Origin: a virus | Reading direction: 5' to 3' (one strand) | IMG/VR virus record: IMGVR_UViG_3300020172_005639 | Coordinates: 56,523-120,522 of that record | Length of the DNA stretch: 64,000 bases | In this document: positions 1-64,000 of the stretch, piece by piece | Layout: the number at the start of each line of letters is the position of its first letter | Numbering within the stretch: position 1 is the stretch's first letter | The notes under the pieces: generated by a model | Told to the model about the DNA's origin: nothing | The model's input: the letters and a program-made list of their open reading frames with translations, nothing else | Database searches by the model: none | Made by a program: the position numbers and the translations under genes

Positions 1-1512
1 GTCAAGGACGGCGGGAAGTATTTTGTTTATGAGTTCGAGCGTTTCGTCAATAGGCGTTACGCAGTCATGACGCAGCAGTACCCTTCGGCCTCCCAACCGC
101 AAGGCGAGGTCGTGGACTTTCTAAGCTACATCAAACACCGACACCGTGTCCCACACATTGACTTAGTTCTCTGCGACCAGATATTCGATTGCGACCATCA
201 CACTTTCAAGTCGGTCTTCAGCGTGGGGCAGTACCGCAAGTTTGGCCACCACTTAGCCCATGCCTATGGAGCCTACGCGCAGAGCCCATTTGAGAACTGC
301 TTCGTAATATCCTATGACGGTTCAGGCGAGAATGAGGACGGCAGCAACAGCAGCTTCACGGTTTGGAGTGCAAGCCCTGATGGCATGGCTCTACTGAACG
401 ATTTTCAGCCATACTTCTCGCACAGCTTGGGCAACTGCTACCTAGCCCTAACCGTGCCGCTGGCATCAATAAAGAAGCCCGTAAAGGACCCAGACAACTA
501 CTATTTCTATGGCGGCAGCGCAGGCAAGCTCATGGGTCTGGCCGCATTCGGCACACCGGTAGAGGACTGGAAACCCCACTTCCGTGCTTTTTTTGACGGA
601 GGAAGAGTTTGCGATGAAAAGAGTTTGAGCGATAGCATAGGCATCGATATCGGGCGCTTCAACCACTTGCACGGGCAGACTGAATTCGACTTTGCTGCCA
701 CTATTCAGTGGGCTTTTGAAGACAAGTTCTTTAGGATTTTTGACACCTTGGGCATTCCTCAAGGATCAAGCATTTGCATGACTGGCGGATGCGCCCTGAA
801 CATAAATGTCAACCAGAGGCTGGCTGACATGGGATACAAACTGTTTGTTCCGCCAAATCCATCTGATTGTGGGCTGACGCTAGGGATGCTAAGCGCGCAT
901 CATGGCGACAGGAATATCGACGTCACCTATTCAGGCTTCGATATTCTCGACCACGAAGCTCATGGGCTCCGCAGCGAGCCGATGGACATTGCCGGACTCG
1001 CTTCCAGTCTGTTTTTCCGTCGCAAGATAGTGGGCTTGATACAGGGCTCCTCTGAATGTGGGCCTAGAGCTTTGTGCAACCGCAGTATAATTTGCTATCC
1101 AGATATTCCTATGCTCAAGGAGAGAATCAACTCTGACATCAAGTTCAGAGAGTGGTTCAGGCCTTTTGGAACCGTTGTGAGGGCAGAGGATATAGACAGG
1201 TTCTTCGTGAACGGCAGAGAGTCGAGATTCATGAGCTTATGTCCGACGCTTCGCAAAGAGTACCAGTTTCCCAGCATAACCCACGTGGACGGCACCTGTA
1301 GGGTCCAAACCGTTTCGGCATCGCAAAATCCTCTGGCGCACTCTCTGCTTTCGGAACTGGAGAACCTCGGGGCTTTGCCGATTCTCCTCAACACCAGCTT
1401 CAACACGAAGGGCAAGCCAATTCTCACTAGGCTCTCTGATGCTGCTGCAACGCTTCACGAAACAAAGCTTGAAGGTTTCTATTACGAGGGCAGGTTTTAT
1501 GAGAGGGCATAG
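1..1512 (+). CDS. Carbamoyltransferase, NodU/CmcH family (5' end outside window)
   Basis: The frame is open from base 1, and the residues before the first ATG (67) read like the N-terminal part of the family (KDGGKYFVYEFERF), so the true start is upstream. Family members transfer a carbamoyl group from carbamoyl phosphate, through a carbamoyl-adenylate, to hydroxyls of sugars or antibiotics. Visible motifs: GHHLAHAYGA and YDGSGE (Kae1-like ATP/metal-binding domain, about bases 240-330), MTGGCALNINVN (about 780-815), and the C-terminal YrdC-like part with SSECGPRALCNRSI (about 1048-1090) and LNTSFNTKGKPI (about 1390-1425). The acceptor is unknown. With the glycosyltransferases and RmlB elsewhere in the window, sugar carbamoylation is the most economical guess. 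Confidence 0.9.
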   Translation, partial: VKDGGKYFVYEFERFVNRRYAVMTQQYPSASQPQGEVVDFLSYIKHRHRVPHIDLVLCDQIFDCDHHTFKSVFSVGQYRKFGHHLAHAYGAYAQSPFENCFVISYDGSGENEDGSNSSFTVWSASPDGMALLNDFQPYFSHSLGNCYLALTVPLASIKKPVKDPDNYYFYGGSAGKLMGLAAFGTPVEDWKPHFRAFFDGGRVCDEKSLSDSIGIDIGRFNHLHGQTEFDFAATIQWAFEDKFFRIFDTLGIPQGSSICMTGGCALNINVNQRLADMGYKLFVPPNPSDCGLTLGMLSAHHGDRNIDVTYSGFDILDHEAHGLRSEPMDIAGLASSLFFRRKIVGLIQGSSECGPRALCNRSIICYPDIPMLKERINSDIKFREWFRPFGTVVRAEDIDRFFVNGRESRFMSLCPTLRKEYQFPSITHVDGTCRVQTVSASQNPLAHSLLSELENLGALPILLNTSFNTKGKPILTRLSDAAATLHETKLEGFYYEGRFYERA

Positions 1513-1999
1513 CGTGTTGAAGATTTTGCTTGATGAGGAGTATATCCTCGTTCTGGATACGGACAGTTTAATTATCGACTTTTATCGTGAGATATGCTCG
1601 TTTTGCACGGGTCATGATGCGGACTCATGTCGGAGCATGGTTGAGTCCGATCGTTTCCATGATGATTTTCAGGATGAGAACCCTTTTTCGGTGAATATCA
1701 AATACAAGGATGACGGGGAGGGCGGTGAAACCCCTTGCTCTGTCTGGCTAAACAAACGATATGGCTGCGACGAGGATGGCAACTTCGGTTTATTGGATGA
1801 GAACAACTTTCAGTCCTACGGCTTTCCTGCGCCCATGAGCGTCGGTATATTCTTCCTGACTGAGCCCACGCAGACCCAGATAAACTTGATTCGGTCAAGG
1901 GCCGAGGCGTTTCTGGCAGAGCGCAAGCCCTCCCCGAAGCTTGAGTCTCTTCGCCTTATCACCCATACCAAGTACGGCGAAGAGCGCGTCCTGAGCTAG
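1499..1999 (+). CDS. Hypothetical acidic protein
   Basis: 166 aa, not recognised. I chose the ATG at 1499 because it has a GAGGG-type ribosome site about 10 nt upstream and overlaps the end of the carbamoyltransferase by 14 nt; a GTG at 1514 is the alternative, and an upstream in-frame ATG at 1439 would overlap far more. The N-terminal half is hydrophobic and acidic (ILVLDTDSLIIDFY), the middle is Asp/Glu-rich and the C-terminal third looks alpha/beta. No catalytic motif is obvious. It lies between the carbamoyltransferase and the polymerase, 7 nt before the latter, probably in one operon. Confidence 0.75.
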   Translation: MRGHSVLKILLDEEYILVLDTDSLIIDFYREICSFCTGHDADSCRSMVESDRFHDDFQDENPFSVNIKYKDDGEGGETPCSVWLNKRYGCDEDGNFGLLDENNFQSYGFPAPMSVGIFFLTEPTQTQINLIRSRAEAFLAERKPSPKLESLRLITHTKYGEERVLS

Positions 2000-2006
2000 G
2001 AGAGCT

Positions 2007-4751
2007 ATGAGCAAGGAATCGTTCGTAGCCATTTGCGAGGATGCGTTCAAGTCGAAGGGCTTGCAGAAAAACCCTAGGTTTGTCAAGCGCTTCCGCTGGG
2101 AGATCGATGAAATCCTCGGTAAGGAGGATCACCAGTACTTTCTTGACCTTGTTGAGAGCAAGACGCGCTACCCCATGAACCAGAACAACCTTCTGGTCTG
2201 CTGGCTGCTGGGCATAGTTCCCGACTTCGACATAGAGAGAGAGCCTGCGAGCGTCTTCACGGGCGACTTGCCCGATATCGATATTGACTACCTCCCTGAA
2301 ATCAGGGAGTACCTCAAGAACAGGTGGTCGATCGAAAAATTTGGCTCAGAGCACGTCTGCAATATCGGCAGCTATACTACGTTCGGAATCAAGTCGGCGC
2401 TGATCGACATGGCCAGGGTCCACGAGGCTCCCCGTGAGGAGGTCATGGCCATCACCAAGAACCTAGAGGACAAGGACGAGGACGGGAAACTGTTGACCTG
2501 GGACTCTGCAGTCCGCATCCACCCCGAGCTCAAGCAGTATGCTGAAAAGCATCCAGAGGTCGCTGAGGCTGCTAAGAACTTGCTGAACAGGAACCGTGCG
2601 ATGGGTGTCCATGCCGGTGGCCTTATCATATCGAGCATTCCGCTACACGACCTAGTTCCGTTGGTGAAAAGAAAGGAGGCACCGCAGGCTTCCGCTTGGG
2701 TTGAAGGTCTGCACGGGCAAGAGCTCCAGCCCGTCGGGCTGGTGAAGTTCGACCTTTTGGTGATCAGTAACCTACTCCAGATTGCCAGATGCTGCGACCT
2801 CGTCAAGAAGCGCCACGGATTGCAGGGGATTTGCGCAAGGCCAGAGGAGTCCGACTGGACAGACGTGCACGCTTGGCGAGACAACCCCAAGTCCCTCGCA
2901 ATGGCGAACGAGGGCGACCTCAAGTGCATCTTCCAGTTCGACAGCGAAGGGATGCGCGCCCTCGTGAAGTCTGGCGGCGTGAACAGGTTCGAGGACATGG
3001 TGGCATACTCTGCTCTCTTTAGGCCAGGTTGCTTGGCCAGTGGCATGACGAAGCTTTACATTGAGCGCAAGCGGGGCAGGGACTCCTTTGAACTTCACCC
3101 GATCATGCAGCCCATACTCGAGAAGACTTACGGCATCATGGTCTACCAAGAACAGATCATGCAGATCCTCCATGTGGTCGGGGAAATTCCCCTCAAGGAC
3201 TGCGAGGCAGTAAGGAAGGCAATCAGCAAGAAGAAGATCGAGCAGTTCATCAAGTACAAGGAGCAGTTCGTAATCAATGGCCAGCGCAAGCTCTCGTCCA
3301 GCGAGAAAGAACTAGAGGCGCTGTGGAGCCAGATCGAGTCATGGGCCGGCTACGGCTTCAACGCGTCTCATGCCGTCGCATACACCTATATCTCTATGTG
3401 GCTCCTTTATCTGAAGTCCCACTACCCCTCGGAGTTCTACACGGCGATATTGAGCTGCGAAACGCTTAGTGACAAGATCAAGGACGTGAAGATGGAGGCT
3501 CGCATCCACGGCGTCGAGATGCACAGGCTAGACGTGAACAAATCCTCGCCCAACTTCAGCCTTGTCAACGAGGTCATCTACTATGGCTTCCAGAACGTGA
3601 AGGGGATCGGAGAGGGCCCGGCGCAGAGGCTCGCAGCAAACGCGCCATACAAGTCCTTCGAGGACTTCGTTGTCAGGTTCGGAACGGACGCCGGAGTGCT
3701 CAAGCCCATAGTCGCGCTGCGCTGCTTCAGGGACTGCGACCCTGTCACTTTGTGGAAGTTTGCAGATCACTACAAGGACAGACTTAAGAAGATAGAGGAC
3801 AGGCGCAAAAGGTTTGAGTCTTCGCTCTTGGGATATGAGGAGGAGTTGCAGTCGCTGCTTCCTGGATTTCCCAAGAAGTTGTCTGATTTTAATGGCGAAA
3901 ACCCGTTCGATCACAGGATTTTCAAGGAAAAGTTCGACATTGACCAGGAGATCCTGACCGTTAAGACAGTTCCCTGTGATCTGGGGGAGGGAGAGGCTGT
4001 CGTTGAGAACGAGTTCGTGGACGTGCCTGACGGTGATGCCACGATAGAAAGGATCGTTAAGAAGCATTACAAAAAGATAGAGGTCAAAAAGACTTTTAAC
4101 AGGTGGAAGGAGCTCAAGAAGCTGTGGGTCAAGCGCCAGAAATCCATAGACAGGCAGAACGCGCTGGCAAATGACGAGATGCCCAAGCTGGTTCACTTCA
4201 ACCCAGAGGACCATCCAATCGACGGAGAGTTGCTGCGGGAGCTCCGCAACCCCGTAGCGTGCGAGGAGAAGTTCTACGGGTTTGCTTGGATTCATGAGCT
4301 GGAGCGAAGTCCAGACTATACGGGCAACAAAACTTTCTCCGACTGCAAAAACGTTGCCGAAGGCGCAGCCTACCCCGTGGAGATGAAGGTCAAGAAGACG
4401 GTGGAAGCCAAGAGCCGCAAGGGTCATTCCTACCGTCAGGTCATAGCAGAGGACGCCACCGGGGCAGAGGCGAAGATCAATGTTTGGTCTGATGACTGGT
4501 CTCGCTGGCAGTCAGAATTAAAGGTGGCTAACTTACTTAGAGTAAGGCTGCAACCGCCCTCTGGCGGCTTCAATACCTACACTCTGGAGTCCAACCAGCA
4601 GGGCAAGTTCCGTGGAAGGCTCCGGTACAGGGACAAGGACGATGATCCGAGAATCTTCGTCATGAAGCCGGGCGTCAAGGAAGACGAAAAGTTCATGACT
4701 GACGAGGAAGTCCTTGCGCAGTTCGAGAAATGCAACGTGGAAAACCCATGA
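2007..4751 (+). CDS. dnaE: DNA polymerase III alpha subunit-like (C-family) without PHP domain
   Basis: 914 aa replicative polymerase of the bacterial C family. The catalytic Asp cluster PDIDID lies at residues 89-94 and the third Asp in KFDLLVISNL at about 249. Downstream are the typical GIMVYQEQIMQI and NASHAVAYTYISMW motifs (about residues 380 and 450), then an OB-like segment near the C-terminus (about 800-880). In cellular DnaE the PDIDID motif lies near residue 400, behind an N-terminal PHP domain; here only about 88 residues precede it, so the PHP domain is absent. A long Lys/Glu-rich stretch (about 590-720) replaces part of the tau/beta-binding region. The AGGAG site precedes the ATG, and the stop overlaps the next gene as ATGA. 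No clamp loader is visible nearby. Confidence 0.92.
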   Translation: MSKESFVAICEDAFKSKGLQKNPRFVKRFRWEIDEILGKEDHQYFLDLVESKTRYPMNQNNLLVCWLLGIVPDFDIEREPASVFTGDLPDIDIDYLPEIREYLKNRWSIEKFGSEHVCNIGSYTTFGIKSALIDMARVHEAPREEVMAITKNLEDKDEDGKLLTWDSAVRIHPELKQYAEKHPEVAEAAKNLLNRNRAMGVHAGGLIISSIPLHDLVPLVKRKEAPQASAWVEGLHGQELQPVGLVKFDLLVISNLLQIARCCDLVKKRHGLQGICARPEESDWTDVHAWRDNPKSLAMANEGDLKCIFQFDSEGMRALVKSGGVNRFEDMVAYSALFRPGCLASGMTKLYIERKRGRDSFELHPIMQPILEKTYGIMVYQEQIMQILHVVGEIPLKDCEAVRKAISKKKIEQFIKYKEQFVINGQRKLSSSEKELEALWSQIESWAGYGFNASHAVAYTYISMWLLYLKSHYPSEFYTAILSCETLSDKIKDVKMEARIHGVEMHRLDVNKSSPNFSLVNEVIYYGFQNVKGIGEGPAQRLAANAPYKSFEDFVVRFGTDAGVLKPIVALRCFRDCDPVTLWKFADHYKDRLKKIEDRRKRFESSLLGYEEELQSLLPGFPKKLSDFNGENPFDHRIFKEKFDIDQEILTVKTVPCDLGEGEAVVENEFVDVPDGDATIERIVKKHYKKIEVKKTFNRWKELKKLWVKRQKSIDRQNALANDEMPKLVHFNPEDHPIDGELLRELRNPVACEEKFYGFAWIHELERSPDYTGNKTFSDCKNVAEGAAYPVEMKVKKTVEAKSRKGHSYRQVIAEDATGAEAKINVWSDDWSRWQSELKVANLLRVRLQPPSGGFNTYTLESNQQGKFRGRLRYRDKDDDPRIFVMKPGVKEDEKFMTDEEVLAQFEKCNVENP

Positions 4752-5251
4752 CTGAAGAACTCCATATCGACGAAAGCAACTTTAATGACTACTTCAGGGA
4801 TTGCCGGATAAGCAAGCCGGAACGTGGCGACGTGATGGCCTGTTACACGGCCGTAGCAGAGTTTGTCGATGGCCACATGAAAAAGGACATCATTGATCTC
4901 CTCGCCAACAATGAAAAGGCAGTGGCGGCAACCAACGTCATGCGGAAGCTAGGCTGTGCAACACAGCGCGACGCCTTTCGAGTCTGCCGTGAGATCGCTG
5001 AAGACCTCGACTCCGGGCTTTCTGCCGAGGAGGTTGAGAAGAAGAGCTATAGGTATCAGTTTGAAATGTTCTTCTACACGAAAAAAGAGTACGTTCCGAT
5101 CGACGATCTGCACTGGTCCATCATCAATATCGCCAACCTAGATGCCTTCCTTGACAACCAAAATAGGAAGGTGACCATCTCCAGCAAAATCATAGACCCT
5201 TCCACTCCTGTTGAAGACAAGATGGAAGAGCCAGTTTCGGTGGCGGAATGA
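4748..5251 (+). CDS. Hypothetical protein following the polymerase
   Basis: 167 aa, starting at an ATG that overlaps the polymerase stop (ATGA), so translation is probably coupled. Not recognised. It is acidic at both ends with a helical middle (DIIDLLANNEKAVAATNVMRKLG) and an aromatic patch (FEMFFYTKKEYVPIDDLHW) near residue 110. The coupling suggests an accessory role near the polymerase, but nothing in the sequence proves it. Confidence 0.8.
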   Translation: MTEELHIDESNFNDYFRDCRISKPERGDVMACYTAVAEFVDGHMKKDIIDLLANNEKAVAATNVMRKLGCATQRDAFRVCREIAEDLDSGLSAEEVEKKSYRYQFEMFFYTKKEYVPIDDLHWSIINIANLDAFLDNQNRKVTISSKIIDPSTPVEDKMEEPVSVAE

Positions 5252-5255
5252 TGAG

Positions 5256-5810
5256 ATGCGTTCAGAAAATTTCGTCCTTATAGACAATCTACGAGTGGCG
5301 AAGCCAGGCTGCTTCGCAAGGTGCAGGGCTTACGAAAACGAACGCTACAGAATCGATCACTGGTTCTATTGTCGCGACATTTTTCACCACGTGCTGTCCA
5401 AGTTGGACATATTTTTCTTCAGCCACAAGATCGGCCAGTCCAGAGGTATTATAGCCTTCATGCTCAAAGCAGAGGAGATGCTGTGCGTCTCCCCGAGGTC
5501 CGATTATGGCCTTACCCAGCGGAAGACCGTGATGTGGGTAAGGCCAAGTAGTTGGTGGATTAGGCATGCCATGAGGCGCTCCTTATTCACAATTCTTCTG
5601 CGCGCCAGTCTTGAGTATGACGCCAAGATAGAGAACTTCAAGGAAACGCTTTTAAAGGACAAGTACCTTTGCGAAACCATTTATGCGGTAGAGAGGTTTT
5701 TTTCAGGACATACGAGGTATGTCGGCAGAAAGCGTGGCTGGCACAAGCAATTCTTCCTGTGCAATCCTTCCAAACAGGAAATCGATAGGCTTTTGGCGAT
5801 TCCAAAGTGA
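5256..5810 (+). CDS. Hypothetical protein, paralogue of 31724-32383
   Basis: 184 aa. The ATG at 5256 begins 4 nt after the previous stop; an in-frame ATG at 5211 would overlap the upstream gene. The C-terminal half shares a clear pattern with the protein at 31724-32383: V-x-PS-x-(W/F)W, RRSLFT(I/L)L(L/V)R, I-x-NF, a (V/I)xRFxxGxT segment, GWxxxF and a final LAIP. The N-terminal half is Cys/aromatic-rich. No known domain is recognised. The pair defines a small phage-specific family. Confidence 0.8.
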   Translation: MRSENFVLIDNLRVAKPGCFARCRAYENERYRIDHWFYCRDIFHHVLSKLDIFFFSHKIGQSRGIIAFMLKAEEMLCVSPRSDYGLTQRKTVMWVRPSSWWIRHAMRRSLFTILLRASLEYDAKIENFKETLLKDKYLCETIYAVERFFSGHTRYVGRKRGWHKQFFLCNPSKQEIDRLLAIPK

Positions 5811-5819
5811 GGTTAAAAA

Positions 5820-6449
5820 ATGGACAGAATAGAAATAATCAATCGGCTCATATCGGAATTCTGCCTCGACAGGTATCTGGAAATCGGCGTCTGGAGGGGC
5901 GACTGCTATTTAAGAGTCACATGTAAAGAGAAGGTTGGAGTGGATCTATTCCCAATCTATCAAGATGGCGTGCACGCCATGACAAGCGACGAATTCTTCA
6001 GGACTTACCAAGGCCCCAAGTTCGATCTGGTTTTCATAGATGGCAACCATGAATCAGAGCAGGCATACCGAGACATCAGGAATGCTTTGGGAAGCCTCAG
6101 CGACCATGGTTTCGTGGTTTGCCACGACTGCTGCCCTCTCTCCGAGATCGAGCAGCGCGTCCCACGAGAGCAGGATCTCTGGACTGGAGACGTTTGGAAG
6201 GCCATACATTCTTTGCGAGTCGACAGGGATGACGTGAGTGCAACAACGTTCGACTGTGATTATGGCTGCTGTGTCATCTCAAAGTTCCCTTCAGTCGCTT
6301 ATCGTCCACCGACCAAATCCATTGACTGGTCATACTATCAAAGCTATAGCAAGGATTTCTTGAACCTCAAGCCTGCATCCTATTTTGAGCAGTTTATTTT
6401 GAATCTCAAAGATGCAATCGCAAAAAACCTACAGAACAGAGATATATAA
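5820..6449 (+). CDS. Class I SAM-dependent methyltransferase
   Basis: 209 aa, Methyltransf_24-like. The Rossmann glycine motif is YLEIGVWRG (residues 19-27), followed by VGVDLFP (strand 2 Asp), FDLVFIDGNHE at about 69-79 and GFVVCHDCCP at about 98-107. This IDGNH plus HDxxP pattern is typical of phage and bacterial sugar or small-molecule methyltransferases rather than of DNA methylases, which carry DPPY or PCQ motifs. A GAGG ribosome site precedes the ATG. The likely substrate is a glycan or its precursor, by inference from the neighbouring carbamoyltransferase and glycosyltransferases. Confidence 0.85.
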   Translation: MDRIEIINRLISEFCLDRYLEIGVWRGDCYLRVTCKEKVGVDLFPIYQDGVHAMTSDEFFRTYQGPKFDLVFIDGNHESEQAYRDIRNALGSLSDHGFVVCHDCCPLSEIEQRVPREQDLWTGDVWKAIHSLRVDRDDVSATTFDCDYGCCVISKFPSVAYRPPTKSIDWSYYQSYSKDFLNLKPASYFEQFILNLKDAIAKNLQNRDI

Positions 6450-6452
6450 ATA
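6445..6452 (+). promoter_or_regulatory. T4-type late promoter element TATAAATA
   Basis: A perfect match to the T4 late promoter octamer (TATAAATA), 27 nt upstream of the ATG of the 6480 gene. No -35 box is seen, as expected for this class. The element overlaps the end of the methyltransferase gene. Confidence 0.6.
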
Positions 6453-6479
6453 TTAGCCTTCACATAGACAAGGATCGAC

Positions 6480-7274
6480 ATGAACAGCATGATGGATGAC
6501 ATCAACAAATTCGCTAAGATCTGGGACAAGGCCGTGGAGAGCGGCGTCTTCGGCGATGCGAAGCCGAAAGAGGAACCCGCCCAGACCCAAGACGATCATG
6601 GGGAGGACTTCTTCGGCAACTTTAACAGCAACGAGTACGATATTGATCGCCCGATCAACGAGTGCGATTCCAAGTATTGGAAGGAGCTTGCCAAATCTGC
6701 CAAGGAACGAGCTCCCTATTCATTTGATCTCACAGAAGATAAGGAAATCTCCAAGCCTGCGGCCAAGGAAATGGCCAAGCGTCTGGGTAGCACCTTCAAT
6801 CCCGTGTACCCAAACACGATGGGCAAGGATCAAGACCTTGGTACACCCGTCAAGGTAACGCAGAACTGGGGCGTGGGCGGCAAGGAGTTGAACGACCTTG
6901 AGGATCTCAAGAAGAGGCTCTACGACTTGGAGGTCAAGCTTAGCTCTGCAGGCATCATCAAGGTCGAAAAGAAGAAGGACAAGGACGAGAGCACCCTCCT
7001 GAAGTCCATGGCCGATCTTAAGAAGCAGATCGACGATCTCAGCGACAAGCTTAACGGAAACAGGACGGACGAAGCGACTTACAGCGGCGACCCGAAGAGG
7101 ATCAAGGCGAAGTACTCTGGCATAGACGCGAACGGCAAGCCCTTTAAGGCTGGCGACATGGTCACCTACTTCTCTAGGACGAAGAGCATATTCTCGGGAC
7201 AAGAGGGTGAGAAGGAGTATCGCGACTTCCTTTCTGCAAAAGGTGACGAGGAAGGAATGCCCTATGCTAGCTAG
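6480..7274 (+). CDS. Charged coiled-coil protein, possible virion or scaffold component
   Basis: 264 aa, rich in Asp, Glu and Lys. Residues about 135-200 (LEDLKKRLYDLEVKL and KSMADLKKQIDDLSDKL) form heptad-like coiled coils. The end (KPFKAGDMVTYFSRTKSIFSG) looks like a small SH3-like beta segment. No enzyme motif is seen. It has a good AAGGATCG ribosome site and a TATAAATA late-type promoter just upstream, which fits a late structural or scaffold-like protein. Function inferred only from composition and promoter. Confidence 0.8.
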   Translation: MNSMMDDINKFAKIWDKAVESGVFGDAKPKEEPAQTQDDHGEDFFGNFNSNEYDIDRPINECDSKYWKELAKSAKERAPYSFDLTEDKEISKPAAKEMAKRLGSTFNPVYPNTMGKDQDLGTPVKVTQNWGVGGKELNDLEDLKKRLYDLEVKLSSAGIIKVEKKKDKDESTLLKSMADLKKQIDDLSDKLNGNRTDEATYSGDPKRIKAKYSGIDANGKPFKAGDMVTYFSRTKSIFSGQEGEKEYRDFLSAKGDEEGMPYAS

Positions 7275-7288
7275 GGCGAGAGGTAAAC

Positions 7289-7471
7289 ATGACAGAGTAT
7301 GACATCAATTATGTAAAGTTTCTCAGCGGAATGATCAGCGAGGAAGCTTACTACGAGCTCCAAGAGGCAGAAGGAAATCTCCAGCTTTTGGATAAGTCTA
7401 AAAAGGCCTTCAAGATTCTGCCGGGCGACCTTGACGACATCGATCCCGTCAGCAAGCCTCACAAGAATTAG
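7289..7471 (+). CDS. Short protein with shared N-terminal module
   Basis: 60 aa, preceded by GAGAGG. Its first 25 residues (YDINYVKFLSGMISEEAYYE) match the start of the 360-aa protein at 37479 (YDLNYTLYLSGLISENRFYD). The rest is short and charged. It may be a stand-alone copy of an N-terminal targeting or docking module. It follows the charged coiled-coil protein by 14 nt and is probably co-transcribed. Confidence 0.75.
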   Translation: MTEYDINYVKFLSGMISEEAYYELQEAEGNLQLLDKSKKAFKILPGDLDDIDPVSKPHKN

Positions 7472-7499
7472 TCGCAAGACATATCGGCGAGGTTTTTTG

Positions 7500-7534
7500 C
7501 TCCGACGGATGGTAGAATTGACCATCCGTCGGAG
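7500..7534 (+). promoter_or_regulatory. Perfect 14-bp hairpin covering the ribosome site of the next gene
   Basis: Arms 7500-7513 and 7521-7534 are perfectly complementary, with a 7-nt loop. The 3' arm ends in CGGAG, the only Shine-Dalgarno candidate for the ATG at 7543. The hairpin could hide the ribosome site, or act as a terminator of the 6480-7471 unit, though the downstream T tract is short and interrupted (TTTCAATT). Confidence 0.75.
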
Positions 7535-7542
7535 TTTCAATT

Positions 7543-8079
7543 ATGTCATCCGTTTGGCGCGCACCAGGTGATGTCCTCGACTTGCTTCTTTCCATAAAAT
7601 CGAGGCACCACTCTCCTCGCCTAGATTTTTGCACGGTTGCAGTTTGCTTTGACGAAAGCAAGCCGTTCCTTAAAAATAAAATCAACCTTGGCAAGCTCAC
7701 TAAGTTCTCAAACCTGGTTAGGCTTTACCAACGGGAGAAGTACGACTTCTGCCTGACAATTCCTTCCGAGGTTTGGGGCTCAATACTTTGCGACCAGAGT
7801 CAAAAGGAGGCCTACATCGACCTACAACTGACCCGCTGCGATATTGAATACATGCCTGAAGAGATTGAGGAAAACAACAAGAAGAAGAAGGTCGTGGACG
7901 AGTTTGGCCGGGTAAAGTACACCAACCAGCCCAAACTAGACGCAGCTGGCGAGTTGAAGTGGAAAGTGCAGCCGTTGGACCTTGAGGTTTTCACCCAGAA
8001 CGTGCGCCGCTATGGCGTCTGGCTGGTTGATCTGGGTGCTTTGCGGGACGCCATCGAAGAATCCTCTCAAGACAATTGA
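7543..8079 (+). CDS. Phage metallopeptidase-like protein with lost zinc motif
   Basis: 178 aa. The layout fits the putative phage metallopeptidase family: an N-terminal W-x-P region, KFDFC-like strands, a helix equivalent to the family's LIDHELCH, a charged middle with a PKW-type strand, and a C-terminal DxEVFxxxVRRYGxW helix. At the active-site helix the residues are YIDLQLTRC, so the HExxH zinc ligands appear to be replaced. If the alignment holds, the protein is a pseudo-enzyme. The family match is from memory of its pattern, so it is moderate. The ribosome site lies inside the preceding hairpin. Confidence 0.65.
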   Translation: MSSVWRAPGDVLDLLLSIKSRHHSPRLDFCTVAVCFDESKPFLKNKINLGKLTKFSNLVRLYQREKYDFCLTIPSEVWGSILCDQSQKEAYIDLQLTRCDIEYMPEEIEENNKKKKVVDEFGRVKYTNQPKLDAAGELKWKVQPLDLEVFTQNVRRYGVWLVDLGALRDAIEESSQDN

Positions 8080-8086
8080 TTCCCTA

Positions 8087-8094
8087 GATAAATA
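8087..8094 (+). promoter_or_regulatory. Late-type promoter element GATAAATA
   Basis: A 7/8 match to TATAAATA, lying 14 nt before the ATG of the 8109 gene, in the short gap after the metallopeptidase-like gene. A GGGGG ribosome site follows it. Confidence 0.45.
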
Positions 8095-8108
8095 AATCGG
8101 GGGATTAT

Positions 8109-8540
8109 ATGTCGCGATCCAAAGCATTCGAAATCATTCTTCTAGGTTTGTGGCTTCTCATAGTCGCCACCCTGGTATTCAGGTACTTCAAACCTAGGCA
8201 AGAGATTTATGTGCCTAAGGATATAGCGGAGAAGGAGTCGCAGCCGCTTCCTACAAGTAAGAGCCTACCGATTAAGCGGATTGTCCAGGTCGATAGCGAC
8301 ACCTTTGATATCACCTTGCGCAAGGGCGACCGCAGGCTGATACTTGATCTTCCAAATACTGTTGCAGCCGAAGCTAAGTCCAAAACCACCCAGCTCCTGA
8401 ACAACATCGTTAACCCTAGGTGCATACTGCAAAGCAGAAGGGACGACGGGAGTTGGGTAGGGACACTAATTTATTCGCTGGATGGCAAAGACCAGGACAT
8501 CATGGATTGGCTTAAAAATGGCAAATTTGTTTATGAGTGA
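8109..8540 (+). CDS. Membrane-anchored protein with SNase-like pattern
   Basis: 143 aa. One N-terminal membrane helix spans about residues 8-25 (IILLGLWLLIVATLVF). The rest (VDSDTFDITLRKGDRRLIL, then LLNNIVNPRCILQSRRDDG, then a final LxxGKFVYE) follows the strand order of staphylococcal-nuclease-like domains, but the catalytic Arg/Glu set is not clearly present. It is probably a membrane-tethered non-catalytic OB fold. A GGGGG ribosome site precedes the ATG. Confidence 0.65.
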   Translation: MSRSKAFEIILLGLWLLIVATLVFRYFKPRQEIYVPKDIAEKESQPLPTSKSLPIKRIVQVDSDTFDITLRKGDRRLILDLPNTVAAEAKSKTTQLLNNIVNPRCILQSRRDDGSWVGTLIYSLDGKDQDIMDWLKNGKFVYE

Positions 8541-8552
8541 CTCCAGTATGAC

Positions 8553-8744
8553 ATGGAGCAGAAATTCATAATCCGTTGCCTCAAATGCAGATGGGCCAAG
8601 CTCACGACGGGCATTAGTTCAGATCTCGCCGATCTTACGGAAATCCCTTCAAACTGCAGCAATTGCGGCAAGCCGAGAGAGTTTCGCTGCCCAAGGTGCG
8701 GTCGCGTCGCCAAAATGACACGGATCAAGGTGCCACCCTCATGA
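8553..8744 (+). CDS. Small zinc-ribbon protein
   Basis: 63 aa with three CxxC pairs (CLKC at 9-12, CSNC near 35-38, CPRC near 47-50), a typical zinc-ribbon layout. Its stop overlaps the next start as ATGA. The ribosome site is weak, so it may rely on coupling to the upstream gene. It could bind nucleic acid or be a small adaptor; no catalytic residues are seen. Confidence 0.75.
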   Translation: MEQKFIIRCLKCRWAKLTTGISSDLADLTEIPSNCSNCGKPREFRCPRCGRVAKMTRIKVPPS

Positions 8745-9913
8745 AATTCTTTTCCCACTGCAAGCGCAGCATGGGCAATGGTCTTCTTATGGTCAAGGAG
8801 AAACTCTTTGAGACCGTGAGGTTTACCGTTTTCAAGTTCAACAACCGTCCGATCCCGAAGGACAAGAGAAGGATTCTGATCATCGGTTGCTTCAGCGAGT
8901 TCGGGTGTGAGTCCATCGGTCTCCACTATTGCATACCCAAGCTCATATCGCACAATCCAGCAGCCTATGTGGTCGCTGTCGGTTGGTATGGCAGGGAATA
9001 CCTTTACAGGCACCTTGTAGACGAGTACTGGGAGATCGAGGAGTCCGCCATGTTTCTGCGCGAGTACTCGAATGCGTTTGCCAGCACATCAAAGAACATA
9101 AAGAGGATTGAGCGCGCCCTTGAGCAGCATGGAGTAGTGTTTAAGACAGACAGAATGGGCCAGATGTGCGTCGGGAATAAGTGTAATGTCTGCAAGACTT
9201 TCTGGGGAGGCGAAGATCCCAACGAGCGGTGCCCGAAATGCTATGGAGCCAACATAGAGAGGAGCCTTCTCGCAGATGTCGGTTACTACAAGACGCAAGC
9301 GGTCCCGATACCTCGCCCTTCTCCATCGATTGTAGAGAGAGCCAAGTCCATGCTGGGCAGAAACCCAGTGGGCATTTTTGCGCGTGGCCGTGCTGCATAT
9401 GGGCGCAACCTGCCCTCCTCTTTCTACGAGCGCCTGATCTCACTTCTGGAAAGCATGGGTTACAATCCGATATGGCTGGGCGAGAAGCAGAGCGTTTTGC
9501 CGTGCCCATGCCCCCGCATAACAGACTTCAGCAGAATGCCCGAGTCGCGTGAACTTGAGCTCACTCTGGGGATCATATCGCAACTGAAGTTCACCATCCA
9601 GTTCTGGACTGCATCAACTAGGTTCGCCTCAATGATGGGAACGCCATGGATTCTTTTTGAGACCCCCGACCAGATCGTGGGTAACGGGCAGGAGGGCAAG
9701 AGGATAGCTCTCACTACTGACTTGGACAAGAAGAAGCTTGTGCTGTCGCAGTTCATGAGCGCACTAGAAGACCAAGACGGGACTCTCTCTCTCGTTCGCA
9801 GAGCGGTGGAGGAGCTAGTTGACGGCAACTGGAAGGATGTCCTAGGCCAAGTTGATAATCCCTCCGGGGTCGATGACATGCTCAAGAAGCAAGAAAAGTG
9901 GAGGGTGGCGTGA
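8741..9913 (+). CDS. GT-B-like glycosyltransferase with embedded zinc-ribbon
   Basis: 390 aa. The ATG at 8741 overlaps the upstream stop. The N-terminal Rossmann-like half (RILIIGCFSEFGCESIGLH) carries an inserted four-Cys segment (CNVC and CPKC, about residues 145-170). The C-terminal half (GIFARGRAAYGRNLP, then LESMGYNPIWLGE, then ASTRFASMMGTPWILFETP) resembles the donor half of heptosyltransferase-like GT-B enzymes. It probably transfers a sugar to a surface or virion glycan. The next gene, of similar length and plan, overlaps it by 4 nt, so the two likely act as a pair. Substrates are unknown. Confidence 0.7.
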   Translation: MKFFSHCKRSMGNGLLMVKEKLFETVRFTVFKFNNRPIPKDKRRILIIGCFSEFGCESIGLHYCIPKLISHNPAAYVVAVGWYGREYLYRHLVDEYWEIEESAMFLREYSNAFASTSKNIKRIERALEQHGVVFKTDRMGQMCVGNKCNVCKTFWGGEDPNERCPKCYGANIERSLLADVGYYKTQAVPIPRPSPSIVERAKSMLGRNPVGIFARGRAAYGRNLPSSFYERLISLLESMGYNPIWLGEKQSVLPCPCPRITDFSRMPESRELELTLGIISQLKFTIQFWTASTRFASMMGTPWILFETPDQIVGNGQEGKRIALTTDLDKKKLVLSQFMSALEDQDGTLSLVRRAVEELVDGNWKDVLGQVDNPSGVDDMLKKQEKWRVA

Positions 9914-11055
9914 TCTCCGTACCTGATTTCCTGAAAAGGGCCGCAGACAGGAACGGCTTCGTGCGGGAGCGCTTCTCCGATGCAAACGCGCCGACTGACT
10001 TCACAAGCATCTGCATCATGCCTTTCTTCGGGGACTCCAGAGGCAGCGCCATACTATCAAGTCTACTTCTCAACAGGTACAGGTCGGAGGTCAGAGGTTC
10101 CAAGTATTTCATTCTGGCCTCTTGGCCTGGGATGCAGGGGCTTTTCCCCTACGTCGACGAATACTGGGCTTTCAATGATCAGGCAGTCATCAAGCGCTTC
10201 TACGAGGGGGCGGATGAGCTCCGAAACACCTCCGACCTAACCCCCACCTTCTTGAGAAACCTAAATGAGTTCTTCAGGGAGGTCATTGACGCCAAGGATC
10301 TCCAGAAGTATTACAGGAACGGGCTGACTAATGCGTTCTTCGAGAGGTTTACCGACACAAAGAGGTTCCTTCCATTCATCCCCAGCCTCTCGATACTGGG
10401 CAAGGAGTTCAACCGTGACTTCATGACGAAGTCTGGCTACAAGGTCTTCATCCACCCATCGATATTCTGCAAGTTCTGGCAGTACGGGACGAGCAATAAC
10501 CTGAGGACGAAGAGGGAGTTCTGGGTTGAACTCTGCAAGCACCTGCACTCCGAGGGAATGACGCCAGTGGTCTGGCAGAATTTCAACGCTTGGGACATCG
10601 CTGAGGATGTGAAAGAGTATGCAGTCGTTTATCGCGACAACGACATGATTAGGGCGCTCTGCTTAATGAGGTCGTGCTCAGTCGTTTTGGACTGCTTCAA
10701 CGGCCTCGGTAGATTTGGGCTTATCGCTCGCACTCCGATTCTGGCGTTGGACGAGGGCTCCAGGTATACCTACACCAGAGAGCGGGAGATAGACGATTTG
10801 CTCGGAGGCAAGAGCACTCCTCGACAATATATTTTCACTTTTTGCACTATTTTAACAGACGGCAGCCCTGAGTTCTGGAAGAGCGACATCTTCAGGAACA
10901 TATCGGGAAAGCTGGATTACATGTTGCCAGCCATAGACAGGGATTTGTTGGCTTCAACTTCAGAGTCACAGGAGTTAGTGCCATACGCTGACGCCGTGCA
11001 CCTTAAGAAGCGAAAACGGCTCGGCACAAGGTTCATCAAGATCGAACACGATTGA
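9910..11055 (+). CDS. GT-B-like glycosyltransferase-related protein
   Basis: 381 aa. I chose the GTG at 9910, which overlaps the upstream stop (GTGA) and has GGAGGG just before it; an in-frame GTG at 9898 is the alternative. The fold plan matches the previous protein: a first half with SICIMPFFGDSRGSAILSS and a second half with FWVELCKHLHSEGMTPVVW and a CSVVLDCFNGLGRFGLIARTPI segment where donor sites lie in heptosyltransferase-like enzymes. No DxD motif is expected for GT-B. Function is inferred from plan and pairing only. Confidence 0.6.
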   Translation: MISVPDFLKRAADRNGFVRERFSDANAPTDFTSICIMPFFGDSRGSAILSSLLLNRYRSEVRGSKYFILASWPGMQGLFPYVDEYWAFNDQAVIKRFYEGADELRNTSDLTPTFLRNLNEFFREVIDAKDLQKYYRNGLTNAFFERFTDTKRFLPFIPSLSILGKEFNRDFMTKSGYKVFIHPSIFCKFWQYGTSNNLRTKREFWVELCKHLHSEGMTPVVWQNFNAWDIAEDVKEYAVVYRDNDMIRALCLMRSCSVVLDCFNGLGRFGLIARTPILALDEGSRYTYTREREIDDLLGGKSTPRQYIFTFCTILTDGSPEFWKSDIFRNISGKLDYMLPAIDRDLLASTSESQELVPYADAVHLKKRKRLGTRFIKIEHD

Positions 11056-11064
11056 GGATTTAAA

Positions 11065-11340
11065 ATGGCATGCAGAGTTGAGGTGAGGGATCTCCCTTCC
11101 AATCCCACATGGTACGAGCGTGAGATTGCTTTCAAGAAAATGTTCGCAGCCTTTAACAAAAAGGTCGCCGAAGCAGGCATCAGGCAGGCGCTGAAGGAGC
11201 GGGAGTATTACGAGAGCCCCGGACAATCAAGGAGGCGCAAGCGGCGCGAGTCCGAGAACCAGCGACTGAAAGAAAAGCTGCGCGAGAACTTCCCCCAGAA
11301 GAGGAAGCCCAAGAAGAACGACAAGAAGAAGGACAAGTAG
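11065..11340 (+). CDS. rpsU: Ribosomal protein bS21 homologue
   Basis: 91 aa. The core matches bS21: a short N-terminal strand (CRVEVRDL), helix 1 (AFKKMFAAFNKKVAEAGI), then KEREYYESPGQSRRRKRRE and a basic tail. bS21 sits on the 30S subunit near the anti-Shine-Dalgarno end of 16S rRNA and is known in several phages. A phage copy could replace the host protein and shift mRNA choice. The extra Lys-rich tail (KKNDKKKDK) makes it longer than most cellular versions (about 70 aa). It is followed closely by a DNA-binding protein and peptide deformylase. Confidence 0.85.
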   Translation: MACRVEVRDLPSNPTWYEREIAFKKMFAAFNKKVAEAGIRQALKEREYYESPGQSRRRKRRESENQRLKEKLRENFPQKRKPKKNDKKKDK

Positions 11341-11341
11341 G

Positions 11342-11605
11342 ATGAGCAAGAAGGGGACAATCATGAGCCTGCACGTCGACCCCGAGACGCAGGAGAAGAT
11401 GAAGGCCCACGCAAAGAAGCGGAACGTTAGTGTTTCCAAGTTCATTCGCGACCTCGTCGATAAAACCTTGGCCGACCCGAGCGAGGACGTGGATACAGTA
11501 ATCTTTCGCGTGCCCAACTCTGCCAAGAGGGATGTGCACACGCTCACTTCTTGGTTCCAACAGCGCATAGACGCCGTCGTGAGGGCCGTTGTAGGTGAAC
11601 ATTAA
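11342..11605 (+). CDS. Ribbon-helix-helix DNA-binding protein
   Basis: 87 aa, starting 1 nt after the bS21 stop. Residues about 7-40 (GTIMSLHVDPETQEKMKAHA followed by KKRNVSVSKFIRDLV) match the strand-helix-helix of MetJ/Arc or CopG-type regulators. Such proteins dimerise and bind short palindromes. Its 3' end overlaps the deformylase start by 11 nt. It may regulate phage or host promoters; palindromes at 12934 and 56963 are possible but untested targets. Confidence 0.8.
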   Translation: MSKKGTIMSLHVDPETQEKMKAHAKKRNVSVSKFIRDLVDKTLADPSEDVDTVIFRVPNSAKRDVHTLTSWFQQRIDAVVRAVVGEH

Positions 11606-12107
11606 GTCGGTTGAACTTGAGCTGGTCGCAGAGAGCGCAATACCGGACGCCCAGCCGGCCTCCGGCATCAGCCTAGCAGCACTTTTCGTTGCTGCCCTGA
11701 AAATGGAGCACCTCTGCACCAAGGAGTCAGGCATAGGGTTGAGTGCAGTTCAGGTCGGCATGCCCTGGGAAATATTCGTGGTGCGTCGAGGTTGCGGCAC
11801 GTCATCTGAACATTATGAGTATTACGTGGATTGCAGGTACTTCAGCCAGAGTCATGAAACAATCAAGTCCATAGAGGGATGCCTTTCGCTCAAAAGGGAC
11901 GGCAAGCCCCGAAGGTTTGAGGTTGAGAGGTACAAGCAAGTCAGCATCATAGGTAAAAGGCTGCTGATGGGTCCTGAAGGCTTACCGATATTGGAGGATG
12001 TGGATTTCAAGGAGGAGGGCCTGTACGGCATCGTCTTCCAGCACGAAATTGACCACAGCATGGGAATCCTCATCTCACAGATAGGCACAGAGTTAGAGGT
12101 CGCTTGA
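11595..12107 (+). CDS. def: Peptide deformylase
   Basis: 170 aa, GTG start. All three motifs are present: GIGLSAVQ (residues 46-53), EGCLS (94-98) and HEIDH (150-154), giving the Cys and two His metal ligands and the catalytic Glu. It removes the formyl group from the N-terminal methionine of new proteins. Phage deformylases are known from marine phages. It overlaps the ribbon-helix-helix gene and shares an operon with bS21, pointing to early control of translation and protein maturation. A 20-residue N-terminal extension precedes the usual first helix. Confidence 0.93.
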   Translation: MNIKSVELELVAESAIPDAQPASGISLAALFVAALKMEHLCTKESGIGLSAVQVGMPWEIFVVRRGCGTSSEHYEYYVDCRYFSQSHETIKSIEGCLSLKRDGKPRRFEVERYKQVSIIGKRLLMGPEGLPILEDVDFKEEGLYGIVFQHEIDHSMGILISQIGTELEVA

Positions 12108-12108
12108 A

Positions 12109-12381
12109 ATGTTGAGTCTTAAGCAGTTGGATGACATTTGCATGGTCGATAACAATAGTTCTGAAAGGTGCAGATATCTGACGACGGACGAGAACGAGTT
12201 CGGCAAGTTCTACTGCATGAAGCTTTCCTCGCGACGGCAACAGATCGATCAGGAAGTCGAGGAATATCTTGTGGAGATGCGCAGGCTGGGTAGGGATCCT
12301 AACCACAATCTTCCGCTAGGCGACAACTGCCAAGGCTACCCGCTCTTCAGGAATATTGAGCAGGGATACGACAAGCACTAG
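12109..12381 (+). CDS. Hypothetical small protein
   Basis: 90 aa, starting 1 nt after the deformylase stop, so probably in the same operon. Not recognised. It has an acidic N-terminus with Cys 11 and 21, a helical charged middle (RRQQIDQEVEEYLVEMRRLG) and a polar end with one more Cys. Its 3' end meets the minus-strand lipoprotein gene tail to tail with a 4-nt overlap. Confidence 0.75.
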   Translation: MLSLKQLDDICMVDNNSSERCRYLTTDENEFGKFYCMKLSSRRQQIDQEVEEYLVEMRRLGRDPNHNLPLGDNCQGYPLFRNIEQGYDKH

Positions 12382-12878
12382 ATAAGGCGCCGCTTGATCA
12401 TCAGATAAACTTCTCTTGCCCTTTTGTCGTCTACGGCCGCCTTCAGAATCGATTCGTTGAGAATAGGGCTGTTGAACCTCGCTATCTCCCTGGCCATCAT
12501 TTCGGTTGCTCTCTCGCTCTTGATTGCCCTGTCGCGATAGTACCAGAGGAACATGCCTAGGACGATGATTGAGAAGATGAAGATCAGAGCACCATCCCCC
12601 TGTATTATCTGAATGCCCGTGTTCTCGTTCCTTGAAACTGCTGCATTCAGGTTCAAAAGTCCCGACTGTATCTCCTTCAGCTTGCTGTTCTGGTAGCTCA
12701 TTTCTTGCCTGATCTTGCCCAGCTCTGCCATGACGCCGTTTTGGTTGCTTTTGATGTCCTCAATTTTACCGTTGTTGTCGATCTTGGGTTGATTCCTAGG
12801 ATTGAAGTTGGCGCACCCGCTACAGATCGCTGAAATCACAAGAACGACCAATGTAGCTGTCTTAATTTTCCTGTTCAT
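12378..12878 (-). CDS. Lipoprotein with coiled coil and C-terminal membrane helix, spanin-like
   Basis: 166 aa. I chose the ATG at 12878, which begins a clean lipoprotein signal (MNRKIKTATLVVLVISAI) with a lipobox-like CSGC at 19-22; the in-frame ATG at 12914 would add 12 polar residues. Residues 25-90 are a periplasmic coiled-coil candidate, 96-114 a membrane helix (GALIFIFSIIVLGMFLWYY), and about 50 cytoplasmic residues follow. An outer-membrane lipid anchor plus an inner-membrane helix in one chain is the plan of unimolecular spanins, which fuse the two membranes at lysis, but classic ones lack the long tail. No holin or endolysin is seen beside it. A minus-strand TAAATA element lies upstream. 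Confidence 0.7.
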   Translation of the reverse strand: MNRKIKTATLVVLVISAICSGCANFNPRNQPKIDNNGKIEDIKSNQNGVMAELGKIRQEMSYQNSKLKEIQSGLLNLNAAVSRNENTGIQIIQGDGALIFIFSIIVLGMFLWYYRDRAIKSERATEMMAREIARFNSPILNESILKAAVDDKRAREVYLMIKRRLI

Positions 12879-12932
12879 ATTTTCCTCTTGCGCTGTGTCT
12901 TGTCTGACATACAATTATTTTTCCCATTTATG

Positions 12933-12940
12933 TATTTACG
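12933..12940 (-). promoter_or_regulatory. Minus-strand late-type element CGTAAATA
   Basis: Reads CGTAAATA on the minus strand, about 55 nt upstream of the lipoprotein start. It overlaps the palindrome at 12934-12952. A late promoter would suit a lysis gene. Only six or seven positions match the T4 octamer. Confidence 0.35.
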
Positions 12941-12952
12941 TCGGTCGTAAAT
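12934..12952. promoter_or_regulatory. Palindrome ATTTACG-n5-CGTAAAT
   Basis: A perfect 7-bp inverted repeat with a 5-bp centre in the intergenic space between divergent genes. It lies between the candidate -35 and -10 boxes of the plus-strand promoter below, so it could be an operator. Confidence 0.5.
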
Positions 12953-12962
12953 GAGGTATAGT
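12935..12962 (+). promoter_or_regulatory. Possible sigma-70-type promoter for 13021 gene
   Basis: TTTACG (12935-12940), a 16-nt spacer, then TATAGT (12957-12962). The match to TTGACA/TATAAT is fair. It would give a leader of about 50 nt before the GTG at 13021. Confidence 0.4.
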
Positions 12963-13020
12963 CATTCGATTTCAAGGAATCGCGTTTGCAAAGGGCGCGT
13001 CAAGCACAAGGAGGTGTCAA

Positions 13021-13437
13021 GTGGCTCTGCACATCAATCATTTTCTGGACGAAGAAATCGACTCACATTCACTCTTTACTGAAGAAGAGAGGAATGCTGC
13101 CGAGCAGACGAGGCAGGTGGAGGTTGCAAAAGTCCACATGCTGCGCTTCTTCGCCGACAAGCGTCTCCACACGGGCGGTCAGGTCAGCAAGGCTTTCCTC
13201 TTTAAGGACCGTCGGCTGTCGATGGTTATGAGATTCTCCATAGCGGAGGGCGTCGATCGCGCCTACATTGCGCTGGAGGAGTTGAGCGGAAACGTCATGG
13301 GTGGCCTTCCAGGCGACACGCAACTTGTTCTTGACACTCTCAATCTGCTCAGTCAATCGGGAGTGCCCCAGAAATATGCGGGCGGCATGCTATGCGTATA
13401 TCTTGAGCTCATAGAGGGATACTTTTTTGCACCGTGA
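13021..13437 (+). CDS. Hypothetical protein
   Basis: 138 aa, GTG start with a near-perfect AAGGAGGT ribosome site. Not recognised. The N-terminus is acidic and helical (FLDEEIDSHSLFTEEERNAA), the middle (KAFLFKDRRLSMVMRFSIAE) looks like beta strands, and the C-terminal 50 residues are hydrophobic helix (ALEELSGNVMGGLPGDTQLV). First gene of a short operon with 13439 and rmlB. Confidence 0.8.
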   Translation: MALHINHFLDEEIDSHSLFTEEERNAAEQTRQVEVAKVHMLRFFADKRLHTGGQVSKAFLFKDRRLSMVMRFSIAEGVDRAYIALEELSGNVMGGLPGDTQLVLDTLNLLSQSGVPQKYAGGMLCVYLELIEGYFFAP

Positions 13438-13438
13438 T

Positions 13439-13725
13439 ATGGCTTGGGTCGGGAGGCTTTACGAAACTTCCGAAATTCCCAAAGATAAGCGATACTTGCT
13501 TAAATACTTCAGCAATCCTCTACAAGAGGCCGTCCTGCGGTATCAGCTTGTCTTTGGGGACACCAAGAACTTTGTTGACCACACTGGCATAGTGGTGCAA
13601 GAGCGATGGCTAAAGACTTTGAGGGAGCGCATGGAGGAGTTGGAGGAAGCGAAAAAGACTGCTAGGGCTTTGCTGGACTTCACGAAACTTGCAGAGATAG
13701 AGTCGGGAGACTACAAGGCGGAAAA

Positions 13726-13729
<4 letters not shown>
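13439..13729 (+). CDS. Hypothetical helical protein
   Basis: 96 aa. The ATG at 13439 lies 1 nt after the upstream stop; a TTG at 13427 is the other in-frame start. The first half is aromatic and basic (MAWVGRLYETSEIPKDKRYL), the second a charged helix (RWLKTLRERMEELEEAKKTA) likely to form a coiled coil. Its stop overlaps the rmlB start as ATGA. Unknown function. Confidence 0.75.
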
Positions 13730-14694
<965 letters not shown>

Positions 14695-14726
14695 GCGAAA
14701 TCTGCGTATCCGTAATACATACATTT

Positions 14727-14948
14727 ATGTCACTCATATCCTATTCAGAATGGAAGGCCAAGTACTCCGAATCCAGTCCGATGACCCGGATTAGGGCCGG
14801 CCTGCCAAACCAGTATCCGATGCCTGCCGATGTAATGTCGCGAAGCACTCCCTCGCCAGAGGTGATGAAGATGGCAATCGCTAAGTTCGGGAGTCTAGGT
14901 CGCAAAAAGAAGTCCTCAAAGAAAAGCTTTAAAAAGAAAAAGAGGTAG
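14727..14948 (+). CDS. Small basic protein with Lys-rich tail
   Basis: 73 aa, ATG at 14727; there is no visible ribosome site, and upstream in-frame codons would overlap rmlB. The N-terminus (MSLISYSEWKAKYS) recalls the short amphipathic leaders seen on several proteins here; the end (GRKKKSSKKSFKKKKR) is almost pure Lys/Ser. It could bind DNA or be packaged in the capsid. It precedes another Lys-rich protein by 1 nt. Confidence 0.65.
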   Translation: MSLISYSEWKAKYSESSPMTRIRAGLPNQYPMPADVMSRSTPSPEVMKMAIAKFGSLGRKKKSSKKSFKKKKR

Positions 14949-14949
14949 C

Positions 14950-15420
14950 ATGGACTTTTTCTCGCTCCATGACCTACTTGAGGCGAAGAAGTCCCGAACA
15001 TCACCCGTGGCCCGTGGCGACATGGACCGATGGCTGAAGTCCGTGGAGGATCTTGCCCGTGATCTTGAGCAATTCAAGAAGGTGAAGAAGGAAACCGACA
15101 AGAAGGTTAAGGAGCTGAAGCGCAAGCATAAGGAGGCCAAGGAGAGGACCGAGAGGCTTGCGAGGGAAAAGGAGGCTGCTCAAGCGAGAACGAAGGCCGA
15201 CTTGCTGAGAGCCAAGAGGGATAGGGATGCCAAGCGAGAGTCTGAGGTTGACGAAAAGGGCAAGCGCAAGGAAAAGACTGATGCTCAGAAGGCCCAAAAG
15301 AAGACCCGGCCCGATAAGAACCAAAACATCACCAAGTCGCGCCGTATAATTGGAAAGAAGGGGCAGCGCCGTGACGGAAGACAACAGACAGCTCGTACCC
15401 GTAGACCAGCAGAGGAATAA
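14950..15420 (+). CDS. Highly charged coiled-coil protein, scaffold or internal protein candidate
   Basis: 156 aa. It starts with MDFFSLHDLLEAKKS, then a long charged helix (about residues 25-105) of Lys, Glu, Arg and Ala with heptad spacing, and ends in a Lys/Arg/Gln-rich tail (KSRRIIGKKGQRRDGRQQ). No enzyme motif. Composition and short leader are like prohead core or internal capsid proteins of T4-like phages. The 3' part overlaps the next gene by 50 nt. Confidence 0.75.
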   Translation: MDFFSLHDLLEAKKSRTSPVARGDMDRWLKSVEDLARDLEQFKKVKKETDKKVKELKRKHKEAKERTERLAREKEAAQARTKADLLRAKRDRDAKRESEVDEKGKRKEKTDAQKAQKKTRPDKNQNITKSRRIIGKKGQRRDGRQQTARTRRPAEE

Positions 15421-15826
15421 CGCATTCCTCAGGCTTCTGCGCAAGGTTCACCGCAATATCTGCGTCGTGCCGACGAAGTCCTCAACCGTCGTCGTCCTCG
15501 TGGCGGTGAACCGAGATCCCAGCCAAAACATCATAAGAAAGCTAAGTTGCAGGCGTGGAATCCCTATCGGGGGCTACGTGTACGATGTGCAGGCTGACTC
15601 TTACTTTTATAATTGCGAGGACTTTCTGCATCTTGGGTCTGTGCCCGTTTCCTTCATGATCAGAATGCAAGAGGATTTTGAGTGGCAGGAATACGTGCCC
15701 ATGCCCGAGTCCGTGATCAAAACCTTTCTGACCAAGGGGCAGAAGAAGATGCTCTCTTCTTTTCGACGACGTTTCAAGTCGCCCGAACACACCATATCGC
15801 TAGTTCAACTTATAGACCCTAATTAA
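15371..15826 (+). CDS. Hypothetical protein
   Basis: 151 aa. I chose the GTG at 15371, which has an AAGGGG ribosome site; a TTG at 15350 is also in frame. It overlaps the charged coiled-coil gene by 50 nt in another frame. After a polar start, residues about 30-100 look beta-rich (STVVVLVAVNRDP, GIPIGGYVYDVQADSYFY), and the C-terminus is a basic helix. Not recognised. Confidence 0.7.
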   Translation: MTEDNRQLVPVDQQRNNAFLRLLRKVHRNICVVPTKSSTVVVLVAVNRDPSQNIIRKLSCRRGIPIGGYVYDVQADSYFYNCEDFLHLGSVPVSFMIRMQEDFEWQEYVPMPESVIKTFLTKGQKKMLSSFRRRFKSPEHTISLVQLIDPN

Positions 15827-15841
15827 ATTCCCTGCACGCCC

Positions 15842-15849
15842 CATAAATA
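15842..15849 (+). promoter_or_regulatory. Late-type promoter CATAAATA, 5 nt before ATG
   Basis: A 7/8 match to TATAAATA, exactly 5 nt before the ATG at 15855. If initiation falls where it does at T4 late promoters, the mRNA would start at the A of the ATG and be leaderless. No Shine-Dalgarno site is visible for this gene. Confidence 0.55.
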
Positions 15850-15854
15850 AACTC

Positions 15855-16673
15855 ATGGCATGTTATTCAGGTTCCGGCTACACTTCAGGCATAGGGTGCT
15901 CCACTCAGGCTGGTTGTCCCGATGAGTATGGTTGCATACCGGGCAAGTGTCCCGACTTTACAATCCGAAGGCACGACACCAAGCCTGCATTCAAGGTCAG
16001 GGTTGAGGACTGCGATGGCCCCCTTGACCTGACAGACCTTGTCCTTGAGGCCTCAATGTGGGCCAAGGGAAGGCTCAAGACTGCGATCGACACGGACGAC
16101 ACGGTGATTGGACTAGCCGATAATATCGGCTTTAATCAGATTATGGTTGGCGATGTGATTCTGATGGAGCAAACGCGCTCGCCTGAGAAGATGCTTGTTC
16201 TGGGCTTTGACGAGTCGAACAGGGTTTTCGAGGTGCAGAGGGGTTATCACGGCACACCAGTTCAATCATGGAGGAAGGGGTCTAGGCTGAAGATCATAAA
16301 GTTCACCAACGCCAGCGGCTCCACCGAGATGGTATATCACGATGAGCTTCAGTTGGACGGTAACATTACGCAGGATGTGCTTCTGGACAGTTACCTCGTC
16401 TATGACTTCTCTGCAAACGACACATGCTTGCCTGGTTGCTACCACATGGAATTCAAGCTCATAAAGATGCTCCTCTTGGAGGTATCGGCACAATCGGATA
16501 TCCCAAGCGGCCTTTTGCCGAGCAATATCATTCCCAGCTTTACTCCTTCGAGTTATACGCCATCCAACTTTGACTGTGGTATGGCTCCTGGTATAGAGTG
16601 GATTCGTCGTTTCCCGGTTGATGGCGAGGGATTCCTCATCAAAATCTGGGATTCTCCCACCATCGATGACTGA
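15855..16673 (+). CDS. Probable virion structural protein
   Basis: 272 aa. The first 35 residues are Gly/Cys-rich (CYSGSGYTSGIGCSTQAGC), then a beta-rich domain (FKVRVEDCDGPLDLTDL to about 200, with DSYLVYDFSANDTCLPGCYH) that resembles the N-terminal domains of phage baseplate or tail proteins of the BppU type. The end is Pro/Ser-rich. It has a late-type promoter and no ribosome site, so it may be translated from a leaderless mRNA. Role inferred from composition and promoter. Confidence 0.7.
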   Translation: MACYSGSGYTSGIGCSTQAGCPDEYGCIPGKCPDFTIRRHDTKPAFKVRVEDCDGPLDLTDLVLEASMWAKGRLKTAIDTDDTVIGLADNIGFNQIMVGDVILMEQTRSPEKMLVLGFDESNRVFEVQRGYHGTPVQSWRKGSRLKIIKFTNASGSTEMVYHDELQLDGNITQDVLLDSYLVYDFSANDTCLPGCYHMEFKLIKMLLLEVSAQSDIPSGLLPSNIIPSFTPSSYTPSNFDCGMAPGIEWIRRFPVDGEGFLIKIWDSPTIDD

Positions 16674-16705
16674 GTTTCTTGGCCACAGCAAGAGAGAGAG
16701 AGCAA

Positions 16706-17278
16706 ATGACATCCGGTTTTTACGGCAGGGGCAAGCGCTTCGGCAGGGACACTAAAGATCCCCGGCAGCAGGATGAGCACAGGATAAACTACCACATTCG
16801 CGTTCCGCAGATACGAGTGATTCGCGAGGAAGAGCAGCTCGGGGTCATGTCCACGGATGAGGCCCGTCGCATTGCCCAAGACGAGGGCATGGACCTTGTT
16901 GAGATAGTTCCCACTGCAAAGCCTCCCGTCTGCAGAATCATGGATTACGGCAGGTACAAGTTTGAGCAGGCAATCAAGAAGAAAGAGGCCGCAAAAAAGC
17001 AGAGGGAATCGCAGTCTCAGCTCAAGGAGATTCGATTAAGGCCTGGCATCGCCGAACATGACGCAGAGATAAAAGTCGCTCAAGCCAAGAAATTCCTTGC
17101 CGAGGGCAACAAGGTGCAGTTCTTTCTCCGGTTTCGTGGTCACAGGGAGATGGCACTCAAGGAGCAGGGTTTCAGGGTCGTACAGAAAATCATAGAGATG
17201 CTTTCTGAAGAATCTATTCTAGAGAGGTCCCCAAGCATGGAGGGCCGCTCGATTATTTGCGTGCTCTCACCCAAGTAA
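16706..17278 (+). CDS. infC: Translation initiation factor IF-3
   Basis: 190 aa, close to the cellular length (about 180). The IF3-N domain (NYHIRVPQIRVIREEEQLGV, then DLVEIVPTAKPPVCRIMDYG) is followed by a basic linker helix (KFEQAIKKKEAAKKQRESQ) and IF3-C (KEIRLRPGIAEHDAEIKVAQ, FRGHREMALKEQGFRVVQKI). The ATG at 16706 has an AGAGAG-type site; a TTG at 16679 is in frame. IF3 binds the 30S subunit, checks the start codon and keeps 50S away. IF3 also governs use of leaderless mRNAs and rare start codons, both of which may occur in this phage. Confidence 0.95.
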   Translation: MTSGFYGRGKRFGRDTKDPRQQDEHRINYHIRVPQIRVIREEEQLGVMSTDEARRIAQDEGMDLVEIVPTAKPPVCRIMDYGRYKFEQAIKKKEAAKKQRESQSQLKEIRLRPGIAEHDAEIKVAQAKKFLAEGNKVQFFLRFRGHREMALKEQGFRVVQKIIEMLSEESILERSPSMEGRSIICVLSPK

Positions 17279-17289
17279 AGAGGCGGAGT

Positions 17290-18531
17290 ATGGTTTCGGA
17301 TGATCTGCTTGAGCGCGCACGGGCTCTTCAAGAGACTGTTCTGTCACGTCTCGCCTCTGGGCCGCCGTCGGTCGGCCATCAAAGGCCCGAGTTGCTCAAA
17401 AGAATTAAGAATTACCCGATTGAGTTGCTCAAGTTTGCCCTCGGCGATTTCGGCGTGTCCCTTGGCTCATTCGTCAAAACTCTTGATCTCGATCACCCCG
17501 AGTGCCACTCCGTAAGCGAATTGATATTCGGGGTCGATGGGTCCTTTGCGAAGAACTTCATGGACTTTTTGTCCATCGCTGAATTCTCAAAGCAAAACTC
17601 CTTGGATAGCTGCTTTCCTTTTCTCGGGAAAACTATGGTGAAGGAGTACATCAACAAGTCCCTTTACAAGAAGTTGGAATCTGGGCAGATCGCCCGGAGC
17701 TACATACGTCTCGTCCAGGATGCACCGCATAGGCAGGCTTTGAGAAAAAGCAAGAACACTCAGATTATCGACTTGCAGATGTTAAGCAGGAAGGGCGATG
17801 ACTTCTGGAACGCGCAGTGCGACAACTTCGATAGATTCATCAGATTTGACAGCGCCTATGAGAAGGAGATCGAAACTGCGGAGAGGAAGAGGAGCAGATA
17901 CGAGGAGATGGGCTGTACGACCCTCGCTTCGGAGATAGCCAGAAGTATTGGGGTCTTTAGGGAAAATGCGCAGAACGCATACTATGGGTTCAACCGGGTC
18001 ACGATGACTAGCGTCGCAGTTATACTTGCGAAGTTTTTGGGCTACAGATATGTCGAAGAGAAGCAGTACAATATCGGCGGCCACAGCTACACATCGGAGT
18101 CAAGGATCGTAATCGACCAGAGTTGTTTCGGCGACTACAGGTTTGCAATAGACAGGATTGTGTCGGGCCTTACGCAAGATGAGGCCATGGGCAAGATACT
18201 TGGCGCCGACCATGTGTACCGTCCAAAGATATATTCCTACCAGAACATGATCGACTTGGCACCAGATGGCGTGCGAAAAATAGTGGATACTCTAGAGTCC
18301 TTCCCAGAGGCAAACGGCAAGCCCGTTTTCGACCACTTTGGCGTGATCGTTCCGAGCGTAATCTACTCCGAAAGCTGTTTTCGGGACAGCATAGGCCTGA
18401 TCAGAAAAATCGATGACATGCAAGAACTCAGCGTTCTCCTTGACAGGTCACTTGTTAAAACCAAGTCCGTCATTCCCGTTCTTATTGGGGAGAGGGACAA
18501 TAAGTGTTACTTCATTTCTTTGTGGGTATAG
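17290..18531 (+). CDS. Hypothetical protein
   Basis: 413 aa, not recognised. The ATG at 17290 has an AAGAGG site 6 nt upstream; an ATG at 17257 would overlap infC. It is mostly alpha-helical with a charged segment (KEIETAERKRSRYEEMGCTT) near residue 200 and a mixed alpha/beta C-terminal half (QNMIDLAPDGVRKIVDTLES, FDHFGVIVPSVIYSES). No Walker or metal motif seen. It is co-oriented with infC and groES. Confidence 0.8.
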   Translation: MVSDDLLERARALQETVLSRLASGPPSVGHQRPELLKRIKNYPIELLKFALGDFGVSLGSFVKTLDLDHPECHSVSELIFGVDGSFAKNFMDFLSIAEFSKQNSLDSCFPFLGKTMVKEYINKSLYKKLESGQIARSYIRLVQDAPHRQALRKSKNTQIIDLQMLSRKGDDFWNAQCDNFDRFIRFDSAYEKEIETAERKRSRYEEMGCTTLASEIARSIGVFRENAQNAYYGFNRVTMTSVAVILAKFLGYRYVEEKQYNIGGHSYTSESRIVIDQSCFGDYRFAIDRIVSGLTQDEAMGKILGADHVYRPKIYSYQNMIDLAPDGVRKIVDTLESFPEANGKPVFDHFGVIVPSVIYSESCFRDSIGLIRKIDDMQELSVLLDRSLVKTKSVIPVLIGERDNKCYFISLWV

Positions 18532-18533
18532 CC

Positions 18534-18818
18534 ATGCTTTACAGTCTCAACAGGGAAGAGCTTCTCAACTTCGCAAAGATGGTCTTTGATGCTAGCGTCG
18601 ACAACTATGTCGACTTGCGTGAGCAGACTTGCGAGCATATCTTGGACTCATTTCTTGCTGACAAAAAAACTTCTGTATCAAACACTCATTTTAGTTACAA
18701 CCCAGGTGCGATCAGCGTCTTCCCGACAGTTGATTTCTCCAACTCGGCGAACGTCTTCATGGTTAGCGATGGCATGATCACCTCGGGGTTGGTGACAAAC
18801 ATAAACTCAGCGAGCTGA
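18534..18818 (+). CDS. Hypothetical small protein
   Basis: 94 aa, ATG 2 nt after the upstream stop; the in-frame ATG at 18504 would overlap that gene. N-terminal helix (LNREELLNFAKMVFDASVDN) and a Ser/Val-rich beta-like C-terminus. No recognised motif. It sits between the 413-aa protein and groES. Confidence 0.7.
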   Translation: MLYSLNREELLNFAKMVFDASVDNYVDLREQTCEHILDSFLADKKTSVSNTHFSYNPGAISVFPTVDFSNSANVFMVSDGMITSGLVTNINSAS

Positions 18819-18833
18819 AAGGTTCATAAGGCC

Positions 18834-19196
18834 ATGGCAAAGAGCAAGATTATCACCACCGATAACATACTGCCCCTGATCGGTTCAGACCCGGTCGTGT
18901 CGAGGGTGGTTGGGGTCAAGCCCTGCGGTTCGCAGGTGCTTGTCGAAATCCTTACACCACAGGAGATGATGGGCACGACCCTCGCAGTCGGCGACAAAGC
19001 CGACCTGAAGGTGCCGCTTCAGGGATACGTGAAGGCGGTCGGGCCGGGATTCAAGGGCGAGGACTACGGGTTCAAAGTCGGTGATCGCGTCTTGATCTCC
19101 GGCAGCGGCATCATGGCTCCAGAGTATGACGACTGCCACCGCACTCGTTTCTTTATGGAGCCACACGCAATCAAAAGCGTATTACTTGAGGAATGA
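18834..19196 (+). CDS. groES: GroES-type co-chaperonin
   Basis: 120 aa. The beta-barrel core is clear (VKPCGSQVLVEILTPQE, GYVKAVGPGFKG, FKVGDRVLISGSG), with a mobile-loop segment (MMGTTLAVGDKADLK) where GroES and T4 gp31 contact GroEL. The first 25 residues are an extension. It would cap host GroEL, perhaps to fold capsid protein as gp31 does. No GroEL is seen here. Its stop overlaps the dnaJ start (ATGA). Confidence 0.88.
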   Translation: MAKSKIITTDNILPLIGSDPVVSRVVGVKPCGSQVLVEILTPQEMMGTTLAVGDKADLKVPLQGYVKAVGPGFKGEDYGFKVGDRVLISGSGIMAPEYDDCHRTRFFMEPHAIKSVLLEE

Positions 19197-20263
19197 AACC
19201 AGACTACTACGCCGTTCTCGGGGTGAGCAAGGAGGCCACTCAGGACGAGATCACCAAGGCTTACCGCAAGGGAGCCAAGACTCACCATCCCGACGTCAAC
19301 CCAGGCGATCCCGAGGCGCCCAAGCGCTTTCAGGAGATTCAAGAAGCACACGATATCCTGTCCGACCAGAACAAGCGCGCGCAGTATGACGCTAGGTCGT
19401 CGGGTATGTTCTTCCGTAGGCGACCAGATGGTGATGGATCGCCATTCGGCAGCCCCTTCATGGACATGATGAGTGAGGTCTTGTCGCGCAAAAGCTTCAA
19501 AGGCAAGAACGCTCACGCAAAGGTCGATATCGACCTTCGGGATGTCATGTCGGGATGCACAAAGACCCTGGTTGTCAACGTCCGTACCAAATGCGATGAC
19601 TGCAAGGGCAGCGGGGTCGCAAGCACCCAGTCTTGCGACCAATGCCATGGCTCTGGTTTTTTGGTGGTGAACAACGCTCCATTCGAGTTTCGCCAGAATT
19701 GCTTCGGCTGCCAAGGCACTGGCAGGGTTAACCCCCAGCCATGCGAAGCGTGTCGAGGCATGGGGGCCAAGGGGGAACACGAAAGGTCGATCCAACTGCG
19801 AATTCCAGCCGGCATAGAAAGCGGCATGAGCATTCGCATTCATGGTCAGGGCGAGGAAAGCATCAACGATGGTTCGCTAGGCGATCTTATAGTTGCTGTG
19901 TCCGTGAAGCCCCACCCTGTTTTCACAAGAGATGGCGCAGACCTTCATATGGACGTCCCTGTGACCTACACACAGCTAGCGCTGGGGACCGACCTCCCAA
20001 TTTTGGGGTTGCATGGGGAAGAAATGGTCGTGAAAGTGCCATGCAGGGCCCCGTCCCATGCCAAACTCAAGCTCAAGGGCAGGGGTCTGGCCTTCCCAAA
20101 CGGCATCGTTGGCGACCTTTACGTCACGATCAAGCTCGAAACTCCCAAAGAGATTTCTGGAAGGCACGCCGAGCTTATCGCAGAGCTCTCTAGCATTGAG
20201 TCCACGCTTAAATTGCCGAGGCGTGAAGCATGGATAAAAAACATGGCAACTGTCAATACATAG
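19193..20263 (+). CDS. dnaJ: DnaJ chaperone, type A
   Basis: 356 aa. J-domain residues 1-65 carry HPD (32-34). Four CxxCxGxG zinc repeats follow (CDDCKGSG, CDQCHGSG, CFGCQGTG, CEACRGMG), then the substrate-binding C-terminal domains (IPAGIESGMSIRI, LKGRGLAFPNGIVGDLYV). The Gly/Phe linker is short and Arg-rich (about 70-90). It would stimulate host DnaK; no DnaK or GrpE is visible. Coupled to groES by a 4-nt overlap, so the two are co-expressed. Confidence 0.95.
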   Translation: MKPDYYAVLGVSKEATQDEITKAYRKGAKTHHPDVNPGDPEAPKRFQEIQEAHDILSDQNKRAQYDARSSGMFFRRRPDGDGSPFGSPFMDMMSEVLSRKSFKGKNAHAKVDIDLRDVMSGCTKTLVVNVRTKCDDCKGSGVASTQSCDQCHGSGFLVVNNAPFEFRQNCFGCQGTGRVNPQPCEACRGMGAKGEHERSIQLRIPAGIESGMSIRIHGQGEESINDGSLGDLIVAVSVKPHPVFTRDGADLHMDVPVTYTQLALGTDLPILGLHGEEMVVKVPCRAPSHAKLKLKGRGLAFPNGIVGDLYVTIKLETPKEISGRHAELIAELSSIESTLKLPRREAWIKNMATVNT

Positions 20264-20297
20264 TTAAAAGGAGTTTGAAACCGTAGTAGGAGTTGCC

Positions 20298-20507
20298 ATG
20301 AATAATGTGAATAATAGATTTTTCTGGATCGTCGTTGGCCTTACTGCTGTCATGCTCTTTTTGGGCGTCGGCAGTAAGTTCCTTGTTGACAAGGTCGCCG
20401 ATGTCGTTGTCGAAAAACTTAAGAAAGACTACAGCCCCAGCCCATATGGTCCGGGGATCGATCCTGATAAAATTGACATTGATAAGATTAAGTCTAAAGG
20501 TTCTTGA
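20298..20507 (+). CDS. Small single-pass membrane protein
   Basis: 69 aa with a TAGGAG ribosome site. One membrane helix (FFWIVVGLTAVMLFLGVG, about 8-26), then a charged helix and a Pro/Gly/Asp-rich tail. Not recognised. Its 3' end overlaps the minus-strand gene tail to tail by 14 nt. Confidence 0.75.
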   Translation: MNNVNNRFFWIVVGLTAVMLFLGVGSKFLVDKVADVVVEKLKKDYSPSPYGPGIDPDKIDIDKIKSKGS

Positions 20508-20850
20508 GTATCTGAAAACTTTGTATTTTCGAGGGCAAGCCCGAGGCGTCGCCTGGGAGCCTGGTCATCCTGACCAGCACCATGCGGCCAACCTCGGGTT
20601 TCTCCTTTAAGCGGCAGAACTCGTCGTACGTGAAGAAAAGCTGAGTGCCGTCCCCGAGTTGGACGAAAATCGGGTTTCTCTTTTGCTGAACAATCGCAAT
20701 GCGCGCACGCCGAACCATAGTGGGCAAGCCCAAAGATAGGCCGGGCAGTCTGATACCTTGGACCCAGTCGGACGCTCCCTCAATGCACAATGCCCCGTGC
20801 AGCTCCAGAAGTACCCTGAATTCAGCGTAGTTTTTGAAATTAAGTTTCAT
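20494..20850 (-). CDS. Hypothetical protein
   Basis: 118 aa on the minus strand. N-terminus MKLNFKNYAEFRVLLELHG, followed by a beta-rich basic domain (MVRRARIAIVQQKRNPIFVQ, QLFFTYDEFCRL) and a basic C-terminus. Could be a small nucleic-acid-binding fold, but no motif is decisive. A minus-strand CCTAAATA element lies about 30 nt upstream, so it may be late. Confidence 0.65.
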   Translation of the reverse strand: MKLNFKNYAEFRVLLELHGALCIEGASDWVQGIRLPGLSLGLPTMVRRARIAIVQQKRNPIFVQLGDGTQLFFTYDEFCRLKEKPEVGRMVLVRMTRLPGDASGLPSKIQSFQILKNL

Positions 20851-20872
20851 GCTGACTCTTTTACCTTAAACC

Positions 20873-20880
20873 ACAGGTAT
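20873..20880 (-). promoter_or_regulatory. Minus-strand late-type element CCTAAATA
   Basis: On the minus strand the intergenic space reads CCTAAATA about 25-30 nt before the ATG at 20850. Six core positions (TAAATA) match the T4 late octamer. Confidence 0.4.
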
Positions 20881-20887
20881 TTAGGCT

Positions 20888-21187
20888 ATGAACAGCAAAT
20901 ATAGAATAAGAAGCTCGTCTGCCATAGTGAGTATGTCCATATCCTTCTCAGGTCCCGAAGGCGAATTGATGCAAATTCTGGTTGACGTGGATTTTGCCAA
21001 TGACAGGGTATACTTCAACGAGAAGACGGAAGGCATTGACTATGTTGATCTTGAGCAAGAGATATTGAGGCACCTGAGACCAGAGGGGGTTCAGGCGCCT
21101 GTTTTAAATTCGGACATCAGGAAGCAAATAAATGATGTTCGAAAGGGCGTGTTCCAGGGAAAGAGCATTTACGATGGAGTTAAATAA
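20888..21187 (+). CDS. Hypothetical protein
   Basis: 99 aa, divergent from the minus-strand gene at 20850. Beta-rich N-terminus (AIVSMSISFSGPEGELMQIL VDVDF) followed by a helical charged end. No recognised motif. No clear ribosome site. Its stop shares its last base with the next ATG (TAATG), so the next gene is probably coupled. Confidence 0.7.
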   Translation: MNSKYRIRSSSAIVSMSISFSGPEGELMQILVDVDFANDRVYFNEKTEGIDYVDLEQEILRHLRPEGVQAPVLNSDIRKQINDVRKGVFQGKSIYDGVK

Positions 21188-21555
21188 TGTCAGTAAGAAA
21201 CACAGAAGGCTTTAAGTTCACAGTGGTCAGCACGGGTAACGCCGACGTCGACTCCAGAAAGTCCACCAATCTTCGCCATACCACCCTTGATTCTATGCTC
21301 CGAGCCATCGATGCCAAGTCTATGGACGAGCAGGTGAAGGAGGAGCTGAAGAAGATGGCCAAGGGTTATCCTGAGCAGGCTCTTGAGAGTTGGAAAAAGA
21401 ACTTCAACCTACATGTGCAGAGGGCAAGGCAGAAGGTCAGGGACAGAAACAAACCGCTACCTGCCCCAGAGCCCGAGTCCCTGGAAATCCCGGCACAGGA
21501 GGTGACGCCGCAGCAGCCGCCTCCTGTGCATGCAATTGAAGAATCCGCTGATTGA
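21187..21555 (+). CDS. Hypothetical protein with Pro-rich tail
   Basis: 122 aa. Helical charged body (EQVKEELKKMAKGYPEQALE, WKKNFNLHVQRARQKVRDRN) and a Pro/Glu-rich tail (LPAPEPESLEIPAQE). Unknown function. Overlaps the upstream stop by 1 nt. Confidence 0.7.
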   Translation: MSVRNTEGFKFTVVSTGNADVDSRKSTNLRHTTLDSMLRAIDAKSMDEQVKEELKKMAKGYPEQALESWKKNFNLHVQRARQKVRDRNKPLPAPEPESLEIPAQEVTPQQPPPVHAIEESAD

Positions 21556-21565
21556 GGTGGTCAAA

Positions 21566-21775
21566 ATGAAGGCATATGCAATTATTTCAATAGCACGACA
21601 AGTCGACGGGGAGTACTGCATAGTAAAAGTCGATGGAGCATATAAGGATCGCAGCCGAGCTCAGTTGTTGGCGGAGGGGCTGGCCAAGAAGTACGCAGAG
21701 ACTATCCAGACCGCCTCTGGACCAATTCAGTGCATTTGCGAGCGTGGCATTTTTGAGTTGGATATTGAGGAATAG
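21566..21775 (+). CDS. Hypothetical small protein
   Basis: 69 aa; the ATG at 21566 has a GAGGTGG site, while an in-frame ATG at 21530 would overlap the upstream gene. Sequence pattern (YAIISIARQVDGEYCIVKVD, then a helix RAQLLAEGLAKKYAET) suggests a small alpha/beta fold. Not recognised. Confidence 0.65.
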   Translation: MKAYAIISIARQVDGEYCIVKVDGAYKDRSRAQLLAEGLAKKYAETIQTASGPIQCICERGIFELDIEE

Positions 21776-21806
21776 TCATTAGAATAACATAAACGGAGAA
21801 CCCCAG

Positions 21807-22538
21807 ATGGCGACACCAGCTTACAATCCGCTCGAAGGCGAGCGACCAGAGATGACCGTTAAGCTTCACGAGAACTCCGACGATTATATTTCAATCATCA
21901 TCGTCCACAGGGACAGGCCAGAGTACCTAAATATATGCTTACAGTCTATAGCAGTAACATCATTCAACAACAACTATGAGATTATCGTAGTCGATAACGG
22001 CAGCGGAAAGGAGTCGCAGGACTTCCTCAAGGACATTGAGGGCGAAGTGAAGGTTGTCAGGAACGAAAAGAACCTGTACTGGTCGTCGGCCTGCAACAAA
22101 GGCGTGCAGGCGGCAGACAAGAACAGCAAGTACTTCATCTTCATGCACTGCGACGTGGTCGTGCTCAACCCAGCCTGGATCGACCTGCTCGTCAACGTTT
22201 CGGAGGCGCAGCAATCCGGTTATGTCGGCATCGATACGCAGTCATACATGATGGGCTCGCAGAAAGTGGAGTTCATGCAGGAATACGTCATCCTCGTGAC
22301 GAGGGAGGCATGGAAAGACATCGGGCCTTGGCCTGAGCAGCTGCCGCAGGTGGGCCACGCATTCATCATGACGATGAGGGCCCAGAACAAGGGCCACAAA
22401 CCCCAGATCATGAAGAACCAGATTGTTCACCACTACCGCATCTTCAGCCTCGATATCTCCGACTACGAGAGAATGACGGAGCAGGCGATGACAACCCTTC
22501 CCAAGTTGATGACAGAGGTGCAGACGCGCGCTTTATGA
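21807..22538 (+). CDS. Family 2 glycosyltransferase (GT-A)
   Basis: 243 aa. Nucleotide-sugar fold: YISIIIVHRDRPEYL (about 27-41), YEIIVVDNGSG (about 57-67), NLYWSSACNKGV, and the metal site HCDVVV (about 112-117) in place of DxD. This family adds a sugar from a nucleotide donor. Its stop overlaps the oxygenase start by 4 nt, so the sugar transfer and an oxidation may act on one product. Confidence 0.88.
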   Translation: MATPAYNPLEGERPEMTVKLHENSDDYISIIIVHRDRPEYLNICLQSIAVTSFNNNYEIIVVDNGSGKESQDFLKDIEGEVKVVRNEKNLYWSSACNKGVQAADKNSKYFIFMHCDVVVLNPAWIDLLVNVSEAQQSGYVGIDTQSYMMGSQKVEFMQEYVILVTREAWKDIGPWPEQLPQVGHAFIMTMRAQNKGHKPQIMKNQIVHHYRIFSLDISDYERMTEQAMTTLPKLMTEVQTRAL

Positions 22539-23239
22539 GATGCACGTTAAAAACCGATGAGGTTGCGGTTTTCGACGATCTGTTCGAACCTGACAGGTTC
22601 AAGCACTTCGTCCAGTACTTCAACACACTTGACTTTCGTTTCAGGCACAGCGATGGCTGGCTGAAGGTGTGGAAGTTGACCGACGGGAACATACTTTCGG
22701 GGAAGGAGCTGCAAGCCTCTCGCGCCCCGTTTAACAACCAGATGGACTGGGTGCACTACATGGTTAGCGCCTTGTCCCAGTCGCATGCCAAGGAAATCTG
22801 TGGCGAGTTCGGCAAGGACTATCATGAGATTATTTATACCCCATACGTCTACCCGATAGGCACTCGCATATCTTGGCACGACGACCATGGCTACTCTGCC
22901 GCCTGCATTTTCTACTGCCACCCATCATGGCACCCAGAGTGGGGAGGCGAGCTCCAGATTGCCAAGACAGACAGTTTTACGGAGGCGGTGGACGACCCAA
23001 TAGATGACCAGATACAGCGAAAATACATTCCCAGGCTCCTGAACAAGCATGGTTTTGGAACCTACATATCGCCGTTGCCCAACCGCATGGTGTTTACCAA
23101 GGGCAGCGTTTGGCATGCAATAAATCGCGTGGACAAAATCGCTGGCGACTCCGCAAGGCACTCCGTCGTCGCCTTCTTCCGAAAGCGCGACGAGCCAAAG
23201 CCTATCGCTTCAGCTTCTCAATCTTGTCAAGGAACTTGA
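22535..23239 (+). CDS. 2-oxoglutarate/Fe(II)-dependent oxygenase
   Basis: 234 aa with the double-stranded beta-helix triad: HDD (H115, D117), distal His in VWHAINR (H194), and Arg in ARHSVV (about 205) for 2-oxoglutarate. It is prolyl-hydroxylase-like in layout. The acceptor could be a virion protein, a glycan or a nucleotide. Coupled to the upstream glycosyltransferase. The last 38 nt overlap the minus-strand peptidase gene tail to tail. Confidence 0.85.
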   Translation: MRCTLKTDEVAVFDDLFEPDRFKHFVQYFNTLDFRFRHSDGWLKVWKLTDGNILSGKELQASRAPFNNQMDWVHYMVSALSQSHAKEICGEFGKDYHEIIYTPYVYPIGTRISWHDDHGYSAACIFYCHPSWHPEWGGELQIAKTDSFTEAVDDPIDDQIQRKYIPRLLNKHGFGTYISPLPNRMVFTKGSVWHAINRVDKIAGDSARHSVVAFFRKRDEPKPIASASQSCQGT

Positions 23240-23678
23240 ACCAGTCCTCATTGTGCCAAACGACTGGCGCGTGGTTGCTGTATTTGGCCGCATAGCTCAT
23301 GCAGAATATTTCCTCGTCATTCTGACGCAAAGCCTTCTTCTGCTCTTCTTTGTCAAACTTGTCGATCTGGGCCTGCTTAGTCCTTTTCAGGATTTTCGAC
23401 CACTCTTTCTTGAGCTCGTTTGTGACTAGGTACTCCCAGACTAGGTGAGCGATCTCGTGCAGAGTCGTGAACATACGACTGTAGTTCCAAGGCGCAGCGA
23501 CGACGATCCTGTCTTTGTAGATGTAGCCTATGTGCTGGTTGTCGCCGTTGAGGGTGTTGCCGGGCGTGTACTTGAACTTGTAGCCGTCAAGAAGGTCACG
23601 GTGTCCTTTGGGGAGACTGTCTAGCAGCTTCCCCACGTTACGCTTCTCTTCGAATTCAAGAAATTGTTTGAAACTCAT
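23202..23678 (-). CDS. Zinc metallopeptidase with HEIAH motif
   Basis: 158 aa. The ATG at 23678 has a GGGGGAG site and begins MSFKQFLEFEEKR, one of the amphipathic leaders recurring here. HExxH is HEIAH (74-78) and a third ligand candidate is Glu 122/123 in DEEIFCMSY, a gluzincin-like plan. Possible roles are maturation of virion proteins or host protein cleavage. A CCTAAATA late-type element lies upstream on the minus strand. Confidence 0.8.
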   Translation of the reverse strand: MSFKQFLEFEEKRNVGKLLDSLPKGHRDLLDGYKFKYTPGNTLNGDNQHIGYIYKDRIVVAAPWNYSRMFTTLHEIAHLVWEYLVTNELKKEWSKILKRTKQAQIDKFDKEEQKKALRQNDEEIFCMSYAAKYSNHAPVVWHNEDWFKFLDKIEKLKR

Positions 23679-23694
23679 TTTCTCCCCCACTTTA

Positions 23695-23702
23695 TTTAGG
23701 AC
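23695..23702 (-). promoter_or_regulatory. Minus-strand late-type element CCTAAATA
   Basis: The minus strand reads CCTAAATAAAG before the GGGGGAG site of the peptidase gene. It pairs with a plus-strand TTAAATA at 23747 in the same divergent space. Confidence 0.4.
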
Positions 23703-23745
23703 CGAAGCTCTTTTTCAGATGTGCATCCGGAAAAAAAATGGTGGG

Positions 23746-23753
23746 CTTAAATA
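23746..23753 (+). promoter_or_regulatory. Late-type element CTTAAATA, 4 nt before ATG
   Basis: Six of eight positions match TATAAATA. The element ends 4 nt before the phoH ATG. There is a weak AGG but no full ribosome site, so a near-leaderless mRNA is possible. Confidence 0.4.
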
Positions 23754-23757
23754 AGGT

Positions 23758-24498
23758 ATGTCCAAGCAAAAACAAAAGCCGAAAACCTCGAGACCCAAGC
23801 CAGGCCAGCCCAAGCCGGCAAGCGAGACGCCGCAACACAAGAGGGCCTTCCATCTTGAGTTTATCACTCCTGCGCAAAAGATGGCTTGGGCAAGCTTCGA
23901 TCAGCACGATGTGATTTTCCTTCTGGGAGCTCCTGGCGTGGGCAAGTCCCATTTGGCTTGCGCCTTCGCAATCAGCGAGGTGCTGTCCAAGCGCAAGAAG
24001 AAGATCGTTCTCACGAGACCCATAGTCGAGGCTGGCGGCGAGTCCATCGGATATCTGCCCGGTACATTCGAGGAGAAGGTCAACCCATACATGCTGCCAC
24101 TATACGACTGCATGGACAGGATGCTTGGTCCCGTCGGCCCGCAGCGCGATATAATCAACAAGAGCGTTGAGCTTGCTCCCATCTGCTTCATGCGAGGCCG
24201 CACATTCAACGATGCAGTCTGCATCTTTGACGAGGCGCAGAATGCCACTTTTTCGCAGATTAAGTTATTCTTGACCCGCTTCGGAAAGAACAGCAAGGTC
24301 ATCATCACCGGCGACCCGATGCAGAGCGATCTCAAGCCTGCCGATCGCGCTCTCATGAAGGTCGTCGACAAACTTTCTACCGTAAACGGGATTGGAGTGA
24401 TCACCTTCAAGGCTAACTCTATCGTGCGCCACCCCTTGATTGCTTCAATACTTAACAAACTTGAGGATAAGGAGGAAAATGGCTCTAGTAGTTCCTAA
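23758..24498 (+). CDS. phoH: PhoH-like ATPase
   Basis: 246 aa. Walker A GAPGVGKS (57-64), Walker B CIFDEAQN (D158, E159), the PhoH signature VLTRPIVEAGGESIGYLPG (about 84-103) and TGDPMQSDL. PhoH ATPases are common in large phages; proposed roles are in RNA handling or phosphate stress. A Lys/Pro/Gln-rich N-terminal tail (about 30 aa) precedes the fold. The 3' end overlaps the next gene by 20 nt. Confidence 0.93.
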   Translation: MSKQKQKPKTSRPKPGQPKPASETPQHKRAFHLEFITPAQKMAWASFDQHDVIFLLGAPGVGKSHLACAFAISEVLSKRKKKIVLTRPIVEAGGESIGYLPGTFEEKVNPYMLPLYDCMDRMLGPVGPQRDIINKSVELAPICFMRGRTFNDAVCIFDEAQNATFSQIKLFLTRFGKNSKVIITGDPMQSDLKPADRALMKVVDKLSTVNGIGVITFKANSIVRHPLIASILNKLEDKEENGSSSS

Positions 24499-24889
24499 CG
24501 GTGGTGAAACCGTTCTTCTCGACAGGCTCTTGAAGCTGACGAACGTCACCGACAACTATCTGCTTCACCTCTATAAAAACAACTACACTCCGCTGTCCAC
24601 TTCGGTGAAGTCGGACTTCACGGAGGCCGACTTCACCAACTATGCAGCGACGACGCTGACACGCTCCACTTGGGCGTCCTCTACCTTGAACGGCAGCAAC
24701 AAGGCACAGAGCACCTACGCAGCCCAGAGCTGGACTTGCGGTGTGACGACCAATACTGTGTACGGCTACTACATGACAGACAGCACGGACACAACTTTAT
24801 TGTGGGCTGAGCAGTTTGGCATAGCCAGGACGCTTGCCGAGAATGATATTCTGAGCGTCACGCCTGTTTTCACGTTAAGTAGCGAGTGA
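24479..24889 (+). CDS. Probable virion structural protein
   Basis: 136 aa with GGAGG ribosome site inside the phoH 3' end. Ser/Thr-rich beta protein (LLHLYKNNYTPLSTSVKSD, TTNTVYGYYMTDSTDTTLL), of a type often found as small head or tail decoration proteins in large phages. No enzyme motif. It precedes the 601-aa structural protein, supporting a virion role. Confidence 0.7.
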   Translation: MALVVPNGGETVLLDRLLKLTNVTDNYLLHLYKNNYTPLSTSVKSDFTEADFTNYAATTLTRSTWASSTLNGSNKAQSTYAAQSWTCGVTTNTVYGYYMTDSTDTTLLWAEQFGIARTLAENDILSVTPVFTLSSE

Positions 24890-24928
24890 TTTGCAGTGCG
24901 ATTTGGCTACACATCCAGTAGATAGTGC

Positions 24929-26734
24929 ATGCCTTATAACGAGACTATGTCCGGCGGCGTTTTGGTGGGCGGGAACTGCTCGGACACCATGGTCATGGAG
25001 AACGTTGCCTCGGGCGGCGCTTCGGCAGGCGGATCCTCATCCAACAACCTCTCAATGTACAACCTTGCCTCTGGAGGCGTTTCCGCCGGGGGCTCAGCTG
25101 TAATAAGCATTGGTTTCAGTGCGTCAGGCGGCGCAACGCTTTCCGGATCAGCATTGGTAGGGATTGGCGTCGCTGCCTCGGGTGGCGTGGCTTGTGGCGG
25201 CCAAGCTAATTACACGATAGTCTTTGATCAGGCGTATGTATTCAATGTAAATGCCTATCTTACGGCTGATCAGGCTTATACCTTCAACATAGGCCGATCT
25301 CCTCTGAGGTACTATCGCGTTCAGGGGTGCTGCGTCTATCCGACTGCTGCCGGCAGCGGCTTGCCGGAGCAGCCCTTCCCCGGTGGGTGCGATGTGGTTG
25401 GCATAGAGACAGATGACGACCAGTGCACGGGCGCTTTGGGCAAGAACCAGTATACTCAAAACATAATCGCAAGGGATATCCAAGAGGTATGCGAAAAGCT
25501 CTCAAGGAGCAAGCTTCGCTGGCAGATATGCAGCCTCAAGCGATGGAGCAGGCTTGCCGACCCGAGGCTCCGGCCTGAGGACGATGAGTGCAATGTCCTT
25601 GAAGAAGTCCCTTTCGCCGATATCCCCGCCTGTCTTGAGTTCACTCTTGCCATAGACAGCCTGACAAAAATCAAAGCCATCGTTGAGGTGACCCAGGACT
25701 TCCACGATTACGATGGCTCTGGCACCATCACTATGGGCGGTGAAGCCCCTGCTGCGATTACGGCTGGTGGCACCACTCCTACCGTCTGGAACTATTCCTT
25801 CGTGAGTTCTGGTGGCCTTATAGTCATGGGCGGAACGGGAGCTACTTCATCGTTTGAGAGCGACTACCTCATCACAACAATCGTTACCGTGAGCCTGCCT
25901 CTGGAGGAGCCTGTTTTTGCGACAACCGATGCGCTGCCTGAAATACAGTCAAACAACGATGCAATAGTCACCAGTTGCGCAACTTGCAACGCGTTGCCCA
26001 TAAACCTATTCCTGACCCATAACCTTACGGTGCCGGGTCTTTTCTACAACTTCCTTCAACGAAACAACCTAAAGATTCCGCAGGCTATACAGATGAGTTA
26101 CAGCCCCACCCAGGTTGCTTGGATTGCCACGATCCAGTACAAGGGCATCACCGAGTCAAACAGCACGCTGGACAACTGGAGGCTGGTATTTGAGTTCGCA
26201 TGCACAGACTATATTTCCGGCGAATACACCGGCAATCCAGTCATCAAGTTCTCAATGACCGTCAACAAGAAAAACCTCACGACGAACAAGTCGGCAGAAA
26301 CCAAGTTCATGATGACGCTTCCTCCTGTCGGTTTTTGCGCGTCTGTCAACAACTTCAGAAATACCTTCAACTGGCTTTTCAACTTCCCCACCCAGTATGT
26401 CCGCAACAGCGCAAACCTCACCGTGCAGTCGTTGATCTACTACGACAACATAGGAATGTTCTCATCCAAGCAGTGGATGATGTACCCCAACCTATCCTTC
26501 ACCATCTTAAGGGATCCCGTGCAGTCAGGAAGCAGCTTCTACGACCTGTCGCCAATTGTTCCGCAGCCAACTCCTGTACTGGGTAGGAATATTGAGAGTA
26601 TACTTGGTTTGCCGCCATCGCCGTATATCGTCGATCGACCCAAGCGCATCTACGTTCAGCCTCCGATCGTGCCAACGGAATCCGCTGTCCCCGGCATTAG
26701 GCAGACTGGCACACAAGTTCTCACGGAGACTTGA
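24929..26734 (+). CDS. Large structural protein with Gly-rich N-terminal repeats
   Basis: 601 aa. Residues 7-95 hold five imperfect repeats of about 18-20 aa with a SGGxxxGG core (MSGGVLVGG, ASGGASAGG, ASGGVSAGG, ASGGATLSG, ASGGVACGG). The rest is beta-rich with two further Gly-rich hairpins near 265-305 and a C-terminal Asn/Ser/Thr-rich domain. Low Lys content, no enzyme motif and the upstream decoration-like gene suggest a tail, fibre or capsid-surface protein. The ribosome site is weak. Confidence 0.75.
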   Translation: MPYNETMSGGVLVGGNCSDTMVMENVASGGASAGGSSSNNLSMYNLASGGVSAGGSAVISIGFSASGGATLSGSALVGIGVAASGGVACGGQANYTIVFDQAYVFNVNAYLTADQAYTFNIGRSPLRYYRVQGCCVYPTAAGSGLPEQPFPGGCDVVGIETDDDQCTGALGKNQYTQNIIARDIQEVCEKLSRSKLRWQICSLKRWSRLADPRLRPEDDECNVLEEVPFADIPACLEFTLAIDSLTKIKAIVEVTQDFHDYDGSGTITMGGEAPAAITAGGTTPTVWNYSFVSSGGLIVMGGTGATSSFESDYLITTIVTVSLPLEEPVFATTDALPEIQSNNDAIVTSCATCNALPINLFLTHNLTVPGLFYNFLQRNNLKIPQAIQMSYSPTQVAWIATIQYKGITESNSTLDNWRLVFEFACTDYISGEYTGNPVIKFSMTVNKKNLTTNKSAETKFMMTLPPVGFCASVNNFRNTFNWLFNFPTQYVRNSANLTVQSLIYYDNIGMFSSKQWMMYPNLSFTILRDPVQSGSSFYDLSPIVPQPTPVLGRNIESILGLPPSPYIVDRPKRIYVQPPIVPTESAVPGIRQTGTQVLTET

Positions 26735-26736
26735 TC

Positions 26737-27039
26737 ATGGAATTATGGTTACTCTGGGCAGTATTGGCATTTTGTATCTCAAATTTTGTCCTCCTCTTTT
26801 TTCTGGGGCTTTTCGTGGTAAGATCACACGAGCAGTCGAGAGGCATGATTGGGGGACTCGCAGAGATGATTGCTGGCGCCCCCGAGATCGAGCCCGAAGT
26901 CCCAGGTCAAAAAACTTGGGACCAGAAGTACGAGGAGGAACTTGAGGCATTTTCACGGAGGATTCGTGGAACCTCCGGTTTAGCCGACCTTCCCTCTGCC
27001 ATGCCTTACAACTCACAAGTTCCCAAAGACCCTGCATGA
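26737..27039 (+). CDS. Small membrane protein
   Basis: 100 aa; ATG at 26737 follows the upstream stop by 2 nt. One long N-terminal hydrophobic helix (LWLLWAVLAFCISNFVLLFF LGLF, about 3-28), then a soluble charged tail. Not recognised. Could be an inner-membrane accessory or holin-like protein, but nothing decides. Confidence 0.7.
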   Translation: MELWLLWAVLAFCISNFVLLFFLGLFVVRSHEQSRGMIGGLAEMIAGAPEIEPEVPGQKTWDQKYEEELEAFSRRIRGTSGLADLPSAMPYNSQVPKDPA

Positions 27040-27055
27040 GGCATGAAGTCTCTCC

Positions 27056-28048
27056 ATGGTGTATCGCAAAACATATCGCAAGTTTCACATTCAGCGCAGA
27101 TTCGGAGTTGAGCTTGAGCTTGGATCTGACATTTCCAAAAGAAGAATAGCGAATGTAATCAAAAGTTGCAGCGACAGAGCCGTAAAGGTTGCAAAATATA
27201 GCCAGACGTCTGGCAATGATTTCTGGCACGTAAAGGAGGACGCCACTTGCGGCCCCAGTGGCAGAAACGGTCCTAGGGGAGTTGAGGTTGCGTCCTTTAT
27301 CGGCTCTGGTTCCACCGATATTTCACACCTCTCTGACGTCGTTGACAAACTCGCCTGCTTTGGCTGCTCGGTCAATAACAACTGTGGCCTCCATGTTCAT
27401 GTGGACGTGGCTGACCTTCATATTGAGCAACTGGGCTGGATATGCGCGTGGTGGATCAAGTGCGAGCTGCCCTTGAGCATGGCGCTGCCGCTGCGACGAC
27501 TGGGAAACACATACTGCAAGTTTATCTTTCCACCCTTTCTCGAGACTGTCGTAAAGAACGGCGTGCTGCTTGACAGGTCCATGCCTTTGAGTCCTCATTT
27601 CTCCGGCCCCACTTTATTCACCGTCCTCACTCAAAGGCTAAGGCCGCCGACTACGGAAGAAAGACGATGCAATCTCAACCTGACTAACATAGTCAATTCA
27701 AGCGCGCTGATGCAGGGCAAGACCACCCTTGAGCTACGCTGGCCTGAAGGTTCCATAAAGTCCCTCGATGTTCGTTCTTGGACAAAGCTTTTTCTCCTGT
27801 TCGTGGACTCGTGCAAAAACAAGGGTATGCCTCAGGACCTTAGTCCGTGTGGCATAGCCCAGATGATGGAGTGTCTTGGTTTGCATGATGATATGCACTC
27901 ACTTGTGCTAAGTCCTTCCCTTAGTGAGTGCAAACGCTGGCTGCTGGACCGCATAACGAAGCATCTTCCGGAAACCAAAAAGCTTTACTCAAAGTCCCTA
28001 GTAAGCCAGTATTTGAGGGAGGCTAGCAACTTGAGTACTGCTGAATAG
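27056..28048 (+). CDS. Amidoligase-like enzyme (COOH-NH2 ligase fold)
   Basis: 330 aa. Resembles the Amidoligase_2 family: RRFGVELELGSD (about 14-25, with the ExE pair), WHVKEDATCGP, GVEVAS (about 74-80) and CGLHVHVDVAD (about 110-120). These enzymes form amide or peptide bonds using ATP and are found in phages and bacteria in cell-wall or peptide-tag pathways, often beside gamma-glutamyl cyclotransferase-like proteins. One such protein lies at 59511. Substrate unknown. Confidence 0.75.
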   Translation: MVYRKTYRKFHIQRRFGVELELGSDISKRRIANVIKSCSDRAVKVAKYSQTSGNDFWHVKEDATCGPSGRNGPRGVEVASFIGSGSTDISHLSDVVDKLACFGCSVNNNCGLHVHVDVADLHIEQLGWICAWWIKCELPLSMALPLRRLGNTYCKFIFPPFLETVVKNGVLLDRSMPLSPHFSGPTLFTVLTQRLRPPTTEERRCNLNLTNIVNSSALMQGKTTLELRWPEGSIKSLDVRSWTKLFLLFVDSCKNKGMPQDLSPCGIAQMMECLGLHDDMHSLVLSPSLSECKRWLLDRITKHLPETKKLYSKSLVSQYLREASNLSTAE

Positions 28049-28156
28049 CTTTTTGATTGGCTTGAGATTGGTCATTTGGCTTTATTTCTAGGTTTTTTCA
28101 TATTCGCAACAGGCTATCAAGAATAGATTTTGGAATAGCTTTTTGAATAGCTTTTG
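28043..28156. repeat. 12-bp tandem repeats GAATAGCTTTTG (three) plus one distant copy
   Basis: GAATAG-n6 units begin at 28121, 28133 and 28145, exactly 12 bp apart, and one further GAATAGCTTTTTGATTG copy starts at 28043, overlapping the amidoligase stop. They lie in an AT-rich non-coding stretch and look like iterons or binding sites. Confidence 0.7.
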
Positions 28157-28160
28157 ATTG

Positions 28161-28168
28161 CATAAATA
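28161..28168 (+). promoter_or_regulatory. Late-type element CATAAATA
   Basis: A 7/8 match to TATAAATA, directly after the 12-bp repeats and about 95 nt upstream of the sigma-factor gene. Confidence 0.45.
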
Positions 28169-28179
28169 ATTTGTCGGGG

Positions 28180-28208
28180 TTGACCCATATCTCCCTCGGC
28201 ATTACACT
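28180..28208 (+). promoter_or_regulatory. Sigma-70-type promoter for the sigma-factor gene
   Basis: TTGACC (28180-28185), a 17-nt spacer, then TACACT (28203-28208). This is a good match to the housekeeping promoter and would start transcription near 28215, inside the ACACTT array. Confidence 0.5.
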
Positions 28209-28274
28209 ACAACTTAACACTTGTAAACACTTTATTTACACTTTCTTTACACTGAGACACTGATGAACACTTTT
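28204..28274. repeat. Helically phased ACACT(T) box array
   Basis: Seven ACACT boxes begin at 28204, 28217, 28227, 28238, 28249, 28257 and 28267, spacing mostly 10-11 bp. The array starts at the -10 box and runs over the sigma-factor start codon. Such phasing places all boxes on one face of the helix. Confidence 0.7.
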
Positions 28275-28769
28275 GAAAAACTTATTGAAGATCACATACC
28301 CGTAGCCAAGACCATCGCAAGAAGCCACAAGAGCAAGTACCATCAAATCTCGATTGACGAGCTTGAGGCTGCCGCACTTTATGGCCTCGTCCATGCCGCA
28401 AACAAGTTCGATGAAATTCGTGGCATACCCTTCATTAGGTTTGCGAGCAAGCGCATGTATGGTGCGATTATTGACTACGTAAACGAGCTTCTGGTAGGTC
28501 CGAAGGGTGACAAAAAACTTGCCGAACAACTGCCGGAGGAAATCAAGACAGAGTCTGAGCAGAATTCTCACATCCATTTTGAGGAGTTGATATGTTTTCT
28601 GCCCAAACGCACGCAGTTTATCATGCGAAGGGTTTATGTCTTTGAGGATTCGCTGGCCGACATATCAAGCGTGTTGAACATCGGTGAATCGAGGATAAGC
28701 CAAATAGTTGCAAAAGCTCGAAAGACCATAGAGGATCGTATCGGGAAATTATATGGCTCCGTGGCCTAA
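28263..28769 (+). CDS. Sigma-70-family RNA polymerase sigma factor
   Basis: 168 aa. Region 2 is visible (KLIEDHIPVAKTIARSHKSK, ISIDELEAAALYGLVHAANK, PFIRFASKRMYGAIIDYVNE) and region 4 at the end (LPKRTQFIMRRVYVFEDSLA, SSVLNIGESRISQIVAKARK). Regions 1.1 and most of 3 are missing, as in flagellar or phage sigma factors. It may direct host polymerase to the TAAATA-type late promoters, like T4 gp55, but this is inference. It is expressed from a region packed with repeats. Confidence 0.88.
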   Translation: MNTFEKLIEDHIPVAKTIARSHKSKYHQISIDELEAAALYGLVHAANKFDEIRGIPFIRFASKRMYGAIIDYVNELLVGPKGDKKLAEQLPEEIKTESEQNSHIHFEELICFLPKRTQFIMRRVYVFEDSLADISSVLNIGESRISQIVAKARKTIEDRIGKLYGSVA

Positions 28770-28788
28770 ATAGGGCATGGAGTTTGCC

Positions 28789-29667
28789 ATGAGACAAATA
28801 GCTTGCGGACTTTTTCTACTGATGTCATTCTGTGTAGTCGCCCAAGCACAAGAGGACCCCAAGGAGGTTCAGCAAAAGGATGATCCCGAGCTGAAAGAAC
28901 TCCAGTGGAATAGGTATGAAACGGGCAAGCTTGTGGTTGTCAGCATCGACAAGGACCTCGGCGAGAAGTTGAGTGAAAGCGTTTCCGAAATCAAATCCGA
29001 TGTCCTGACGCGCTGGGGCTTTCCCGACGTGGAACTGGGCAAAGAGTGCAGAATATTTTGCGTTCCCAAGCTGGGCTTGCTCACCAAGCTTTTTAACTTG
29101 AGCGCCCCGAGGATGCAGGTGCGTAAGGAGCTATACGCAATCTGGACTGTACTTGACCAGGATCTCCAGAAATCGGTCGCCCCGCATCTTACTTCCGTGA
29201 TGCTTCTGGAGTACGAGGCTAAAGAGGGAATTGCTCTCCCGATATGGTTCAAGCGGGGTGCCCACCGACTTGCGTCTGGCCCCGAGGACGTAAGGCAGCA
29301 GCTGACAGACTACCATGCTACGGCTAAGCGGGAGCAGTTTGCTTACACGGCGCAGAAGATGTTTATGTATACCGAGGATGAGTACAACAAGCAAAGTGCG
29401 GAGAACAAAAAGGCCTTTGACCTTCAGGCGATTTGCCTCTGCCTCATGCTCAGGCAAGAGCTCGGCGAGGCTAAGCTTCAGGGTTTCTTGAGGCTCCAGA
29501 ACAGAAACAAGCCCGAGTCCGTTCTTCGGGCCATATACGGCTACGACGGCTTCACAGGCTCCATGAGGAGCTTTGAGGAGAAATACTACGACTTTATCAA
29601 AGACTTGACCAATGAGGCTGCTGACGGGAGAGTTCCTGACTCCTACCTCACAATTCGGTCAAGATAG
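28789..29667 (+). CDS. Secreted protein resembling an inactivated peptidase-MA/DUF1570 domain
   Basis: 292 aa. The ATG at 28789 has GGAG 7 nt upstream and begins a signal peptide (MRQIACGLFLLMSFCVVAQA); an ATG at 28777 is possible. The segment VMLLEYEAKEGIALPIWFKR then GAHRLASG follows the plan of peptidase-MA enzymes (HExxH, then lPxWlxEGlA), but HExxH is not present and the EGLA is KRGAH. The end (FLRLQNRNKPESVLRAIYGY) also fits that family. It is probably a non-catalytic periplasmic protein. Confidence 0.65.
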   Translation: MRQIACGLFLLMSFCVVAQAQEDPKEVQQKDDPELKELQWNRYETGKLVVVSIDKDLGEKLSESVSEIKSDVLTRWGFPDVELGKECRIFCVPKLGLLTKLFNLSAPRMQVRKELYAIWTVLDQDLQKSVAPHLTSVMLLEYEAKEGIALPIWFKRGAHRLASGPEDVRQQLTDYHATAKREQFAYTAQKMFMYTEDEYNKQSAENKKAFDLQAICLCLMLRQELGEAKLQGFLRLQNRNKPESVLRAIYGYDGFTGSMRSFEEKYYDFIKDLTNEAADGRVPDSYLTIRSR

Positions 29668-29674
29668 GAGGCAT

Positions 29675-29977
29675 ATGCTTTTACTGATTATTTCATGGCT
29701 AATTTTTGGATTGATTGTCGGTTTCTTAGCCAAGCTTCTTCACCCAGGCGATGAGCCTGTAGGTTTCGTCGCAACGGTCGCGCTAGGCGTAGTCGGATCA
29801 TTCGTGGGCGGAATACTTAACTGGCTAATCTTCGGCGGAACCAGTCCGCTTCAGGCAAGCGGTTTTGTCATGTCGATAATTGGCGGCATCATTACCTGCG
29901 CTGCTTGGCGTTGGTACAATCTTAAATTCGCAAGCAGTGGTCCGAGGAACTTCCTGTCTGGAAAGAAAATGGATTGA
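29675..29977 (+). CDS. GlsB/YeaQ/YmgE-type small membrane protein
   Basis: 100 aa; ATG at 29675 has a perfect AGGAGG site. Three hydrophobic helices with the family pattern (SWLIFGLIVGFLAKLLHPGD, VALGVVGSFVGGILN, GFVMSIIGGIITCAAW). Cellular members are stress-induced inner-membrane proteins of unknown function. Probably host-derived. Confidence 0.8.
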   Translation: MLLLIISWLIFGLIVGFLAKLLHPGDEPVGFVATVALGVVGSFVGGILNWLIFGGTSPLQASGFVMSIIGGIITCAAWRWYNLKFASSGPRNFLSGKKMD

Positions 29978-30019
29978 TATTTCCTATAAACAACGGCTCG
30001 CATAAGCTCCTATAATTCT

Positions 30020-30271
30020 ATGACTATAGGAGGCGCGCCGTTGAAAGGATCATTTGACCCCAAGGTGCTTGCCAAGCTAAAGGAAAAGTACTCGCACTTG
30101 CACCCGCTGCTTTTCTTCAGGTCGATGGAGAGGGCAAAAACGAACGGCGATCTTTTCGACATATTAGACACCGTGGCCTCCCTTCCTGTTGTTTGGTGTG
30201 ATCGCACTTCAAGGTGGATTCATGTGGAAGACATTTATTTCAAGAAGGATTTTTTGCAAGAGCAAATTTAG
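30020..30271 (+). CDS. Hypothetical small protein
   Basis: 83 aa from the ATG at 30020. A TTG at 30041 in the same frame has a perfect AGGAGG 8 nt upstream and may be the true start, giving 76 aa. A TATAAT box lies just upstream (30011-30016) but lacks a -35. Sequence is mixed alpha/beta with no known motif. Confidence 0.65.
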   Translation: MTIGGAPLKGSFDPKVLAKLKEKYSHLHPLLFFRSMERAKTNGDLFDILDTVASLPVVWCDRTSRWIHVEDIYFKKDFLQEQI

Positions 30272-30928
30272 ATGAGAATTTACGAGGAATACCTCAACAG
30301 GCATAGCATCACCGACTTTCCGGTGATCCACCACTGCCCAAACGCAGCTTTTGTTGTGAAGTTCAATGACAAGGACAGCTGGCTTGATTTTGCCAACGTG
30401 TCGGAGGACTTCATTCGGAACTCCACGCCGTTCGCAGTTTTCCATATTTCTTGGATCAGCGCAAATGTAAGGCCTGGCGAGTATGTGCTTAGCCTCAAGT
30501 CGCCAATCCATGACGTTTTCGGCTCCAGCGGATATTTCAACAATATCTTTTCAGAGCGAGTCAAGTGGCACAACTACGAGACGGCATTGACATCAATATG
30601 CGACCGTCTGTCGGGAAGCCTAATCTACGACCAAGGCCTTGATCTGATCATGGCTCTTTGGGAGATGTTCGTGTACAGCCACGACTCTTGGTTCTGCCGC
30701 CAAGGCGGTGATATTAAATACATTTTATATCAAACTTTAGACAAAGATATTCAGATAGCACACAGGGCGTGTTGCATACAGGAGATGTTGCGAAAACTCG
30801 GCAACGTCAACGCAAACCTTGTGAAAGTCTGGAGAAACGAGTACCTGTGCTATACTCAGACGGAAACAAGGTGGTTCATACGGTTAGTCAAACAGCCATG
30901 CCCAAAGACTATTCTCCAGTTAAGCTGA
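30272..30928 (+). CDS. Hypothetical protein
   Basis: 218 aa, starting directly after the upstream stop. Aromatic-rich (FAVFHISWISANVRPGEYVL, MALWEMFVYSHDSWFCRQGG). No recognised domain. Its last 31 nt overlap the next gene. Confidence 0.75.
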   Translation: MRIYEEYLNRHSITDFPVIHHCPNAAFVVKFNDKDSWLDFANVSEDFIRNSTPFAVFHISWISANVRPGEYVLSLKSPIHDVFGSSGYFNNIFSERVKWHNYETALTSICDRLSGSLIYDQGLDLIMALWEMFVYSHDSWFCRQGGDIKYILYQTLDKDIQIAHRACCIQEMLRKLGNVNANLVKVWRNEYLCYTQTETRWFIRLVKQPCPKTILQLS

Positions 30929-31743
30929 AGAACCCAGCCGCTCATGGCGTGATGGTGCGGCTGCTTCATGGACAGAAGCTGCAGCTGCATTTCGAAGGGC
31001 CACAGAACATAGAAAACAAAATGGAAGTCATCGGAGACTTCCTGACTGTGGACGATATCTTGCGGGAAGGCGATGGCTGGCTCGCCACCATTAGCCAAAA
31101 CAGACCCGTCATACTGGACAACACGCTTTACTTGGGCTGCATAAGCCTTTTCGGTCAAGAGGACAAAAGGGTGGGCTCAGTCTGTGTGGTCTCTAAAAAT
31201 TCGAACGACGATGTCATGACCGTCATCAATCCGAAAAGTCAGTTCTGCAACGTTGAGCTCAACCAGGTTCTGGACGTCATAGTCCAGACCGACAGCGTTG
31301 CTTCAAGATATGCGGCTTATCCAGTCTGCGGCGATCTTTGCATGGAGCTCATACAGCAATACTGCAAGCCCTGTCAAATGAACGGTTGCGATGGCCTTGA
31401 GCATGTGTTCAGATTCAGATTCGACTCGCAGAGCGTGGATAAGTTCTCGAGCCGACCAGTTGGCAAGTTTGATGGGGGACAAATCTTATTCGTGAGTTCT
31501 AGGGGCCATAGGAGGACTCTCAAGTTGATCTGCTCTTGGAGGGGGAAGTCTTCCGTTTACAAGGCTCTGCTGCTGCCAAGAATTCCCTCGTCCAACGCCA
31601 TAGCTAGCTACAAGAAGCAAAAAAAGGTCTGCCTCAAATCCGATGTTTCATTGAGAAGGATTGACTCGGAGGACTTGGAGGCTGGCTGTAACGTCTTGCT
31701 GTCGAAGAATCGGCGAGGTGATGATGCCGGCTCAATACGATGA
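30898..31743 (+). CDS. Hypothetical protein
   Basis: 281 aa. The ATG at 30898 was chosen because an in-frame ATG at 30769 would overlap the upstream gene by 160 nt; the ribosome site is weak. Beta-rich first half (HGVMVRLLHGQKLQLHFEG), Cys cluster near 165-180 (CGDLCMELIQQYCKPC, then CDG) that could bind metal, and a basic C-terminus. Unknown function. Confidence 0.65.
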   Translation: MPKDYSPVKLKNPAAHGVMVRLLHGQKLQLHFEGPQNIENKMEVIGDFLTVDDILREGDGWLATISQNRPVILDNTLYLGCISLFGQEDKRVGSVCVVSKNSNDDVMTVINPKSQFCNVELNQVLDVIVQTDSVASRYAAYPVCGDLCMELIQQYCKPCQMNGCDGLEHVFRFRFDSQSVDKFSSRPVGKFDGGQILFVSSRGHRRTLKLICSWRGKSSVYKALLLPRIPSSNAIASYKKQKKVCLKSDVSLRRIDSEDLEAGCNVLLSKNRRGDDAGSIR

Positions 31744-32383
31744 ACAAATCAAGGTAAGCATGGCTTACTGCGCGCCTCCACCAGGGCAGTTTGGCATTCC
31801 TGGGGCCTCGGGGTTGACGGTGGCTTCGTGGGATCATTGCAGAGAGCAGTTTGCGGCCAAGTTCGGCAGGGATATTCCCGAGTTCTTCGTGAGTCACCTT
31901 GAGGGCAGGGGTATTTGCATATCTGAATTCATTTGTCATTTTGAGGAGGTCTTGACATCGGACATTGGCAAAAACAAGTTTTTTCACTCCAGGTTTTCTC
32001 CCACGACAAACCCAAGCGTGACACTCATCAAGCCCAGTCAGTTCTGGAGAGAGTGTTTTTTCCGGAGGTCTTTGTTCACCCTCCTAGTCCGGAGCGGGCA
32101 AAACTATTGTCCAGACATTAAGAACTTCGACGATTGCCTCTTCGGCAATTACAAGGAGTGCCAGTTTATAAGGGAAACGAAGAAGGCTGTGGTCAGGTTC
32201 ATGTTCGGATTCACTGTCTTTCAAGGAAACCATCCTCCCGCCTCTGGATCTACGGTGATTAAACATGGGTGGCGAGAGGAGTTTGACAAGAGCGATGAAC
32301 CCACTATAAGGAAGAAGCTAGCTATTCCCGACTATGCGCAGCGGTCCTACAACATAGTCGGTCTAGACGCCTTGTGGGCATGA
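31724..32383 (+). CDS. Hypothetical protein, paralogue of 5256-5810
   Basis: 219 aa; ATG at 31724 preceded by GAGG (31721 is also possible). Its C-terminal 110 residues match the 5256 protein (PSQFWRECFFRRSLFTLLVR, IKNFDDCL, VVRFMFGFT, HGWREEF, RKKLAIP), with an added N-terminal domain of about 100 aa. Overlaps neighbours at both ends (20 nt and 4 nt). No known function. Confidence 0.75.
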   Translation: MPAQYDEQIKVSMAYCAPPPGQFGIPGASGLTVASWDHCREQFAAKFGRDIPEFFVSHLEGRGICISEFICHFEEVLTSDIGKNKFFHSRFSPTTNPSVTLIKPSQFWRECFFRRSLFTLLVRSGQNYCPDIKNFDDCLFGNYKECQFIRETKKAVVRFMFGFTVFQGNHPPASGSTVIKHGWREEFDKSDEPTIRKKLAIPDYAQRSYNIVGLDALWA

Positions 32384-33093
32384 CTATGAGCAGATGGTTT
32401 TTCACCAGTGATCTTCATCTGGACCACGCAAAAATAATTCGTTACTGCAACAGGCCTTTTGGCTCGGTTGAGGAGATGAACGAAGGAATCATTGGCGCAA
32501 TCAATGACAGTGTAGGACTCAAAGACAATCTGCTTGTACTGGGGGACTTTTGCTTGGTCAAAGCCAGCAACGCGCTGGAGCGTTATTCTCATTTCCGGTC
32601 ACAGATACGCTGTGAAAACGTAACCCTTGTGCTGGGCAACCACGACAGGGAAAAGGAGGCCTCAAGAGTATTCGGGTCATGTTCGCAGATTCAAACCCTA
32701 AATGTGGATGGCAACTACATAGTCTGCAGCCACTATCCCATGCGCTCTTGGGACAGGGCGGCGCACGGCTCATGGATGCTTTACGGCCATGTCCACAACG
32801 CGTATCGCCATGAGGACGAGGCGGGCCTCCCGACATGGAAGGATTTGCACTTCAGGGGAGTATTTTCAAGCATATTGGCGAGGCACGGCGTTGAATCGCA
32901 GCAGATATTGAATGAGTTGATGACGGGGCTTGTTTCGCTATCTGGTAGCAACCTCACCCTTGATGTGGGCGTCGATAACGTCAGGCATGGCAAAGCCTTC
33001 GGTGCGCCTTGGTCTCTTAAGGAGGTCGCAGAAATCATGGCCATGAAGCGGCCTCTGTGGGAGATGCGTAGGCAAATATCAAAGAGGTGTTGA
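32380..33093 (+). CDS. Calcineurin-like metallophosphoesterase
   Basis: 237 aa; ATG at 32380 overlaps the upstream stop (ATGA). Motifs: TSDLHLDH (D and H metal ligands), VLGDFC, VLGNHD, CSHYPM and YGHVHN. These enzymes cleave phosphomonoesters or diesters, including nucleotides and cyclic nucleotides. The C-terminal 70 residues after the GHVH motif are an unassigned helical tail. A second phosphoesterase lies at 58239. Confidence 0.88.
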   Translation: MTMSRWFFTSDLHLDHAKIIRYCNRPFGSVEEMNEGIIGAINDSVGLKDNLLVLGDFCLVKASNALERYSHFRSQIRCENVTLVLGNHDREKEASRVFGSCSQIQTLNVDGNYIVCSHYPMRSWDRAAHGSWMLYGHVHNAYRHEDEAGLPTWKDLHFRGVFSSILARHGVESQQILNELMTGLVSLSGSNLTLDVGVDNVRHGKAFGAPWSLKEVAEIMAMKRPLWEMRRQISKRC

Positions 33094-33145
33094 CTGGCCG
33101 ATGATTCATAGTTTACAGTTCCTCCCGACGCAGGCACAGTCGAAC

Positions 33146-33179
33146 TATGTGGCCGCAACCTGCGCTCTGTGGTCACATA
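33146..33179 (+). promoter_or_regulatory. Imperfect hairpin before the secreted-protein gene
   Basis: TATGTGGCC (33146-33154) pairs with GGTCACATA (33171-33179), nine pairs with one G-U, loop of 16 nt. It lies in the 108-nt gap after the phosphoesterase and has no T tract, so a regulatory role is as likely as termination. Confidence 0.35.
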
Positions 33180-33201
33180 AGATTGAAGGATTGTGTCCCA
33201 A

Positions 33202-33591
33202 ATGGCACAAGTTACTGTGATGAACAGGAAGTTTTTAGCCTTGGCTTTTGTGCTGGCAATCGCTTCGATCTCGGAGGCTGGTCCTTTTGGACTCGTCCGT
33301 GGTCGCAGTAACAGCTCTAATTCTGGCACAGGTTCCGCTGCTGGAAGCACCGGCACCGTCTACTATGACAACGGCGAGCTGAGCTCTGCCCAGGGCGTGG
33401 CCAACAGGATGGCCAGATTGCTCAGGATTGGGCACTTCGGCAATCCTCAAGGTGGATATGAGGGCGTGGGCTCCGGGGCTACACCCCAGCAGGCCGAGTG
33501 GAATTGCTGTTATAGGCGGCAGATGGCCCCTCGCGACGTCGGTTACGCGCATGGAGCAAACGGACTTTGGTACTGCTGTTGCAGGTACTAA
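33202..33591 (+). CDS. Secreted Gly/Ser-rich, Cys-rich small protein
   Basis: 129 aa from the ATG at 33202; an ATG at 33220 gives a more classic signal peptide (MNRKFLALAFVLAIASISEA). After the signal there is a Ser/Gly linker (SNSSNSGTGSAAGSTG), then a C-terminal motif with GGYEGVGSG, EWNCCYRRQ and LWYCCCRY. I recall this YEGVG...NCCY...CC(C/V)(R/L)Y pattern from small secreted planctomycete proteins, which would hint at the host, but this is memory, not a search. Confidence 0.7.
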   Translation: MAQVTVMNRKFLALAFVLAIASISEAGPFGLVRGRSNSSNSGTGSAAGSTGTVYYDNGELSSAQGVANRMARLLRIGHFGNPQGGYEGVGSGATPQQAEWNCCYRRQMAPRDVGYAHGANGLWYCCCRY

Positions 33592-33604
33592 CCTAGATTT
33601 GGTG

Positions 33605-33632
33605 CGGGCAGGGGTTGATGCCCCCCTGCCCG
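33605..33632 (+). terminator. Strong 10-bp GC hairpin, possible terminator
   Basis: CGGGCAGGGG (33605-33614) pairs perfectly with CCCCTGCCCG (33623-33632), loop 8 nt. The T-rich run (TTTTTTG) comes about 16 nt later, so it is not a textbook intrinsic terminator but could still end the secreted-protein transcript. Confidence 0.5.
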
Positions 33633-33695
33633 TGTCGCTATGGAGTTGGTTTTTTGTTTTAGCGAATTGTGTTCAGGGCAGTACTCAATTGGATC

Positions 33696-34607
33696 ATGAA
33701 GATAGCAATATGCCCCCTTGTGTCACACGATATCTGGCGCGCCAAGCGCTGCATAGTAAGCTGCCACCTTCAACTTGAGCACGCCAGCATAAGCCACAGC
33801 CTCGTAGTTCATATAAATTCGTTGGACGAATCCTTCGCAGACGAGATGGTTTCGTTCTGTGAAGATGGCGGATATCGTTATCTCAAATCGGTTTCTGATG
33901 GCACCCCATCCACGGGCAAGAACGCAATTTTGGATTTTCTGGCTCAATCATTATTTGATGGCGCCTGCCTTGTCGATGGCGACGACTTCCTCTACCCCGT
34001 TTCCTTCATGCAGATCGCAAACCATCTGCATCAGTTCGGCGAAACTGATCTCTTGGTCAACCATGCCATGGATTGCGTGGTAAGGAGCGAGTTCGCCGAT
34101 CCATCCATGCACCCCGTGGTCGGCGATGGCGTCAGCGCAATAGTGTGGGGGTCAAATAACTGGAAGATGCCTTCAATATACGGTACGGGCCCGAATCCCA
34201 TAACGCAGCCGTCTGTTCCACAATGGCCAATAAGCCTGGGAAGGCATCAGTACTACAGCAAGAGGCTTGCCAAGGCGCTCAAGTTCGATCCAAGGATAGT
34301 CGTCGGAGAGGATGTGATGCTTGAGTTTGAGGCCCTGCATTTGCACCAAGTCGGGGAACTTGTCTTCTTTATGACATTCGGAAGCGACATGTACGTCTTT
34401 GACAGGACTCTAAACAACAACATAGAGAAAAAACACGCAGACCAAAAGCACGAGTACTTCAGGCTGATTCAGCAGAAGCTTCAGAAATACGATCAGGAGC
34501 GCCTGGATCCGAGGGAATTGCCTTGTTGCTTTCCTAAAATAGCCTATTCCTACTCTGATAAAATAGAGTTTATACAAGGACTCTATAAGGAGTTAGCCAT
34601 AACATGA
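33696..34607 (+). CDS. GT-A-like glycosyltransferase (paralogue of 36301)
   Basis: 303 aa; ATG at 33696, weak ribosome site (a GTG at 33669 is the alternative). Opening strand IAICPLVSHDIWRAKRCIVS, metal site LVDGDDFLYP (about 93-102) with an intact DxD-type DGDD, and the C-terminal ELPCCFPKIAYSYSDKIEF. The pattern over its length matches the 36301 protein. Probably transfers a sugar; donor and acceptor unknown. Coupled to the oxygenase at 34604 by a 4-nt overlap. Confidence 0.7.
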   Translation: MKIAICPLVSHDIWRAKRCIVSCHLQLEHASISHSLVVHINSLDESFADEMVSFCEDGGYRYLKSVSDGTPSTGKNAILDFLAQSLFDGACLVDGDDFLYPVSFMQIANHLHQFGETDLLVNHAMDCVVRSEFADPSMHPVVGDGVSAIVWGSNNWKMPSIYGTGPNPITQPSVPQWPISLGRHQYYSKRLAKALKFDPRIVVGEDVMLEFEALHLHQVGELVFFMTFGSDMYVFDRTLNNNIEKKHADQKHEYFRLIQQKLQKYDQERLDPRELPCCFPKIAYSYSDKIEFIQGLYKELAIT

Positions 34608-35413
34608 ACTACCGATACAGCATCGGCCAGCAGGTCGTATTCCTGAACCAGTTAGCCCTCGTAAGGTCTCTTGGTTCGACTGCACAAAGCAAGCCAAAGT
34701 ACTTTCTGGCAGTCGGCGATGCCGAGCTGGAAATGTGGGTGCCAGAGGAGGAGATTGAGGTCGGGCAGATTACGGGGCCGCCCATCACAACCTTCAACAG
34801 GCGCATGCCGCACCTGTGCATAGTCGACAACTTTTACAAAAACCCCGACGAAATCAGGGCCTTGGCGCTTGAGCAGCAATTTGAGGCCGACAACCGCTTC
34901 TACAAGGGCAAGAGGACCAAAGAGCGGTTCTTGTGGCCCTTCTTGCGCGAAGAGTTTGAGAGAATCCTCGGCCGCACTATCGTGGACTGGCTCAACCAGC
35001 CTGCCAACGGCTGCTTCCAGGTCACGGGCTACGACGACCCCCTCGTGTGGCACAGCGACGCCCAGAGCTACGCAGCTGCTATCTACTTAAGTCCGCACGC
35101 TCCTGTCGGCGCCGGCACGAGCTTCTGGCAGGACCGAAAATACTCAGCCAGAAGGCCTCCGGTTCACCCGCTTGAATTCGACCGCTTCCCCTCGGACCAG
35201 GCCAGAAGCGACGCGTACAATGACATATACAGCCAGTACAACCTTCTGCACGGCGACAACTGGGAGCTCGTCGACAAGGTGGGCGCCGTCTACAACAGGC
35301 TTGCGATCTGGGACGCTCAGATGATACATTCTGCGAGCACCTACGAGGGTCTGCCAAGCGATATCGTGGACAAGGCCCGATTGGTCCAGCTTTTCTTCTT
35401 TACCATCAAGTAG
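34604..35413 (+). CDS. 2-oxoglutarate/Fe(II)-dependent oxygenase-like
   Basis: 269 aa. Triad candidates: H150 and D152 in VWHSDAQSY, H242 in MIHSAST and Arg in KARLVQLFFF near 260. An N-terminal SH3-like part (about 1-60) precedes the oxygenase fold (CIVDNFYKNPDEIRALALEQ is a typical opening). Like the 22535 oxygenase it directly follows a glycosyltransferase in an ATGA overlap, so the pairing occurs twice. Confidence 0.78.
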   Translation: MNYRYSIGQQVVFLNQLALVRSLGSTAQSKPKYFLAVGDAELEMWVPEEEIEVGQITGPPITTFNRRMPHLCIVDNFYKNPDEIRALALEQQFEADNRFYKGKRTKERFLWPFLREEFERILGRTIVDWLNQPANGCFQVTGYDDPLVWHSDAQSYAAAIYLSPHAPVGAGTSFWQDRKYSARRPPVHPLEFDRFPSDQARSDAYNDIYSQYNLLHGDNWELVDKVGAVYNRLAIWDAQMIHSASTYEGLPSDIVDKARLVQLFFFTIK

Positions 35414-35588
35414 GGGCTGAAGATGACAAGGCAGGAGTAAGGCTACCTAGCAATTATTTGCAAGTTGACTGATAAATAAATCCAGAGCCCTCGGGCTTCG
35501 ACTCCGTCGATGACAACCAGCGCTCGCAAGGAGTAACTGCATAAGAGGCCAAGATGGCTGCTGGTCGAGACGGGTCATTGCAAAAAAC
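35414..35588 (+). other. Non-coding gap with one late-type element
   Basis: 175 nt without a convincing gene. It holds GATAAATA at 35471-35478 (7/8 match to the late octamer) and a small AGCCC-TC-GGGCT self-complement near 35486. No tRNA fold could be built from it. Confidence 0.4.
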
Positions 35589-35849
35589 ATGATTAACATC
35601 CACCAAATCAACGCCGAGCTCTCCAAGACGTCTGAATCTGACATAAGGCTTGATTTTTATTTGGTATCCAAGGAAAAAGATTGCTTTTTCGTGGTGGATA
35701 AAGCAGAATGTCATCCAGCGCTTTCGACGCAATTGTGGAGGAGCAACTACATCCTTGCGGATGCTGCCGCAGATTGGTCGATTGCGGATTGGTTGAAAGA
35801 ACTAGAGAGCATGGCGAGGGAAAACCGTAGTGAAAATGTCCTTAAGTGA
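35589..35849 (+). CDS. Hypothetical small protein
   Basis: 86 aa. Beta-rich acidic start (IHQINAELSKTSESDIRLDF, KEKDCFFVVDKAE) and a Trp-rich helical end (AADWSIADWLKELESMAREN). Not recognised. No clear ribosome site. It overlaps the next small gene by 14 nt. Confidence 0.65.
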   Translation: MINIHQINAELSKTSESDIRLDFYLVSKEKDCFFVVDKAECHPALSTQLWRSNYILADAAADWSIADWLKELESMARENRSENVLK

Positions 35850-35994
35850 GGCTTACTTGATCTGGGATCGCATTACCTTTTCCCAAAAGCTGGAGCTTTT
35901 GAGCCTAGCTCGGAGAGCTTGCCCAGAAAAAGTTGGCTATAGGACGATTGATGCTGAATGGAGGCCCTCTTTAGATGAGGAACCCAATCCATGA
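35836..35994 (+). CDS. 52-aa protein upstream of ClpS
   Basis: An ATG at 35836 opens a 52-codon frame (MSLSEAYLIWDRITFSQKLE onward, ending EWRPSLDEEPNP). It overlaps the 35589 gene by 14 nt and its stop overlaps the clpS ATG as ATGA. The continuous frame with tight junctions on both sides argues that it is real. Helical, no known motif; could assist ClpS. Confidence 0.65.
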   Translation: MSLSEAYLIWDRITFSQKLELLSLARRACPEKVGYRTIDAEWRPSLDEEPNP

Positions 35995-36299
35995 GTGCCG
36001 CCACGCTTGATAGCCCAGAAACAAAGACGATCACTCAGCGACCCTACAATGTTATCCTTCTGAATGACGACGACCACTCCGTCGTATATGTAGTCGACCT
36101 TTGCTTCAAGGTATTCCGCATGAGCGAGCAGGACGGGTTAAGGGTGGCGAATGAAGTGCACTTTTCCGGAAGGTCTATTGTTTACTCGGGCTCGCTTGAA
36201 GTGGCTGAACTCAAGCAAGAACAAGTTCACGGTTTCGGCCCTGACGCGCGCGTACCACGCTGCAAGGGCAGCATGACGGCAATCATAGAGCAGGCATGA
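35991..36299 (+). CDS. clpS: ClpS-type N-degron adaptor
   Basis: 102 aa. The ClpS fold is clear: RPYNVILLNDDDHSVVYVVD (about 17-36), the helix ending in ANEVHFSGRSIVYSG, and AELKQEQVHGFGPD. ClpS binds N-terminal destabilising residues and hands proteins to ClpA or ClpC. The final part (DARVPRCKGSMTAIIEQA) is longer than in E. coli. Phage ClpS could redirect host proteolysis; the phage also carries ClpX and a deformylase, which alters N-termini. Confidence 0.85.
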   Translation: MSAATLDSPETKTITQRPYNVILLNDDDHSVVYVVDLCFKVFRMSEQDGLRVANEVHFSGRSIVYSGSLEVAELKQEQVHGFGPDARVPRCKGSMTAIIEQA

Positions 36300-36300
36300 A

Positions 36301-37185
36301 ATGATAGTACAGTACGCGCCGGTCATCCGTAGCTTCAACGGGCACGCTAAACGCTGCATCTTGTCTTGCGCCCGACAGAGCGAAAGTCTAGGTGAATTGA
36401 ATTTCTGCACCGTAGCCTATTTCCTTGGCGACGATGGCGGAGGCGTAGCTTGGTGCAACTCGCTTGGGATCAAATGCAAGCTCATAGACTGCGCTCCCTC
36501 GCAGGGATCAGTACGCAAGGCAGTCTGGGACAAGTTTCTTTTGAGCTCAGGCGACGCGCTAGTCCAGCTTGAACAGAACCTCTTTCTTTACCCTTGCGCT
36601 GGCGATAGGCTGCAGTCACATTTGTTACAGTACCCCAGCACTGACTTGCTCGTCACAAAGCCCAAAGACGTCATCACTCTTGAGAATCCGAACCAAGACG
36701 CTTCAAACTGCTTCAGGGTTGGCGATCGATGGACGCAGATTTGGACAACTCACAATGTGACGCTTGGGTATAGTTGCGGACCTGGAAGGCATCCCTACCA
36801 CGAGGACCCGAACAATGGTTTTGGAAGCCAGGGCATTCACGTCTTCAAAACAAGAAAACTCATTGAGTCGCTCCAGCACTTGCCTGCGATTGAGATATTC
36901 GACCACATAAATGTCGAACTCAACGCATTGAGACTGCACCAGCGGGGCGATATCGTTTTTATGCTGACCTTCCTATCCGATTTTTTGGTTGAGGACTGGT
37001 CGGCTCCATTTCTGCTGCCGCAGGCGTCAGCAGAAGCCATGCTCTCTGGAAAAGACGAGATCGTGAGTTCACTCAATCTCATGTCGCCCGGAAGGTCGAG
37101 CTTTGAGGAGTTGCCGGTGCGATTTCCGCAGATCAGTATGTCGGTGTCGGACAAGCTGAAGTACCTTGAAGACAAAACAATTTGA
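36301..37185 (+). CDS. GT-A-like protein lacking the DxD site (paralogue of 33696)
   Basis: 294 aa, starting 1 nt after clpS. It aligns by eye along its length with the 33696 glycosyltransferase (GHAKRCILSC; LFLYP; ALRLHQRGDIVFMLTFLSD; ELPVRFPQISMSVSDKLKYL), but the metal motif DGDD is replaced by LEQN. It may be inactive or use another mechanism. Could act as a partner of the active copy. Confidence 0.65.
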   Translation: MIVQYAPVIRSFNGHAKRCILSCARQSESLGELNFCTVAYFLGDDGGGVAWCNSLGIKCKLIDCAPSQGSVRKAVWDKFLLSSGDALVQLEQNLFLYPCAGDRLQSHLLQYPSTDLLVTKPKDVITLENPNQDASNCFRVGDRWTQIWTTHNVTLGYSCGPGRHPYHEDPNNGFGSQGIHVFKTRKLIESLQHLPAIEIFDHINVELNALRLHQRGDIVFMLTFLSDFLVEDWSAPFLLPQASAEAMLSGKDEIVSSLNLMSPGRSSFEELPVRFPQISMSVSDKLKYLEDKTI

Positions 37186-37192
37186 GGTTGTC

Positions 37193-37423
37193 ATGAGCGA
37201 AGACAAGAATGCAGAATCGGGATTTCTGGCTTTGGGAGCAGTGTTCGTGATGATTTGCCTTTTCTTCCTAGCCGCCTGGCCTTTCCAGGCGCTTTGGAAC
37301 TTCGACTTGTGCCAGGTCGTTGATGGCGTGCATGAGATCACCTATTTTCAGGCAGTTGGATTGGTTGCTCTTGTCTATATAACAGGGAAGGTATTTATGC
37401 TTGGGCAAAGCTCAAGCAAGTAG
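37193..37423 (+). CDS. Small membrane protein, two helices
   Basis: 76 aa; ATG at 37193 with GAGG site, 7 nt after the upstream stop. Two hydrophobic helices (FLALGAVFVMICLFFLAAW and AVGLVALVYITGKVFML) separated by a polar loop. Not recognised. Confidence 0.7.
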   Translation: MSEDKNAESGFLALGAVFVMICLFFLAAWPFQALWNFDLCQVVDGVHEITYFQAVGLVALVYITGKVFMLGQSSSK

Positions 37424-37478
37424 GAGCCACTTGGGAATAGTCTTCTTGATTTAAAGGCATATATAAGTCGGAGGCTTT

Positions 37479-38561
37479 ATGAAGTACGACTTGAACTACA
37501 CCCTTTATCTAAGCGGTCTGATCAGCGAGAATCGCTTCTATGACATCTGCGAAAGGTCGGCGCAGGAGATCAAGGCTATGCCTGCCCCCAAAGATGGACG
37601 CTGGCTGGGGAAAGATAATTATGTTTTCAACATTGAGGGTGACGATTGCGTCGACGATATGGGGAATCGGCTCAACAGTTATTGCTACAAAGTCAAATTC
37701 GACGCATATCAATCTCGCGTATCGATCAGCTTCGACAGACTCGGAAGCTACGGCGATCAAAATCTCGGTTTGGGCCAGCAAGTTTTCGACGGAGTTAGAA
37801 AGGCTGTTTCTGAATACATCGCCAAGAACAAACCAGAATTGTTGAAGTGGTCTCCTGTTCGAAGCAAAGAAGGCAAAGAGTCAAGAAGCAAGGCCTACGA
37901 AATATGGTCGGTCAAGGCCCTATGGCCAGAGCTTTATGTAAGCCCGAGCGTTAACCTTTGGGTGCGTCGGGACGTCTACGACAAGCAATATGTCCCCAAC
38001 GGCTATCCCCCAGTGCCACCGGACGCCAAAAAGACATTGAAGTCGCTGAACGACTTCAGAAACTCCACCTCTGGTCTGGAAACAAATTTCAACAAACTTC
38101 TCACCAGCAGAACATATAGACGATCAGGATATTTTGTCGTAAAAAGCGATCCGCAATCAAACAAAGCCATAATTTATCACATCGAAGAAGATGGAAAATG
38201 GAACAAGGAATACAGAGAAAAAACCAGCGTTCGCGAGCTTTTGCCGGATTTCAGTCCGGCATCAACGATGGATGCTCTACGTGTAGCTGACCAGATGATT
38301 AAAGCCGGTCAGAAAGAACAATTGGATTGGTTCCCGCCGGAACTTGTAACAGCCTACCAAAGCGAAGGCAAGCGAATGGCCCTGGGAGCTGCTAAAACCG
38401 CTCTTGGTACGGTTGGAAAAGGCATAGGACTCGCCTTGACCCCGCTGGATGCAGCAGACCAATACATTCGTCCGAAGGTAGAAAAACAAGTAGAAAAGAT
38501 CGCATCGAAAATCCCATCGAAAAGTGCTAGACCAAATACAGAGCGTTCCGACGACTGGTAG
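37479..38561 (+). CDS. Protein with shared N-terminal module (family with 39163 and 7289)
   Basis: 360 aa with GGAGG site. Residues 1-25 match the 7289 protein. Residues about 35-185 match the 39163 protein (YKVKFDAYQSRVSISFDRLG, SYGDQNLG, AVSEYIAKNKPELLKWSPV, LYVSPSVNLWVRRDVYDKQY). The C-terminal 60 aa hold a hydrophobic stretch (ALGAAKTALGTVGKGIGLAL) followed by a basic tail. The coding is A-rich compared with neighbours, suggesting separate origin. Likely a virion or internal protein; inference only. Confidence 0.75.
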   Translation: MKYDLNYTLYLSGLISENRFYDICERSAQEIKAMPAPKDGRWLGKDNYVFNIEGDDCVDDMGNRLNSYCYKVKFDAYQSRVSISFDRLGSYGDQNLGLGQQVFDGVRKAVSEYIAKNKPELLKWSPVRSKEGKESRSKAYEIWSVKALWPELYVSPSVNLWVRRDVYDKQYVPNGYPPVPPDAKKTLKSLNDFRNSTSGLETNFNKLLTSRTYRRSGYFVVKSDPQSNKAIIYHIEEDGKWNKEYREKTSVRELLPDFSPASTMDALRVADQMIKAGQKEQLDWFPPELVTAYQSEGKRMALGAAKTALGTVGKGIGLALTPLDAADQYIRPKVEKQVEKIASKIPSKSARPNTERSDDW

Positions 38562-38752
38562 GGAACAATCCTTTTGAACGAAATCATAATCCTTGAATGT
38601 GCTGATAGGCAACTCAATAGGCAGAGTATCCCACAAGGTAGATGAGCTATTGCCTCTGTTACACTGCCTGGTCCTTTTGGCTATAGTTTTCTTGCTGAAC
38701 AAGACCGACGAAAAACTCTTTTAATTCGTCAGCAAAAATTCTATATATTTTT
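38562..38752 (+). other. Non-coding gap
   Basis: 191 nt with no supported gene. A GACGAA/TTCGTC inverted repeat (38707-38712 and 38725-38730, 12-nt loop) lies near the end and an AT-rich stretch (CTATATATT) just before the next ATG may act as a promoter. Nothing else seen. Confidence 0.3.
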
Positions 38753-39160
38753 ATGTCAGGCAGCCTTGGTTTTTCTGATTATGTCATGCTGCGCGAGGAC
38801 TTCCGGTCCAAGACGCCCTTGTACCCTTTGGGCTATGGCGGGATCGGACTATATCCCACTCAATATTTCATGCCCTATTCTGCCGATGCAGTTCTTTACA
38901 TCACCCAGGACGAGCGTTTATTTACCAATGGCGACGGACCACCGCATGACATCAGGCATTTGCCCGGGCACAAGCAGTATGGAGACAAGTGCAACAACGG
39001 CGAGAACGAGCCCTTTGACATAAAAGACGTGCCAGGCAAATGCAAGGAGCCAGAAGTCAAGATGCCTGCTGGCAAAGTGATTCCGTACAGGGGCTTTTTG
39101 AGGCTGAACGGCGCTCTCCGTCCCCTGGTACCCACGAACAACAAGATGCCACCGGAGTAA
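38753..39160 (+). CDS. Hypothetical protein
   Basis: 135 aa, Gly/Pro/Tyr-rich in the first half (LYPLGYGGIGLYPTQYF) and Lys/Pro-rich later (DIKDVPGKCKEPEVKMPAGK). No ribosome site is evident. It precedes the large repeat protein by 2 nt, so they are probably co-expressed. Possibly structural. Confidence 0.65.
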   Translation: MSGSLGFSDYVMLREDFRSKTPLYPLGYGGIGLYPTQYFMPYSADAVLYITQDERLFTNGDGPPHDIRHLPGHKQYGDKCNNGENEPFDIKDVPGKCKEPEVKMPAGKVIPYRGFLRLNGALRPLVPTNNKMPPE

Positions 39161-39162
39161 GA

Positions 39163-41466
39163 ATGAATTTCAAAGAATACACCTTTGAGCGCAACATGCG
39201 CGATTGGGACGGACTCCAGTTCCTCTTCGAGGCCACCGAGGAGGCGATTGAGCAGCACCAGCCTCAGGATGGCAAGTGGATCGACCTTGATAGTGACTAT
39301 GCTACTTATAGGTTCAACGTGGCGGGCGATCCCTGTGGATCGAAGCAGACTCCATGTTACGTCGTGAACATAAGCGGCAGCGACACAGACGTTTCTACCG
39401 GAGTGTCCATAGCCTTCAGCAGACAGGGCAGCTATGGAGACACGGAGAGAGACGAACCCTACGATGTGCTCCTCGGCGTCCAGAAAGCAATCCACGAGTA
39501 CATAAAGATAAGACGCCCAGCTGCGCTGCGATGGGCTCCTGTCTCCCGCAGCAAGCCTTTCCCTAAAAAGCTCTCCGACTTCAAGGCCGACTTTCCCCCA
39601 TGCCCTCCCGGCGGATGTAAGAGCGCCATTGACAAGTACGAGGAGGCCAAGAGGAAGTGGCAGAACCGACGCGCAAGCATTTATGACAACATGACGAAGG
39701 TTCTCATGTTTCCTGAGAAATACGTTTCGCCGAGCCTTAACTACTGGGTTCGTCGGGACCTTTATGACAAGTTGCATGCAAAGCATGGCTATCCGGAAGT
39801 CCCGTCTGATCTCACCAAAGAAAGCGGCATTCGGGAAAAGTCCAAATCCGTGGATGATCTACGGAACAAAACTAGGTCCAATAGCAACGAAATCGACCAG
39901 AAGAGAAATGAGCTGGCTTCTGCAGTCAGAGATAACATGGCCGAAGAACGCCGTGAGAAAAGAGCAGAGAAGAGCAGATCAAGACTTGAAGCCTTGAGGC
40001 CCCATCTTGAGGACCCCACAAAGAACCCTGATGGGTTAAAAATAGGCGACAAAGTCCGTCTTCGGGCGACAATCGAAGAGATCGACTCGTTGCCTAGTGA
40101 AAGAAGAGAGTGGTGGATTAACAACAGCGGCTCTATCCGCAGAATACTTCGCGACAACCCGGATTTTGATCCAGTTGGGGTAATTGAGGATATTTCTTTT
40201 ACAAACGGCCGACTAAACACTGACGTCAAATTCAATCAGCCAAACAGCCCGGCAGACGATTATGACTATTATGTCCAGGTTCCAATGTCGGAGCTTACAA
40301 AAAATACCGACCGTCTGAAGTCGGAACGCGAAGAGTCCATCCGCAGACGAGTTGAGCAGCTTTATAGCGATCCCGACAAAAACCCTGAAGGAATCAAGGT
40401 CGGAGATGACGTCTTGTTCGTGCTGGTGGATGGTTCGACCCCGCCTGATCTCCTACGTGGACGGGGGATGAGTCCAGACGGAGTCTTTGGAACGGTGCGG
40501 AGAATCCGTCCCGTTTCCAACAAACTCGTCGCCACGGTGGAGTTCGACGCCGATAAGAGTCTCTCCCTTCATGCGAAGAGGTACGCTGGGTTTTACGACT
40601 CGCTGGACTGGGACCTCAAGGGAACCAGGAGTCTCCAGCTCAAGAAGTTCAGCCCCCAAGCCAAGGAGGAGTACGAGAGGCGCTCTTCCCGGCCTGCTCC
40701 GACTCAAACGCCTGCCCCGCAGACCGAGGCCCCGGCCGCCGCAGCCCCTGCGCGCGCCCCCCAAGAAGCCGGGAGGCCTCCTAGGATTCAAAGGGTCGCC
40801 CAGCGCGAGCGAGAGCTCAACGACATGATCCAAGCCAACCTCCAGAAGTCGGTCGTGCAGGAATTGATGCGCAATCCACGCAACGCCTACGGGGTGAAAC
40901 CCGGGGACGAGGTTGAGATCATGACACAGGAGGAGGCCGACGCCGCAGGCGTGGGCAACCTCATCGATTACTCCATCAGGCCAATCCTTGGCAGGAAGGG
41001 CCTGGTCATCGACCTTTCCATGAGGAATTTTGACATGAGTATTATGGCCTACATCAAGGTCAAGAGGTCGACGATAGAGCAGAACGTGCCGATTGGGTTG
41101 ATTAAGGCAGAGGAGTCCGAAATGAACCGTGTCCGAAGGGAAAGGGCAGAGCGTAGGTCGCAATACCGAGCTGGACTCATATCGGGCGAATTGACGGGGG
41201 GACGAAACATAGGCGACGTGGTCACGGTTCAGTCGGGGCCTCATGCGGGCAAGCGTGGCAGAATATTCAGCTGGCGTGCGTCAAACAACAACTACTACGC
41301 CAACATAGACTTGATGATGACACCCGAAACCCCCACGGGAGGAAGGATCAGCGTCAATGTGAGGCTTCTTGCTCCCACGACGGAGTCTCGGATCCCGCAA
41401 ATGGAAACTAGCAGTAGAGCTTTTGGCTTCGCCAGCTTTCTGATGTGGCGGCGCTCGTATAATTGA
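39163..41466 (+). CDS. Large repeat protein with KOW/SH3-like domains
   Basis: 767 aa; ATG at 39163 opens MNFKEYTFERNMRDWDGLQF. Residues about 30-210 match the 37479 protein (VVNISG, SIAFSRQGSYGD, YVSPSLNYWVRRDLYDKLH). Then a charged helix and repeated units of the form DPxKNPxGxKxGDxV at about 290, 410 and 580, each starting a beta-rich SH3-like domain, and a last KOW-like unit (GDVVTVQSGPHAGKRGRIF, about 685). A Pro/Ala-rich linker (about 510-545) divides the chain. Likely a large virion-associated or scaffold protein. Confidence 0.75.
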   Translation: MNFKEYTFERNMRDWDGLQFLFEATEEAIEQHQPQDGKWIDLDSDYATYRFNVAGDPCGSKQTPCYVVNISGSDTDVSTGVSIAFSRQGSYGDTERDEPYDVLLGVQKAIHEYIKIRRPAALRWAPVSRSKPFPKKLSDFKADFPPCPPGGCKSAIDKYEEAKRKWQNRRASIYDNMTKVLMFPEKYVSPSLNYWVRRDLYDKLHAKHGYPEVPSDLTKESGIREKSKSVDDLRNKTRSNSNEIDQKRNELASAVRDNMAEERREKRAEKSRSRLEALRPHLEDPTKNPDGLKIGDKVRLRATIEEIDSLPSERREWWINNSGSIRRILRDNPDFDPVGVIEDISFTNGRLNTDVKFNQPNSPADDYDYYVQVPMSELTKNTDRLKSEREESIRRRVEQLYSDPDKNPEGIKVGDDVLFVLVDGSTPPDLLRGRGMSPDGVFGTVRRIRPVSNKLVATVEFDADKSLSLHAKRYAGFYDSLDWDLKGTRSLQLKKFSPQAKEEYERRSSRPAPTQTPAPQTEAPAAAAPARAPQEAGRPPRIQRVAQRERELNDMIQANLQKSVVQELMRNPRNAYGVKPGDEVEIMTQEEADAAGVGNLIDYSIRPILGRKGLVIDLSMRNFDMSIMAYIKVKRSTIEQNVPIGLIKAEESEMNRVRRERAERRSQYRAGLISGELTGGRNIGDVVTVQSGPHAGKRGRIFSWRASNNNYYANIDLMMTPETPTGGRISVNVRLLAPTTESRIPQMETSSRAFGFASFLMWRRSYN

Positions 41467-41478
41467 CAAGGAGACGCC

Positions 41479-41694
41479 ATGAATGACAAGCACTTAAGGT
41501 TGGTAGCCGCATTTGAGCAGGCTGGGGCATTTCTTAACGTTTTCTCTGTTTTTCTGTTCTCTTACCACAAGGATCTCTGCAACGCAGGTTTCCGCCCCGA
41601 GGAGTCTCTTACGCTCGTGAAAGACATGCAGAGAATCATGTTCGGAAACGCTTTTAAAGAGTTGGGGCCTGACGTCGATAACACGGAAGAGTGA
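41479..41694 (+). CDS. Hypothetical small protein
   Basis: 71 aa with AAGGAG site. Hydrophobic centre (AGAFLNVFSVFLFSYHK) and acidic tail. Overlaps the Pth2-like gene at its stop. Not recognised. Confidence 0.7.
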   Translation: MNDKHLRLVAAFEQAGAFLNVFSVFLFSYHKDLCNAGFRPEESLTLVKDMQRIMFGNAFKELGPDVDNTEE

Positions 41695-42098
41695 TGCCAG
41701 TCAAGCAAGCAATCATCTGGAGGCATGACCTTAACTGCCGTCTTGGCAAAAAGATGGCCCAGGCTGGTCATGCTGCCTGCGCAACGTTCTTCAGGAGCAT
41801 GGAGGGCTTCGTTGATGCCAATGGCAACGCGCACTTCAAGATGACTTCAGCACAGTTCGAGTGGTATCTCGGCAGCCAGAAGAAGATCGTCTTGCGCGTC
41901 GATTCTGAAGCCGACCTACTGCTGCTACACCAGCGGGCCAAGGAGTTGAGGCTCCCCTGTACGCTGATAGTCGATGGTGGGTTGACGGAGTGGGACAAGC
42001 CCACAACCACCTGCCTATCCATCGGCCCTGAAGAGGACAGACTTATAGATGAGCTTTGCGGCGAAAAGGGGCCTTTGGGCAAGCTCAAGCTCCTCTAA
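41694..42098 (+). CDS. Peptidyl-tRNA hydrolase, Pth2-like
   Basis: 134 aa; ATG at 41694 with a GGAAGAG site. The Pth2 plan is visible: KQAIIWRHDL, then GKKMAQAGHAACATFF (about 18-33), KKIVLRVDSEADLLLLHQRA, the loop LIVDGGLTEWDKPTTTCLSI with its Asp and Thr residues, and final GPLGKLKLL. Pth2 frees tRNA from stalled peptidyl-tRNA. With bS21, IF3 and deformylase it makes a fourth translation gene. Pth2 is the archaeal/eukaryal type and uncommon in bacteria. Confidence 0.8.
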   Translation: MPVKQAIIWRHDLNCRLGKKMAQAGHAACATFFRSMEGFVDANGNAHFKMTSAQFEWYLGSQKKIVLRVDSEADLLLLHQRAKELRLPCTLIVDGGLTEWDKPTTTCLSIGPEEDRLIDELCGEKGPLGKLKLL

Positions 42099-42184
42099 AG
42101 CCTTAAAGAGCTGATCAGGCAGCAGGCCATTATGCCTGCGATGAATCCCAAGAAGAAAATTTCTGCATAGATATACTTTTTCAT
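42095..42184 (-). CDS. 29-aa single-pass membrane peptide
   Basis: Minus-strand ATG at 42184 with AAGGA 8 nt upstream opens 29 codons: two Lys, then a hydrophobic helix (YAEIFFLGFIAGIMACCLIS) and a short end SLRL. It overlaps the Pth2 gene tail to tail by 4 nt. Short membrane peptides of this kind occur in phages as lysis or host-interaction factors; function not known. Confidence 0.5.
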   Translation of the reverse strand: MKKYIYAEIFFLGFIAGIMACCLISSLRL

Positions 42185-42210
42185 GGGGCCAATCCTTGCT
42201 GTCTCGTTCG

Positions 42211-42256
42211 ATCCCCCACAATTTTAACTAGAAATCCTACATAGTCATAGGGGGAT
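42211..42256 (+). promoter_or_regulatory. Possible ribosome-site sequestering repeat before HNH gene
   Basis: ATCCCCC (42211-42217) is complementary to GGGGGAT (42250-42256), which contains the Shine-Dalgarno site of the HNH gene at 42259. The 32-nt loop makes it weaker than the hairpin at 7500. Confidence 0.35.
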
Positions 42257-42258
42257 TC

Positions 42259-42870
42259 ATGCTTGCTCAAAGGAAGGTGCTAGTCCTGAACAAGTCCTGG
42301 CGCGCCATAGGGATCGTTTCCCTTGAGAAAGCCTTGCACAAGGTTTTCGCCTCATACGCAGACGGCACCCCGAAAGCTAGAATCATAGATCCAGTGCATG
42401 ACTTTGCGATGTTCAGCTGGGAAGACTGGTCAAAGATGAGGCCAAATGAGGGCGAGGAAGGAATCCGCACGGTGAATGCAATATTCCGCATTCCAGAGGT
42501 TATCCAGTTTACGCGTTACGACAGGATTCCCCAGAACAAGGTCCACTACAACAGAAGAACCATCTATCGGCGCGATGGCTTCTGCTGCCAGTACTGCGGC
42601 AAAAAGAAGAACTCATCCGAACTCAGCCTCGATCACGTCGTTCCACGCTGCCAAGGCGGGCTGACCAATTGGACTAATATCGTGGTTGCCTGCACCTCAT
42701 GCAACTCCAAGAAGGCGGGGCGAACGCCCGAACAGGCAGGCATGAAGCTGAAACGCCAGCCGTACAAGCCCAAACACAACTTCCTATGCGAGGATGTTCG
42801 TGTAGACTCTTGGCAGGCATTCCTCGGCCAAGCCTATTGGCTGACAGAGCTTGAGAACGACATGGGCTGA
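42259..42870 (+). CDS. HNH endonuclease
   Basis: 203 aa. HNH core with zinc ribbon: RRDGFCCQYCGKKK (about 105-118), LDHVVPRCQGG (about 125-135), NIVVACTSCNSKKAG. A separate N-terminal domain (VLNKSWRAIGIVSLEKALHK) is common to many phage and bacterial stand-alone HNH proteins. May act in DNA cleavage, packaging or homing; no intron is apparent around it. Confidence 0.9.
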   Translation: MLAQRKVLVLNKSWRAIGIVSLEKALHKVFASYADGTPKARIIDPVHDFAMFSWEDWSKMRPNEGEEGIRTVNAIFRIPEVIQFTRYDRIPQNKVHYNRRTIYRRDGFCCQYCGKKKNSSELSLDHVVPRCQGGLTNWTNIVVACTSCNSKKAGRTPEQAGMKLKRQPYKPKHNFLCEDVRVDSWQAFLGQAYWLTELENDMG

Positions 42871-42873
42871 CGC

Positions 42874-43725
42874 ATGCTCAAGGAAATATTGCACGAGAAC
42901 TTCGGCAAGCTGGCATTTATCTATGCGATAATAGTCGTGGAGTTCGTGCTTTTCGCCTCCGTTCCCTACGTGACGGGGCTTGCGATAGATGAGCTTATCG
43001 CTGGCAGGATGGGAACGCTTTACCTTTACGGCTTCATACTGCTTCTGTCTTTGGTTATCGGCGGGGCAAGGCGCCTATATGACACGAGGGTTTTCGGTAA
43101 GATCTACACCAAGAGGGCTAAGGCGATAATTGATGCGCTGCGCCAGAGCGGGCTCGACCAGAAGAGAATCATATCCAGGTACGGGTTGGTGGGAATCTAC
43201 AGCGACTTCTTTGAGTACCAACTGCCATCCATCATTAACGTGGCAGTCGGAATTGTTGTGTCGGTGGCCATGATCGCCTACCTTCAGCCATGGCTTTGCG
43301 TCTTTGTTATACCAGGGATTGTCTGTCATTTGTACCTCCACTCCCTAACTGCCAGATTGACACAAAAGCGCGAGTATGAACTTCAACACAGCCGTGAGGA
43401 TATGAGCCACGCCTTGGCCGACGGAAAGGAGTGCGGCTCCCTCTTGGACAATCAGATGGTGACTTTGATCAAGAAGTCGGACATAGAATCAGCTGGTTGG
43501 TCGTTTGCAGACCTGATCAGCATAGTGGTTGAGCTGGGCTGCCTGCTTATAGTCACGAAGACTGGTCTCACCCCCGGCGAGATTGCTTCTGTTCTGCTTT
43601 ACCTATCCAACTGCATGGCCAAGTCTCAACTTGCATATGGTTTTTTCCATATGATAAATCTCATTCAGATGACAGATGATCTTTTGCTACCATCAGAGCA
43701 GGGTAAAGAGGACGAACTCAACTGA
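42874..43725 (+). CDS. ABC-exporter-like membrane domain without ATPase
   Basis: 283 aa, starting 3 nt after the HNH gene. Resembles the membrane domain of ABC exporters: several helices (FIYAIIVVEFVLFASVPYVT, YLYGFILLLSLVIGGARRLY, IINVAVGIVVSVAMIAYL, ELGCLLIVTKTGLT) and a cytoplasmic loop of the right length. The nucleotide-binding domain (Walker motifs, LSGGQ) is absent; the chain ends with an acidic tail. It could use a host ATPase or act as a non-transporting membrane protein. Confidence 0.65.
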   Translation: MLKEILHENFGKLAFIYAIIVVEFVLFASVPYVTGLAIDELIAGRMGTLYLYGFILLLSLVIGGARRLYDTRVFGKIYTKRAKAIIDALRQSGLDQKRIISRYGLVGIYSDFFEYQLPSIINVAVGIVVSVAMIAYLQPWLCVFVIPGIVCHLYLHSLTARLTQKREYELQHSREDMSHALADGKECGSLLDNQMVTLIKKSDIESAGWSFADLISIVVELGCLLIVTKTGLTPGEIASVLLYLSNCMAKSQLAYGFFHMINLIQMTDDLLLPSEQGKEDELN

Positions 43726-44607
43726 CATGTGTTCGTGCGGGAACTGCTCTCCAGATGCGTATTCTGCTTGATTGCTTTGCTTCCACTTGGTCAGTATTCT
43801 TCGTCTGATTCTCTCGTCTATTGAGAATATGCGCTCAACATCCGACGACACGACTTCTTCGCGAACGACGCTGAACCCCTGCTCCTTGAAAAGCCTCCTG
43901 TATGACTCCAGCGGGTTGAGCAGATTGTGCGTGCTTTCGGTCTTGATGCCCATCTTTGCAAGCTCGTCCTCTGAGAAGACTAGATGAACGAAAGCCTTGT
44001 TGGTGCTTTCGTGCGCATGTGCACCGTGTCTGGAAGTCCAAGGGTGGCACTTGATGTAAACTCTGCATGCTTCAGACATTACGGATTTTATCTTTTTCAG
44101 TGAGTCCTCAAGTGTCTGGTCATGGTCCAGCACGTCGTTGAGCATGATGATGTCGAAGGGGCCATGGGACGATGCGTCATCCCACTCGGTGGCGAGGTGC
44201 AGTTTTGAATTAGGGTCGAGGTGCAGCCAGTTTTTGGACTGAAGGTCGTACCCGACTGCTATTTTCGGCCCATAGACGCTCGCCACAAGCGAGGCTGCGC
44301 ATCCGTCGCCGCACCCGTAATCTAGGAAGCTTTTGTTCTCTAGGTCTGCGGCAATGAGTGAGTTCAGTATGAGGGAGGCGCGCTTGAGCCTGTCTTGCTT
44401 TGATTCGCACTTCGCCATGCTGTCGTCCACGGCCAAGGGCCATGAGTCGCTTTTCATTAGGAGCCTTAGCTCCGTGAACTCCTTAAGACTATCCTTCTCG
44501 CTGAGCATCAAGGGCTTGGAGTCTGATTCGTACTTGAGAATTCCATGCAGGTAGCCTGCAATCTCCTCTAGCTGCTCAATGTAGCGTCTTATTTTCTGGT
44601 GTTCCAT
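43693..44607 (-). CDS. SAM-dependent methyltransferase
   Basis: 304 aa on the minus strand. ATG at 44607 has an AAAGGCGG site; a GTG at 44628 is also in frame. Motif I SFLDYGCGDG (about 92-101), FDIIMLNDVLDH (about 150-161) and a downstream RVYIKCHPWTSR segment mark a class I methyltransferase. The N-terminal 85 aa are helical. A Cys-Gly-rich end of other methyltransferases is absent. Substrate unknown. Its 3' end overlaps the ABC-like gene tail to tail by 33 nt. Confidence 0.85.
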   Translation of the reverse strand: MEHQKIRRYIEQLEEIAGYLHGILKYESDSKPLMLSEKDSLKEFTELRLLMKSDSWPLAVDDSMAKCESKQDRLKRASLILNSLIAADLENKSFLDYGCGDGCAASLVASVYGPKIAVGYDLQSKNWLHLDPNSKLHLATEWDDASSHGPFDIIMLNDVLDHDQTLEDSLKKIKSVMSEACRVYIKCHPWTSRHGAHAHESTNKAFVHLVFSEDELAKMGIKTESTHNLLNPLESYRRLFKEQGFSVVREEVVSSDVERIFSIDERIRRRILTKWKQSNQAEYASGEQFPHEHMSVEFVLFTLL

Positions 44608-44638
44608 TGCTGCCGCCTTTGCACTCACTTATTGAAGT

Positions 44639-45175
44639 ATGGAACAGTTTGATTTCGGAAAAATGATCGCCCTCGGGGTGGTCATGGACGTTTCCAAGCG
44701 CAAAGAGGGCAAGGAGAGTTTGCACTTTTTGCTGCGTCGCGAGCTGATCAGACTTATACAGAGGGAGCAAGAGTATATCAGAGTTTTTCTGCACGGTTCG
44801 CAGATTGATAGAATCCCAGACACTCCAGGTCATTGCATATCAAGAATCACCGATTCAAGGCCTGATGAGTTCAACGTGGGCTTGGCGCTCAAGCAGACAG
44901 CAAGGCTGATATGCAAGTATCTGGAGGACTGCGATAGGCACGTTATTCTTGTTACAGACAGGTATGGAGGCAGGGGTGGCGACCAGTATGACGTCGCCAG
45001 CAAGGTCAGTGAGTCTATGATGATTGATTGTTGCGTGCACGTCGTTACCGTGGGTCCATACTGCCACGCAAACTTGCACGGTTTTTTAAATTCCGAGAGT
45101 AATTTTTCCCAAGTCAGGGACTCCGCTGGCTTTGGCAGGTACCTAGAGAGGTTTTCATGTCAGACAAAACGTTGA
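44639..45175 (+). CDS. vWA-like protein
   Basis: 178 aa. The plan suggests a von Willebrand A fold: strand ALGVVMDVSKRKEG (DxSxx where MIDAS Asp-Ser-Ser lies), ESLHFLLRRELIRLIQ helix, YIRVFLHGSQ strand, SRPDEFNVGLALKQTARLIC and HVILVTDRYGG. MIDAS residues are only partly kept. vWA proteins bind metal and partners, and in phages occur beside ATPases; none is adjacent here. Moderately uncertain. Confidence 0.5.
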   Translation: MEQFDFGKMIALGVVMDVSKRKEGKESLHFLLRRELIRLIQREQEYIRVFLHGSQIDRIPDTPGHCISRITDSRPDEFNVGLALKQTARLICKYLEDCDRHVILVTDRYGGRGGDQYDVASKVSESMMIDCCVHVVTVGPYCHANLHGFLNSESNFSQVRDSAGFGRYLERFSCQTKR

Positions 45176-45939
45176 AAAGCAATTTCCAGACGAACCCGTT
45201 CTACCAAGCCCTCGTGGAGATCATCATCCCTTTCCACAACCAGCACAGCATGGTGGCCAAGTTGTACTCTGATGTCTTCGCTACCGTGAGGACTAACCGC
45301 TTCGTTTTGACTCTAGTCGACGATGCTTCCAAAAACCCACACTTTGTAAACGACATAAAAAACAAGAAGGTGGCCGGCGTCCGCACTTTTCGCAGCGAGC
45401 AGCACAAGGGTTTCGGGGCTGCCGTAAATTTGGCCCTAAAGAACCCGCCGACGCGCAAGGTGCCGTTTGTCTGCGTGCTGCAATCCGATGTGCGCCTCAA
45501 GGACACAACTTGGTTGTTCAACCTCGGCACCTCCTTGATAACCCTCAAGAATGCTGGGGTAAAAATGGTTTCCCCCACAACTAACAATCCTTTGAGTGAT
45601 ATAACCGAGCTCATGGCCGAAGGCCCCTCGGAGTCCCCTGCCAAGGAGTTGGCCACGGGCTACTTGCCTATGTATTCATTCATGGCCCACAGGCAGTTGT
45701 TCGCCGCCGTCGGCCCGCTTAAGGAGAATCCATACGCTGGAGGCGAGGCTGAAGACTACGCAAAAATGATGGCTGAAAAAGGCTACAGACAGGGCTTCTG
45801 CCCGGCTAGTTGGGTGTCGCATGAGGGAAGAGGGACTTTGCGATTGTACGATAACGACAAAAAAGCCCAGCAAATCTTGCGAAAAAACCAAGATGGCATT
45901 CTTGGTCTTGCCGAAAAGGTTGTCGAAGAAAATATATAG
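45157..45939 (+). CDS. Family 2 glycosyltransferase (GT-A)
   Basis: 260 aa. VEIIIPFHNQHSMVAKLY (about 17-34), LTLVDDASKNP, GFGAAVNLALKN and metal-binding QSDVRLKD (about 108-115, SDV for DxD). The C-terminal EAEDYAKMMAEKGYRQGFCP is a usual acceptor-side motif. Overlaps the vWA-like gene by 19 nt in another frame. A more typical GT2 than the 21807 copy. Confidence 0.88.
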   Translation: MSDKTLKSNFQTNPFYQALVEIIIPFHNQHSMVAKLYSDVFATVRTNRFVLTLVDDASKNPHFVNDIKNKKVAGVRTFRSEQHKGFGAAVNLALKNPPTRKVPFVCVLQSDVRLKDTTWLFNLGTSLITLKNAGVKMVSPTTNNPLSDITELMAEGPSESPAKELATGYLPMYSFMAHRQLFAAVGPLKENPYAGGEAEDYAKMMAEKGYRQGFCPASWVSHEGRGTLRLYDNDKKAQQILRKNQDGILGLAEKVVEENI

Positions 45940-45973
45940 GATAGAACCTATCTCTTACTATGGAGGAACCACC

Positions 45974-46135
45974 ATGGGATTCCGATGCCAGAAAAACGAT
46001 GGCAGTTTTACAACCACCACTTGGAAGTTTTACACTGCCAAGTGCACAAGGATTCAGCAGTCTTTGGGCATTTGCTCCGGCATTAGCGGCGCATGGGTGC
46101 CTGCCATCACCGTCTGCAACCTTCGCCTCTTCTAA
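45974..46135 (+). CDS. 53-aa secreted or Cys-rich small protein
   Basis: ATG at 45974 with GGAGGA site; 53 codons. Polar, with Cys 5, 24, 34 and 48 and a hydrophobic Gly/Ile-rich region (LGICSGISGAWVPAITVC). Not recognised. Flanked by a terminator-like hairpin downstream, so it forms a unit of its own. Confidence 0.65.
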   Translation: MGFRCQKNDGSFTTTTWKFYTAKCTRIQQSLGICSGISGAWVPAITVCNLRLF

Positions 46136-46159
46136 GCGACAGAAAATATTGATATTCAA

Positions 46160-46196
46160 GAGGGGCCTGCGCTTGAACCGCAGGCTCCTCTTCATT
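46160..46196 (+). terminator. Rho-independent terminator-like hairpin
   Basis: A 12-bp stem with one G-U (46160-46171 with 46179-46190), 7-nt loop, followed by TTCATT. It ends the 45974 transcript and separates it from the methyltransferase locus. Confidence 0.65.
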
Positions 46197-46242
46197 TACA
46201 ATATATTGACATCGAAACAAGGTTGATGTTGGAAGGTCCCAC

Positions 46243-47079
46243 ATGCGTTATCTCAGTCTTTGCTCAGGTATTGAATGCGCCACTGTGGCGTGGCACAGAT
46301 TAGGCTGGACTCCGGTAGCTTTCTCGGAGATAGAGCCTTTTCCTTGTGCGGTCTTGCGACATCACTATCCGAACGTCCCCAATTGGGGGGACATGACCAA
46401 ATGGAGAGAATGGCCAGATGCAGAAATCGACCTCCTCGTCGGCGGGACGCCCTGCCAAAGTTTCTCGGTCGCCGGGCTCCGGAAGGGGCTCGAGGACGCC
46501 CGAGGAGGACTTATGCTTGACTTTGTTAACATCGCTCAACGTTACAAACCTAGATGGGTGCTTTGGGAAAACGTCCCCGGAGTTCTCACAAGCAACGGAG
46601 GAAGGGATTTTGGCACCCTCCTCGGGTCGCTGGCAAACATGGGGTATCAGTACGGATACAGGGTGCTGGACGCTCAGTGGGTCAGAACACAACAGTTTCC
46701 CGGTGCCGTCCCCCAACGAAGACGTCGTGTGTTCGTTGTCGGATATCTTGGAAGTGATAACCGTTCCGCAGAAGTACTATTTAACGGCGAGAGCCTGCGC
46801 AGGGATCCTACGGCGCGCCGCTGCTCGACAAAAAACCTTGCCCCCAATGCTGCACCAGGCGCTGTCGGCTGTGGCAGGCAATCTGGAGGCGGGCCAAGCG
46901 GAGACTGCGGAGGAGTTGGATCAGCAGACCCAGAACCCGATGGAGGACTGAGGTTTGCCTACGCAGTCTCGGGCAACGGCAAAGAGGACAGGGAACCCGA
47001 GGAAATCACGCCAACTCTTAAGGCTAGAATGGGGACAGGGGGGGGCAACGTCCCCCTGACCATGTATCAGCGAAAGTAA
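46243..47079 (+). CDS. C5-cytosine DNA methyltransferase, N-terminal catalytic part
   Basis: 278 aa with GGAAGG site. Motif I YLSLCSGIECATVAWH, motif IV GGTPCQSFS with catalytic Cys 71, motif VI WENVPGV (E109), motif VIII QRRRRVFVVG (148-157). After that the chain becomes repetitive (GGGPSGDCGGVG) and stops after EITPTLKARMGTGGG. Motifs IX and X are missing here and lie in the next two ORFs. A G8 tract at 47038-47045 near the end does not restore a fusion in either other frame. The enzyme would methylate cytosine at C5 in a site that cannot be read from sequence. Confidence 0.92.
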   Translation: MRYLSLCSGIECATVAWHRLGWTPVAFSEIEPFPCAVLRHHYPNVPNWGDMTKWREWPDAEIDLLVGGTPCQSFSVAGLRKGLEDARGGLMLDFVNIAQRYKPRWVLWENVPGVLTSNGGRDFGTLLGSLANMGYQYGYRVLDAQWVRTQQFPGAVPQRRRRVFVVGYLGSDNRSAEVLFNGESLRRDPTARRCSTKNLAPNAAPGAVGCGRQSGGGPSGDCGGVGSADPEPDGGLRFAYAVSGNGKEDREPEEITPTLKARMGTGGGNVPLTMYQRK

Positions 47080-47080
47080 A

Positions 47081-49480
47081 ATGACCGCACCCAACATCCG
47101 CCAGAACAAGAGCCACTGGGACGGTGAGGAGTATGCCCACCCAACCCTCTGTCAGTGTGCAAGCGGCAGCGGAGGCATCGGCATGAGCAACCAAGAGGTT
47201 TTCGGTCAAAGGGGCGGCTGCCTCGTCCCATGTCTGTCTTACGCATTTGAGCCCGGTATAATGCGGAGGAAGGGCGGTCACTACTGGGAGGAAGTCAGCG
47301 GCACGCTGAGGGCTTGCCCTGGCGACAACCAGATGGCTGTTGTCTGTTGTCCGGTAGTCGATGTCGCTGGAACTCTTTCTTGCAACACCGGCCCCAATGG
47401 CAACGATGCTGGCAACTTTGCTTGCAACCAAGCCGTGGATGCAGGCCACTTGGTTCCAGTTATCTTCGTGAAGTCTACCTCCCCCAGAAACAATCAGGAA
47501 GCGCCGACCTTTAGGGAGACGGAGGTGGCCTACACCATTAACACTTGGGACGAGAGGCACAACCCTCCCAAGCACATGGTGATCCAAGCAGAAGCTATCG
47601 CTTTTCAACTAAACGGCGATCGCGACTGCCCTGGCGTTTCTGTTTCTGCCGACACTGCCTTTTGCATCCCCGCCAACCCCATGTCCGACAGGGGTCAAGC
47701 CGTCGTCATCGCCATACAGGACGTCACTGGCAGGGACAAGAAGCAGAATGGCAAGGGCTTCAGCGAGGATGGCGTCAGCTACACGCTCGACGCAGCGGCA
47801 ACCCAGGGCGTAGCGATAGCCCAGGCAATTCCAAAACGAATTCCCAGCCTTGTCGGCATGATCAACATGCAGGGGTCCAAGGGCAACGCCGTAACGCAAG
47901 AGGACGGCCCGTCCTACACGCTCGCAGCCATGCACGGGCATGATGTCCATGCAGTCGTGTATCCCGTTTGCTTCCAGCAGAACACGCGCGATGAAGTCAG
48001 GCTCGTCAACGGCGATGGTCAGATAGCTGGCGCGCTGATGGCAGAGCCCGGCATGAAGCAGCAGAATTACGTCGCTGAGCCACAGATGAGTAACGTGGTT
48101 TGCTTCCGCCCCACCCAAGATCCTATATCCTCAATCGACGACTCAACCCACACGATGGGCACGGGGACTACTGGGGGCTATGCAACTGTTGCAGGGCCTC
48201 ATGAGGCGCCTTTTGGAGCGGGTGCGTCGGTTATATCCGTGGGCGCCGACTGCTACAACTGCTCCCTCACGGGCGATGTGGCCATGACACTAAAGGCTGG
48301 CCAGGGCAACCCAGCCGTCAACCAGCCGACCGTCATCCAGAAAAGGATGATTGGCACCGACATGTACAACGGGTCGATAACCGGTGATGTTGCCTGCACA
48401 ATGACTGCGCATGGGTCGAACCCGAGCTCCTCTGGCCCCACGGTGATGGAGGTTGTGACGCGACAGCTTTCGCTGGGAACCGACGTCTACAACGGCGCAA
48501 TAACTGGCGATGTGGCATGCACGATGACGGCGACTGGATCGAGCCCTAATGCCTCTGGTCCTACGGTGATGGAGATTGCTCCTGTCACCGTGCGCGAGAC
48601 GGGCTTCGTGAAGTGGATCGAAGACGACGTTTCAAACACGCTGCGCAGACGCGAAAACTCGGGCATTTTCGTCATCACCCTGCAGATAGACGGCCCCATC
48701 GGCAGTTTCCAGCAGAACAGCATGGATGGTCGTGGCAGTCTGGGTTTTGACGAAGACACCAAGGTAACAAGACCCGTCAAGCCGCAAGCCGATCACCAGA
48801 TGCTTGTTTACAGAGTGGACGAACAGCAGCACCCTGTGGTTTTTAGCTCTAACATGAGCGTTCCCGACTGCTGCACAACAGGCGTCAGCCCAACTTTAAA
48901 GCTTGGCGGCCATGGGGGAGGCAACCCCCCTGCCATAGCCATGCAAAGTGCTGAGTCAGTAGCTTACACGCTGCGAAGCGACGCAAACAGGGATGGCAAG
49001 GCCAAGACTCCCAGTCCCGACGCCGAGGGCAGAGTAAGGCTTCGCAACCCAGGCTTTAATTTCAATGAGGAGATAGCACCGACTATGGACGCAACCCAGC
49101 CGCATTCAGTTTCTTATGGAATGGTCGTGAGGAGGCTCACACCAATGGAGTGCGAGAGGCTTCAGGGATTCCCAGATAATTACACCGATATTGAGTATAG
49201 AGGAAAAACAGCTGCAGATGGACCGAGATATAAGTCCTTGGGAAACTCCATGGCTGTAAATTGCATGCAGTGGCTGGGCGAGCGGATACAGAGCGTGGAA
49301 AACGCGATTGGAAGCTCCCCCTGCCTCCCAGTCGACGTGACTGAAACGCCAGTCGCTTGCAGGGAGGTCAGCCCGACCCTAACGGCCAAGATGCAGGGAT
49401 CAAGCGGTTGGGCGCCCTACAATGAGGCTGATCACCTTACCCCTGTAGTCAAAGCAGAGAAGAAACCAAAGGCCAATTAA
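47081..49480 (+). CDS. C5-methyltransferase C-terminal part with long TL-repeat region
   Basis: 799 aa, ATG 1 nt after the upstream stop and in a different frame. Most of it is a chain of imperfect repeats with a core V(A/S)xTL or VACTM, then a variable Gly/Asn-rich loop and PxV; I count roughly 12. Three are near-identical tandem units of 37-41 aa starting at 48239, 48350 and 48473 (GTDxYNGxITGDVACTM). It ends with a motif IX-X module (RRLTPMECERLQGFPDNYTD, SLGNSMAVNCMQWLGERI, about 49129-49290), then one more repeat. Such repeat insertions are known in single-chain prophage methyltransferases. Here the chain is separate. Confidence 0.85.
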   Translation: MTAPNIRQNKSHWDGEEYAHPTLCQCASGSGGIGMSNQEVFGQRGGCLVPCLSYAFEPGIMRRKGGHYWEEVSGTLRACPGDNQMAVVCCPVVDVAGTLSCNTGPNGNDAGNFACNQAVDAGHLVPVIFVKSTSPRNNQEAPTFRETEVAYTINTWDERHNPPKHMVIQAEAIAFQLNGDRDCPGVSVSADTAFCIPANPMSDRGQAVVIAIQDVTGRDKKQNGKGFSEDGVSYTLDAAATQGVAIAQAIPKRIPSLVGMINMQGSKGNAVTQEDGPSYTLAAMHGHDVHAVVYPVCFQQNTRDEVRLVNGDGQIAGALMAEPGMKQQNYVAEPQMSNVVCFRPTQDPISSIDDSTHTMGTGTTGGYATVAGPHEAPFGAGASVISVGADCYNCSLTGDVAMTLKAGQGNPAVNQPTVIQKRMIGTDMYNGSITGDVACTMTAHGSNPSSSGPTVMEVVTRQLSLGTDVYNGAITGDVACTMTATGSSPNASGPTVMEIAPVTVRETGFVKWIEDDVSNTLRRRENSGIFVITLQIDGPIGSFQQNSMDGRGSLGFDEDTKVTRPVKPQADHQMLVYRVDEQQHPVVFSSNMSVPDCCTTGVSPTLKLGGHGGGNPPAIAMQSAESVAYTLRSDANRDGKAKTPSPDAEGRVRLRNPGFNFNEEIAPTMDATQPHSVSYGMVVRRLTPMECERLQGFPDNYTDIEYRGKTAADGPRYKSLGNSMAVNCMQWLGERIQSVENAIGSSPCLPVDVTETPVACREVSPTLTAKMQGSSGWAPYNEADHLTPVVKAEKKPKAN
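48239..48595 (+). repeat. Three tandem coding repeats (111 and 123 bp apart)
   Basis: Units start at 48239, 48350 and 48473, each encoding a version of (V/I/L)G(A/T)DxYNxxxTGDVA(M/C)T(L/M). The second and third differ by only a few residues, so they probably arose by recent duplication. Confidence 0.8.
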
Positions 49481-49482
49481 AC

Positions 49483-50136
49483 ATGGAGCCTGTGGCATTT
49501 ACTTGCAGCTCCCAGGCGAATAGCTACGCCTGGGAGCGTTGCTTTGCACCGACGCTTACTGCCCAGCAGCCGAGCGACAGTAGCAACCTTCAAATCGGCG
49601 TGAGGGACGGTCACAGCCTTCGCAGGTTTACGCCTCTTGAGTGCGAGAGGTTGCAAGGCTTTCCGGACGGCTATACCCTGATTCCCTACAAGGGCAGCTT
49701 GCCAAGCGACCAGCTTCGGCACAAGGCCCTAGGTAACAGCATGGCAGTAAATTCTATGGCTTGGTTAGGCGAACGAATTCGCAAGGCGGAGGCGCGCGTG
49801 GAATCCAGCGACTTGGTACTCATGGATCAGGGTGGCAGCATCATCAACGTAAACCTCGACGGAACTACGGGCACTCTCCGTCGCGAGATGCACGGTCATG
49901 AGCCGGTGATTATTTGCAAAGATGCAGAATGTTGTATGGCAGTTCGTAGGGTCACTCCGTTAGAATGCGAGCGGCTTCAGGGTTTCCCAGACGGACACAC
50001 GAACGTGCCTTTCAGGGGCAAGGCCGCCTCTGACAAGCCCAGGTATCAGTCCCTCGGGAATTCGATGGCCGTCAATTGCATGGCCTGGCTGGGCATGCGC
50101 ATTCAAGCCGTGGAGGATTCTTCCCGCACGGCCTAA
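49483..50136 (+). CDS. Two further C5-methyltransferase motif IX-X modules
   Basis: 217 aa, ATG 2 nt after the upstream stop. It contains two copies of the C-terminal methyltransferase module: RRFTPLECERLQGFPDGYTL with ALGNSMAVNSMAWLGERI (about 49621-49780), and RRVTPLECERLQGFPDGHTN with SLGNSMAVNCMAWLGMRI (about 49947-50105). Each is preceded by a TL-type repeat (FAPTLTAQQ; TTGTLRREM). No catalytic N-part is present. It could pair with the 46243 protein to give alternative enzymes, or bind DNA or the catalytic chain on its own. Confidence 0.85.
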   Translation: MEPVAFTCSSQANSYAWERCFAPTLTAQQPSDSSNLQIGVRDGHSLRRFTPLECERLQGFPDGYTLIPYKGSLPSDQLRHKALGNSMAVNSMAWLGERIRKAEARVESSDLVLMDQGGSIINVNLDGTTGTLRREMHGHEPVIICKDAECCMAVRRVTPLECERLQGFPDGHTNVPFRGKAASDKPRYQSLGNSMAVNCMAWLGMRIQAVEDSSRTA

Positions 50137-50153
50137 CAGAGAAGGGAGTTCTC

Positions 50154-50387
50154 ATGCTGGTTGTCCAAAGGAAAATCAACGAATCCATCATGATCGGAGA
50201 TGACGTCCAGATTTTTGTGCTGGAGGTCACGAACGGGAAGGTAAGGATCGGCATCAAGGCCGATCGCTCGGTCCCAGTGCATCGGCGGGAATTGTACGAC
50301 CAAATCAAGAAGCTGGGTAACGACGACCCCAAGTCTGACGCCCTTGATCTCGAAAAAATAAGCAAGGTGATCGATCGTTATGACTGA
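50154..50387 (+). CDS. csrA: CsrA-type RNA-binding regulator (copy 1)
   Basis: 77 aa; ATG at 50154 with AAGGGAG site. MLVVQRKINESIMIGDDVQI, VRIGIKADRSVPVHRRELYD match CsrA with the RNA-contact Arg near 44-46. CsrA dimers bind GGA in hairpin loops and block ribosome sites. It ends in an acidic extension. Overlaps the SprT gene by 8 nt. Confidence 0.93.
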   Translation: MLVVQRKINESIMIGDDVQIFVLEVTNGKVRIGIKADRSVPVHRRELYDQIKKLGNDDPKSDALDLEKISKVIDRYD

Positions 50388-51030
50388 TCGCTCATACGGC
50401 GCTTTCCGTGACTGTATGGAGGCGCTATTCAATCATTTCAACTCCAATATTTTTGGAGGCGCCATAGGCCGCCCAACCTCCCTGTACCTAGACCCTTCAA
50501 AGGGTTTCACTTGCAGGTGGCAGGCGGCTAGTGGCTCTTTAATCGCCGGTGCTGCTGCGGTACTCTCCTGTATTGACTTCCACGTCGATTACCTGCACGA
50601 GTTGGTCCACCTTCTGCGATTCCAGCGCGACGGGATTGCGCCAGGCCACTACCACGACAGGTTCTTCGCTAACGAGGCCTGCATCGCCGGCCTTTTCGTC
50701 CAGAGGCATCCGACTCACGGTTGGTCCTTGACGACTCTTGAACCCCTTAAAACGCATGAGCGGTTAATACGGCCTAGTGACGGCGCCAAGGATAGGCTTG
50801 CCCTTGTCTTGCAGACATCCCCTATGGGTCAGTCTTGGCAAGCTTGCGCGTCGGAGGTCGGATTTGCAATCAGGCAGCAGATGCCGTCCAAGAAGTTCCT
50901 CCTTAAGTACGTGTGCAACTGTCCGCCTCCCCACAACAGCATCCGGTGCGGCAGGCGGCCTGGTAGCCCGCAAGCTCCAGACATCACTTGCAATCGCTGT
51001 GGCGGATGCTTCCGCTGTTCTAGTTTTTAA
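50380..51030 (+). CDS. SprT-like zinc protease with zinc ribbon
   Basis: 216 aa. ALFNHFNSNIFGGAI opening, HELVH (73-77) and downstream GHYHDRFF, then a C-terminal Cys set (CNCPPP, CGRR, CNRCGGCFRC) that forms the family's zinc ribbon. SprT/Spartan-type proteases cut DNA-bound proteins. The phage form may clear host proteins from DNA. 3' end overlaps the MscL-like gene tail to tail by 11 nt. Confidence 0.8.
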   Translation: MTDRSYGAFRDCMEALFNHFNSNIFGGAIGRPTSLYLDPSKGFTCRWQAASGSLIAGAAAVLSCIDFHVDYLHELVHLLRFQRDGIAPGHYHDRFFANEACIAGLFVQRHPTHGWSLTTLEPLKTHERLIRPSDGAKDRLALVLQTSPMGQSWQACASEVGFAIRQQMPSKKFLLKYVCNCPPPHNSIRCGRRPGSPQAPDITCNRCGGCFRCSSF

Positions 51031-51397
51031 CTCCTATCTTGCTATTCGGATCGATCCTCTTCACTACGTGCATGTATACCGTGTAGATGAAGGCCGTGGT
51101 CACCGTAAACTCCAGAAACCCGCCAATCAACTTTCCGATCTCTATTTCCAAACCTTGGGCAGGCACGAACAGGAGGTTTCTCCAGTCGCCACCCGTAGCG
51201 GAAACAAGGTAGTTTATGAAGGGCATCAGCAGAGAGTCGGAGAGGGCGGTGACGAACTTCTGGACTACCTGAGCGAGAATCAGGGTCAGCGCCATGGCGA
51301 ACATGTTCTGGCCGAATGCGAACTTTTTGTAGTCGTCAATTTGTTTCCAGACTGCCTCTTTGTCCAAAAACGCCTTGTTTTCCCTATCCTCCGACAT
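51020..51397 (-). CDS. mscL: MscL-like membrane channel
   Basis: 125 aa on the minus strand with GGAGGGG site. Plan of MscL: soluble start, FAFGQNMFAMALTLILAQVV helix, FVTALSDSLLMPFINYLV, a periplasmic loop (SATGGDWRNLLF), then helix GGFLEFTVTTAFIYTVYMHV and a basic end. MscL opens under membrane tension. In a phage it could influence lysis or genome entry. Family call by pattern. Confidence 0.7.
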   Translation of the reverse strand: MSEDRENKAFLDKEAVWKQIDDYKKFAFGQNMFAMALTLILAQVVQKFVTALSDSLLMPFINYLVSATGGDWRNLLFVPAQGLEIEIGKLIGGFLEFTVTTAFIYTVYMHVVKRIDPNSKIGVKN

Positions 51398-51502
51398 TTC
51401 CCCTCCATGCCAGAAAGAGAGTAAAATTTTTCTCCAATCGCGACGAACTGCTTTACATGGGACTAATGCCGTGAGTAGTATCTGAACGACAAGGAGTCAG
51501 CC

Positions 51503-52141
51503 GTGGCAAAAATCATCTTTCCGCCCAGGCCCAAGAGCAGGATGCTCCCCAGCGAGCTTCCCTATTACGAGTCCACCGGAGAATGGGTGGCGCAGAGGAA
51601 GTTCCGTGGCAGTCGCTGCGTGATTTACATCAACAAGGACCGCTCCGTCACCATTGGTAGCAGGCACGGCAAGCAGTTTTCCAAGTTTACGCTTACGGAG
51701 GAGATGAAGGAACAGATTCTTGGGTCCTTGCACCTTGAATCCGGCAAGGCCTACTGGCTTGACGGTGAGCTAATGAACAAGGACGTGGAAGCGACCAACG
51801 AGGTCGTGCTTTTCGACGTGCTTCAAGCGGGCCGATACCTTTTCGGCTTTCCCGACCAGATGCGCCGCCTTGAAATTCTCCGTGATATCTGTTGCGCGCC
51901 CACCAAGCTCTGCCGATCTGGGTTGGCGCTTGAGGTTGCCCCGAAGCTCTGGATGGCCCAGACTTTTGATCATGATTTTCAAACAAGGTTCAAGGAGGCA
52001 TTTGATGTTGACCAGCTTGAGGGCCTTGTCCTGCGCAAGAAGTCCGCCAGCCTAGACGGATTTGGCGACAAGGAGTATGAAACCAACAATCTCATCCGTT
52101 GCAGGAAGCCCTTTGCTCAAGACAAAGGCTATAGGTTTTAA
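51503..52141 (+). CDS. ATP-dependent DNA ligase-like adenylation domain
   Basis: 212 aa, GTG start with AAGGAG site. Nucleotidyltransferase motifs: I in QRKFRGSR (KxxG with Lys near 33), III DGEL (about 87-90) with FDVL after it, IV EGLVLRK (about 173-179), V IRCRK near 200. The C-terminal OB fold of usual ligases is absent, so only the adenylation domain is present. May seal DNA or RNA nicks with a partner. Confidence 0.8.
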   Translation: MAKIIFPPRPKSRMLPSELPYYESTGEWVAQRKFRGSRCVIYINKDRSVTIGSRHGKQFSKFTLTEEMKEQILGSLHLESGKAYWLDGELMNKDVEATNEVVLFDVLQAGRYLFGFPDQMRRLEILRDICCAPTKLCRSGLALEVAPKLWMAQTFDHDFQTRFKEAFDVDQLEGLVLRKKSASLDGFGDKEYETNNLIRCRKPFAQDKGYRF

Positions 52142-52170
52142 TATTAGGCATATCTTCATGGAGGTTAAGC

Positions 52171-53391
52171 ATGTCAAGGATACAAGAAGGCACTCGGAAA
52201 GCAGGAAAGCTCTCTGCCGGCACCAAGCACCTGTATGGCAACCTGTACATCATTCCATTTGCTTCTATCAAGACTCCCGACCCTGACGATTCTGGCGAGC
52301 GAGGCTACGTCTTTAAGAACCCGAGGATGAACACAGAGAGGGGTCAGGCCGACCTTCTCGATAAGAAGCTTAGTGAAGAGCTCAGGCAGAGCATCAAGAA
52401 AAACACGCTGCTCAATCCCCTGGTCTGTAGGTGGGTCAAACAGGGCGACGAGTTGGCGCCCATGGTCATCGGCGGAGACAGGCGCTATAGGTGTCTGGAA
52501 TACCTTATCCGCAAGAAGGAAGAAGTGGCAGACCCACGCGCTCTAACCAACGAGGACGGCTTCTGCAATTTCTCTACGGCAGCCGCTGACAAAGCCTACG
52601 AGTTCGTTGCCTGCCAGGTTTTCGCAGTCAACGATGATCTGGAGGCTCTCGCCCTTTCCTGGGCAGAGAACAAGTCTCGCATCAACCTGACCGACGGCCA
52701 TGAGGTAGCCGAGGTCATCAAGCTTAGAGACAGCCATGCGACCGATGCCCAGATCATGTCCGTCTTGCAAAGGGACAGTCGGTGGCTTGCGTCGACAGAC
52801 AGGCTCATAGCCTCGCTGGACGCCATCACCTTGGCCGACCTCATGGAGGGGAGGCTGGATCGCGACTCCGCTGAACGACTGGCCGCAATCGGGGACCTGT
52901 CCGTCAGGTCGCAGGTGCGAGATATCGCCACTGAAAGCGCAGAACACGCGCATCGCAGGAGACTCTCCTCCATCAACAACCGCATCGTTCAGGCCATTGA
53001 GAGGGAGGAGCTTGCGGAGGGCCAGCGCGCCCTCTCCGAGGACGATGGCGAGAGGTTTGAGGCAGAGCAGGAAGCCGATTCGGCTCGCGCCGAGGCAGAT
53101 GCCGCAAGGAGGGATAGAGATCGCTCAAGGCCTGTTGTCAATTCCCGTAATGTCCGTGAGGCGCATGCCAGAGTTGAGGGAAGGAGGAGCAACAAGAGGC
53201 TCAACGAGGAGTGCATTCGCGAGGGCAAGGCCTACTTGGCAGACATAATCCGCAGAAACGGCCGGTGCCATGACGGAACCTTCCAAGCCCACGTCGACGC
53301 TCTGAAGCTCGCCATGCGAATACTGGAGGAGAACATACTCAACAATGAGTCCGACTTCTCTGCAACGCTACGCAGGCACTATTCGGCCTAA
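52171..53391 (+). CDS. ParB-like DNA-binding protein
   Basis: 406 aa. ParB/Srx-like domain: LDKKLSEELRQSIKKNTLLN, VIGGDRRYRCLEYLI (about 108-122, GxRR-type). Then a helical part (ALSWAENKSRINLTDGHEVA, LMEGRLDRDSAERLAAIGDL) that may hold the helix-turn-helix. A long charged coiled coil with many Arg/Glu/Ala (about 270-345) follows. Such ParB relatives bind DNA or act as CTP switches; no ParA nearby. Could serve segregation, transcription or nucleoid functions. Confidence 0.75.
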   Translation: MSRIQEGTRKAGKLSAGTKHLYGNLYIIPFASIKTPDPDDSGERGYVFKNPRMNTERGQADLLDKKLSEELRQSIKKNTLLNPLVCRWVKQGDELAPMVIGGDRRYRCLEYLIRKKEEVADPRALTNEDGFCNFSTAAADKAYEFVACQVFAVNDDLEALALSWAENKSRINLTDGHEVAEVIKLRDSHATDAQIMSVLQRDSRWLASTDRLIASLDAITLADLMEGRLDRDSAERLAAIGDLSVRSQVRDIATESAEHAHRRRLSSINNRIVQAIEREELAEGQRALSEDDGERFEAEQEADSARAEADAARRDRDRSRPVVNSRNVREAHARVEGRRSNKRLNEECIREGKAYLADIIRRNGRCHDGTFQAHVDALKLAMRILEENILNNESDFSATLRRHYSA

Positions 53392-53422
53392 CGTCTGGTC
53401 GGGCTGTGGGCCAATTTTCGGC

Positions 53423-54142
53423 CTACAGCCTTGTCACCCTCGCCCCGGCAGTTGCGGGGTGGTCTAGGTCCAAGGTTGACCTGCCCAGGTCAAAGAACGC
53501 AGGCTCTCTACCCTTCATTCCTATGTTTGCTCCATGCGTGTCTTGGGTGAGGAACCCGGTGTCGTCTTGTATCTTCTTGATCTTCTCTAGAAACTTCTGG
53601 ACCAAACCGATAGTAGGCTCGTCGTCCTTGTATTTCTTGGGCAGAAACGAAAGCACCAACGGCAGCAGCGAAGAGGCATTTGACCTCAACAACCCCGGGT
53701 TCCTGTCTAGGTAGTCGTAAATCGCTTGGCCGGCAACTCTGTGCCTCTTGGTCACGTCCGTGCTTACTTTCTGCTGGACTATGGCATACAGGGGCCGATT
53801 CCTCCCATACTGGTCTAGGTTCACGGAAACCATCTTCACGTCTATTACCTTTGACAGGTTAGGCGAGTCGTAGCCCTTGACCACGGCGGCCGCATCGGCC
53901 TCTTTCTTGTCAGTCGTGAACTTGACGACGTTGTCGCCAGCAAAGTAAGCTCTTCCTACTCCGCCAGCCTTGGGGTCGCGCAAGGGCTCGTTGATGCCAA
54001 GGGAGTGGAGCCACGATTTGAACTCTGGCTTAGAGATTGCCTCTGTCGCCCACTCCTCGGGAAACGCAGCTTCATTGACAAGGCAATGCAACAGCTCATG
54101 TCTTACAAGCTCGCCATATTTTATCCAATTTCTGAAATCCAT
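53423..54142 (-). CDS. Protein-kinase-like protein
   Basis: 239 aa on the minus strand. Leader MDFRNWIKYGELVRHELLHC also holds an HELLH at 15-19. A kinase fold is suggested by: Gly loop GVGRAYFAG (61-69), VVKF with Lys 74, Glu 81, a hinge-like YAIVQQKV (about 119-126), catalytic loop QDTHGANIG (200-208; D201, N206), and DLG at 218-220 in place of DFG. Length fits a minimal kinase. Substrate unknown; a packaged kinase would fit the leader. A minus-strand AGTAAATA lies 6 nt before the ATG. Confidence 0.6.
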   Translation of the reverse strand: MDFRNWIKYGELVRHELLHCLVNEAAFPEEWATEAISKPEFKSWLHSLGINEPLRDPKAGGVGRAYFAGDNVVKFTTDKKEADAAAVVKGYDSPNLSKVIDVKMVSVNLDQYGRNRPLYAIVQQKVSTDVTKRHRVAGQAIYDYLDRNPGLLRSNASSLLPLVLSFLPKKYKDDEPTIGLVQKFLEKIKKIQDDTGFLTQDTHGANIGMKGREPAFFDLGRSTLDLDHPATAGARVTRL

Positions 54143-54148
54143 GATTGT

Positions 54149-54156
54149 TATTTACT
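54149..54156 (-). promoter_or_regulatory. Minus-strand late-type element AGTAAATA, 6 nt before ATG
   Basis: Minus-strand reading AGTAAATA-ACAATC-ATG before the kinase-like gene. It faces the plus-strand CATAAATA of the divergent gene. Confidence 0.45.
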
Positions 54157-54164
54157 CCGGTGCA

Positions 54165-54172
54165 CATAAATA
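54165..54172 (+). promoter_or_regulatory. Late-type promoter CATAAATA, 5 nt before ATG
   Basis: A 7/8 match to TATAAATA, exactly 5 nt before the ATG at 54178. No ribosome site; fits a leaderless mRNA. Confidence 0.5.
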
Positions 54173-54177
54173 CCTTG

Positions 54178-54495
54178 ATGATTCAAGTTTGCCCCACCTG
54201 CGGCCATGAACTTTCTGAGCAACTCAAGGATGGTTTGACGCATTGCTCGCATTGCAATCACATAATCGACAGCAGCGATCTTAACAAACTACTGTCTGCG
54301 GCATGGCAGGTTCGCAAGAGCCACTGGTCTCTGGAGCAGCTGAAGGCAAATGCCAGACTCGATGACGAATTCGCAATTCTGGTTTATACTTTTGTCGCTG
54401 AAAACTCATACTCGCAGGAGGAGTTTAGCAGGCTTCTCAAACGCCTCGGCGTGGCAAACAAGTCCTATGTGAACTATGGCGGGGTGAGATCGTGA
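54178..54495 (+). CDS. Zinc-ribbon protein
   Basis: 105 aa. MIQVCPTCGHELS and THCSHCNH give a four-Cys zinc ribbon (C5, C8, C24, C27). The C-terminal 60 aa are helical (LLSAAWQVRKSHWSLEQLKA). ATG at 54178, with no ribosome site. Stop overlaps the next start (GTGA). May bind nucleic acid. Confidence 0.75.
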   Translation: MIQVCPTCGHELSEQLKDGLTHCSHCNHIIDSSDLNKLLSAAWQVRKSHWSLEQLKANARLDDEFAILVYTFVAENSYSQEEFSRLLKRLGVANKSYVNYGGVRS

Positions 54496-54902
54496 AGCTC
54501 GGCGAGATGCTGTCGGTCAGGTGGGTTTTTGGACCCCCATACAACTATGACAAAAGGGTCTTCATAACCTCCTTTGAGGAAGTAGAGTCCGCCTTATCGG
54601 AAAGGGTCAAGTCTGTCCCCGATGAGTTGTGGGTGGTCTACTACATGCCCGATGGCGCCCAGGCATTCATGCTTTCAAGACCAGTTCCCACAGACAGGGG
54701 CGTTTCCATCATGACCTCAATGAAGTGCGACGATGACTACGTGAGGCTTTGCTTGGCTATGCGAGCGTACTTTGCGAACAACTCGTCAAAGAACAAGTTT
54801 TGGATGACAACAGGCAACGGGACATCGAATCCACAGCTGGAGGCGAGGCTCCGTGGATACGATGGCCAGGTGAAAAAAGAGTTTCGCTACTTTCAGCGCT
54901 AA
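54492..54902 (+). CDS. Hypothetical protein
   Basis: 136 aa, GTG start overlapping the upstream stop. Aromatic beta-rich start (LSVRWVFGPPYNYDKRVFIT) and a basic C-terminus. Not recognised. Converges on the second csrA by 4 nt. Confidence 0.75.
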   Translation: MKLGEMLSVRWVFGPPYNYDKRVFITSFEEVESALSERVKSVPDELWVVYYMPDGAQAFMLSRPVPTDRGVSIMTSMKCDDDYVRLCLAMRAYFANNSSKNKFWMTTGNGTSNPQLEARLRGYDGQVKKEFRYFQR

Positions 54903-55114
54903 GCGGTTTCGGCGGATATTTGGCCGATGGGAGCACGGCTGTCAAGCGCTTCTCCCGTAAGTTCCGAACGAAGAACAATAACTTTTTTGTCGGCCTCGAT
55001 TCCGATCCTGACCTTGTTCCGGTTGTCGATCCTCACGACGGTGATCGTGATATCCTCCATGCCGGGCTGCCTCAAGATGATAGTTTGGTCTTTTTTTCGG
55101 CTCAAAACTAACAT
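54899..55114 (-). CDS. csrA: CsrA-type RNA-binding regulator (copy 2)
   Basis: 71 aa on the minus strand with an AAGGAGA site. MLVLSRKKDQTIILRQPG, VRIGIEADKKVIVLRSEL give the CsrA fold. Differs from the 50154 copy in the RNA-contact region (VIVLRSEL versus VPVHRREL), so target preference or dimer partner may differ. Ends with a short Ala/Ser tail. Confidence 0.93.
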   Translation of the reverse strand: MLVLSRKKDQTIILRQPGMEDITITVVRIDNRNKVRIGIEADKKVIVLRSELTGEALDSRAPIGQISAETA

Positions 55115-55340
55115 AACTGTCTCCTTGTATTATCCTTGCGTCAAATCACAGACACTTAAGCGACCTAAAGGTCATTCCTTAATATTAAAGCAGTCCATTG
55201 GCAAAATTTTGTAGGGGTATTGAAATTTGTGTTTGTGGATTTACAACTATGATCACCCGTCGTAATATAACTTCATACCAGCGAGTTTTGGCCACGCAGG
55301 CTGAAGACTAGGGGCTGAGCCCCGCAACCAAGAGAGCGAC
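55115..55340. other. AT-rich intergenic region between csrA and 55341 gene
   Basis: 226 nt without a gene. It contains GACCT-AA-AGGTC (55162-55173), the palindrome TTAATATTAA (55179-55188) and a short GGGGC-TGA-GCCCC hairpin (55311-55323) before the next gene. It separates divergent genes and likely carries both promoters, which I could not place with confidence. Confidence 0.4.
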
Positions 55341-55760
55341 ATGACCATAGAGTGGAAAGAGAAGCTGGCAGTATGGGAAAAGAAGGTTTCTTTGCTTAAA
55401 GAGCTCATCGCTCTGGAAGAAGAGCATGGCGATGTAGAGTCCAAGGATGCGTCGCCACGAAGGATTCTCAAGGCAGCCAAGCCAAAAAAGACCGCCAAGG
55501 TCAAGGAAAAGCCTGCTGCCAGCAACTACCGAGGCAAGGAAGTCAGCCTGCCCGAGCTGCTTGAGCGAATCGGTGCGCAGCACAAGAGGAGCTTCCGTTA
55601 CGAGGAGTTGGCAGTCCTGGTCATGGCCGCAGGCTACACCAGCGAGAGCGAGGACTTCAATAACATGATTTACCAAGCTCTTCAGAAGCTCACCAAGCGT
55701 GGTTCATTCGTGAAGGATGCCGATACAAGGTTGTATCGGTACGTTGGTCAGAAGTCCTAG
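55341..55760 (+). CDS. Winged-helix-like protein with basic linker
   Basis: 139 aa. N-terminal coiled coil (EWKEKLAVWEKKVSLLKELI), Lys/Pro/Ala-rich linker (LKAAKPKKTAKVKEKPAASN) and a C-terminal domain (SLPELLERIGAQHKRSFRYE, LAVLVMAAGYTSESEDFNNM, QALQKLTKRGSFVKDADTRL) with the helix and wing order of HARE-HTH-like DNA-binding domains. I associate this type with planctomycete genomes from memory. Probably binds DNA. Confidence 0.65.
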   Translation: MTIEWKEKLAVWEKKVSLLKELIALEEEHGDVESKDASPRRILKAAKPKKTAKVKEKPAASNYRGKEVSLPELLERIGAQHKRSFRYEELAVLVMAAGYTSESEDFNNMIYQALQKLTKRGSFVKDADTRLYRYVGQKS

Positions 55761-55781
55761 TAAGGGAAAGGAGTTCTAGAT

Positions 55782-56105
55782 ATGGCTTTAACAACCAAGG
55801 CATCAAGGATCAGGTCGATCATCAAAGAGATCGGCGCAGACAGGCAAAACCCGCCATCCGATTGGAGGCAGAAGGTTGAGGCGACCTTGAAGAAAGAGGG
55901 CATAAAAGCCCACATTGTGACCATCTATCAGCAACGGAGCCTGTTGCTGAATGGCAGCAAGAAGGCCAAAAAACAGGCCGAGGCCCCAAACGCGCCTGTC
56001 ACTGTGCAGCAGGTGCTTGTCATCAAGAGCGTGGTGAAACAGCTTGGCAGTCTCAGCTCCGTTAAGAGCGCAATTGAGGTCTATGAGGCGATAGCCACCA
56101 ACTGA
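55782..56105 (+). CDS. Small helical protein, possible DNA-binding
   Basis: 107 aa with AAGGAG site. Two helical parts (RIRSIIKEIGADRQNPPSDW, VEATLKKEGIKAHIVTIYQQ) joined by a Lys/Ala linker to a helix ending VKQLGSLSSVKSAIEVYEAI. The layout recalls small HTH-linker-helix proteins common in planctomycetes. Functionally linked by position to the winged-helix-like gene. Confidence 0.6.
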   Translation: MALTTKASRIRSIIKEIGADRQNPPSDWRQKVEATLKKEGIKAHIVTIYQQRSLLLNGSKKAKKQAEAPNAPVTVQQVLVIKSVVKQLGSLSSVKSAIEVYEAIATN

Positions 56106-56124
56106 CCCATAGTTAGTTGATTCG

Positions 56125-56223
56125 ATGGCTTCGACGACCGTGGAGACGGGAGCTCTCCTCGACATCCTCTCGAGGATTTGCCTCCTCTTGGATGCAGCGT
56201 TGGAGGTGAGCCCTGATGTCTGA
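56125..56223 (+). CDS. Possible 32-aa leader peptide
   Basis: An ATG at 56125 opens 32 codons (hydrophobic middle ALLDILSRICLLLDAALEVS) that overlap the next start by 8 nt. No ribosome site. It fills an otherwise empty 110-nt gap and could couple translation of the methyltransferase; low certainty. Confidence 0.3.
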   Translation: MASTTVETGALLDILSRICLLLDAALEVSPDV

Positions 56224-56851
56224 CTACCCTTGGAAGCCCTGGTGGGCTCCCGTTCTCAACGAGTCGGGGCTGCACCCGCACCTGCCGGAGGAGATGGCGG
56301 GGGGCTTCACGGCGGCGGACGGCGGCTCGACGGAGTACGAGGTTCTGAACTGGCTGCACGCCACGGTGCGGGCCATGAAGCCTGGTTTCGTGCTCGAGAC
56401 GGGGGGCTTCCGTGGGATAGGGACTGCCGCCTTGGCGCATGCCTGCAAGCTGAACGGCCACGGGAGGGTGGTTTGCCTCGAGCACGACGGGAACTCGTGC
56501 GCAAGGATTGAGGAGACATTGGAGGACTGCGGCCTGAAGTCTTGGGCGGACGTGCACTGGGCGTCGTCCACAGACTTCCTGCTCGAGCACGACATGCGCT
56601 ATGATATCGCCTTCTTTGACAGTGACGTGTCCACGAGGGCTGTGGAGTGCGGCATAATGCTCAAGAGAGGTCTTCTGGGCAAGGTGGGGGTCTTCCACGA
56701 CACGAACGAGGGCATGGCAGGGGACGAGGAGAACCGCAGGGTGCAGGCGGCCTACAGAAGGCAGATACTGCTGCTCTCCAAGCACCCGTCCTGCACGGGG
56801 ATGATGGAGTCGAAGCTCTCCCGTGGCTTCACGGCGCTCTTCGTCCGGTAA
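56216..56851 (+). CDS. SAM-dependent methyltransferase
   Basis: 211 aa with a TGGAGG site. FVLETGGFRGIGTAALAHA (about 60-78), VVCLEHDG (strand 2, Asp), WADVHWASSTDFL and YDIAFFDSDVS then KVGVFHDTNE match O-methyltransferase-3-like enzymes. The coding is visibly richer in G and C than neighbours, suggesting separate acquisition. Substrate may be a sugar or small molecule. Confidence 0.8.
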   Translation: MSDYPWKPWWAPVLNESGLHPHLPEEMAGGFTAADGGSTEYEVLNWLHATVRAMKPGFVLETGGFRGIGTAALAHACKLNGHGRVVCLEHDGNSCARIEETLEDCGLKSWADVHWASSTDFLLEHDMRYDIAFFDSDVSTRAVECGIMLKRGLLGKVGVFHDTNEGMAGDEENRRVQAAYRRQILLLSKHPSCTGMMESKLSRGFTALFVR

Positions 56852-56866
56852 AAAAGTTCGGCTCAG

Positions 56867-56874
56867 CATAAATA
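56867..56874 (+). promoter_or_regulatory. Late-type promoter CATAAATA, 5 nt before a short ORF
   Basis: A 7/8 match to TATAAATA, 5 nt before an ATG at 56880 that opens only 15 codons and runs into the terminator at 56895-56924. Spacing equals that at 15855 and 54178. Confidence 0.45.
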
Positions 56875-56894
56875 AAATCATGCTTGAAAATGAG

Positions 56895-56924
56895 AGAGGC
56901 GCCCAAGTGGCGCCTCTTTTTTTA
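56895..56924 (+). terminator. Rho-independent terminator
   Basis: A 9-bp perfect stem (56895-56903 with 56909-56917), 5-nt loop CAAGT, and a run of seven T. A textbook intrinsic terminator on the plus strand, ending the methyltransferase unit and preceding clpX. Confidence 0.9.
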
Positions 56925-56962
56925 TAGTTGACAAGCCAGAAAACCCCGCACTCTTTTATACT

Positions 56963-56976
56963 TCTGGTTTACCAGA
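56963..56976. promoter_or_regulatory. Palindrome TCTGGT-TT-ACCAGA next to TATACT
   Basis: A 6-bp inverted repeat with a 2-bp centre starts one base after the TATACT box (56957-56962) upstream of clpX. It sits where an operator would block the start point. A TTGACA lies 23 nt upstream, too far for a standard promoter. Confidence 0.45.
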
Positions 56977-56996
56977 GGGCTTTTGCGAGGTGAATA

Positions 56997-58229
56997 TTGG
57001 CTAGGAAAAAAACGCCTGTCTGTGATTTTTGCTCCAGAGGTGCAAGTTTGGCAGGCACTCTCATAGAGGGTCCTGCCCACAAGGGGAAGTCTTCGACTTC
57101 AAGGAGCTACATTTGCGCCGGCTGCGTGGCCCTGTGTCAGATGGTCTTGGAGGACAAGGAATCGCAGCACGTCCTTTTGCCGGGCATGGTGGTATCTCCC
57201 CGTATGATCGTGGAACACTTAGACAGATCGGTCATAGGGCAGGACAGGGCCAAGAGGATGCTTGCTGTGGCCGTGAGCAGCCACTACAAGAGGTTGCACA
57301 GCAAATCCGAAGGTTTCACCGACCCATACAGGGAAGTGAGGATTGAGAAGTCCAACATACTGATGATCGGACCAACTGGGTGCGGCAAGACTTGCCTCGC
57401 CAAAAGCCTTGCCGAAATCATGCAGGTGCCATTCTCAATCGGTGATGCGACGACGATCACAGAGGCCGGCTACGTGGGCGAGGACGTGGAGAACCTCGTT
57501 CTCAAGCTGCTTAGGGCCGCTGACATGAACGTCGCCAAGGCCCAGACGGGCATCATCTTCGTGGATGAGATAGACAAGATAGCCAAGAAGACACAGGGAG
57601 TCAGCCTCACGCGCGACGTTTCCGGCGAGGGCGTTCAGCAGGCTCTGCTGAAGATTCTTGAAGGCACAAATTGCAATGTGCCTCCACAGGGCGGCAGAAA
57701 GCACCCGGAGCAGCAATACATCCAGATCGACACCACCGATATACTCTTTGTCTGCGGAGGAGCGTTTGTGGGCCTCGACGAAATTGTACAGAGGAGGCTC
57801 GGGGCTTCTCGCATGGGATTCAGGAACGATCCCTCTCCCTCAGAGATAAGCATAGAGATGGTTACATCGGAGGACCTTATAGAGTTTGGTTTCATCCCCG
57901 AATTCGTAGGTCGTCTACCTGTGCACGCCACTCTCAAAGACCTCGATGAGACTACCCTCTTTTCCATTCTGACAGAGCCAACCAGTTCAATAGTCAAGCA
58001 GTACAAGAAGATTTGCATGATGGATGGCGTGGCACTGGACTTTACTGAAGGCGCACTGAAGCTCATTGCAAAGAAGGCGAAAGAGACTAAGATGGGGGCT
58101 AGGAGCCTCCGCAGCATCATGGAGGGCTTCATGACCGACATCTTATTCAATTGCCCCGATAAAGCAGGGAGTTCAATAGTTGTCGACGAGGCAATAGTTC
58201 ATGGCGAACCAGCGAGGTTCATCGCATAG
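56997..58229 (+). CDS. clpX: ClpX unfoldase
   Basis: 410 aa, TTG start with GAGGTG site. N-terminal zinc domain (C9, C12, C40, C43), Walker A GPTGCGKT (125-132), Walker B IIFVDEID (D190, E191), pore loop GYVGED (158-163), RKH loop in GGRKHPEQQ, an MGF in place of IGF for ClpP docking (about 265), sensor and C-domain ([13 protein letters not shown]). It unfolds proteins for ClpP. A phage copy could change substrate choice. Stop is followed in the same frame by the phosphoesterase. Confidence 0.95.
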
Positions 58230-58238
58230 GGGCAATCA

Positions 58239-58859
58239 ATTCTGCGTATCATAGGCGATGTTCATGGAAAGATCGGCGAATATCTAGCGCTGGCTAGGGA
58301 GTCCGATATGTCCCTCCAGGTGGGCGACCTCGGCTTCAACTACAAAATGCTTCATGATCTACCCGTGGACAGCCATAAGGTCGTGGCAGGCAACCATGAC
58401 AACTACTCCGTTGAGGACGGTAGGTTCTTCATGCAAACGGCTCATTTCTTGGGCGACTTCGGCATACACAACTTTGCTGGCATAGGCGACATATTTTTCG
58501 TAAGGGGTGGCAGGAGCATCGACAGGGATCAAAGGACGCCGATGGTCGATTGGTGGCCCGAAGAGGAACTATCGGCAGATAAAAGGCATGAGGCTTTACT
58601 AGAATATATCAGAGTTAAGCCGGACATAGTGGTAACGCACGAGTGCCCGGCCTCCATCATCGGCCATGTCAGCAGAATAAGCAGCTGGAATGGCTCGCCG
58701 ATAGAGCCCAGCGACACATCAAGGCTCCTGGACTCTATGATGGAGTTGCATTCGCCAAGGCTTTGGTTTTTCGGGCACTTCCACAAATCTTGGCGTTGCA
58801 AGTTGTTGGGCACTGAATTCATTTGTCTCGACGAGCTTGAGTCTTTAGATTTGAGTTAG
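58239..58859 (+). CDS. Metallophosphoesterase with non-ATG start
   Basis: 206 aa from an ATT at 58239 or 205 from CTG at 58242. The first ATG (58308) comes after the essential GDVHG motif (encoded at 58254-58268), so translation must start earlier; AGGGG at 58228-58232 is a good ribosome site for ATT or CTG. Motifs: GDVHG, QVGDLGFN, AGNHDNYS, VVTHECP, FFGHFHKSW. The frame continues clpX with one TAG between (58227-58229), so stop read-through is an alternative. Role: phosphate ester cleavage, perhaps nucleotide. Confidence 0.8.
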   Translation: MLRIIGDVHGKIGEYLALARESDMSLQVGDLGFNYKMLHDLPVDSHKVVAGNHDNYSVEDGRFFMQTAHFLGDFGIHNFAGIGDIFFVRGGRSIDRDQRTPMVDWWPEEELSADKRHEALLEYIRVKPDIVVTHECPASIIGHVSRISSWNGSPIEPSDTSRLLDSMMELHSPRLWFFGHFHKSWRCKLLGTEFICLDELESLDLS

Positions 58860-58883
58860 GACAGAAAGTCTTAAGGGGCTGAT

Positions 58884-59486
58884 GTGAATTACAAAGTAGC
58901 AACCTGCTTTTCTGATGACACTTGGCAGGCTTATGGCCTGTCTTGGTTGCAACATGCAAAATCTGCAAGGCTCAAAGGGTTTGTGGTTGGCCTAGGCCTG
59001 TCAGAGGATGCTTTGCGATCCGTTACAGAGATGGGTTTTGAGTATCTAGGCATCCCTATGCAGCCAAGGATGCGGGCCGAAGTCTTCCAGTCATTCGCTG
59101 TTAAGCTAGAAAAGGGCGAATTCTGTCTGTGGACGAGGCCAAACGTCAAACCGCACGCAGAGTTACAGACAAGCATGGATGTTCTGGTCGGCACCTCCGG
59201 GGCCAGCGTGGACGACCTATGCCAATCTGTCATCAACCTATACGACAGGGTCGCTATGGCCGCATCAATCAAGGACAGGGTCGTCAAGAACTACGGAAGC
59301 GTACTTAGCACGGAGTACATTCTGGGCAATCGCGAGTTTTGGATTGGATTCTCCGGCTGCCACTCTTATCTCGGCGGTAAGGAGTACATAGACCAGCTGC
59401 TGCCTTGCGAGGACCTCGTGCTGAACTTTTTCATGGCATTCGCCAATTCATTCTCAATTGAGGTTGCCCCCTACAAAGAGGGCTGA
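58884..59486 (+). CDS. Hypothetical protein, possible GT-A-like
   Basis: 200 aa, GTG start with AAGGGG site. Opening strand YKVATCFSDDTWQAYGLSWL resembles glycosyltransferase or sugar-binding folds; KGEFCLWTRPNVKPH lies at the DxD position but lacks it. Otherwise unknown. It follows the phosphoesterase by 24 nt. Confidence 0.55.
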   Translation: MNYKVATCFSDDTWQAYGLSWLQHAKSARLKGFVVGLGLSEDALRSVTEMGFEYLGIPMQPRMRAEVFQSFAVKLEKGEFCLWTRPNVKPHAELQTSMDVLVGTSGASVDDLCQSVINLYDRVAMAASIKDRVVKNYGSVLSTEYILGNREFWIGFSGCHSYLGGKEYIDQLLPCEDLVLNFFMAFANSFSIEVAPYKEG

Positions 59487-59510
59487 CCAACAAACCAAAG
59501 GCCACCACCA

Positions 59511-59918
59511 ATGAGCAAAGTCCTCTTCGTGTATGGAACCCTGAAGCAGGGTTTTCCAAATCACACACACATTTCCTCCGAAAGATACCTCGGCATCGCT
59601 CTCACGTCTCCAAGATACGAGATGTACCGGTATGGCAGCTATCCCGCCCTATTGATCGGCGGCGAATCGCCTACAGCAATACATGGGGAGCTTTACGAGG
59701 TCGGCGACTCCTCGCTCGTTAGGCTTGATAAGCTTGAGGGCGTGGATTCAAACTTGTTTGAGCGCAAGGAGATCGAACTTGCCCAGGCAACTTTGACTAG
59801 GTTGCCAGTCACTCAGTCTTCATACGACTCTATCGCATCGCTTAAGGTCGACGCCTACTTCTTCAAGAAGCCTGTTCAGGGAGCAGCAAACTGTGGTTCG
59901 TTCTGGGGTGCCAGATGA
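59511..59918 (+). CDS. Gamma-glutamylcyclotransferase-like (GGCT/AIG2) protein
   Basis: 135 aa. FVYGTLKQGFPNH (about 6-18), GELYEVGDSSLVRLDKLEGV with the catalytic Glu in LEG, then a beta strand and a tail. These enzymes release 5-oxoproline from gamma-glutamyl amines. Together with the amidoligase at 27056 it may form a make-and-break pair for amide-linked groups. Start has no strong ribosome site. Confidence 0.8.
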   Translation: MSKVLFVYGTLKQGFPNHTHISSERYLGIALTSPRYEMYRYGSYPALLIGGESPTAIHGELYEVGDSSLVRLDKLEGVDSNLFERKEIELAQATLTRLPVTQSSYDSIASLKVDAYFFKKPVQGAANCGSFWGAR

Positions 59919-60322
59919 TTATCGAGGGTGCCTTGCTGCTCCTTGCTGGAGCGTTTGTGGCAAGTATCTTCTGGGGCATTCGTTACATGGGCGCACGAGA
60001 TGAGCTCAGACTCGTGCAAAGTCATGCGATTATGGAGGATCTTGAGCTTGCGACGACTGATCAATTGCTTAAGGAGTTCCGGGGTAGGCCAGAAAACGTG
60101 TATGTCATACTTACGCCCATAGACAACAAAGAAGAGCAGGGCCTCAAGATAGAAATCAACAACATATCTGCACATGACGGACTTGTCATACTGAAGCTGG
60201 CTTCGACAATAATTCACAGGGAAATGGAGTCTAGGGGAATGAAAGTCCCAGACATTGACTCCGAGTTGCTTGTGGAGCAGGAAGAGGACGAGGGCGATAA
60301 TCCTGAAGACCGTAAGGAGTGA
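59915..60322 (+). CDS. Membrane-anchored acidic protein
   Basis: 135 aa; ATG overlaps upstream stop (ATGA). N-terminal helix (IIEGALLLLAGAFVASIFWG), soluble middle (LATTDQLLKEFRGRPENVYV) and Asp/Glu-rich tail (LLVEQEEDEGDNPEDRKE). Not recognised. Confidence 0.7.
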   Translation: MIIEGALLLLAGAFVASIFWGIRYMGARDELRLVQSHAIMEDLELATTDQLLKEFRGRPENVYVILTPIDNKEEQGLKIEINNISAHDGLVILKLASTIIHREMESRGMKVPDIDSELLVEQEEDEGDNPEDRKE

Positions 60323-60329
60323 TACCAGC

Positions 60330-61484
60330 ATGCGTTGCGCAAAGTTTGTTCTGAACACTATGGTTAAAAACGAGAGCCACTGCATCATCAGGATGCTTTC
60401 CTCGGTCGCCCCCTACATCGACTACTGGGTCATCCAAGACAACGGATCGACGGACGGAACCCAGGACATGATCCGCAGCTTCTTCGCAGAGCGCAAGATA
60501 CCTGGCCAACTGTATGAGATTGAGTGGAGCGGAATCCCCGGTAAGAACCGTGACCATGCTCTCCAGACATGCAGGGGCATTGACCATGGGTGCGACTGGA
60601 TTCTTCGCGTCGATTCTGATGAGACCATACAGGTTGACTCCGCCTTCGACTGGTCTGTCTTCGACGATCTAAACGCTATGAGCTTCAACGTTCTTGCACA
60701 GCAGGGGAACTGCAAGTATTACCGGACTTGGATATGGAACGCCAAGCTTTCATGGCACTTCAAGCACGATAAGCGTCATGAGTGCATATACCTTGAGGAC
60801 TTGGGAGAGGAATTTGAGCGAAGGCCACTGAATGAGTCCTACCGCCACATGGTCTTCGGCGACGGCAAGACGTGGTCCGACCCCTACAAGTTTATGATCG
60901 ACGCCCTTGAGCTGGAACGCGACCTGCTTATCAAGGACCAGCTCCACCTCGACCGCTACCACTTGATGTACTTGGCGAAAAGCTACCGTGACTACTGCTG
61001 CGACTGGAGGAGCAAGTTCCCTCTCGGCGACCCATACAGGATGGAGGCGGCGCGTCGGGGCCTTTTCCTTTTTGAGAGGCTGATGCACATTCACCATGGC
61101 TACCCAGAAAGCAAGCCAACGCATATCGATGAAAACTGTTACATGGTGATGATCTTTTGCGGAGAACTCTACGAGGCCCTGAAAGACGAGGAAAGCGCGC
61201 TCAGGTGTTATTTGCAGGCAGATCCCTTCTGCCCAGAAAGGAACGAGCACCTTGTTGCTGCGGCTAGGATATACAGGTCTAGAAGCTTGAGGCTCGCATC
61301 ACAGAACACTCTGCAATCTAGAGCGGAGGCCGAACTGTTTAGGAGCCGAATGGCTCTAGTCATGTCCCCGGAGAGGCGAAATCCATTCCCCAGGTTTGTC
61401 GTCTTTCTCGACACTAACTGCTACTACGACTCCAGCGACCAACCCTCCAAGCTTTATGCCGAGGCCGTCGCCATGTCCTCTTAG
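60330..61484 (+). CDS. Family 2 glycosyltransferase with helical tail
   Basis: 384 aa; ATG at 60330 with AAGGAG. FVLNTMVKNESHCIIRMLSS (about 6-25), YWVIQDNGSTDGTQDMI, and the metal site RVDSDETI (about 92-99, DSD). The second half is helical (TPR-like spacing, ALKDEESALRCYLQADPFCP) and may bind the acceptor or partners. Closely resembles GT2 enzymes in jumbo phage and bacterial glycan clusters. Confidence 0.88.
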   Translation: MRCAKFVLNTMVKNESHCIIRMLSSVAPYIDYWVIQDNGSTDGTQDMIRSFFAERKIPGQLYEIEWSGIPGKNRDHALQTCRGIDHGCDWILRVDSDETIQVDSAFDWSVFDDLNAMSFNVLAQQGNCKYYRTWIWNAKLSWHFKHDKRHECIYLEDLGEEFERRPLNESYRHMVFGDGKTWSDPYKFMIDALELERDLLIKDQLHLDRYHLMYLAKSYRDYCCDWRSKFPLGDPYRMEAARRGLFLFERLMHIHHGYPESKPTHIDENCYMVMIFCGELYEALKDEESALRCYLQADPFCPERNEHLVAAARIYRSRSLRLASQNTLQSRAEAELFRSRMALVMSPERRNPFPRFVVFLDTNCYYDSSDQPSKLYAEAVAMSS

Positions 61485-62086
61485 TACCTAATCACGAGAA
61501 TGTTGTGCCGGTTGAGCTTGGAGGCGTCCCTGACGTCCCTTTGGCGAACCTTCTTCCCCACCATCTCCATGCGCTGGATCATCACGCGCTGGGCTTGCTC
61601 GGAAAGGGGCATGAAAAAGCTAGGCTTGGCATTCGCCAACTGTCCGTAGTCTGGACGCAGCGGATTAAGAATTGGCTCCTCAACTTCTTGAAGCTCCATC
61701 GTGGAGGTCACGAAACAGGATTGCTCCTTGTTATAAAACGGCGTCACGTCTATGAGCCTGTCCGAGACCCTGATCACTGAATGGTCGGTCATCTCCAGCA
61801 CGCCGTTGGCCGTGACCTCCACCTTGAATCCACGAACCCACTGGCCGCCGAAGTGCGACGCAAGGTCAGCGCAGTTTTGGTGCGATCTAGCCTTGGGCGC
61901 TCCAAGCGGGATGACTTGAGCGAACTCAATATGCCCGTCGGTCACCAGCCTAATCGCTTCTAGCGCGTCCTGGTCGTCGGCTTTAGGCAGTGCATATCCC
62001 ATTTCGTCGAACTCGTATCCATGGCGACCCGGTTGCTCCTCGCGCTTACGTGGGGACTTCGACATTATTTCCCATAGGTCTTCCAT
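61481..62086 (-). CDS. Hypothetical protein
   Basis: 201 aa on the minus strand; ATG at 62086 overlaps the upstream stop by one base (TGATG). Mixed fold with FYNKEQSCFVTSTMELQEVE near 115-135 and a basic C-terminus. Tail-to-tail overlap of 4 nt with the GT2 gene. Not recognised. Confidence 0.75.
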   Translation of the reverse strand: MEDLWEIMSKSPRKREEQPGRHGYEFDEMGYALPKADDQDALEAIRLVTDGHIEFAQVIPLGAPKARSHQNCADLASHFGGQWVRGFKVEVTANGVLEMTDHSVIRVSDRLIDVTPFYNKEQSCFVTSTMELQEVEEPILNPLRPDYGQLANAKPSFFMPLSEQAQRVMIQRMEMVGKKVRQRDVRDASKLNRHNILVIRY

Positions 62087-62718
62087 CAAGATGCCCTTGA
62101 AAGTACGACTATGGCTTCTACTGCGAGGGCCATGGTGTTGATTGAGTAGTAAGGGGTAATCTTGGAAACTATCTCGTGAACCTTTAGCGGGTCATAGTAA
62201 AAGACCATGCTGTTATCGAACTTTACGTCGGCCTGCTGGACTGTCAGGGTGACCCCGACGCGCCGCCCACAGAGGTCGAAGCATCTCTGGAGCGCCGTGC
62301 GAAGGTATTCATACTGCGAGGCAGAGCTCTCAAGGTCTGCTCTCAGGTTGAAAGTTCCGAGTGCAGTGACCACATCGGCCTGCTGTAAATCAAGTTCAAA
62401 GAAGTCCCCGAGGACAAATTTGGGCTTCGGCTCAGGAAGCCTTCTCGCCTGGTCTTTCTTGGTTGCCTTGCAAATCGCCTCGCCGCTCAGATCCACGCCT
62501 GTATAGGCGAGGCCACCCATTCGCATCTTGAGAGTTGCGCCAAGATCGCCATGGCCGCAACCTATGTCCAGAACTGAAGTGTATGGGTGAACCACTCCTG
62601 ACATAATGGAAAAGCTGGCATACTGCTGCTCTTCCGTCAGGTAGAGGCTCGCTCTCCAGGACTCGTCATGCTTTGCAGATGCGGCATCAAATATTGACCT
62701 TATGTCATGGCTGTTCAC
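62086..62718 (-). CDS. SAM-dependent methyltransferase
   Basis: 210 aa, GTG start overlapping the upstream stop (GTGA). Motif I VLDIGCGHGDLG (about 49-60), YTGVDLSG (strand 2), KFVLGDFFELDLQQ and ADVVTALGTFN mark a class I methyltransferase. Three minus-strand genes are coupled here. Substrate unknown. Confidence 0.88.
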   Translation of the reverse strand: MNSHDIRSIFDAASAKHDESWRASLYLTEEQQYASFSIMSGVVHPYTSVLDIGCGHGDLGATLKMRMGGLAYTGVDLSGEAICKATKKDQARRLPEPKPKFVLGDFFELDLQQADVVTALGTFNLRADLESSASQYEYLRTALQRCFDLCGRRVGVTLTVQQADVKFDNSMVFYYDPLKVHEIVSKITPYYSINTMALAVEAIVVLSRAS

Positions 62719-63218
62719 TTGCCCTCCGGCTTCTGCTGGGGCGCATCACTGTCTTTTTTCATCATGGCGTTAGCAAACTCCTTGATGGCCGTCTTCACGT
62801 CGTCATGGCCCGACAGTATGTTGTTGATCGCTTTCATGTACTCCTCACGGCCCTTTGAAACGCCCTGTCCGTAGCCCTTCTCAAAGCCCATCTCCTGCAT
62901 GAAGTTGCTCTGCTCAAGGCCCCTTTGGTATCCGGCATGCCATATGGCGCTTATCTGGGATTGCTGTGGATCTACCTTCTGTACAACTGCGTTGATGCCC
63001 TCGTTGTAGCCCTGCATTCTGGCCAACTCCATTTGGTTCTGGTCGTAGGAGTTGAACCTTGTCCAGATCATCTCGCTCACCATGTCGTCGTTGATTCGGC
63101 TGCGCTTTGCCTCTATCTCCGACATGTAGTTGGATTTGGTGGCGACATAAGCCAGATATCCGTTAGCCCCTACCGAGCATGCAAGTATGGCCGCAAGCGT
63201 GAAAAGTGCCGTCTTCAT
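62715..63218 (-). CDS. Secreted or anchored helical protein with YxxG repeats
   Basis: 167 aa; ATG at 63218 with an AAGGAG site. N-terminal signal or anchor (MKTALFTLAAILACSVGANG), then a helical domain with several Tyr-Gly turns (MQGYNEGINAVV, HAGYQRGLEQSN, EKGYGQGVSKGREEYM) repeating at about 20-25 aa. No catalytic motif. Possibly periplasmic and linked to envelope. Confidence 0.75.
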   Translation of the reverse strand: MKTALFTLAAILACSVGANGYLAYVATKSNYMSEIEAKRSRINDDMVSEMIWTRFNSYDQNQMELARMQGYNEGINAVVQKVDPQQSQISAIWHAGYQRGLEQSNFMQEMGFEKGYGQGVSKGREEYMKAINNILSGHDDVKTAIKEFANAMMKKDSDAPQQKPEGK

Positions 63219-63369
63219 GATCCATCTCCTTGGATTGTGCGCCATGTGCAGGCGCGAAAATTGACGAGGGACTCTTGCTCTATACCATGGAACGCACCAA
63301 GGAGGAAGACTTTTTGATTTCGATTGGCAAGGTTGCGTGTCGATCAGCGCAAACTGCAGACCGGCCTTC

Positions 63370-63456
63370 TCAACGCATAGCACGGTTCTGCTTCGCAACT
63401 TGAGCGCGCTTCTCACGCACATAACCATGCTGCTGGACATATGCGTGATCAGCCAT
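63370..63456 (-). CDS. Possible 28-aa basic peptide
   Basis: Minus-strand ATG at 63456 with GGAAAGG 8 nt upstream opens 28 codons of a basic polar peptide (MADHAYVQQHGYVREKRAQV onward). The ribosome site and codon choice look natural, but nothing else supports it. Confidence 0.3.
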   Translation of the reverse strand: MADHAYVQQHGYVREKRAQVAKQNRAMR

Positions 63457-63538
63457 ACGGGCGCGCCTTTCCTGTTGCTCGATTCCTTGAAGACCACGAA
63501 CATGATCACTTTAAAGCACCTGAACTTCGGCAATGCGT

Positions 63539-63568
63539 TGTCAAGTTTTACAGCAAAAAAACTTGACA
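63539..63568. repeat. 11-bp inverted repeat containing TTGACA on both strands
   Basis: TGTCAAGTTTT (63539-63549) and AAAACTTGACA (63558-63568) form a perfect stem with an 8-nt loop. Each arm contains TTGACA reading outward, but no -10 at the normal distance follows on either side. It could be an operator or hairpin. Confidence 0.5.
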
Positions 63569-63667
63569 TATACCCAATCAATAACCCAGACAAACATAAT
63601 TTTTAAAAACCTATTGTTAAAACTGTACAGCTTGCTACAGCGACCTGACAGGGAGGCAGTCACCTAA

Positions 63668-63883
63668 TCATGCCTGGTGGCCCATTTTTGGCAGCCGGTT
63701 TGCGATATTGTTGGCTATGTCGTTTTTGATTTTCAAAAGTTGCTCATAAGAACTTTTGAAGAGATCCAAATCCAAGTTTTGAACGTCGACTGTAAAAGGC
63801 TGCTTGTCAAGAATTGCGCCTGTGTTCGGGTCGATCACAGCAAATACCGTGGTTATTTTAATGTCAGTGGCTGCAACTATCAT
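63668..63883 (-). CDS. Hypothetical small protein
   Basis: 71 aa on the minus strand with an AAGGAG site. Beta-rich start (MIVAATDIKITTVFAVIDPN, with a TGAILDKQPFTVDV strand) followed by a helix (YEQLLKIKNDIANNIANRLP). Not recognised. Confidence 0.75.
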   Translation of the reverse strand: MIVAATDIKITTVFAVIDPNTGAILDKQPFTVDVQNLDLDLFKSSYEQLLKIKNDIANNIANRLPKMGHQA

Positions 63884-63979
63884 GAGCTTGTTCTCCTTCC
63901 TTTAAAAGAGCTTGGCTGTTTGCATTCCTGTCTATGCTCTATGCCAGCTCACAAAATTGATTAAAGTTTTCGATAAAAG

Positions 63980-63987
63980 TCTAAATA
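63980..63987 (+). promoter_or_regulatory. Late-type element TCTAAATA, 4 nt before an ATG
   Basis: Six of eight positions match TATAAATA. It ends 4 nt before an ATG at 63992, with another ATG at 63998, so a gene probably begins here and runs past the window edge. Confidence 0.45.
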
Positions 63988-64000
63988 AAGCATGATTATG

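Follow-up and report, generated by a model that had tools for sequence, protein, structure and literature searches.

Two unlinked genes, one encoding a FliA-like sigma factor and the other a T4-gp32-like single-stranded DNA-binding protein (SSB), share a degenerate array of ACT repeats that runs across their start codons in a number of related phages. Sequence comparison gives good support to this element being common to both genes, anchored on the start codon and specific to the mRNA strand. As an evenly balanced judgement, we propose that the array is a translational operator in the mRNAs of the sigma and SSB genes, probably bound by the SSB, such that the level of single-stranded DNA (ssDNA) would gate the production of the sigma factor. 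The analysis started from a window of 64,000 nucleotides, corresponding to positions 56523-120522 of a 120,522-base IMG/VR virus record (Table 1), and was extended to relatives, among them 70 loci obtained from a PhoH search.

Table 1. Features at the sigma-gene locus (positions within the window)
Feature	Position	Strand	Basis or remark
Amidoligase gene (PF12224), upstream neighbour	27056..28048	+	Pfam E 6e-17; synteny in relatives
First GAATAG copy	28043..28070	+	Overlaps amidoligase stop codon
Intergenic control region, amidoligase/sigma	28049..28262		214 nt; ORF table and sequence
Three 12-bp GAATAG units	28121..28156	+	Lineage-specific, not in relatives
Predicted 8-bp hairpin	28172..28201	+	Immediately 5' of ACT array, overlaps proposed -35
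Sigma70-type promoter TTGACC-N17-TACACT	28180..28208	+	9/12 consensus matches
ACT/ACACT array, proposed mRNA translational operator	28204..28282	+	Spans sigma start codon
Phage sigma-factor gene, FliA-like (sigma-28 group), with regions 2 and 4	28263..28769	+	

The array before the sigma gene

The initial annotation of this DNA described a 214-bp gap in front of the sigma gene with a CATAAATA element, a TTGACC-N17-TACACT promoter and seven ACACT boxes at 8-13 bp steps over the start codon. All of these are present where it placed them. The CATAAATA element lies at 28161, and the ACACT boxes start at 28204, 28217, 28227, 28238, 28249, 28257 and 28267 (steps of 13, 10, 11, 11, 8 and 10). A scan of both strands of the window revealed no second ACACT cluster of such kind, and the maximum reached in 2000 dinucleotide shuffles of the region was five boxes, compared to the seven observed. 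Two details had escaped the annotation. One is the core unit of the array, ACT, which occurs in nine copies (28206, 28212, 28219, 28229, 28240, 28251, 28259, 28269 and 28280); the last two fall inside the sigma coding region, the ninth lying 11 nt deeper than the eighth. The other is the 8-bp hairpin. This hairpin overlaps the proposed -35 element. The sigma transcript would contain it only with a transcription start 5' of the hairpin, and the whole 141-nt stretch around it has a z-score of only -1.17. Sites of the TTGACC-N17-TACACT type are common by chance here (3 found versus 1.5 expected), and the window promoter matches the position of the TTGAAT-N17-TATAAT and TATATAAT boxes found in relatives.

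A good part of the loci conserve the order of the genes for PhoH, a 601-aa protein, a small 102-aa protein, the amidoligase, the sigma factor and proteins of 296, 121 and 83 aa. In about 20 diverged phages, a degenerate ACT array precedes the syntenic sigma gene, and the ACACT array of the window is, on this comparison, its local form. The relatives' sigma proteins are approximately 32% identical to that of the window (about 28-37%), yet the ACT-rich leader sits right before their start codons, often 3' of a TATATAAT box (e.g. TATATAATTTAACTGTTTAACTTTCACCTAACTTTCAAGGACTTTTATG in L070). An alignment search added more distant sigma genes with the leader (L079, L083, L096, L098 and L100); within the same set it is scarcely present in L101 and L102, and lacking in the least related genes, L103-L105. 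Across 24 loci, a density of at least five ACT per 60 nt is reached by 13 of 306 intergenic start regions, and all 13 are sigma leaders. Since dinucleotide shuffling preserves AC and CT, these gaps show a weak ACT excess over their shuffled versions (85 versus 74), and we therefore took the leaders of other genes as controls.

Several loci show variants of this arrangement. In L009, an additional coding sequence (10808-11835) lies between the amidoligase and sigma genes, and the ACT leader has been kept with the sigma gene. In L012 (13821), L013 (14112) and G013, the sigma ORF is truncated after region 2 or has an in-frame stop, which may reflect gene decay, an error in sequencing or the use of an alternative code, and the ACT leader is retained. 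Searches of annotated phages gave no DNA or sigma match, the amidoligase search of IMG/VR gave no match, and neither did Rfam at the gathering threshold.

The GAATAG repeats lie upstream of the sigma promoter. They had been reported as three copies in exact tandem (28121, 28133 and 28145) with a fourth at 28043. The positions and the exact 12-bp spacing are correct, whereas the tandem units are 87% alike and not identical. None of 2000 dinucleotide shuffles contained at least three GAATAG copies and two contained two. An imperfect 28-nt direct repeat carries these GAATAG units (28043-28070 versus 28133-28160, 86% identical, 90 nt apart). Conservation in relatives, which the annotation had suggested as a check, is found for the ACT array and not for GAATAG, which is missing from the relatives' sigma gaps. 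GAATAG was dropped as a functional array for this lack of conservation; the repeats look like a local duplication.

The same element at an SSB gene

The second gene with an ACT array in the phage of the window encodes a T4-gp32-like ssDNA-binding protein (PF08804, E 2e-13; L073:2616, which is G000:C1:22616-23611). Among the 141 start regions of the phage's own 120-kb contig, only those of sigma (9) and gp32 (5) contain at least five ACT. In seven phage genomes scanned piecewise, a cluster of ACT ahead of a start codon mostly marked two genes in each genome: the sigma gene and one other. The mean number of ACT per 60-nt leader is 5.40 for sigma (n=15) and 3.80 for gp32 (n=5 in the set), compared to 0.82 for other genes (n=1176 intergenic leaders); in the first 42 coding nt, the corresponding means are 1.73, 1.80 and 0.47. 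A wider collection of 82 gp32 loci provided 44 distinct leaders, of which 42 have two or more ACT in their last 60 nt, 37 have three or more and 24 have four or more. Gene starts were assigned by simple rules, and many of the records are fragments. The sharing of one element by the sigma and SSB genes suggests that a single control sets the level of both.

The position of the array is defined by the start codon. When 20 sigma and 26 gp32 genes are binned, ACT density rises at -60, peaks from -40 to 0, stays high until +40 and then drops to background. AGT, the reverse complement, is depleted across -60 to +40; that is, the array is confined to the mRNA strand. The distance between the gp32 promoter and the AUG varies from 59 to 104 nt, and the ACTs hold their position relative to the AUG. 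Leaders of both genes are also less paired from -45 to +10, with unpaired scores of 0.62 for sigma (p 6e-9) and 0.54 for gp32 (p 4e-4) versus 0.48 for controls. The anchoring on the AUG, the strand bias and the low pairing all favour the mRNA at the start codon over duplex DNA at a promoter.

Spacing and structure add further detail. In sigma leaders the commonest ACT spacing is 10-11 nt (15 pairs versus an expectation of 9.4, p 0.03), whereas gp32 leaders favour 11-12 nt (10+11: 21 versus 11.2 expected, p 0.003). The preference becomes moderate to weak once similar sequences are removed. Many gp32 leaders have a hairpin before the repeats, and in L107 an H-type pseudoknot is possible (stem GACAGCACTT/AAGTGCTGTC, with the loop GACACCA pairing to TGGTGTC). 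Most sigma leaders have no clear hairpin or pseudoknot; hairpins are found in L083, L098 and the window.

Individual phages illustrate how the array varies. The gp32 leader of L110 and L135 (G012:C1:15445-15500) is a clean 11-nt tandem of GTGTAACTTTT with about six AACT units. The near relative L251 has fewer GTGTAACTTTT copies than L110, a difference that points to a recent gain or loss of units in the putative operator. In G007, FliA-type promoters with ACT-rich leaders behind them also precede the genes for a PARP-WGR protein (L160:2514-4136) and a phrog_2475 protein (L162:6513-7697), possible extra regulon members in this one phage.

Sigma and gp32 genes differ in promoter type and agree in leader. 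Sigma70-like boxes precede the sigma genes of several relatives and of the window. By comparison, 17 of 21 gp32 leaders are preceded by TAAA(G)...CGATA, whose two elements are consistently separated by 21-22 nt, and TAAAG..CGATA with such spacing is the FliA (sigma-28) promoter. The solved structures nearest to the window sigma are FliA and WhiG, and with its regions 2 and 4 this sigma falls within the FliA/sigma-28 group. It resembles FliA/sigma-28 factors in its nearest structures, and the gp32 promoters resemble theirs in motif and spacing; it differs in its short length of 168 aa and in being controlled by a phage. The phage sigma likely transcribes gp32 from the TAAAG..GCCGATAA promoters. 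Another sigma-like protein, more distant and about 300 aa long, is also encoded by many of the phages (G005, G006, G009, G011, G012 and others).

A putative SSB operator and competing readings

In the mechanism we propose, the ACACT array makes up the 5' leader of the sigma mRNA together with its start region; this stretch would be unstructured and carry ACU units at intervals of ~10-11 nt between about -60 and +20. Free SSB would line up along the ACU repeats of its own mRNA and of the sigma mRNA, masking the ribosome-binding site and the AUG. Replication would then expose ssDNA, which would titrate the SSB away and allow both mRNAs to be translated. Finally, the FliA-like sigma would drive the TAAAG..CGATA promoters, including that of the SSB gene, and so close the loop. 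We infer the SSB as ligand, its repression of translation and the coupling to replication.

The closest known system is the proven gene 32 operator of T4 and RB69, where gp32 represses its own translation: a 5' pseudoknot nucleates binding, further monomers occupy an unstructured leader that carries UUAAA repeats and spans the ribosome-binding site, and ssDNA competes for the protein (PMC535899, PMC3014915). The resemblance lies in a gp32-family SSB gene with an unstructured, short-repeat leader over the ribosome-binding site, in the upstream hairpin of many gp32 leaders and in the possible pseudoknot of one. In particular, an unstructured repeated motif covers the ribosome-binding site and start codon here as well; the motif is ACU, not UUAAA/UAAA. 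The differences are that ACU recurs about every 11 nt rather than UUAAA every 5 nt, and that the repeats run into the coding region and, most importantly, also mark the sigma gene. Since the ACU repeat differs from the T4 motif, we describe the element as one that would work like the T4 operator and do not file it as a member of that class. The PF08804 genes of the family carry the element in their own leader, and the sigma gene would be an additional target. No gp32-type repeats were found in the leader of T4 gene 55. As cited in PMC535899, M13 gp5 is a phage SSB that represses translation of the gene 2 mRNA; it is alike in acting on another gene's mRNA and differs in its target, which in the present phages would be a sigma factor.

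Other ligands can be weighed against the SSB. The cleanest of the gp32 arrays, with six 11-nt AACT units, comes from G012, a phage that lacks the syntenic sigma gene. This sigma is therefore not required as the ligand, and the sigma itself as the array-binding protein is disfavoured. Since the gp32 leader bears the element, autogenous gp32 is a simpler ligand than some other RNA-binding protein. A RegA-like or new phage protein reading the ACU repeats in both mRNAs is very unlikely in our estimate. Any start-site RNA operator on two genes would fit such a protein, and T4 RegA acts on about 30 mRNAs as a start-site translational repressor (PMC3014915). On the other hand, a search of 12 of these phages (run without a positive control) gave no member of the RegA family, and the element in the gp32 leader itself favours autogenous control.

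The initial annotation took the array over the start codon to be a site through which a DNA-binding protein could shut off the sigma gene. Its regulatory appearance and its conservation in relatives stand, and what has lost favour is the duplex-DNA repressor relative to an mRNA operator. In a duplex-DNA operator, a phage protein would bind the direct repeats cooperatively, once per helical turn, and block or activate transcription of sigma and gp32. The location of the arrays just 3' of promoters and the spacing of 10-11 (sigma) and 11-12 (gp32) suit helical phasing. However, the phasing is weak after redundancy removal, the array follows the AUG instead of the promoter, it enters the coding region on the mRNA strand only, and it is common to genes with sigma70-like and sigma28-like promoters. 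We consider this reading unlikely, and a gp32-like SSB on mRNA appears a better candidate binder than the ribbon-helix-helix or ParB-like proteins on duplex DNA that the annotation had named. It is quite unlikely that the array simply enhances translation, with an open leader attracting ribosomes (S1 or UUAACUUUA-type enhancer) for early, strong synthesis of sigma and SSB and no phage ligand involved. The leaders are indeed unusually unpaired, and several contain TTAACTTT, which resembles the T7 gene 10 leader enhancer. Yet just two genes of the phage's own contig reach the threshold, so the array is no general property of leaders, and the repeats extend to +40 within the coding region. Least probable by far is the iteron array or replication origin that the annotation had also raised. 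The region is AT-rich and repeated, and cumulative GC skew has a local minimum near 28 kb in the window; this skew step is absent in 14 relatives, and an origin is therefore not supported. Moreover, GAATAG is not conserved, the relatives' gap can be as short as 39 nt (L013), and the array is strand-specific on the start codons of two unlinked genes. As a separate observation, GC skew is negative over the ~6 kb before the sigma gene (22001-28000) in a contig that is otherwise mostly positive, a feature not common to relatives.

Some observations weigh against the SSB operator as well. The repeat is unlike that of T4, the scarcity of clear hairpins or pseudoknots in sigma leaders is a further departure, and the 10-11 spacing would also fit a helically phased DNA operator. 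G013 has a sigma array and no detected gp32, and G007 has further genes with arrays. Sigma and gp32 leaders are no more alike in same-phage than in between-phage pairs (p=0.33), and co-evolution with one ligand therefore lacks support.

A possible link between replication and the timing of transcription

Late transcription in T4 is coupled to replication via gp45, gp33 and gp55, at the level of transcription through the sliding clamp. The element described here is similar in that sigma activity would be tied to replication, and different in that the coupling would occur at translation of the sigma mRNA. More tentatively, and at somewhat under an even chance, we suggest that throughout a clade of large, mostly uncultivated phages the SSB translationally represses the sigma factor; the quantity of replicating ssDNA would then directly time a sigma-28-type programme. 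If true, this would be a replication-to-transcription checkpoint in which mRNA takes the place of a sliding clamp.

How far gp32-type translational control reaches beyond the close relatives of T4 is an open question (PMC3014915). These distant phages supply dozens of natural gp32 operator sequences (putative, and with copy-number change) together with a candidate second target, the sigma gene. If the SSB is the ligand, the element would provide a simple link from DNA replication to a gene-expression switch.

Follow-up and report, generated by a model that had tools for sequence, protein, structure and literature searches.

A split C5-methyltransferase locus with an unusually long array of putative target-recognition domains and a tripled C-terminal half in a viral genome

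What might a virus do with one catalytic half of a C5-cytosine DNA methyltransferase and three copies of the C-terminal half? The question arises from a locus in the window (the 64-kb stretch of DNA analysed here), which is the terminal part of a 120.5-kb virus record. Three co-directional ORFs are found at 46243-50136, and the motif set of C5-cytosine DNA methyltransferases (I-VIII with Pro-Cys, IX and X) is complete across them. An initial annotation described a catalytic ORF with motifs I-VIII and catalytic Cys71 that ends before motif IX, followed by three IX-X modules (one in ORF2 and two in ORF3), and PF00145 matches bear this out. It overlooked a tandem array at ORF2 residues about 8-672, detected with a unit profile, and placed the end of ORF2 at motifs IX-X, where in fact motif X is followed by a further array unit (residues about 750-790). 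The array consists of a tandem unit of about 36 aa with a D-V-x-x-T-L core, from which most of ORF2 is built, and its units are best read, from their sequence, as target-recognition domains (TRDs). The features of the locus are as follows.

46243..47079, + strand: ORF1, 278 aa, catalytic half plus terminal putative TRD unit (PF00145 1-168, E 5.9e-40; unit profile match)
about 46948-47073, + strand: complete putative TRD unit closing ORF1 (unit profile match)
47081..49480, + strand: ORF2, 799 aa, 16 tandem putative TRD units, then motifs IX-X, then 1 further unit
47102..49096, + strand: ORF2 array of 16 profile-scored putative TRD units (residues about 8-672; unit profile)
49112..49291, + strand: IX-X module copy 1, ORF2 residues 678-737 (PF00145 270-323)
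49328..49450, + strand: putative TRD unit past motif X, ORF2 residues about 750-790 (unit profile score 19.0)
49483..50136, + strand: ORF3, 217 aa, putative TRD unit, IX-X copy 2, putative TRD unit, IX-X copy 3
49618..49797, + strand: IX-X module copy 2, ORF3 residues 46-105 (PF00145)
49939..50118, + strand: IX-X module copy 3, ORF3 residues 153-212 (PF00145)

Motifs I-VIII occupy residues about 1-175 of ORF1, with Cys71 within GGTPCQS, and the PF00145 matches in ORF3 are two separate C-terminal stretches. The three IX-X copies share 63-71% protein identity. We identified no PF00145 match beyond this locus anywhere in the 120.5-kb record, and no match in the record to the DNA methyltransferase families PF01555 and PF02086. 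The record is possibly incomplete, and a second catalytic half may be encoded elsewhere in the virus. Directly downstream of ORF3 is a gene for a CsrA-family global regulator (window 50154-50384; PF02599, E 3.5e-22). Host-like genes of the phage encode peptide deformylase, a Cpn10-like protein, DnaJ, ClpS and a ClpX-like AAA protein (window 11703-12107, 18834-20263, 35991-36299 and 57141-58229).

Layouts were compared across about 170 relatives from viral and genome contigs, including some near-duplicates; these were gathered with this locus as the query, and the counts therefore cannot be taken as an unbiased census. The layout differs from the usual single chain, as initially noted, given that in 132 of the relatives a single chain has one catalytic half and one IX-X. 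Three IX-X copies beside one catalytic half are found only in the window and in two other contigs, L005 and L006. Twelve relatives have two ORFs with one half apiece, some of which may be frameshifts or unrelated neighbours. Clean examples include L131 (5000-6255), where the catalytic half plus units is followed by a 97-aa ORF with its own ATG that carries IX-X, and L186 (4812-6309), where a small ORF, also with its own ATG, carries units plus IX-X. These two splits are independent, and natural splits recur among these relatives. Single ORFs with two IX-X matches, in the cases examined, have one module with an insert (in L024:5995-7695, L041:3-1229 and L155:5005-6807, otherwise ordinary relatives, it separates motif IX from motif X by roughly 25-200 aa). 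Two long-array methyltransferases from different metagenomes (L159:5128-7329 and L158:2-2056) both have a TAG codon in frame just inside motif IX, preceded by an insert that resembles no TRD unit; possible readings are a stop that is suppressed, an intron-like insert and a dead gene.

The locus in L005, an independent contig, is identical in sequence to the window, layout included. L006 is from another metagenome and is about 90% identical at the DNA level, with all three ORFs intact. In both the window and L006 the ORF2 ATG lies 1 nt past the ORF1 stop (TAA in the window, TGA in L006), and the ORF2/ORF3 junction is TAA, 2 nt, ATG. Both breaks coincide with unit boundaries. A strong ribosome-binding sequence (GGAAGG) is present upstream of the ORF1 ATG. 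ORF2 and ORF3 start 1-2 nt past stops and lack a strong ribosome site, and thus their translation would probably occur by termination-reinitiation.

Comparison with L006 yields dN/dS values of 0.11 for ORF1, 0.077 for ORF2 and 0.083 for ORF3, and of 0.046, 0.088 and 0.047 for IX-X copies 1, 2 and 3, respectively. Purifying selection (dN/dS 0.05-0.11) acts on every IX-X copy as well as on ORF1 and the array; the loosest part is the short ORF2 tail (0.29), and amino-acid differences are concentrated in inter-unit linkers. In a tree of 138 IX-X modules (58 columns, which leave the deeper placement of the copies without resolution), every window copy groups with its own L006 ortholog. Thus, the three copies predate the split between the window and L006. 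Fourfold sites differ at 8/97 in the catalytic core and 22/99 in ORF3, and at about half of the sites in ORF2 residues 1-390 and 500-600. This sharp mosaic of synonymous divergence within one gene (window 47081-49480 versus L006:6806-9199), with about half of the sites differing in parts of the array versus 8% in the adjacent core, suggests block exchange of TRD segments by recombination, with the encoded units still under selection.

The unit profile is ungapped, with 22 columns and a shuffle control, and was trained with the Bacillus enzymes excluded; it was used in place of an earlier automatic HMM that drifted and fused adjacent units. It identifies 20 units in the window: one in ORF1, 16 plus one in ORF2, and two in ORF3 (scores 15.6 and 15.7). 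Residues about 535-580 of ORF2 resemble a further unit and fall below profile scoring. Scanning of 115 variable regions gave 537 units versus 26 in shuffled sequence, and unit count tracks variable-region length (r = 0.95, slope 36 aa). Within the set examined, the longest array besides that of the window has 14 units (single chain L012). The units are strongly selected, yet highly diverse among themselves. Other enzymes contain 17 of the 20 window units in shuffled order (27 ordered pairs the same as in the window, 50 inverted), and the ORF2 unit after motif X is 73% identical to a unit of L089. A search of cultured phages with the stretch u07-u09 returned a single weak match.

Several lines of evidence point to a role of the units in target recognition. 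The 16 ORF2 units lie in tandem ahead of motif IX, between motifs VIII and IX, and tandem TRDs are established for Bacillus phage enzymes (PMC8936443). The HhaI and phi3T enzymes were both left out of profile training. The HhaI recognition segment (GERIYSTRGIAITLSAYGGG) aligns with the unit adjoining motif IX, a moderate match whose profile score was equalled in 38/2000 shuffles in one run and 17/1000 in another. The phi3T multispecific methyltransferase, which targets GGCC and GCNGC (PMC4985741), has exactly two profile matches, in its variable region: KRVYSPEGLSPTLTTMGGG, with 0/1000 shuffles scoring as high, and GRRFKENGEPAFTVNTIDRHGV, a moderate match (12/1000). The other phi3T enzyme has one (1/1000). 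The unit profile, which is short and diverse, found no significant match among PDB sequences. AlphaFold models of two single-chain relatives have array pLDDT below 50; Foldseek places HhaI and HaeIII on top for these models via the conserved parts. The TRD identification draws on sequence because AlphaFold left the array without a confident fold. Part of the units may be inactive.

The locus shares features with four groups of known enzymes. Those of Bacillus phages (phi3T, SPR, H2 and phiBssHII) also have tandem TRDs between motifs VIII and IX (PMC8936443), and the two profile units of the phi3T enzyme parallel its two targets (PMC4985741). However, they are single chains with a few TRDs and one IX-X, unlike the window, where about 20 units are spread over three ORFs, some of them past motif X, and IX-X is present in three copies. 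In M.AquI, motifs I-VIII and IX-X are on separate polypeptides with the break in the variable region (PMC3404938); here too the two sets are encoded by separate genes and the cut lies in the variable region, an arrangement conserved in L006. In contrast, M.AquI and M.EcoHK31I have one small subunit per large subunit, one target and no TRD array, and the virus record has three IX-X copies per catalytic half. The closest catalytic halves are those of single-chain phage and prophage relatives (L007, L008-L012 and L079; PHROG 116; PADLOC oMTase PDLC03715), which have single units in common with the window at about 50-90% identity in different orders (PDLC03715 can be aligned to the ORF2 array). 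They differ in being one chain with one IX-X and, in the set examined, 14 units or fewer. HhaI and HaeIII, the best fold matches of the relatives' models, differ in having one chain, one TRD and one target.

The locus is conserved and modular, and all of its parts are under selection. We consider it fairly probable that the three genes encode one phage C5-methyltransferase, split as in M.AquI, assembling in trans and multispecific, for evasion of restriction. ORF1 would provide the SAM-binding, catalytic large domain (motifs I-VIII) and, by analogy, be the large chain; ORF2 and ORF3 would provide C-terminal halves, each consisting of one or more TRDs, motif IX and motif X, whose unit-IX-X modules are small-subunit-like. 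These halves may join ORF1 in trans like the small subunit of M.AquI. The two chains of a C5-methyltransferase severed in its variable region reassemble, both naturally (M.AquI and M.EcoHK31I) and in the laboratory, and complementing fragments are known for HhaI, BspRI, BsuRI and SssI (PMC3404938). Motifs IX-X would serve as scaffold and close the fold, and the approximately twenty 36-aa TRD units, traded and shuffled among phages, would recognize one target each. The activity of single units, and thus the number of working specificities, is predicted from their likeness to known TRDs. The assembled enzyme would methylate several short sequences, and its likely role is to keep several restriction enzymes of the host from cutting phage DNA. 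The earlier proposal of one trans-assembled enzyme with several specificities is the best-supported reading, with the assembly itself argued from analogy; its attribution of the specificities is revised, as their source would mainly be the about 20 TRD units (17 in ORF2) and not the IX-X modules as such.

Other explanations must be weighed against this split, multispecific enzyme. There is a very slim chance that ORF1 and ORF2 (and ORF3) are truly one chain, via sequencing error or programmed frameshifting; the reading frames are directly adjacent, and there is a G-run near 47034-47043. However, the G-run is broken up in L006, the stop persists through the change from TAA to TGA, ORF2 and ORF3 have their own ATGs placed at unit boundaries, and a fusion would still leave three IX-X copies. 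The initial annotation had allowed for a frameshift or assembly error, and this is rejected on the layout in two other metagenome contigs (identical in L005, intact in the diverged L006) together with the stop change. It had also offered the extra IX-X modules as remnants of duplicated or fused enzymes missing their catalytic halves, which would account for tandem IX-X copies without such halves. This is hardly credible, as frames are intact in the window and L006, motifs are complete, per-copy dN/dS is 0.05-0.09 with no relaxation of selection, and all three copies, already present before the phages split, have been retained. The low dN/dS and the layout kept in other contigs therefore indicate neither decaying remnants nor assembly errors.

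A structural or protein-binding repeat in an enzyme with one specificity, in place of TRDs, would be compatible with the array's lack of a confident AlphaFold fold and with the PDB result. We give this little credence, as the array sits between motifs VIII and IX, the held-out matches fall on the two tandem TRDs of phi3T and the HhaI recognition segment, and the units are strongly selected and diverse from one another. More plausible, and still unlikely, is a working enzyme of ORF1 plus ORF2 only, with ORF3 a spare cassette that itself contributes little, having arisen as a by-product when TRD shuffling dragged IX-X along. A single IX-X suffices in relatives, ORF3 has just two units, and one small subunit suffices for M.AquI (PMC3404938). 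Against this, ORF3 has a low dN/dS, both its IX-X copies and both its units are conserved, and all three IX-X copies antedate the split from L006.

If the three genes do form a split, multispecific enzyme, it is possible, at a tentative level, that its subunits are exchanged: the shared catalytic subunit would alternate among three C-terminal halves, with about twenty TRD cassettes and ten or more specificities. Such an enzyme would be the C5 counterpart of HsdM/HsdS exchange.

A few Bacillus phages are known to have multispecific C5-methyltransferases, each with a handful of TRDs. To our knowledge, all described phage examples are single polypeptides with one IX-X, and in the limited open-access literature we found no prior description of a split enzyme combined with a long array and a tripled C-terminal half. 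The locus and its relatives suggest that environmental phages trade in a large repertoire of TRD cassettes of about 36 aa, with up to about 20 of them in one locus, and that a split of the enzyme can let one catalytic half serve several recognition halves. If true, this would account for the way in which a single cluster of phage genes could evade many restriction systems. The arrays would also offer a natural library for decoding specificity from TRD sequence, of use in building 5mC writers with chosen targets.

Follow-up and report, generated by a model that had tools for sequence, protein, structure and literature searches.

Late-type promoter-like boxes set next to start codons suggest leaderless mRNAs in a clade of huge phages

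The window analysed here, 64,000 nucleotides in length, corresponds to bases 56523–120522 of a 120.5-kb contig from an uncultivated phage (GC 52–53%), which is probably incomplete. It encodes a DNA polymerase III alpha-type protein, PhoH, IF3, bS21, CsrA-like proteins, a peptidyl-tRNA hydrolase, a deformylase and a 168-aa sigma factor. A nucleotide-level comparison with GenBank for the nearest DNA returned 0 matches; at the protein level, LR756511.1 comes closest among GenBank records; it derives from an uncultured phage, measures 595 kb and lacks annotation. A search with PhoH led to further related contigs, which reach 527 kb. In L023 (8864–10624) and L076 (8489–10435), the PhoH gene carries a long, intein-like in-frame insertion.

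At the centre of this study are two divergent genes whose ATGs, at 54142 (−) and 54178 (+), lie 35 bp apart with a box on each strand, as the initial annotation had claimed. On the plus strand, a promoter-like CATAAATA box (54165–54172) that is kept in orthologs is separated by 5 nt (the gap) from the ATG of a 105-aa zinc-ribbon protein (MIQVCPTCGHEL...; 54178–54495). The start of this gene is certain, since a CxxC motif begins at residue 5. On the minus strand, a TAAATA box (54149–54154) stands at gap 6 from the ATG of a 239-aa gene (53423–54142), the N-terminus of which (MDFRNWIKYGEL) is similar to a T4 capsid targeting sequence (CTS). Both genes are predicted to be leaderless, a reading favoured by the 35 bp available to the two transcripts.

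The remaining sites in the initial annotation's list of six are likewise present with the spacings it gave. A CATAAATA box at 15842–15849 (+), kept in orthologs, lies at gap 5 from the ATG of a conserved 272-aa gene (15855–16673, +) that has no family match and is the first gene ahead of IF3. At 23748–23753 (+), a TAAATA box that is kept in PhoH relatives lies at gap 4 from the ATG of the PhoH-like gene (23758–24498, +). Both of these genes are also predicted to be leaderless, and together with 54178 and 54142 (−) they make up the solid cases in the window. Another TAAATA (63982–63987, +) stands at gap 4 from an ATG at 63992 whose gene lies past the contig end; other contigs extending the sequence beyond this point were sought and none was found. 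At the sixth site, a CATAAATA box (56867–56874, +) at gap 5 from an ATG at 56880, the proposed gene start did not hold up: the frame that begins there is only 15 codons long and runs into an intrinsic terminator (about 56895–56923), made up of a GC-rich hairpin and a stretch of T. This ATG was also considered as the start of the ClpX-like gene and rejected, as relatives begin downstream, mostly with a Shine-Dalgarno (SD) sequence. The ClpX-like gene starts at 56997 with its own SD, and relatives start there too. Its start codon is apparently TTG (SD GAGGTG), compared with ATG in the relatives.

Three further boxes were noted in the window. A TAAATA at 23693–23698 (−) lies 14 nt before the ATG at 23678 and represents a leadered form with the SD GGGGGAG. 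A TAGATA at 24919–24924 (+), at gap 4 from the ATG at 24929 of a 601-aa gene, is a further TANATA-type candidate. A TAAATA at 28767–28772 (+), absent from the initial annotation's list, lies at gap 4 from an ATG at 28777 and is ambiguous: the sigma factor gene uses the same TAA as its stop, and translation could instead begin at 28789, where an in-frame ATG is accompanied by GGAG. Outside the window, a TAAATA gap-4 start is found at about 11847 of L005 (contig 31847, minus strand), followed by a 182-aa, cysteine-rich ORF (MYCGGSAQECEAIF...). As the exact octamer CATAAATA is found at only some genes, it was set aside as the definition of the element, and TANATA fits better.

The octamer is nonetheless overrepresented in the window, with five copies against 0.6 expected and 0 of 100 shuffles reaching five. 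The genome-wide spacing test that the initial annotation had called for came out in its favour: in the 120.5-kb contig, 12 of 39 TAAATA hexamers are followed by an ATG at gap 4–6, against about 2.5 expected from gaps 30–60 (binomial P about 4e-6). It is very improbable that this pattern reflects chance or composition, with AT-rich start regions or upstream TAA stops mimicking a box. The TAA before 28777, which is the sigma gene stop, illustrates how such mimicry can arise, and permuted AT hexamers do occur near ATGs too; however, these permuted hexamers have an ATG at gap 4–6 only 0–5 times, compared with 12 for TAAATA. In the AT-rich relatives G001, G003, G004 and G005, TAAATA near ATG is barely above background; because raw counts are too noisy there, gene-start tests were used instead. 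When ten genomes were pooled, the TANATA-to-ATG distances peaked at 4 nt (81 occurrences) and 5 nt (98), against a background of about 25, and no TANATA peak was observed before GTG, TTG, CTG, ATA or ATC.

Conservation of the box at orthologous genes also speaks against a chance origin. Among 15 distinct regions upstream of the 15855 gene, TA[AC]ATA is found at gap 4–5 in 14 and at gap 8 in one; the flanks of these rows differ, yet some rows come from close relatives of each other. Upstream of the zinc-ribbon gene, the box lies at gap 5 in six of seven rows and at gap 7 in the other. For the 54142 protein, homologs were found only in two near-identical contigs from two other metagenomes (L174 and L175), whose copies of 53423–54142 are 100% and 96% identical to it. 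L175 keeps the box on each strand, with a different spacer in between. At PhoH, TAAATA lies at gap 4–5 in six sequences (the window contig, L008, L010/L011, L014, L015 and L016/L017). In L021, L034, L036 and L074, it lies instead about 26–29 nt upstream, and in the last three of these an SD-like AAAGGA or AAGGAG accompanies the distant box. A comparable difference is seen at the 23678 gene, where the likely counterpart in G009, matched by its similar N-terminus and by being likewise divergent from a neighbouring gene, has its box at gap 4 as opposed to gap 14 with GGGGGAG here. Based on these differences in gap among relatives, the promoters appear to shift between a leadered form with an SD and a leaderless form without one.

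The translation signals of the box genes are consistent with this reading. As the initial annotation had noted, no good SD is present: none is found at 15855, 23758 or 54178, and at 54142 a GGAG occurs only upstream of the box. In LR756511, SD 4-mers precede 3 of 62 box genes compared with 266 of 521 others (P 6e-14), a scarcity that is in part geometric because the box sits in the place of the SD; other relatives follow the same trend. Even so, box genes must begin translation without SD pairing. The restriction of the spacing peak to ATG agrees with the expectation that leaderless initiation favours AUG (PMC9031893).

When the sites were aligned on the box, a single additional feature stood out, an A/T tract that spans positions −19 to −15 relative to the T with which TANATA begins. 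The A/T content of this tract is 80–95% for the CTS set and 71–89% for the non-CTS set, compared with 60–64% at 3718 other TANATA, and the same tract (74–82% A/T) is present at 206 TANATA located 12–33 nt before SD-led starts. Because the tract accompanies the box with or without a leader, the evidence favours a promoter acting at the DNA level over a signal in the RNA. A role for TANATA as an RNA or operator element, namely an A/U-rich ribosome standby or repressor site in transcripts that begin further upstream, would account for the fixed position of the box relative to the start codon, and A/U-rich 5′ regions can aid ribosome binding. This explanation is nevertheless quite improbable, given that the A/T tract 15–19 bp upstream persists where the box is far from the ATG and an SD is used, that the hexamer matches late TATA boxes, and that a leadered transcript of either member of the 54142/54178 pair would start inside the opposite gene.

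If the box is a promoter, transcription could also begin a few bases upstream of the ATG, or at variable positions, to give a short non-SD leader of about 4–10 nt. The choice of transcription start site is generally flexible, and gaps of 4, 5, 6 and at times 7–8 are all observed. This alternative is considered unlikely, however, as the gap 4–5 peak is sharp and AUG-specific and as T4 late geometry sets +1 about one turn past the box (PMC2988020). The T4 late promoter requires no more than a TATA box of 8 bp placed about one turn before +1, and its −35 region is not conserved (PMC2988020). Applied to the sites described here, this geometry would place +1 at or next to the AUG.

Relative to T4-type late promoters (TATAAATA; gp55/gp33/gp45), the elements share an A/T box about one helical turn before the inferred start and similar gene classes, in that T4-type promoters drive virion and internal-protein genes and the genes here resemble these in CTS-like N-termini and homology. 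They differ in position and in composition. In T4, the gap at TAAATA-bearing late genes ranges from 9 to 46 nt, mostly 24–28, and an SD is present in 12 of 12 cases, and the box-to-ATG gaps of S-PM2 are mostly 18–27; in contrast, the gap here is 4–6 nt and no SD is present. In addition, the box accepts any base at its third position (TANATA), and the A/T tract near −30 is an extra feature that is absent at T4 TATAAATA sites. The initial annotation's comparison with the T4 octamer was too narrow: where a T4-type promoter has a TATAAATA-like box as its sole conserved element, the sites here have TANATA together with the A/T tract.

Taken together, these observations make it probable that late-type promoters yield leaderless mRNAs, with leaders of 0–3 nt, for some virion-related genes in this clade of huge phages. 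The central proposal of the initial annotation thereby gains strong comparative support from the spacing, the orthologs, the restriction to AUG, the missing SD, the A/T tract and the different arrangement in T4 and S-PM2; it is given up for 56880 and for the exact octamer. In the mechanism proposed, a phage late promoter would have TANATA (often CATAAATA) as its −10-type element, roughly one helical turn ahead of +1 as in T4, and the A/T tract near −30 would form part of the same promoter. At some late genes, the first transcribed nucleotide would be the A of the AUG or lie no more than about 3 nt from it, and the resulting leaderless mRNA would be translated via a 5′-terminal AUG route and not by SD pairing. 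At other genes of the same phages, the same promoter would be used with 12–33 nt spacing and an SD. Four points in this scheme are inferred: the promoter function of the box, the placement of +1 at the AUG, the reading of the box by a phage sigma factor and, from CTS-like N-termini and homology, the late expression of the box genes.

Candidates for the protein that reads the box were sought among the sigma factors. The window's 168-aa phage sigma factor (28263–28769, +) contains Sigma70_r2 and r4, and sigma-70 region 2 proteins are present in 12 of 12 records searched. All long relatives examined carry a short sigma of about 165–185 aa, which is truncated in G008 and G009, and in most relatives this protein, with regions 2 and 4 and FliA-like motifs, is encoded 4–5 kb downstream of PhoH. 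Relatives of the short sigma include L189, L192–L194, L201 and L202, and many relatives have two to four sigma factors. A 300-aa sigma gives a weak gp55-family match in several relatives. Real gp55 homologs are found in LR756511, G020 and G023, and the match in G012 is weak. In the 120.5-kb contig, no gp55 was detected by PHROG 234, PHROG 12791 or a home-made profile, an absence that means little because the contig is probably incomplete. A gp45-type clamp (phrog_223) gave no match in 12 records, in a search whose controls were equally silent. With neither gp55 in the contig nor a clamp match, the activation route may differ from that of T4.

Within the leaderless-promoter explanation, and compatible with it, lies the question of whether the box is read by a sigma other than gp55, either the short sigma or the 300-aa sigma, so that the promoter is T4-like in shape only. 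We give this a little less than an even chance. The presence of the short sigma in all long relatives, near PhoH in most, the restriction of true gp55 to three records and the lack of a −30 A/T tract in T4 point towards it. On the other side, LR756511, which has the clearest signal, does have gp55, and the 300-aa sigma is itself weakly matched by the gp55 family.

Many box genes start with M-x-F-x-x-[WF]-L-x-x-E, which resembles the capsid targeting sequence of T4 internal head proteins (PMC3012670). The N-terminus of T4 IpI is MKTFKEFTSTTT, and LR756511 genes likewise begin MKTFKEF... or MKTFAEW.... When LR756511 ORFs were chosen by the N-terminal motif only, TANATA was found at gap 4–6 in 36 of 83, with 12, 22 and 2 at gaps 4, 5 and 6, compared with 26 of 547 other ORFs (Fisher P about 2e-19). 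A smaller excess is seen at gaps 7–8 (seven at gap 8), and most other positions have 0–1. Conversely, the motif occurs in 32 of 71 box ORFs of LR756511 against 1.3 expected when residues are shuffled, and in 12 of 28 of G008 against 0.3; the LR756511 count is a further argument against chance. The box position did not enter the selection, but the regular expression was drawn up after the first box genes were known and the association is for this reason not fully independent. In the window's phage, most CTS-like genes with a box have a leadered box and not a leaderless one, which counts against the leaderless reading.

In LR756511.1 (L176–L187), CTS-like N-termini (MKTFKEF, MKTFAEW, MEFREWF...) number in the dozens and include 1076-aa and 949-aa proteins; examples lie at record positions 37944 (−), 415872 (−), 520135 (−) and 574780 (+). 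For the T4-type prohead protease, which would be expected to cleave proteins with a capsid targeting sequence, a family match was obtained in LR756511 alone. The LR756511 proteins, many of them behind predicted leaderless boxes, are candidates for packaged or injected proteins. No publication on capsid targeting in huge phages was found among the open-access papers searched.

The initial annotation had further suggested that phage IF3 and bS21 could tune leaderless initiation. In the window, IF3 is encoded at 16706–17278 (+), and a gene with a bS21 match (G000:67656–67781) lies at 11065–11340 (+). The phage IF3 is full-length and aligns with bacterial IF3. Of the 12 records searched, 11 have IF3 and 10 have bS21; both matches are absent from G005, a 43-kb fragment, and the bS21 match is absent from G018 (253 kb). 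In G000, G001, G004, G007, G009 and G012, the distance from the first base of the 15855 ortholog to the IF3 match downstream is about 1.2–3.2 kb. The conservation of IF3 and bS21 would fit a role in leaderless starts. Excess IF3, however, inhibits leaderless translation in E. coli (PMC9031893), which cuts against the simplest form of the tuning proposal. A broader version, in which this clade runs a dedicated late leaderless programme and phage IF3 and bS21 reset the ribosome toward 5′-AUG starts, is speculative and rather doubtful. Under such a programme, AUG-fused late promoters would serve virion and capsid-cargo genes, and IF3 would be encoded just behind a leaderless gene.

Leaderless mRNAs are known from bacteria and from lambda cI (PMC9031893), with a 5′-terminal AUG and no SD, as predicted here; in contrast to those cases, the present sites would define a phage promoter class with fixed box-to-AUG spacing over many genes. 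A closer parallel is the Thermus phage phiYS40, in which middle and late mRNAs are leaderless and initiation factors have been implicated (PMC3594737). That phage is reported to alter host IF2 and IF3 levels and is thought to lower IF3 (PMC3594737), whereas the phages described here encode their own IF3 and bS21. The arrangement, which is likely real, builds on two themes already known: late promoters of the T4 type and phage mRNAs that lack a leader. For their combination, its conservation and the link to CTS-like N-termini, no precedent was found among the open-access papers searched. The resulting signature, an A/T tract, about 14 bp, TANATA, 4–6 nt and an ATG, often followed by a CTS-like N-terminus, could be used to find late genes and candidate packaged head proteins in uncultivated huge phages. 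Finally, the start-codon-fused late genes offer a concrete set of mRNAs on which the effect of phage IF3 and bS21 could be tested.
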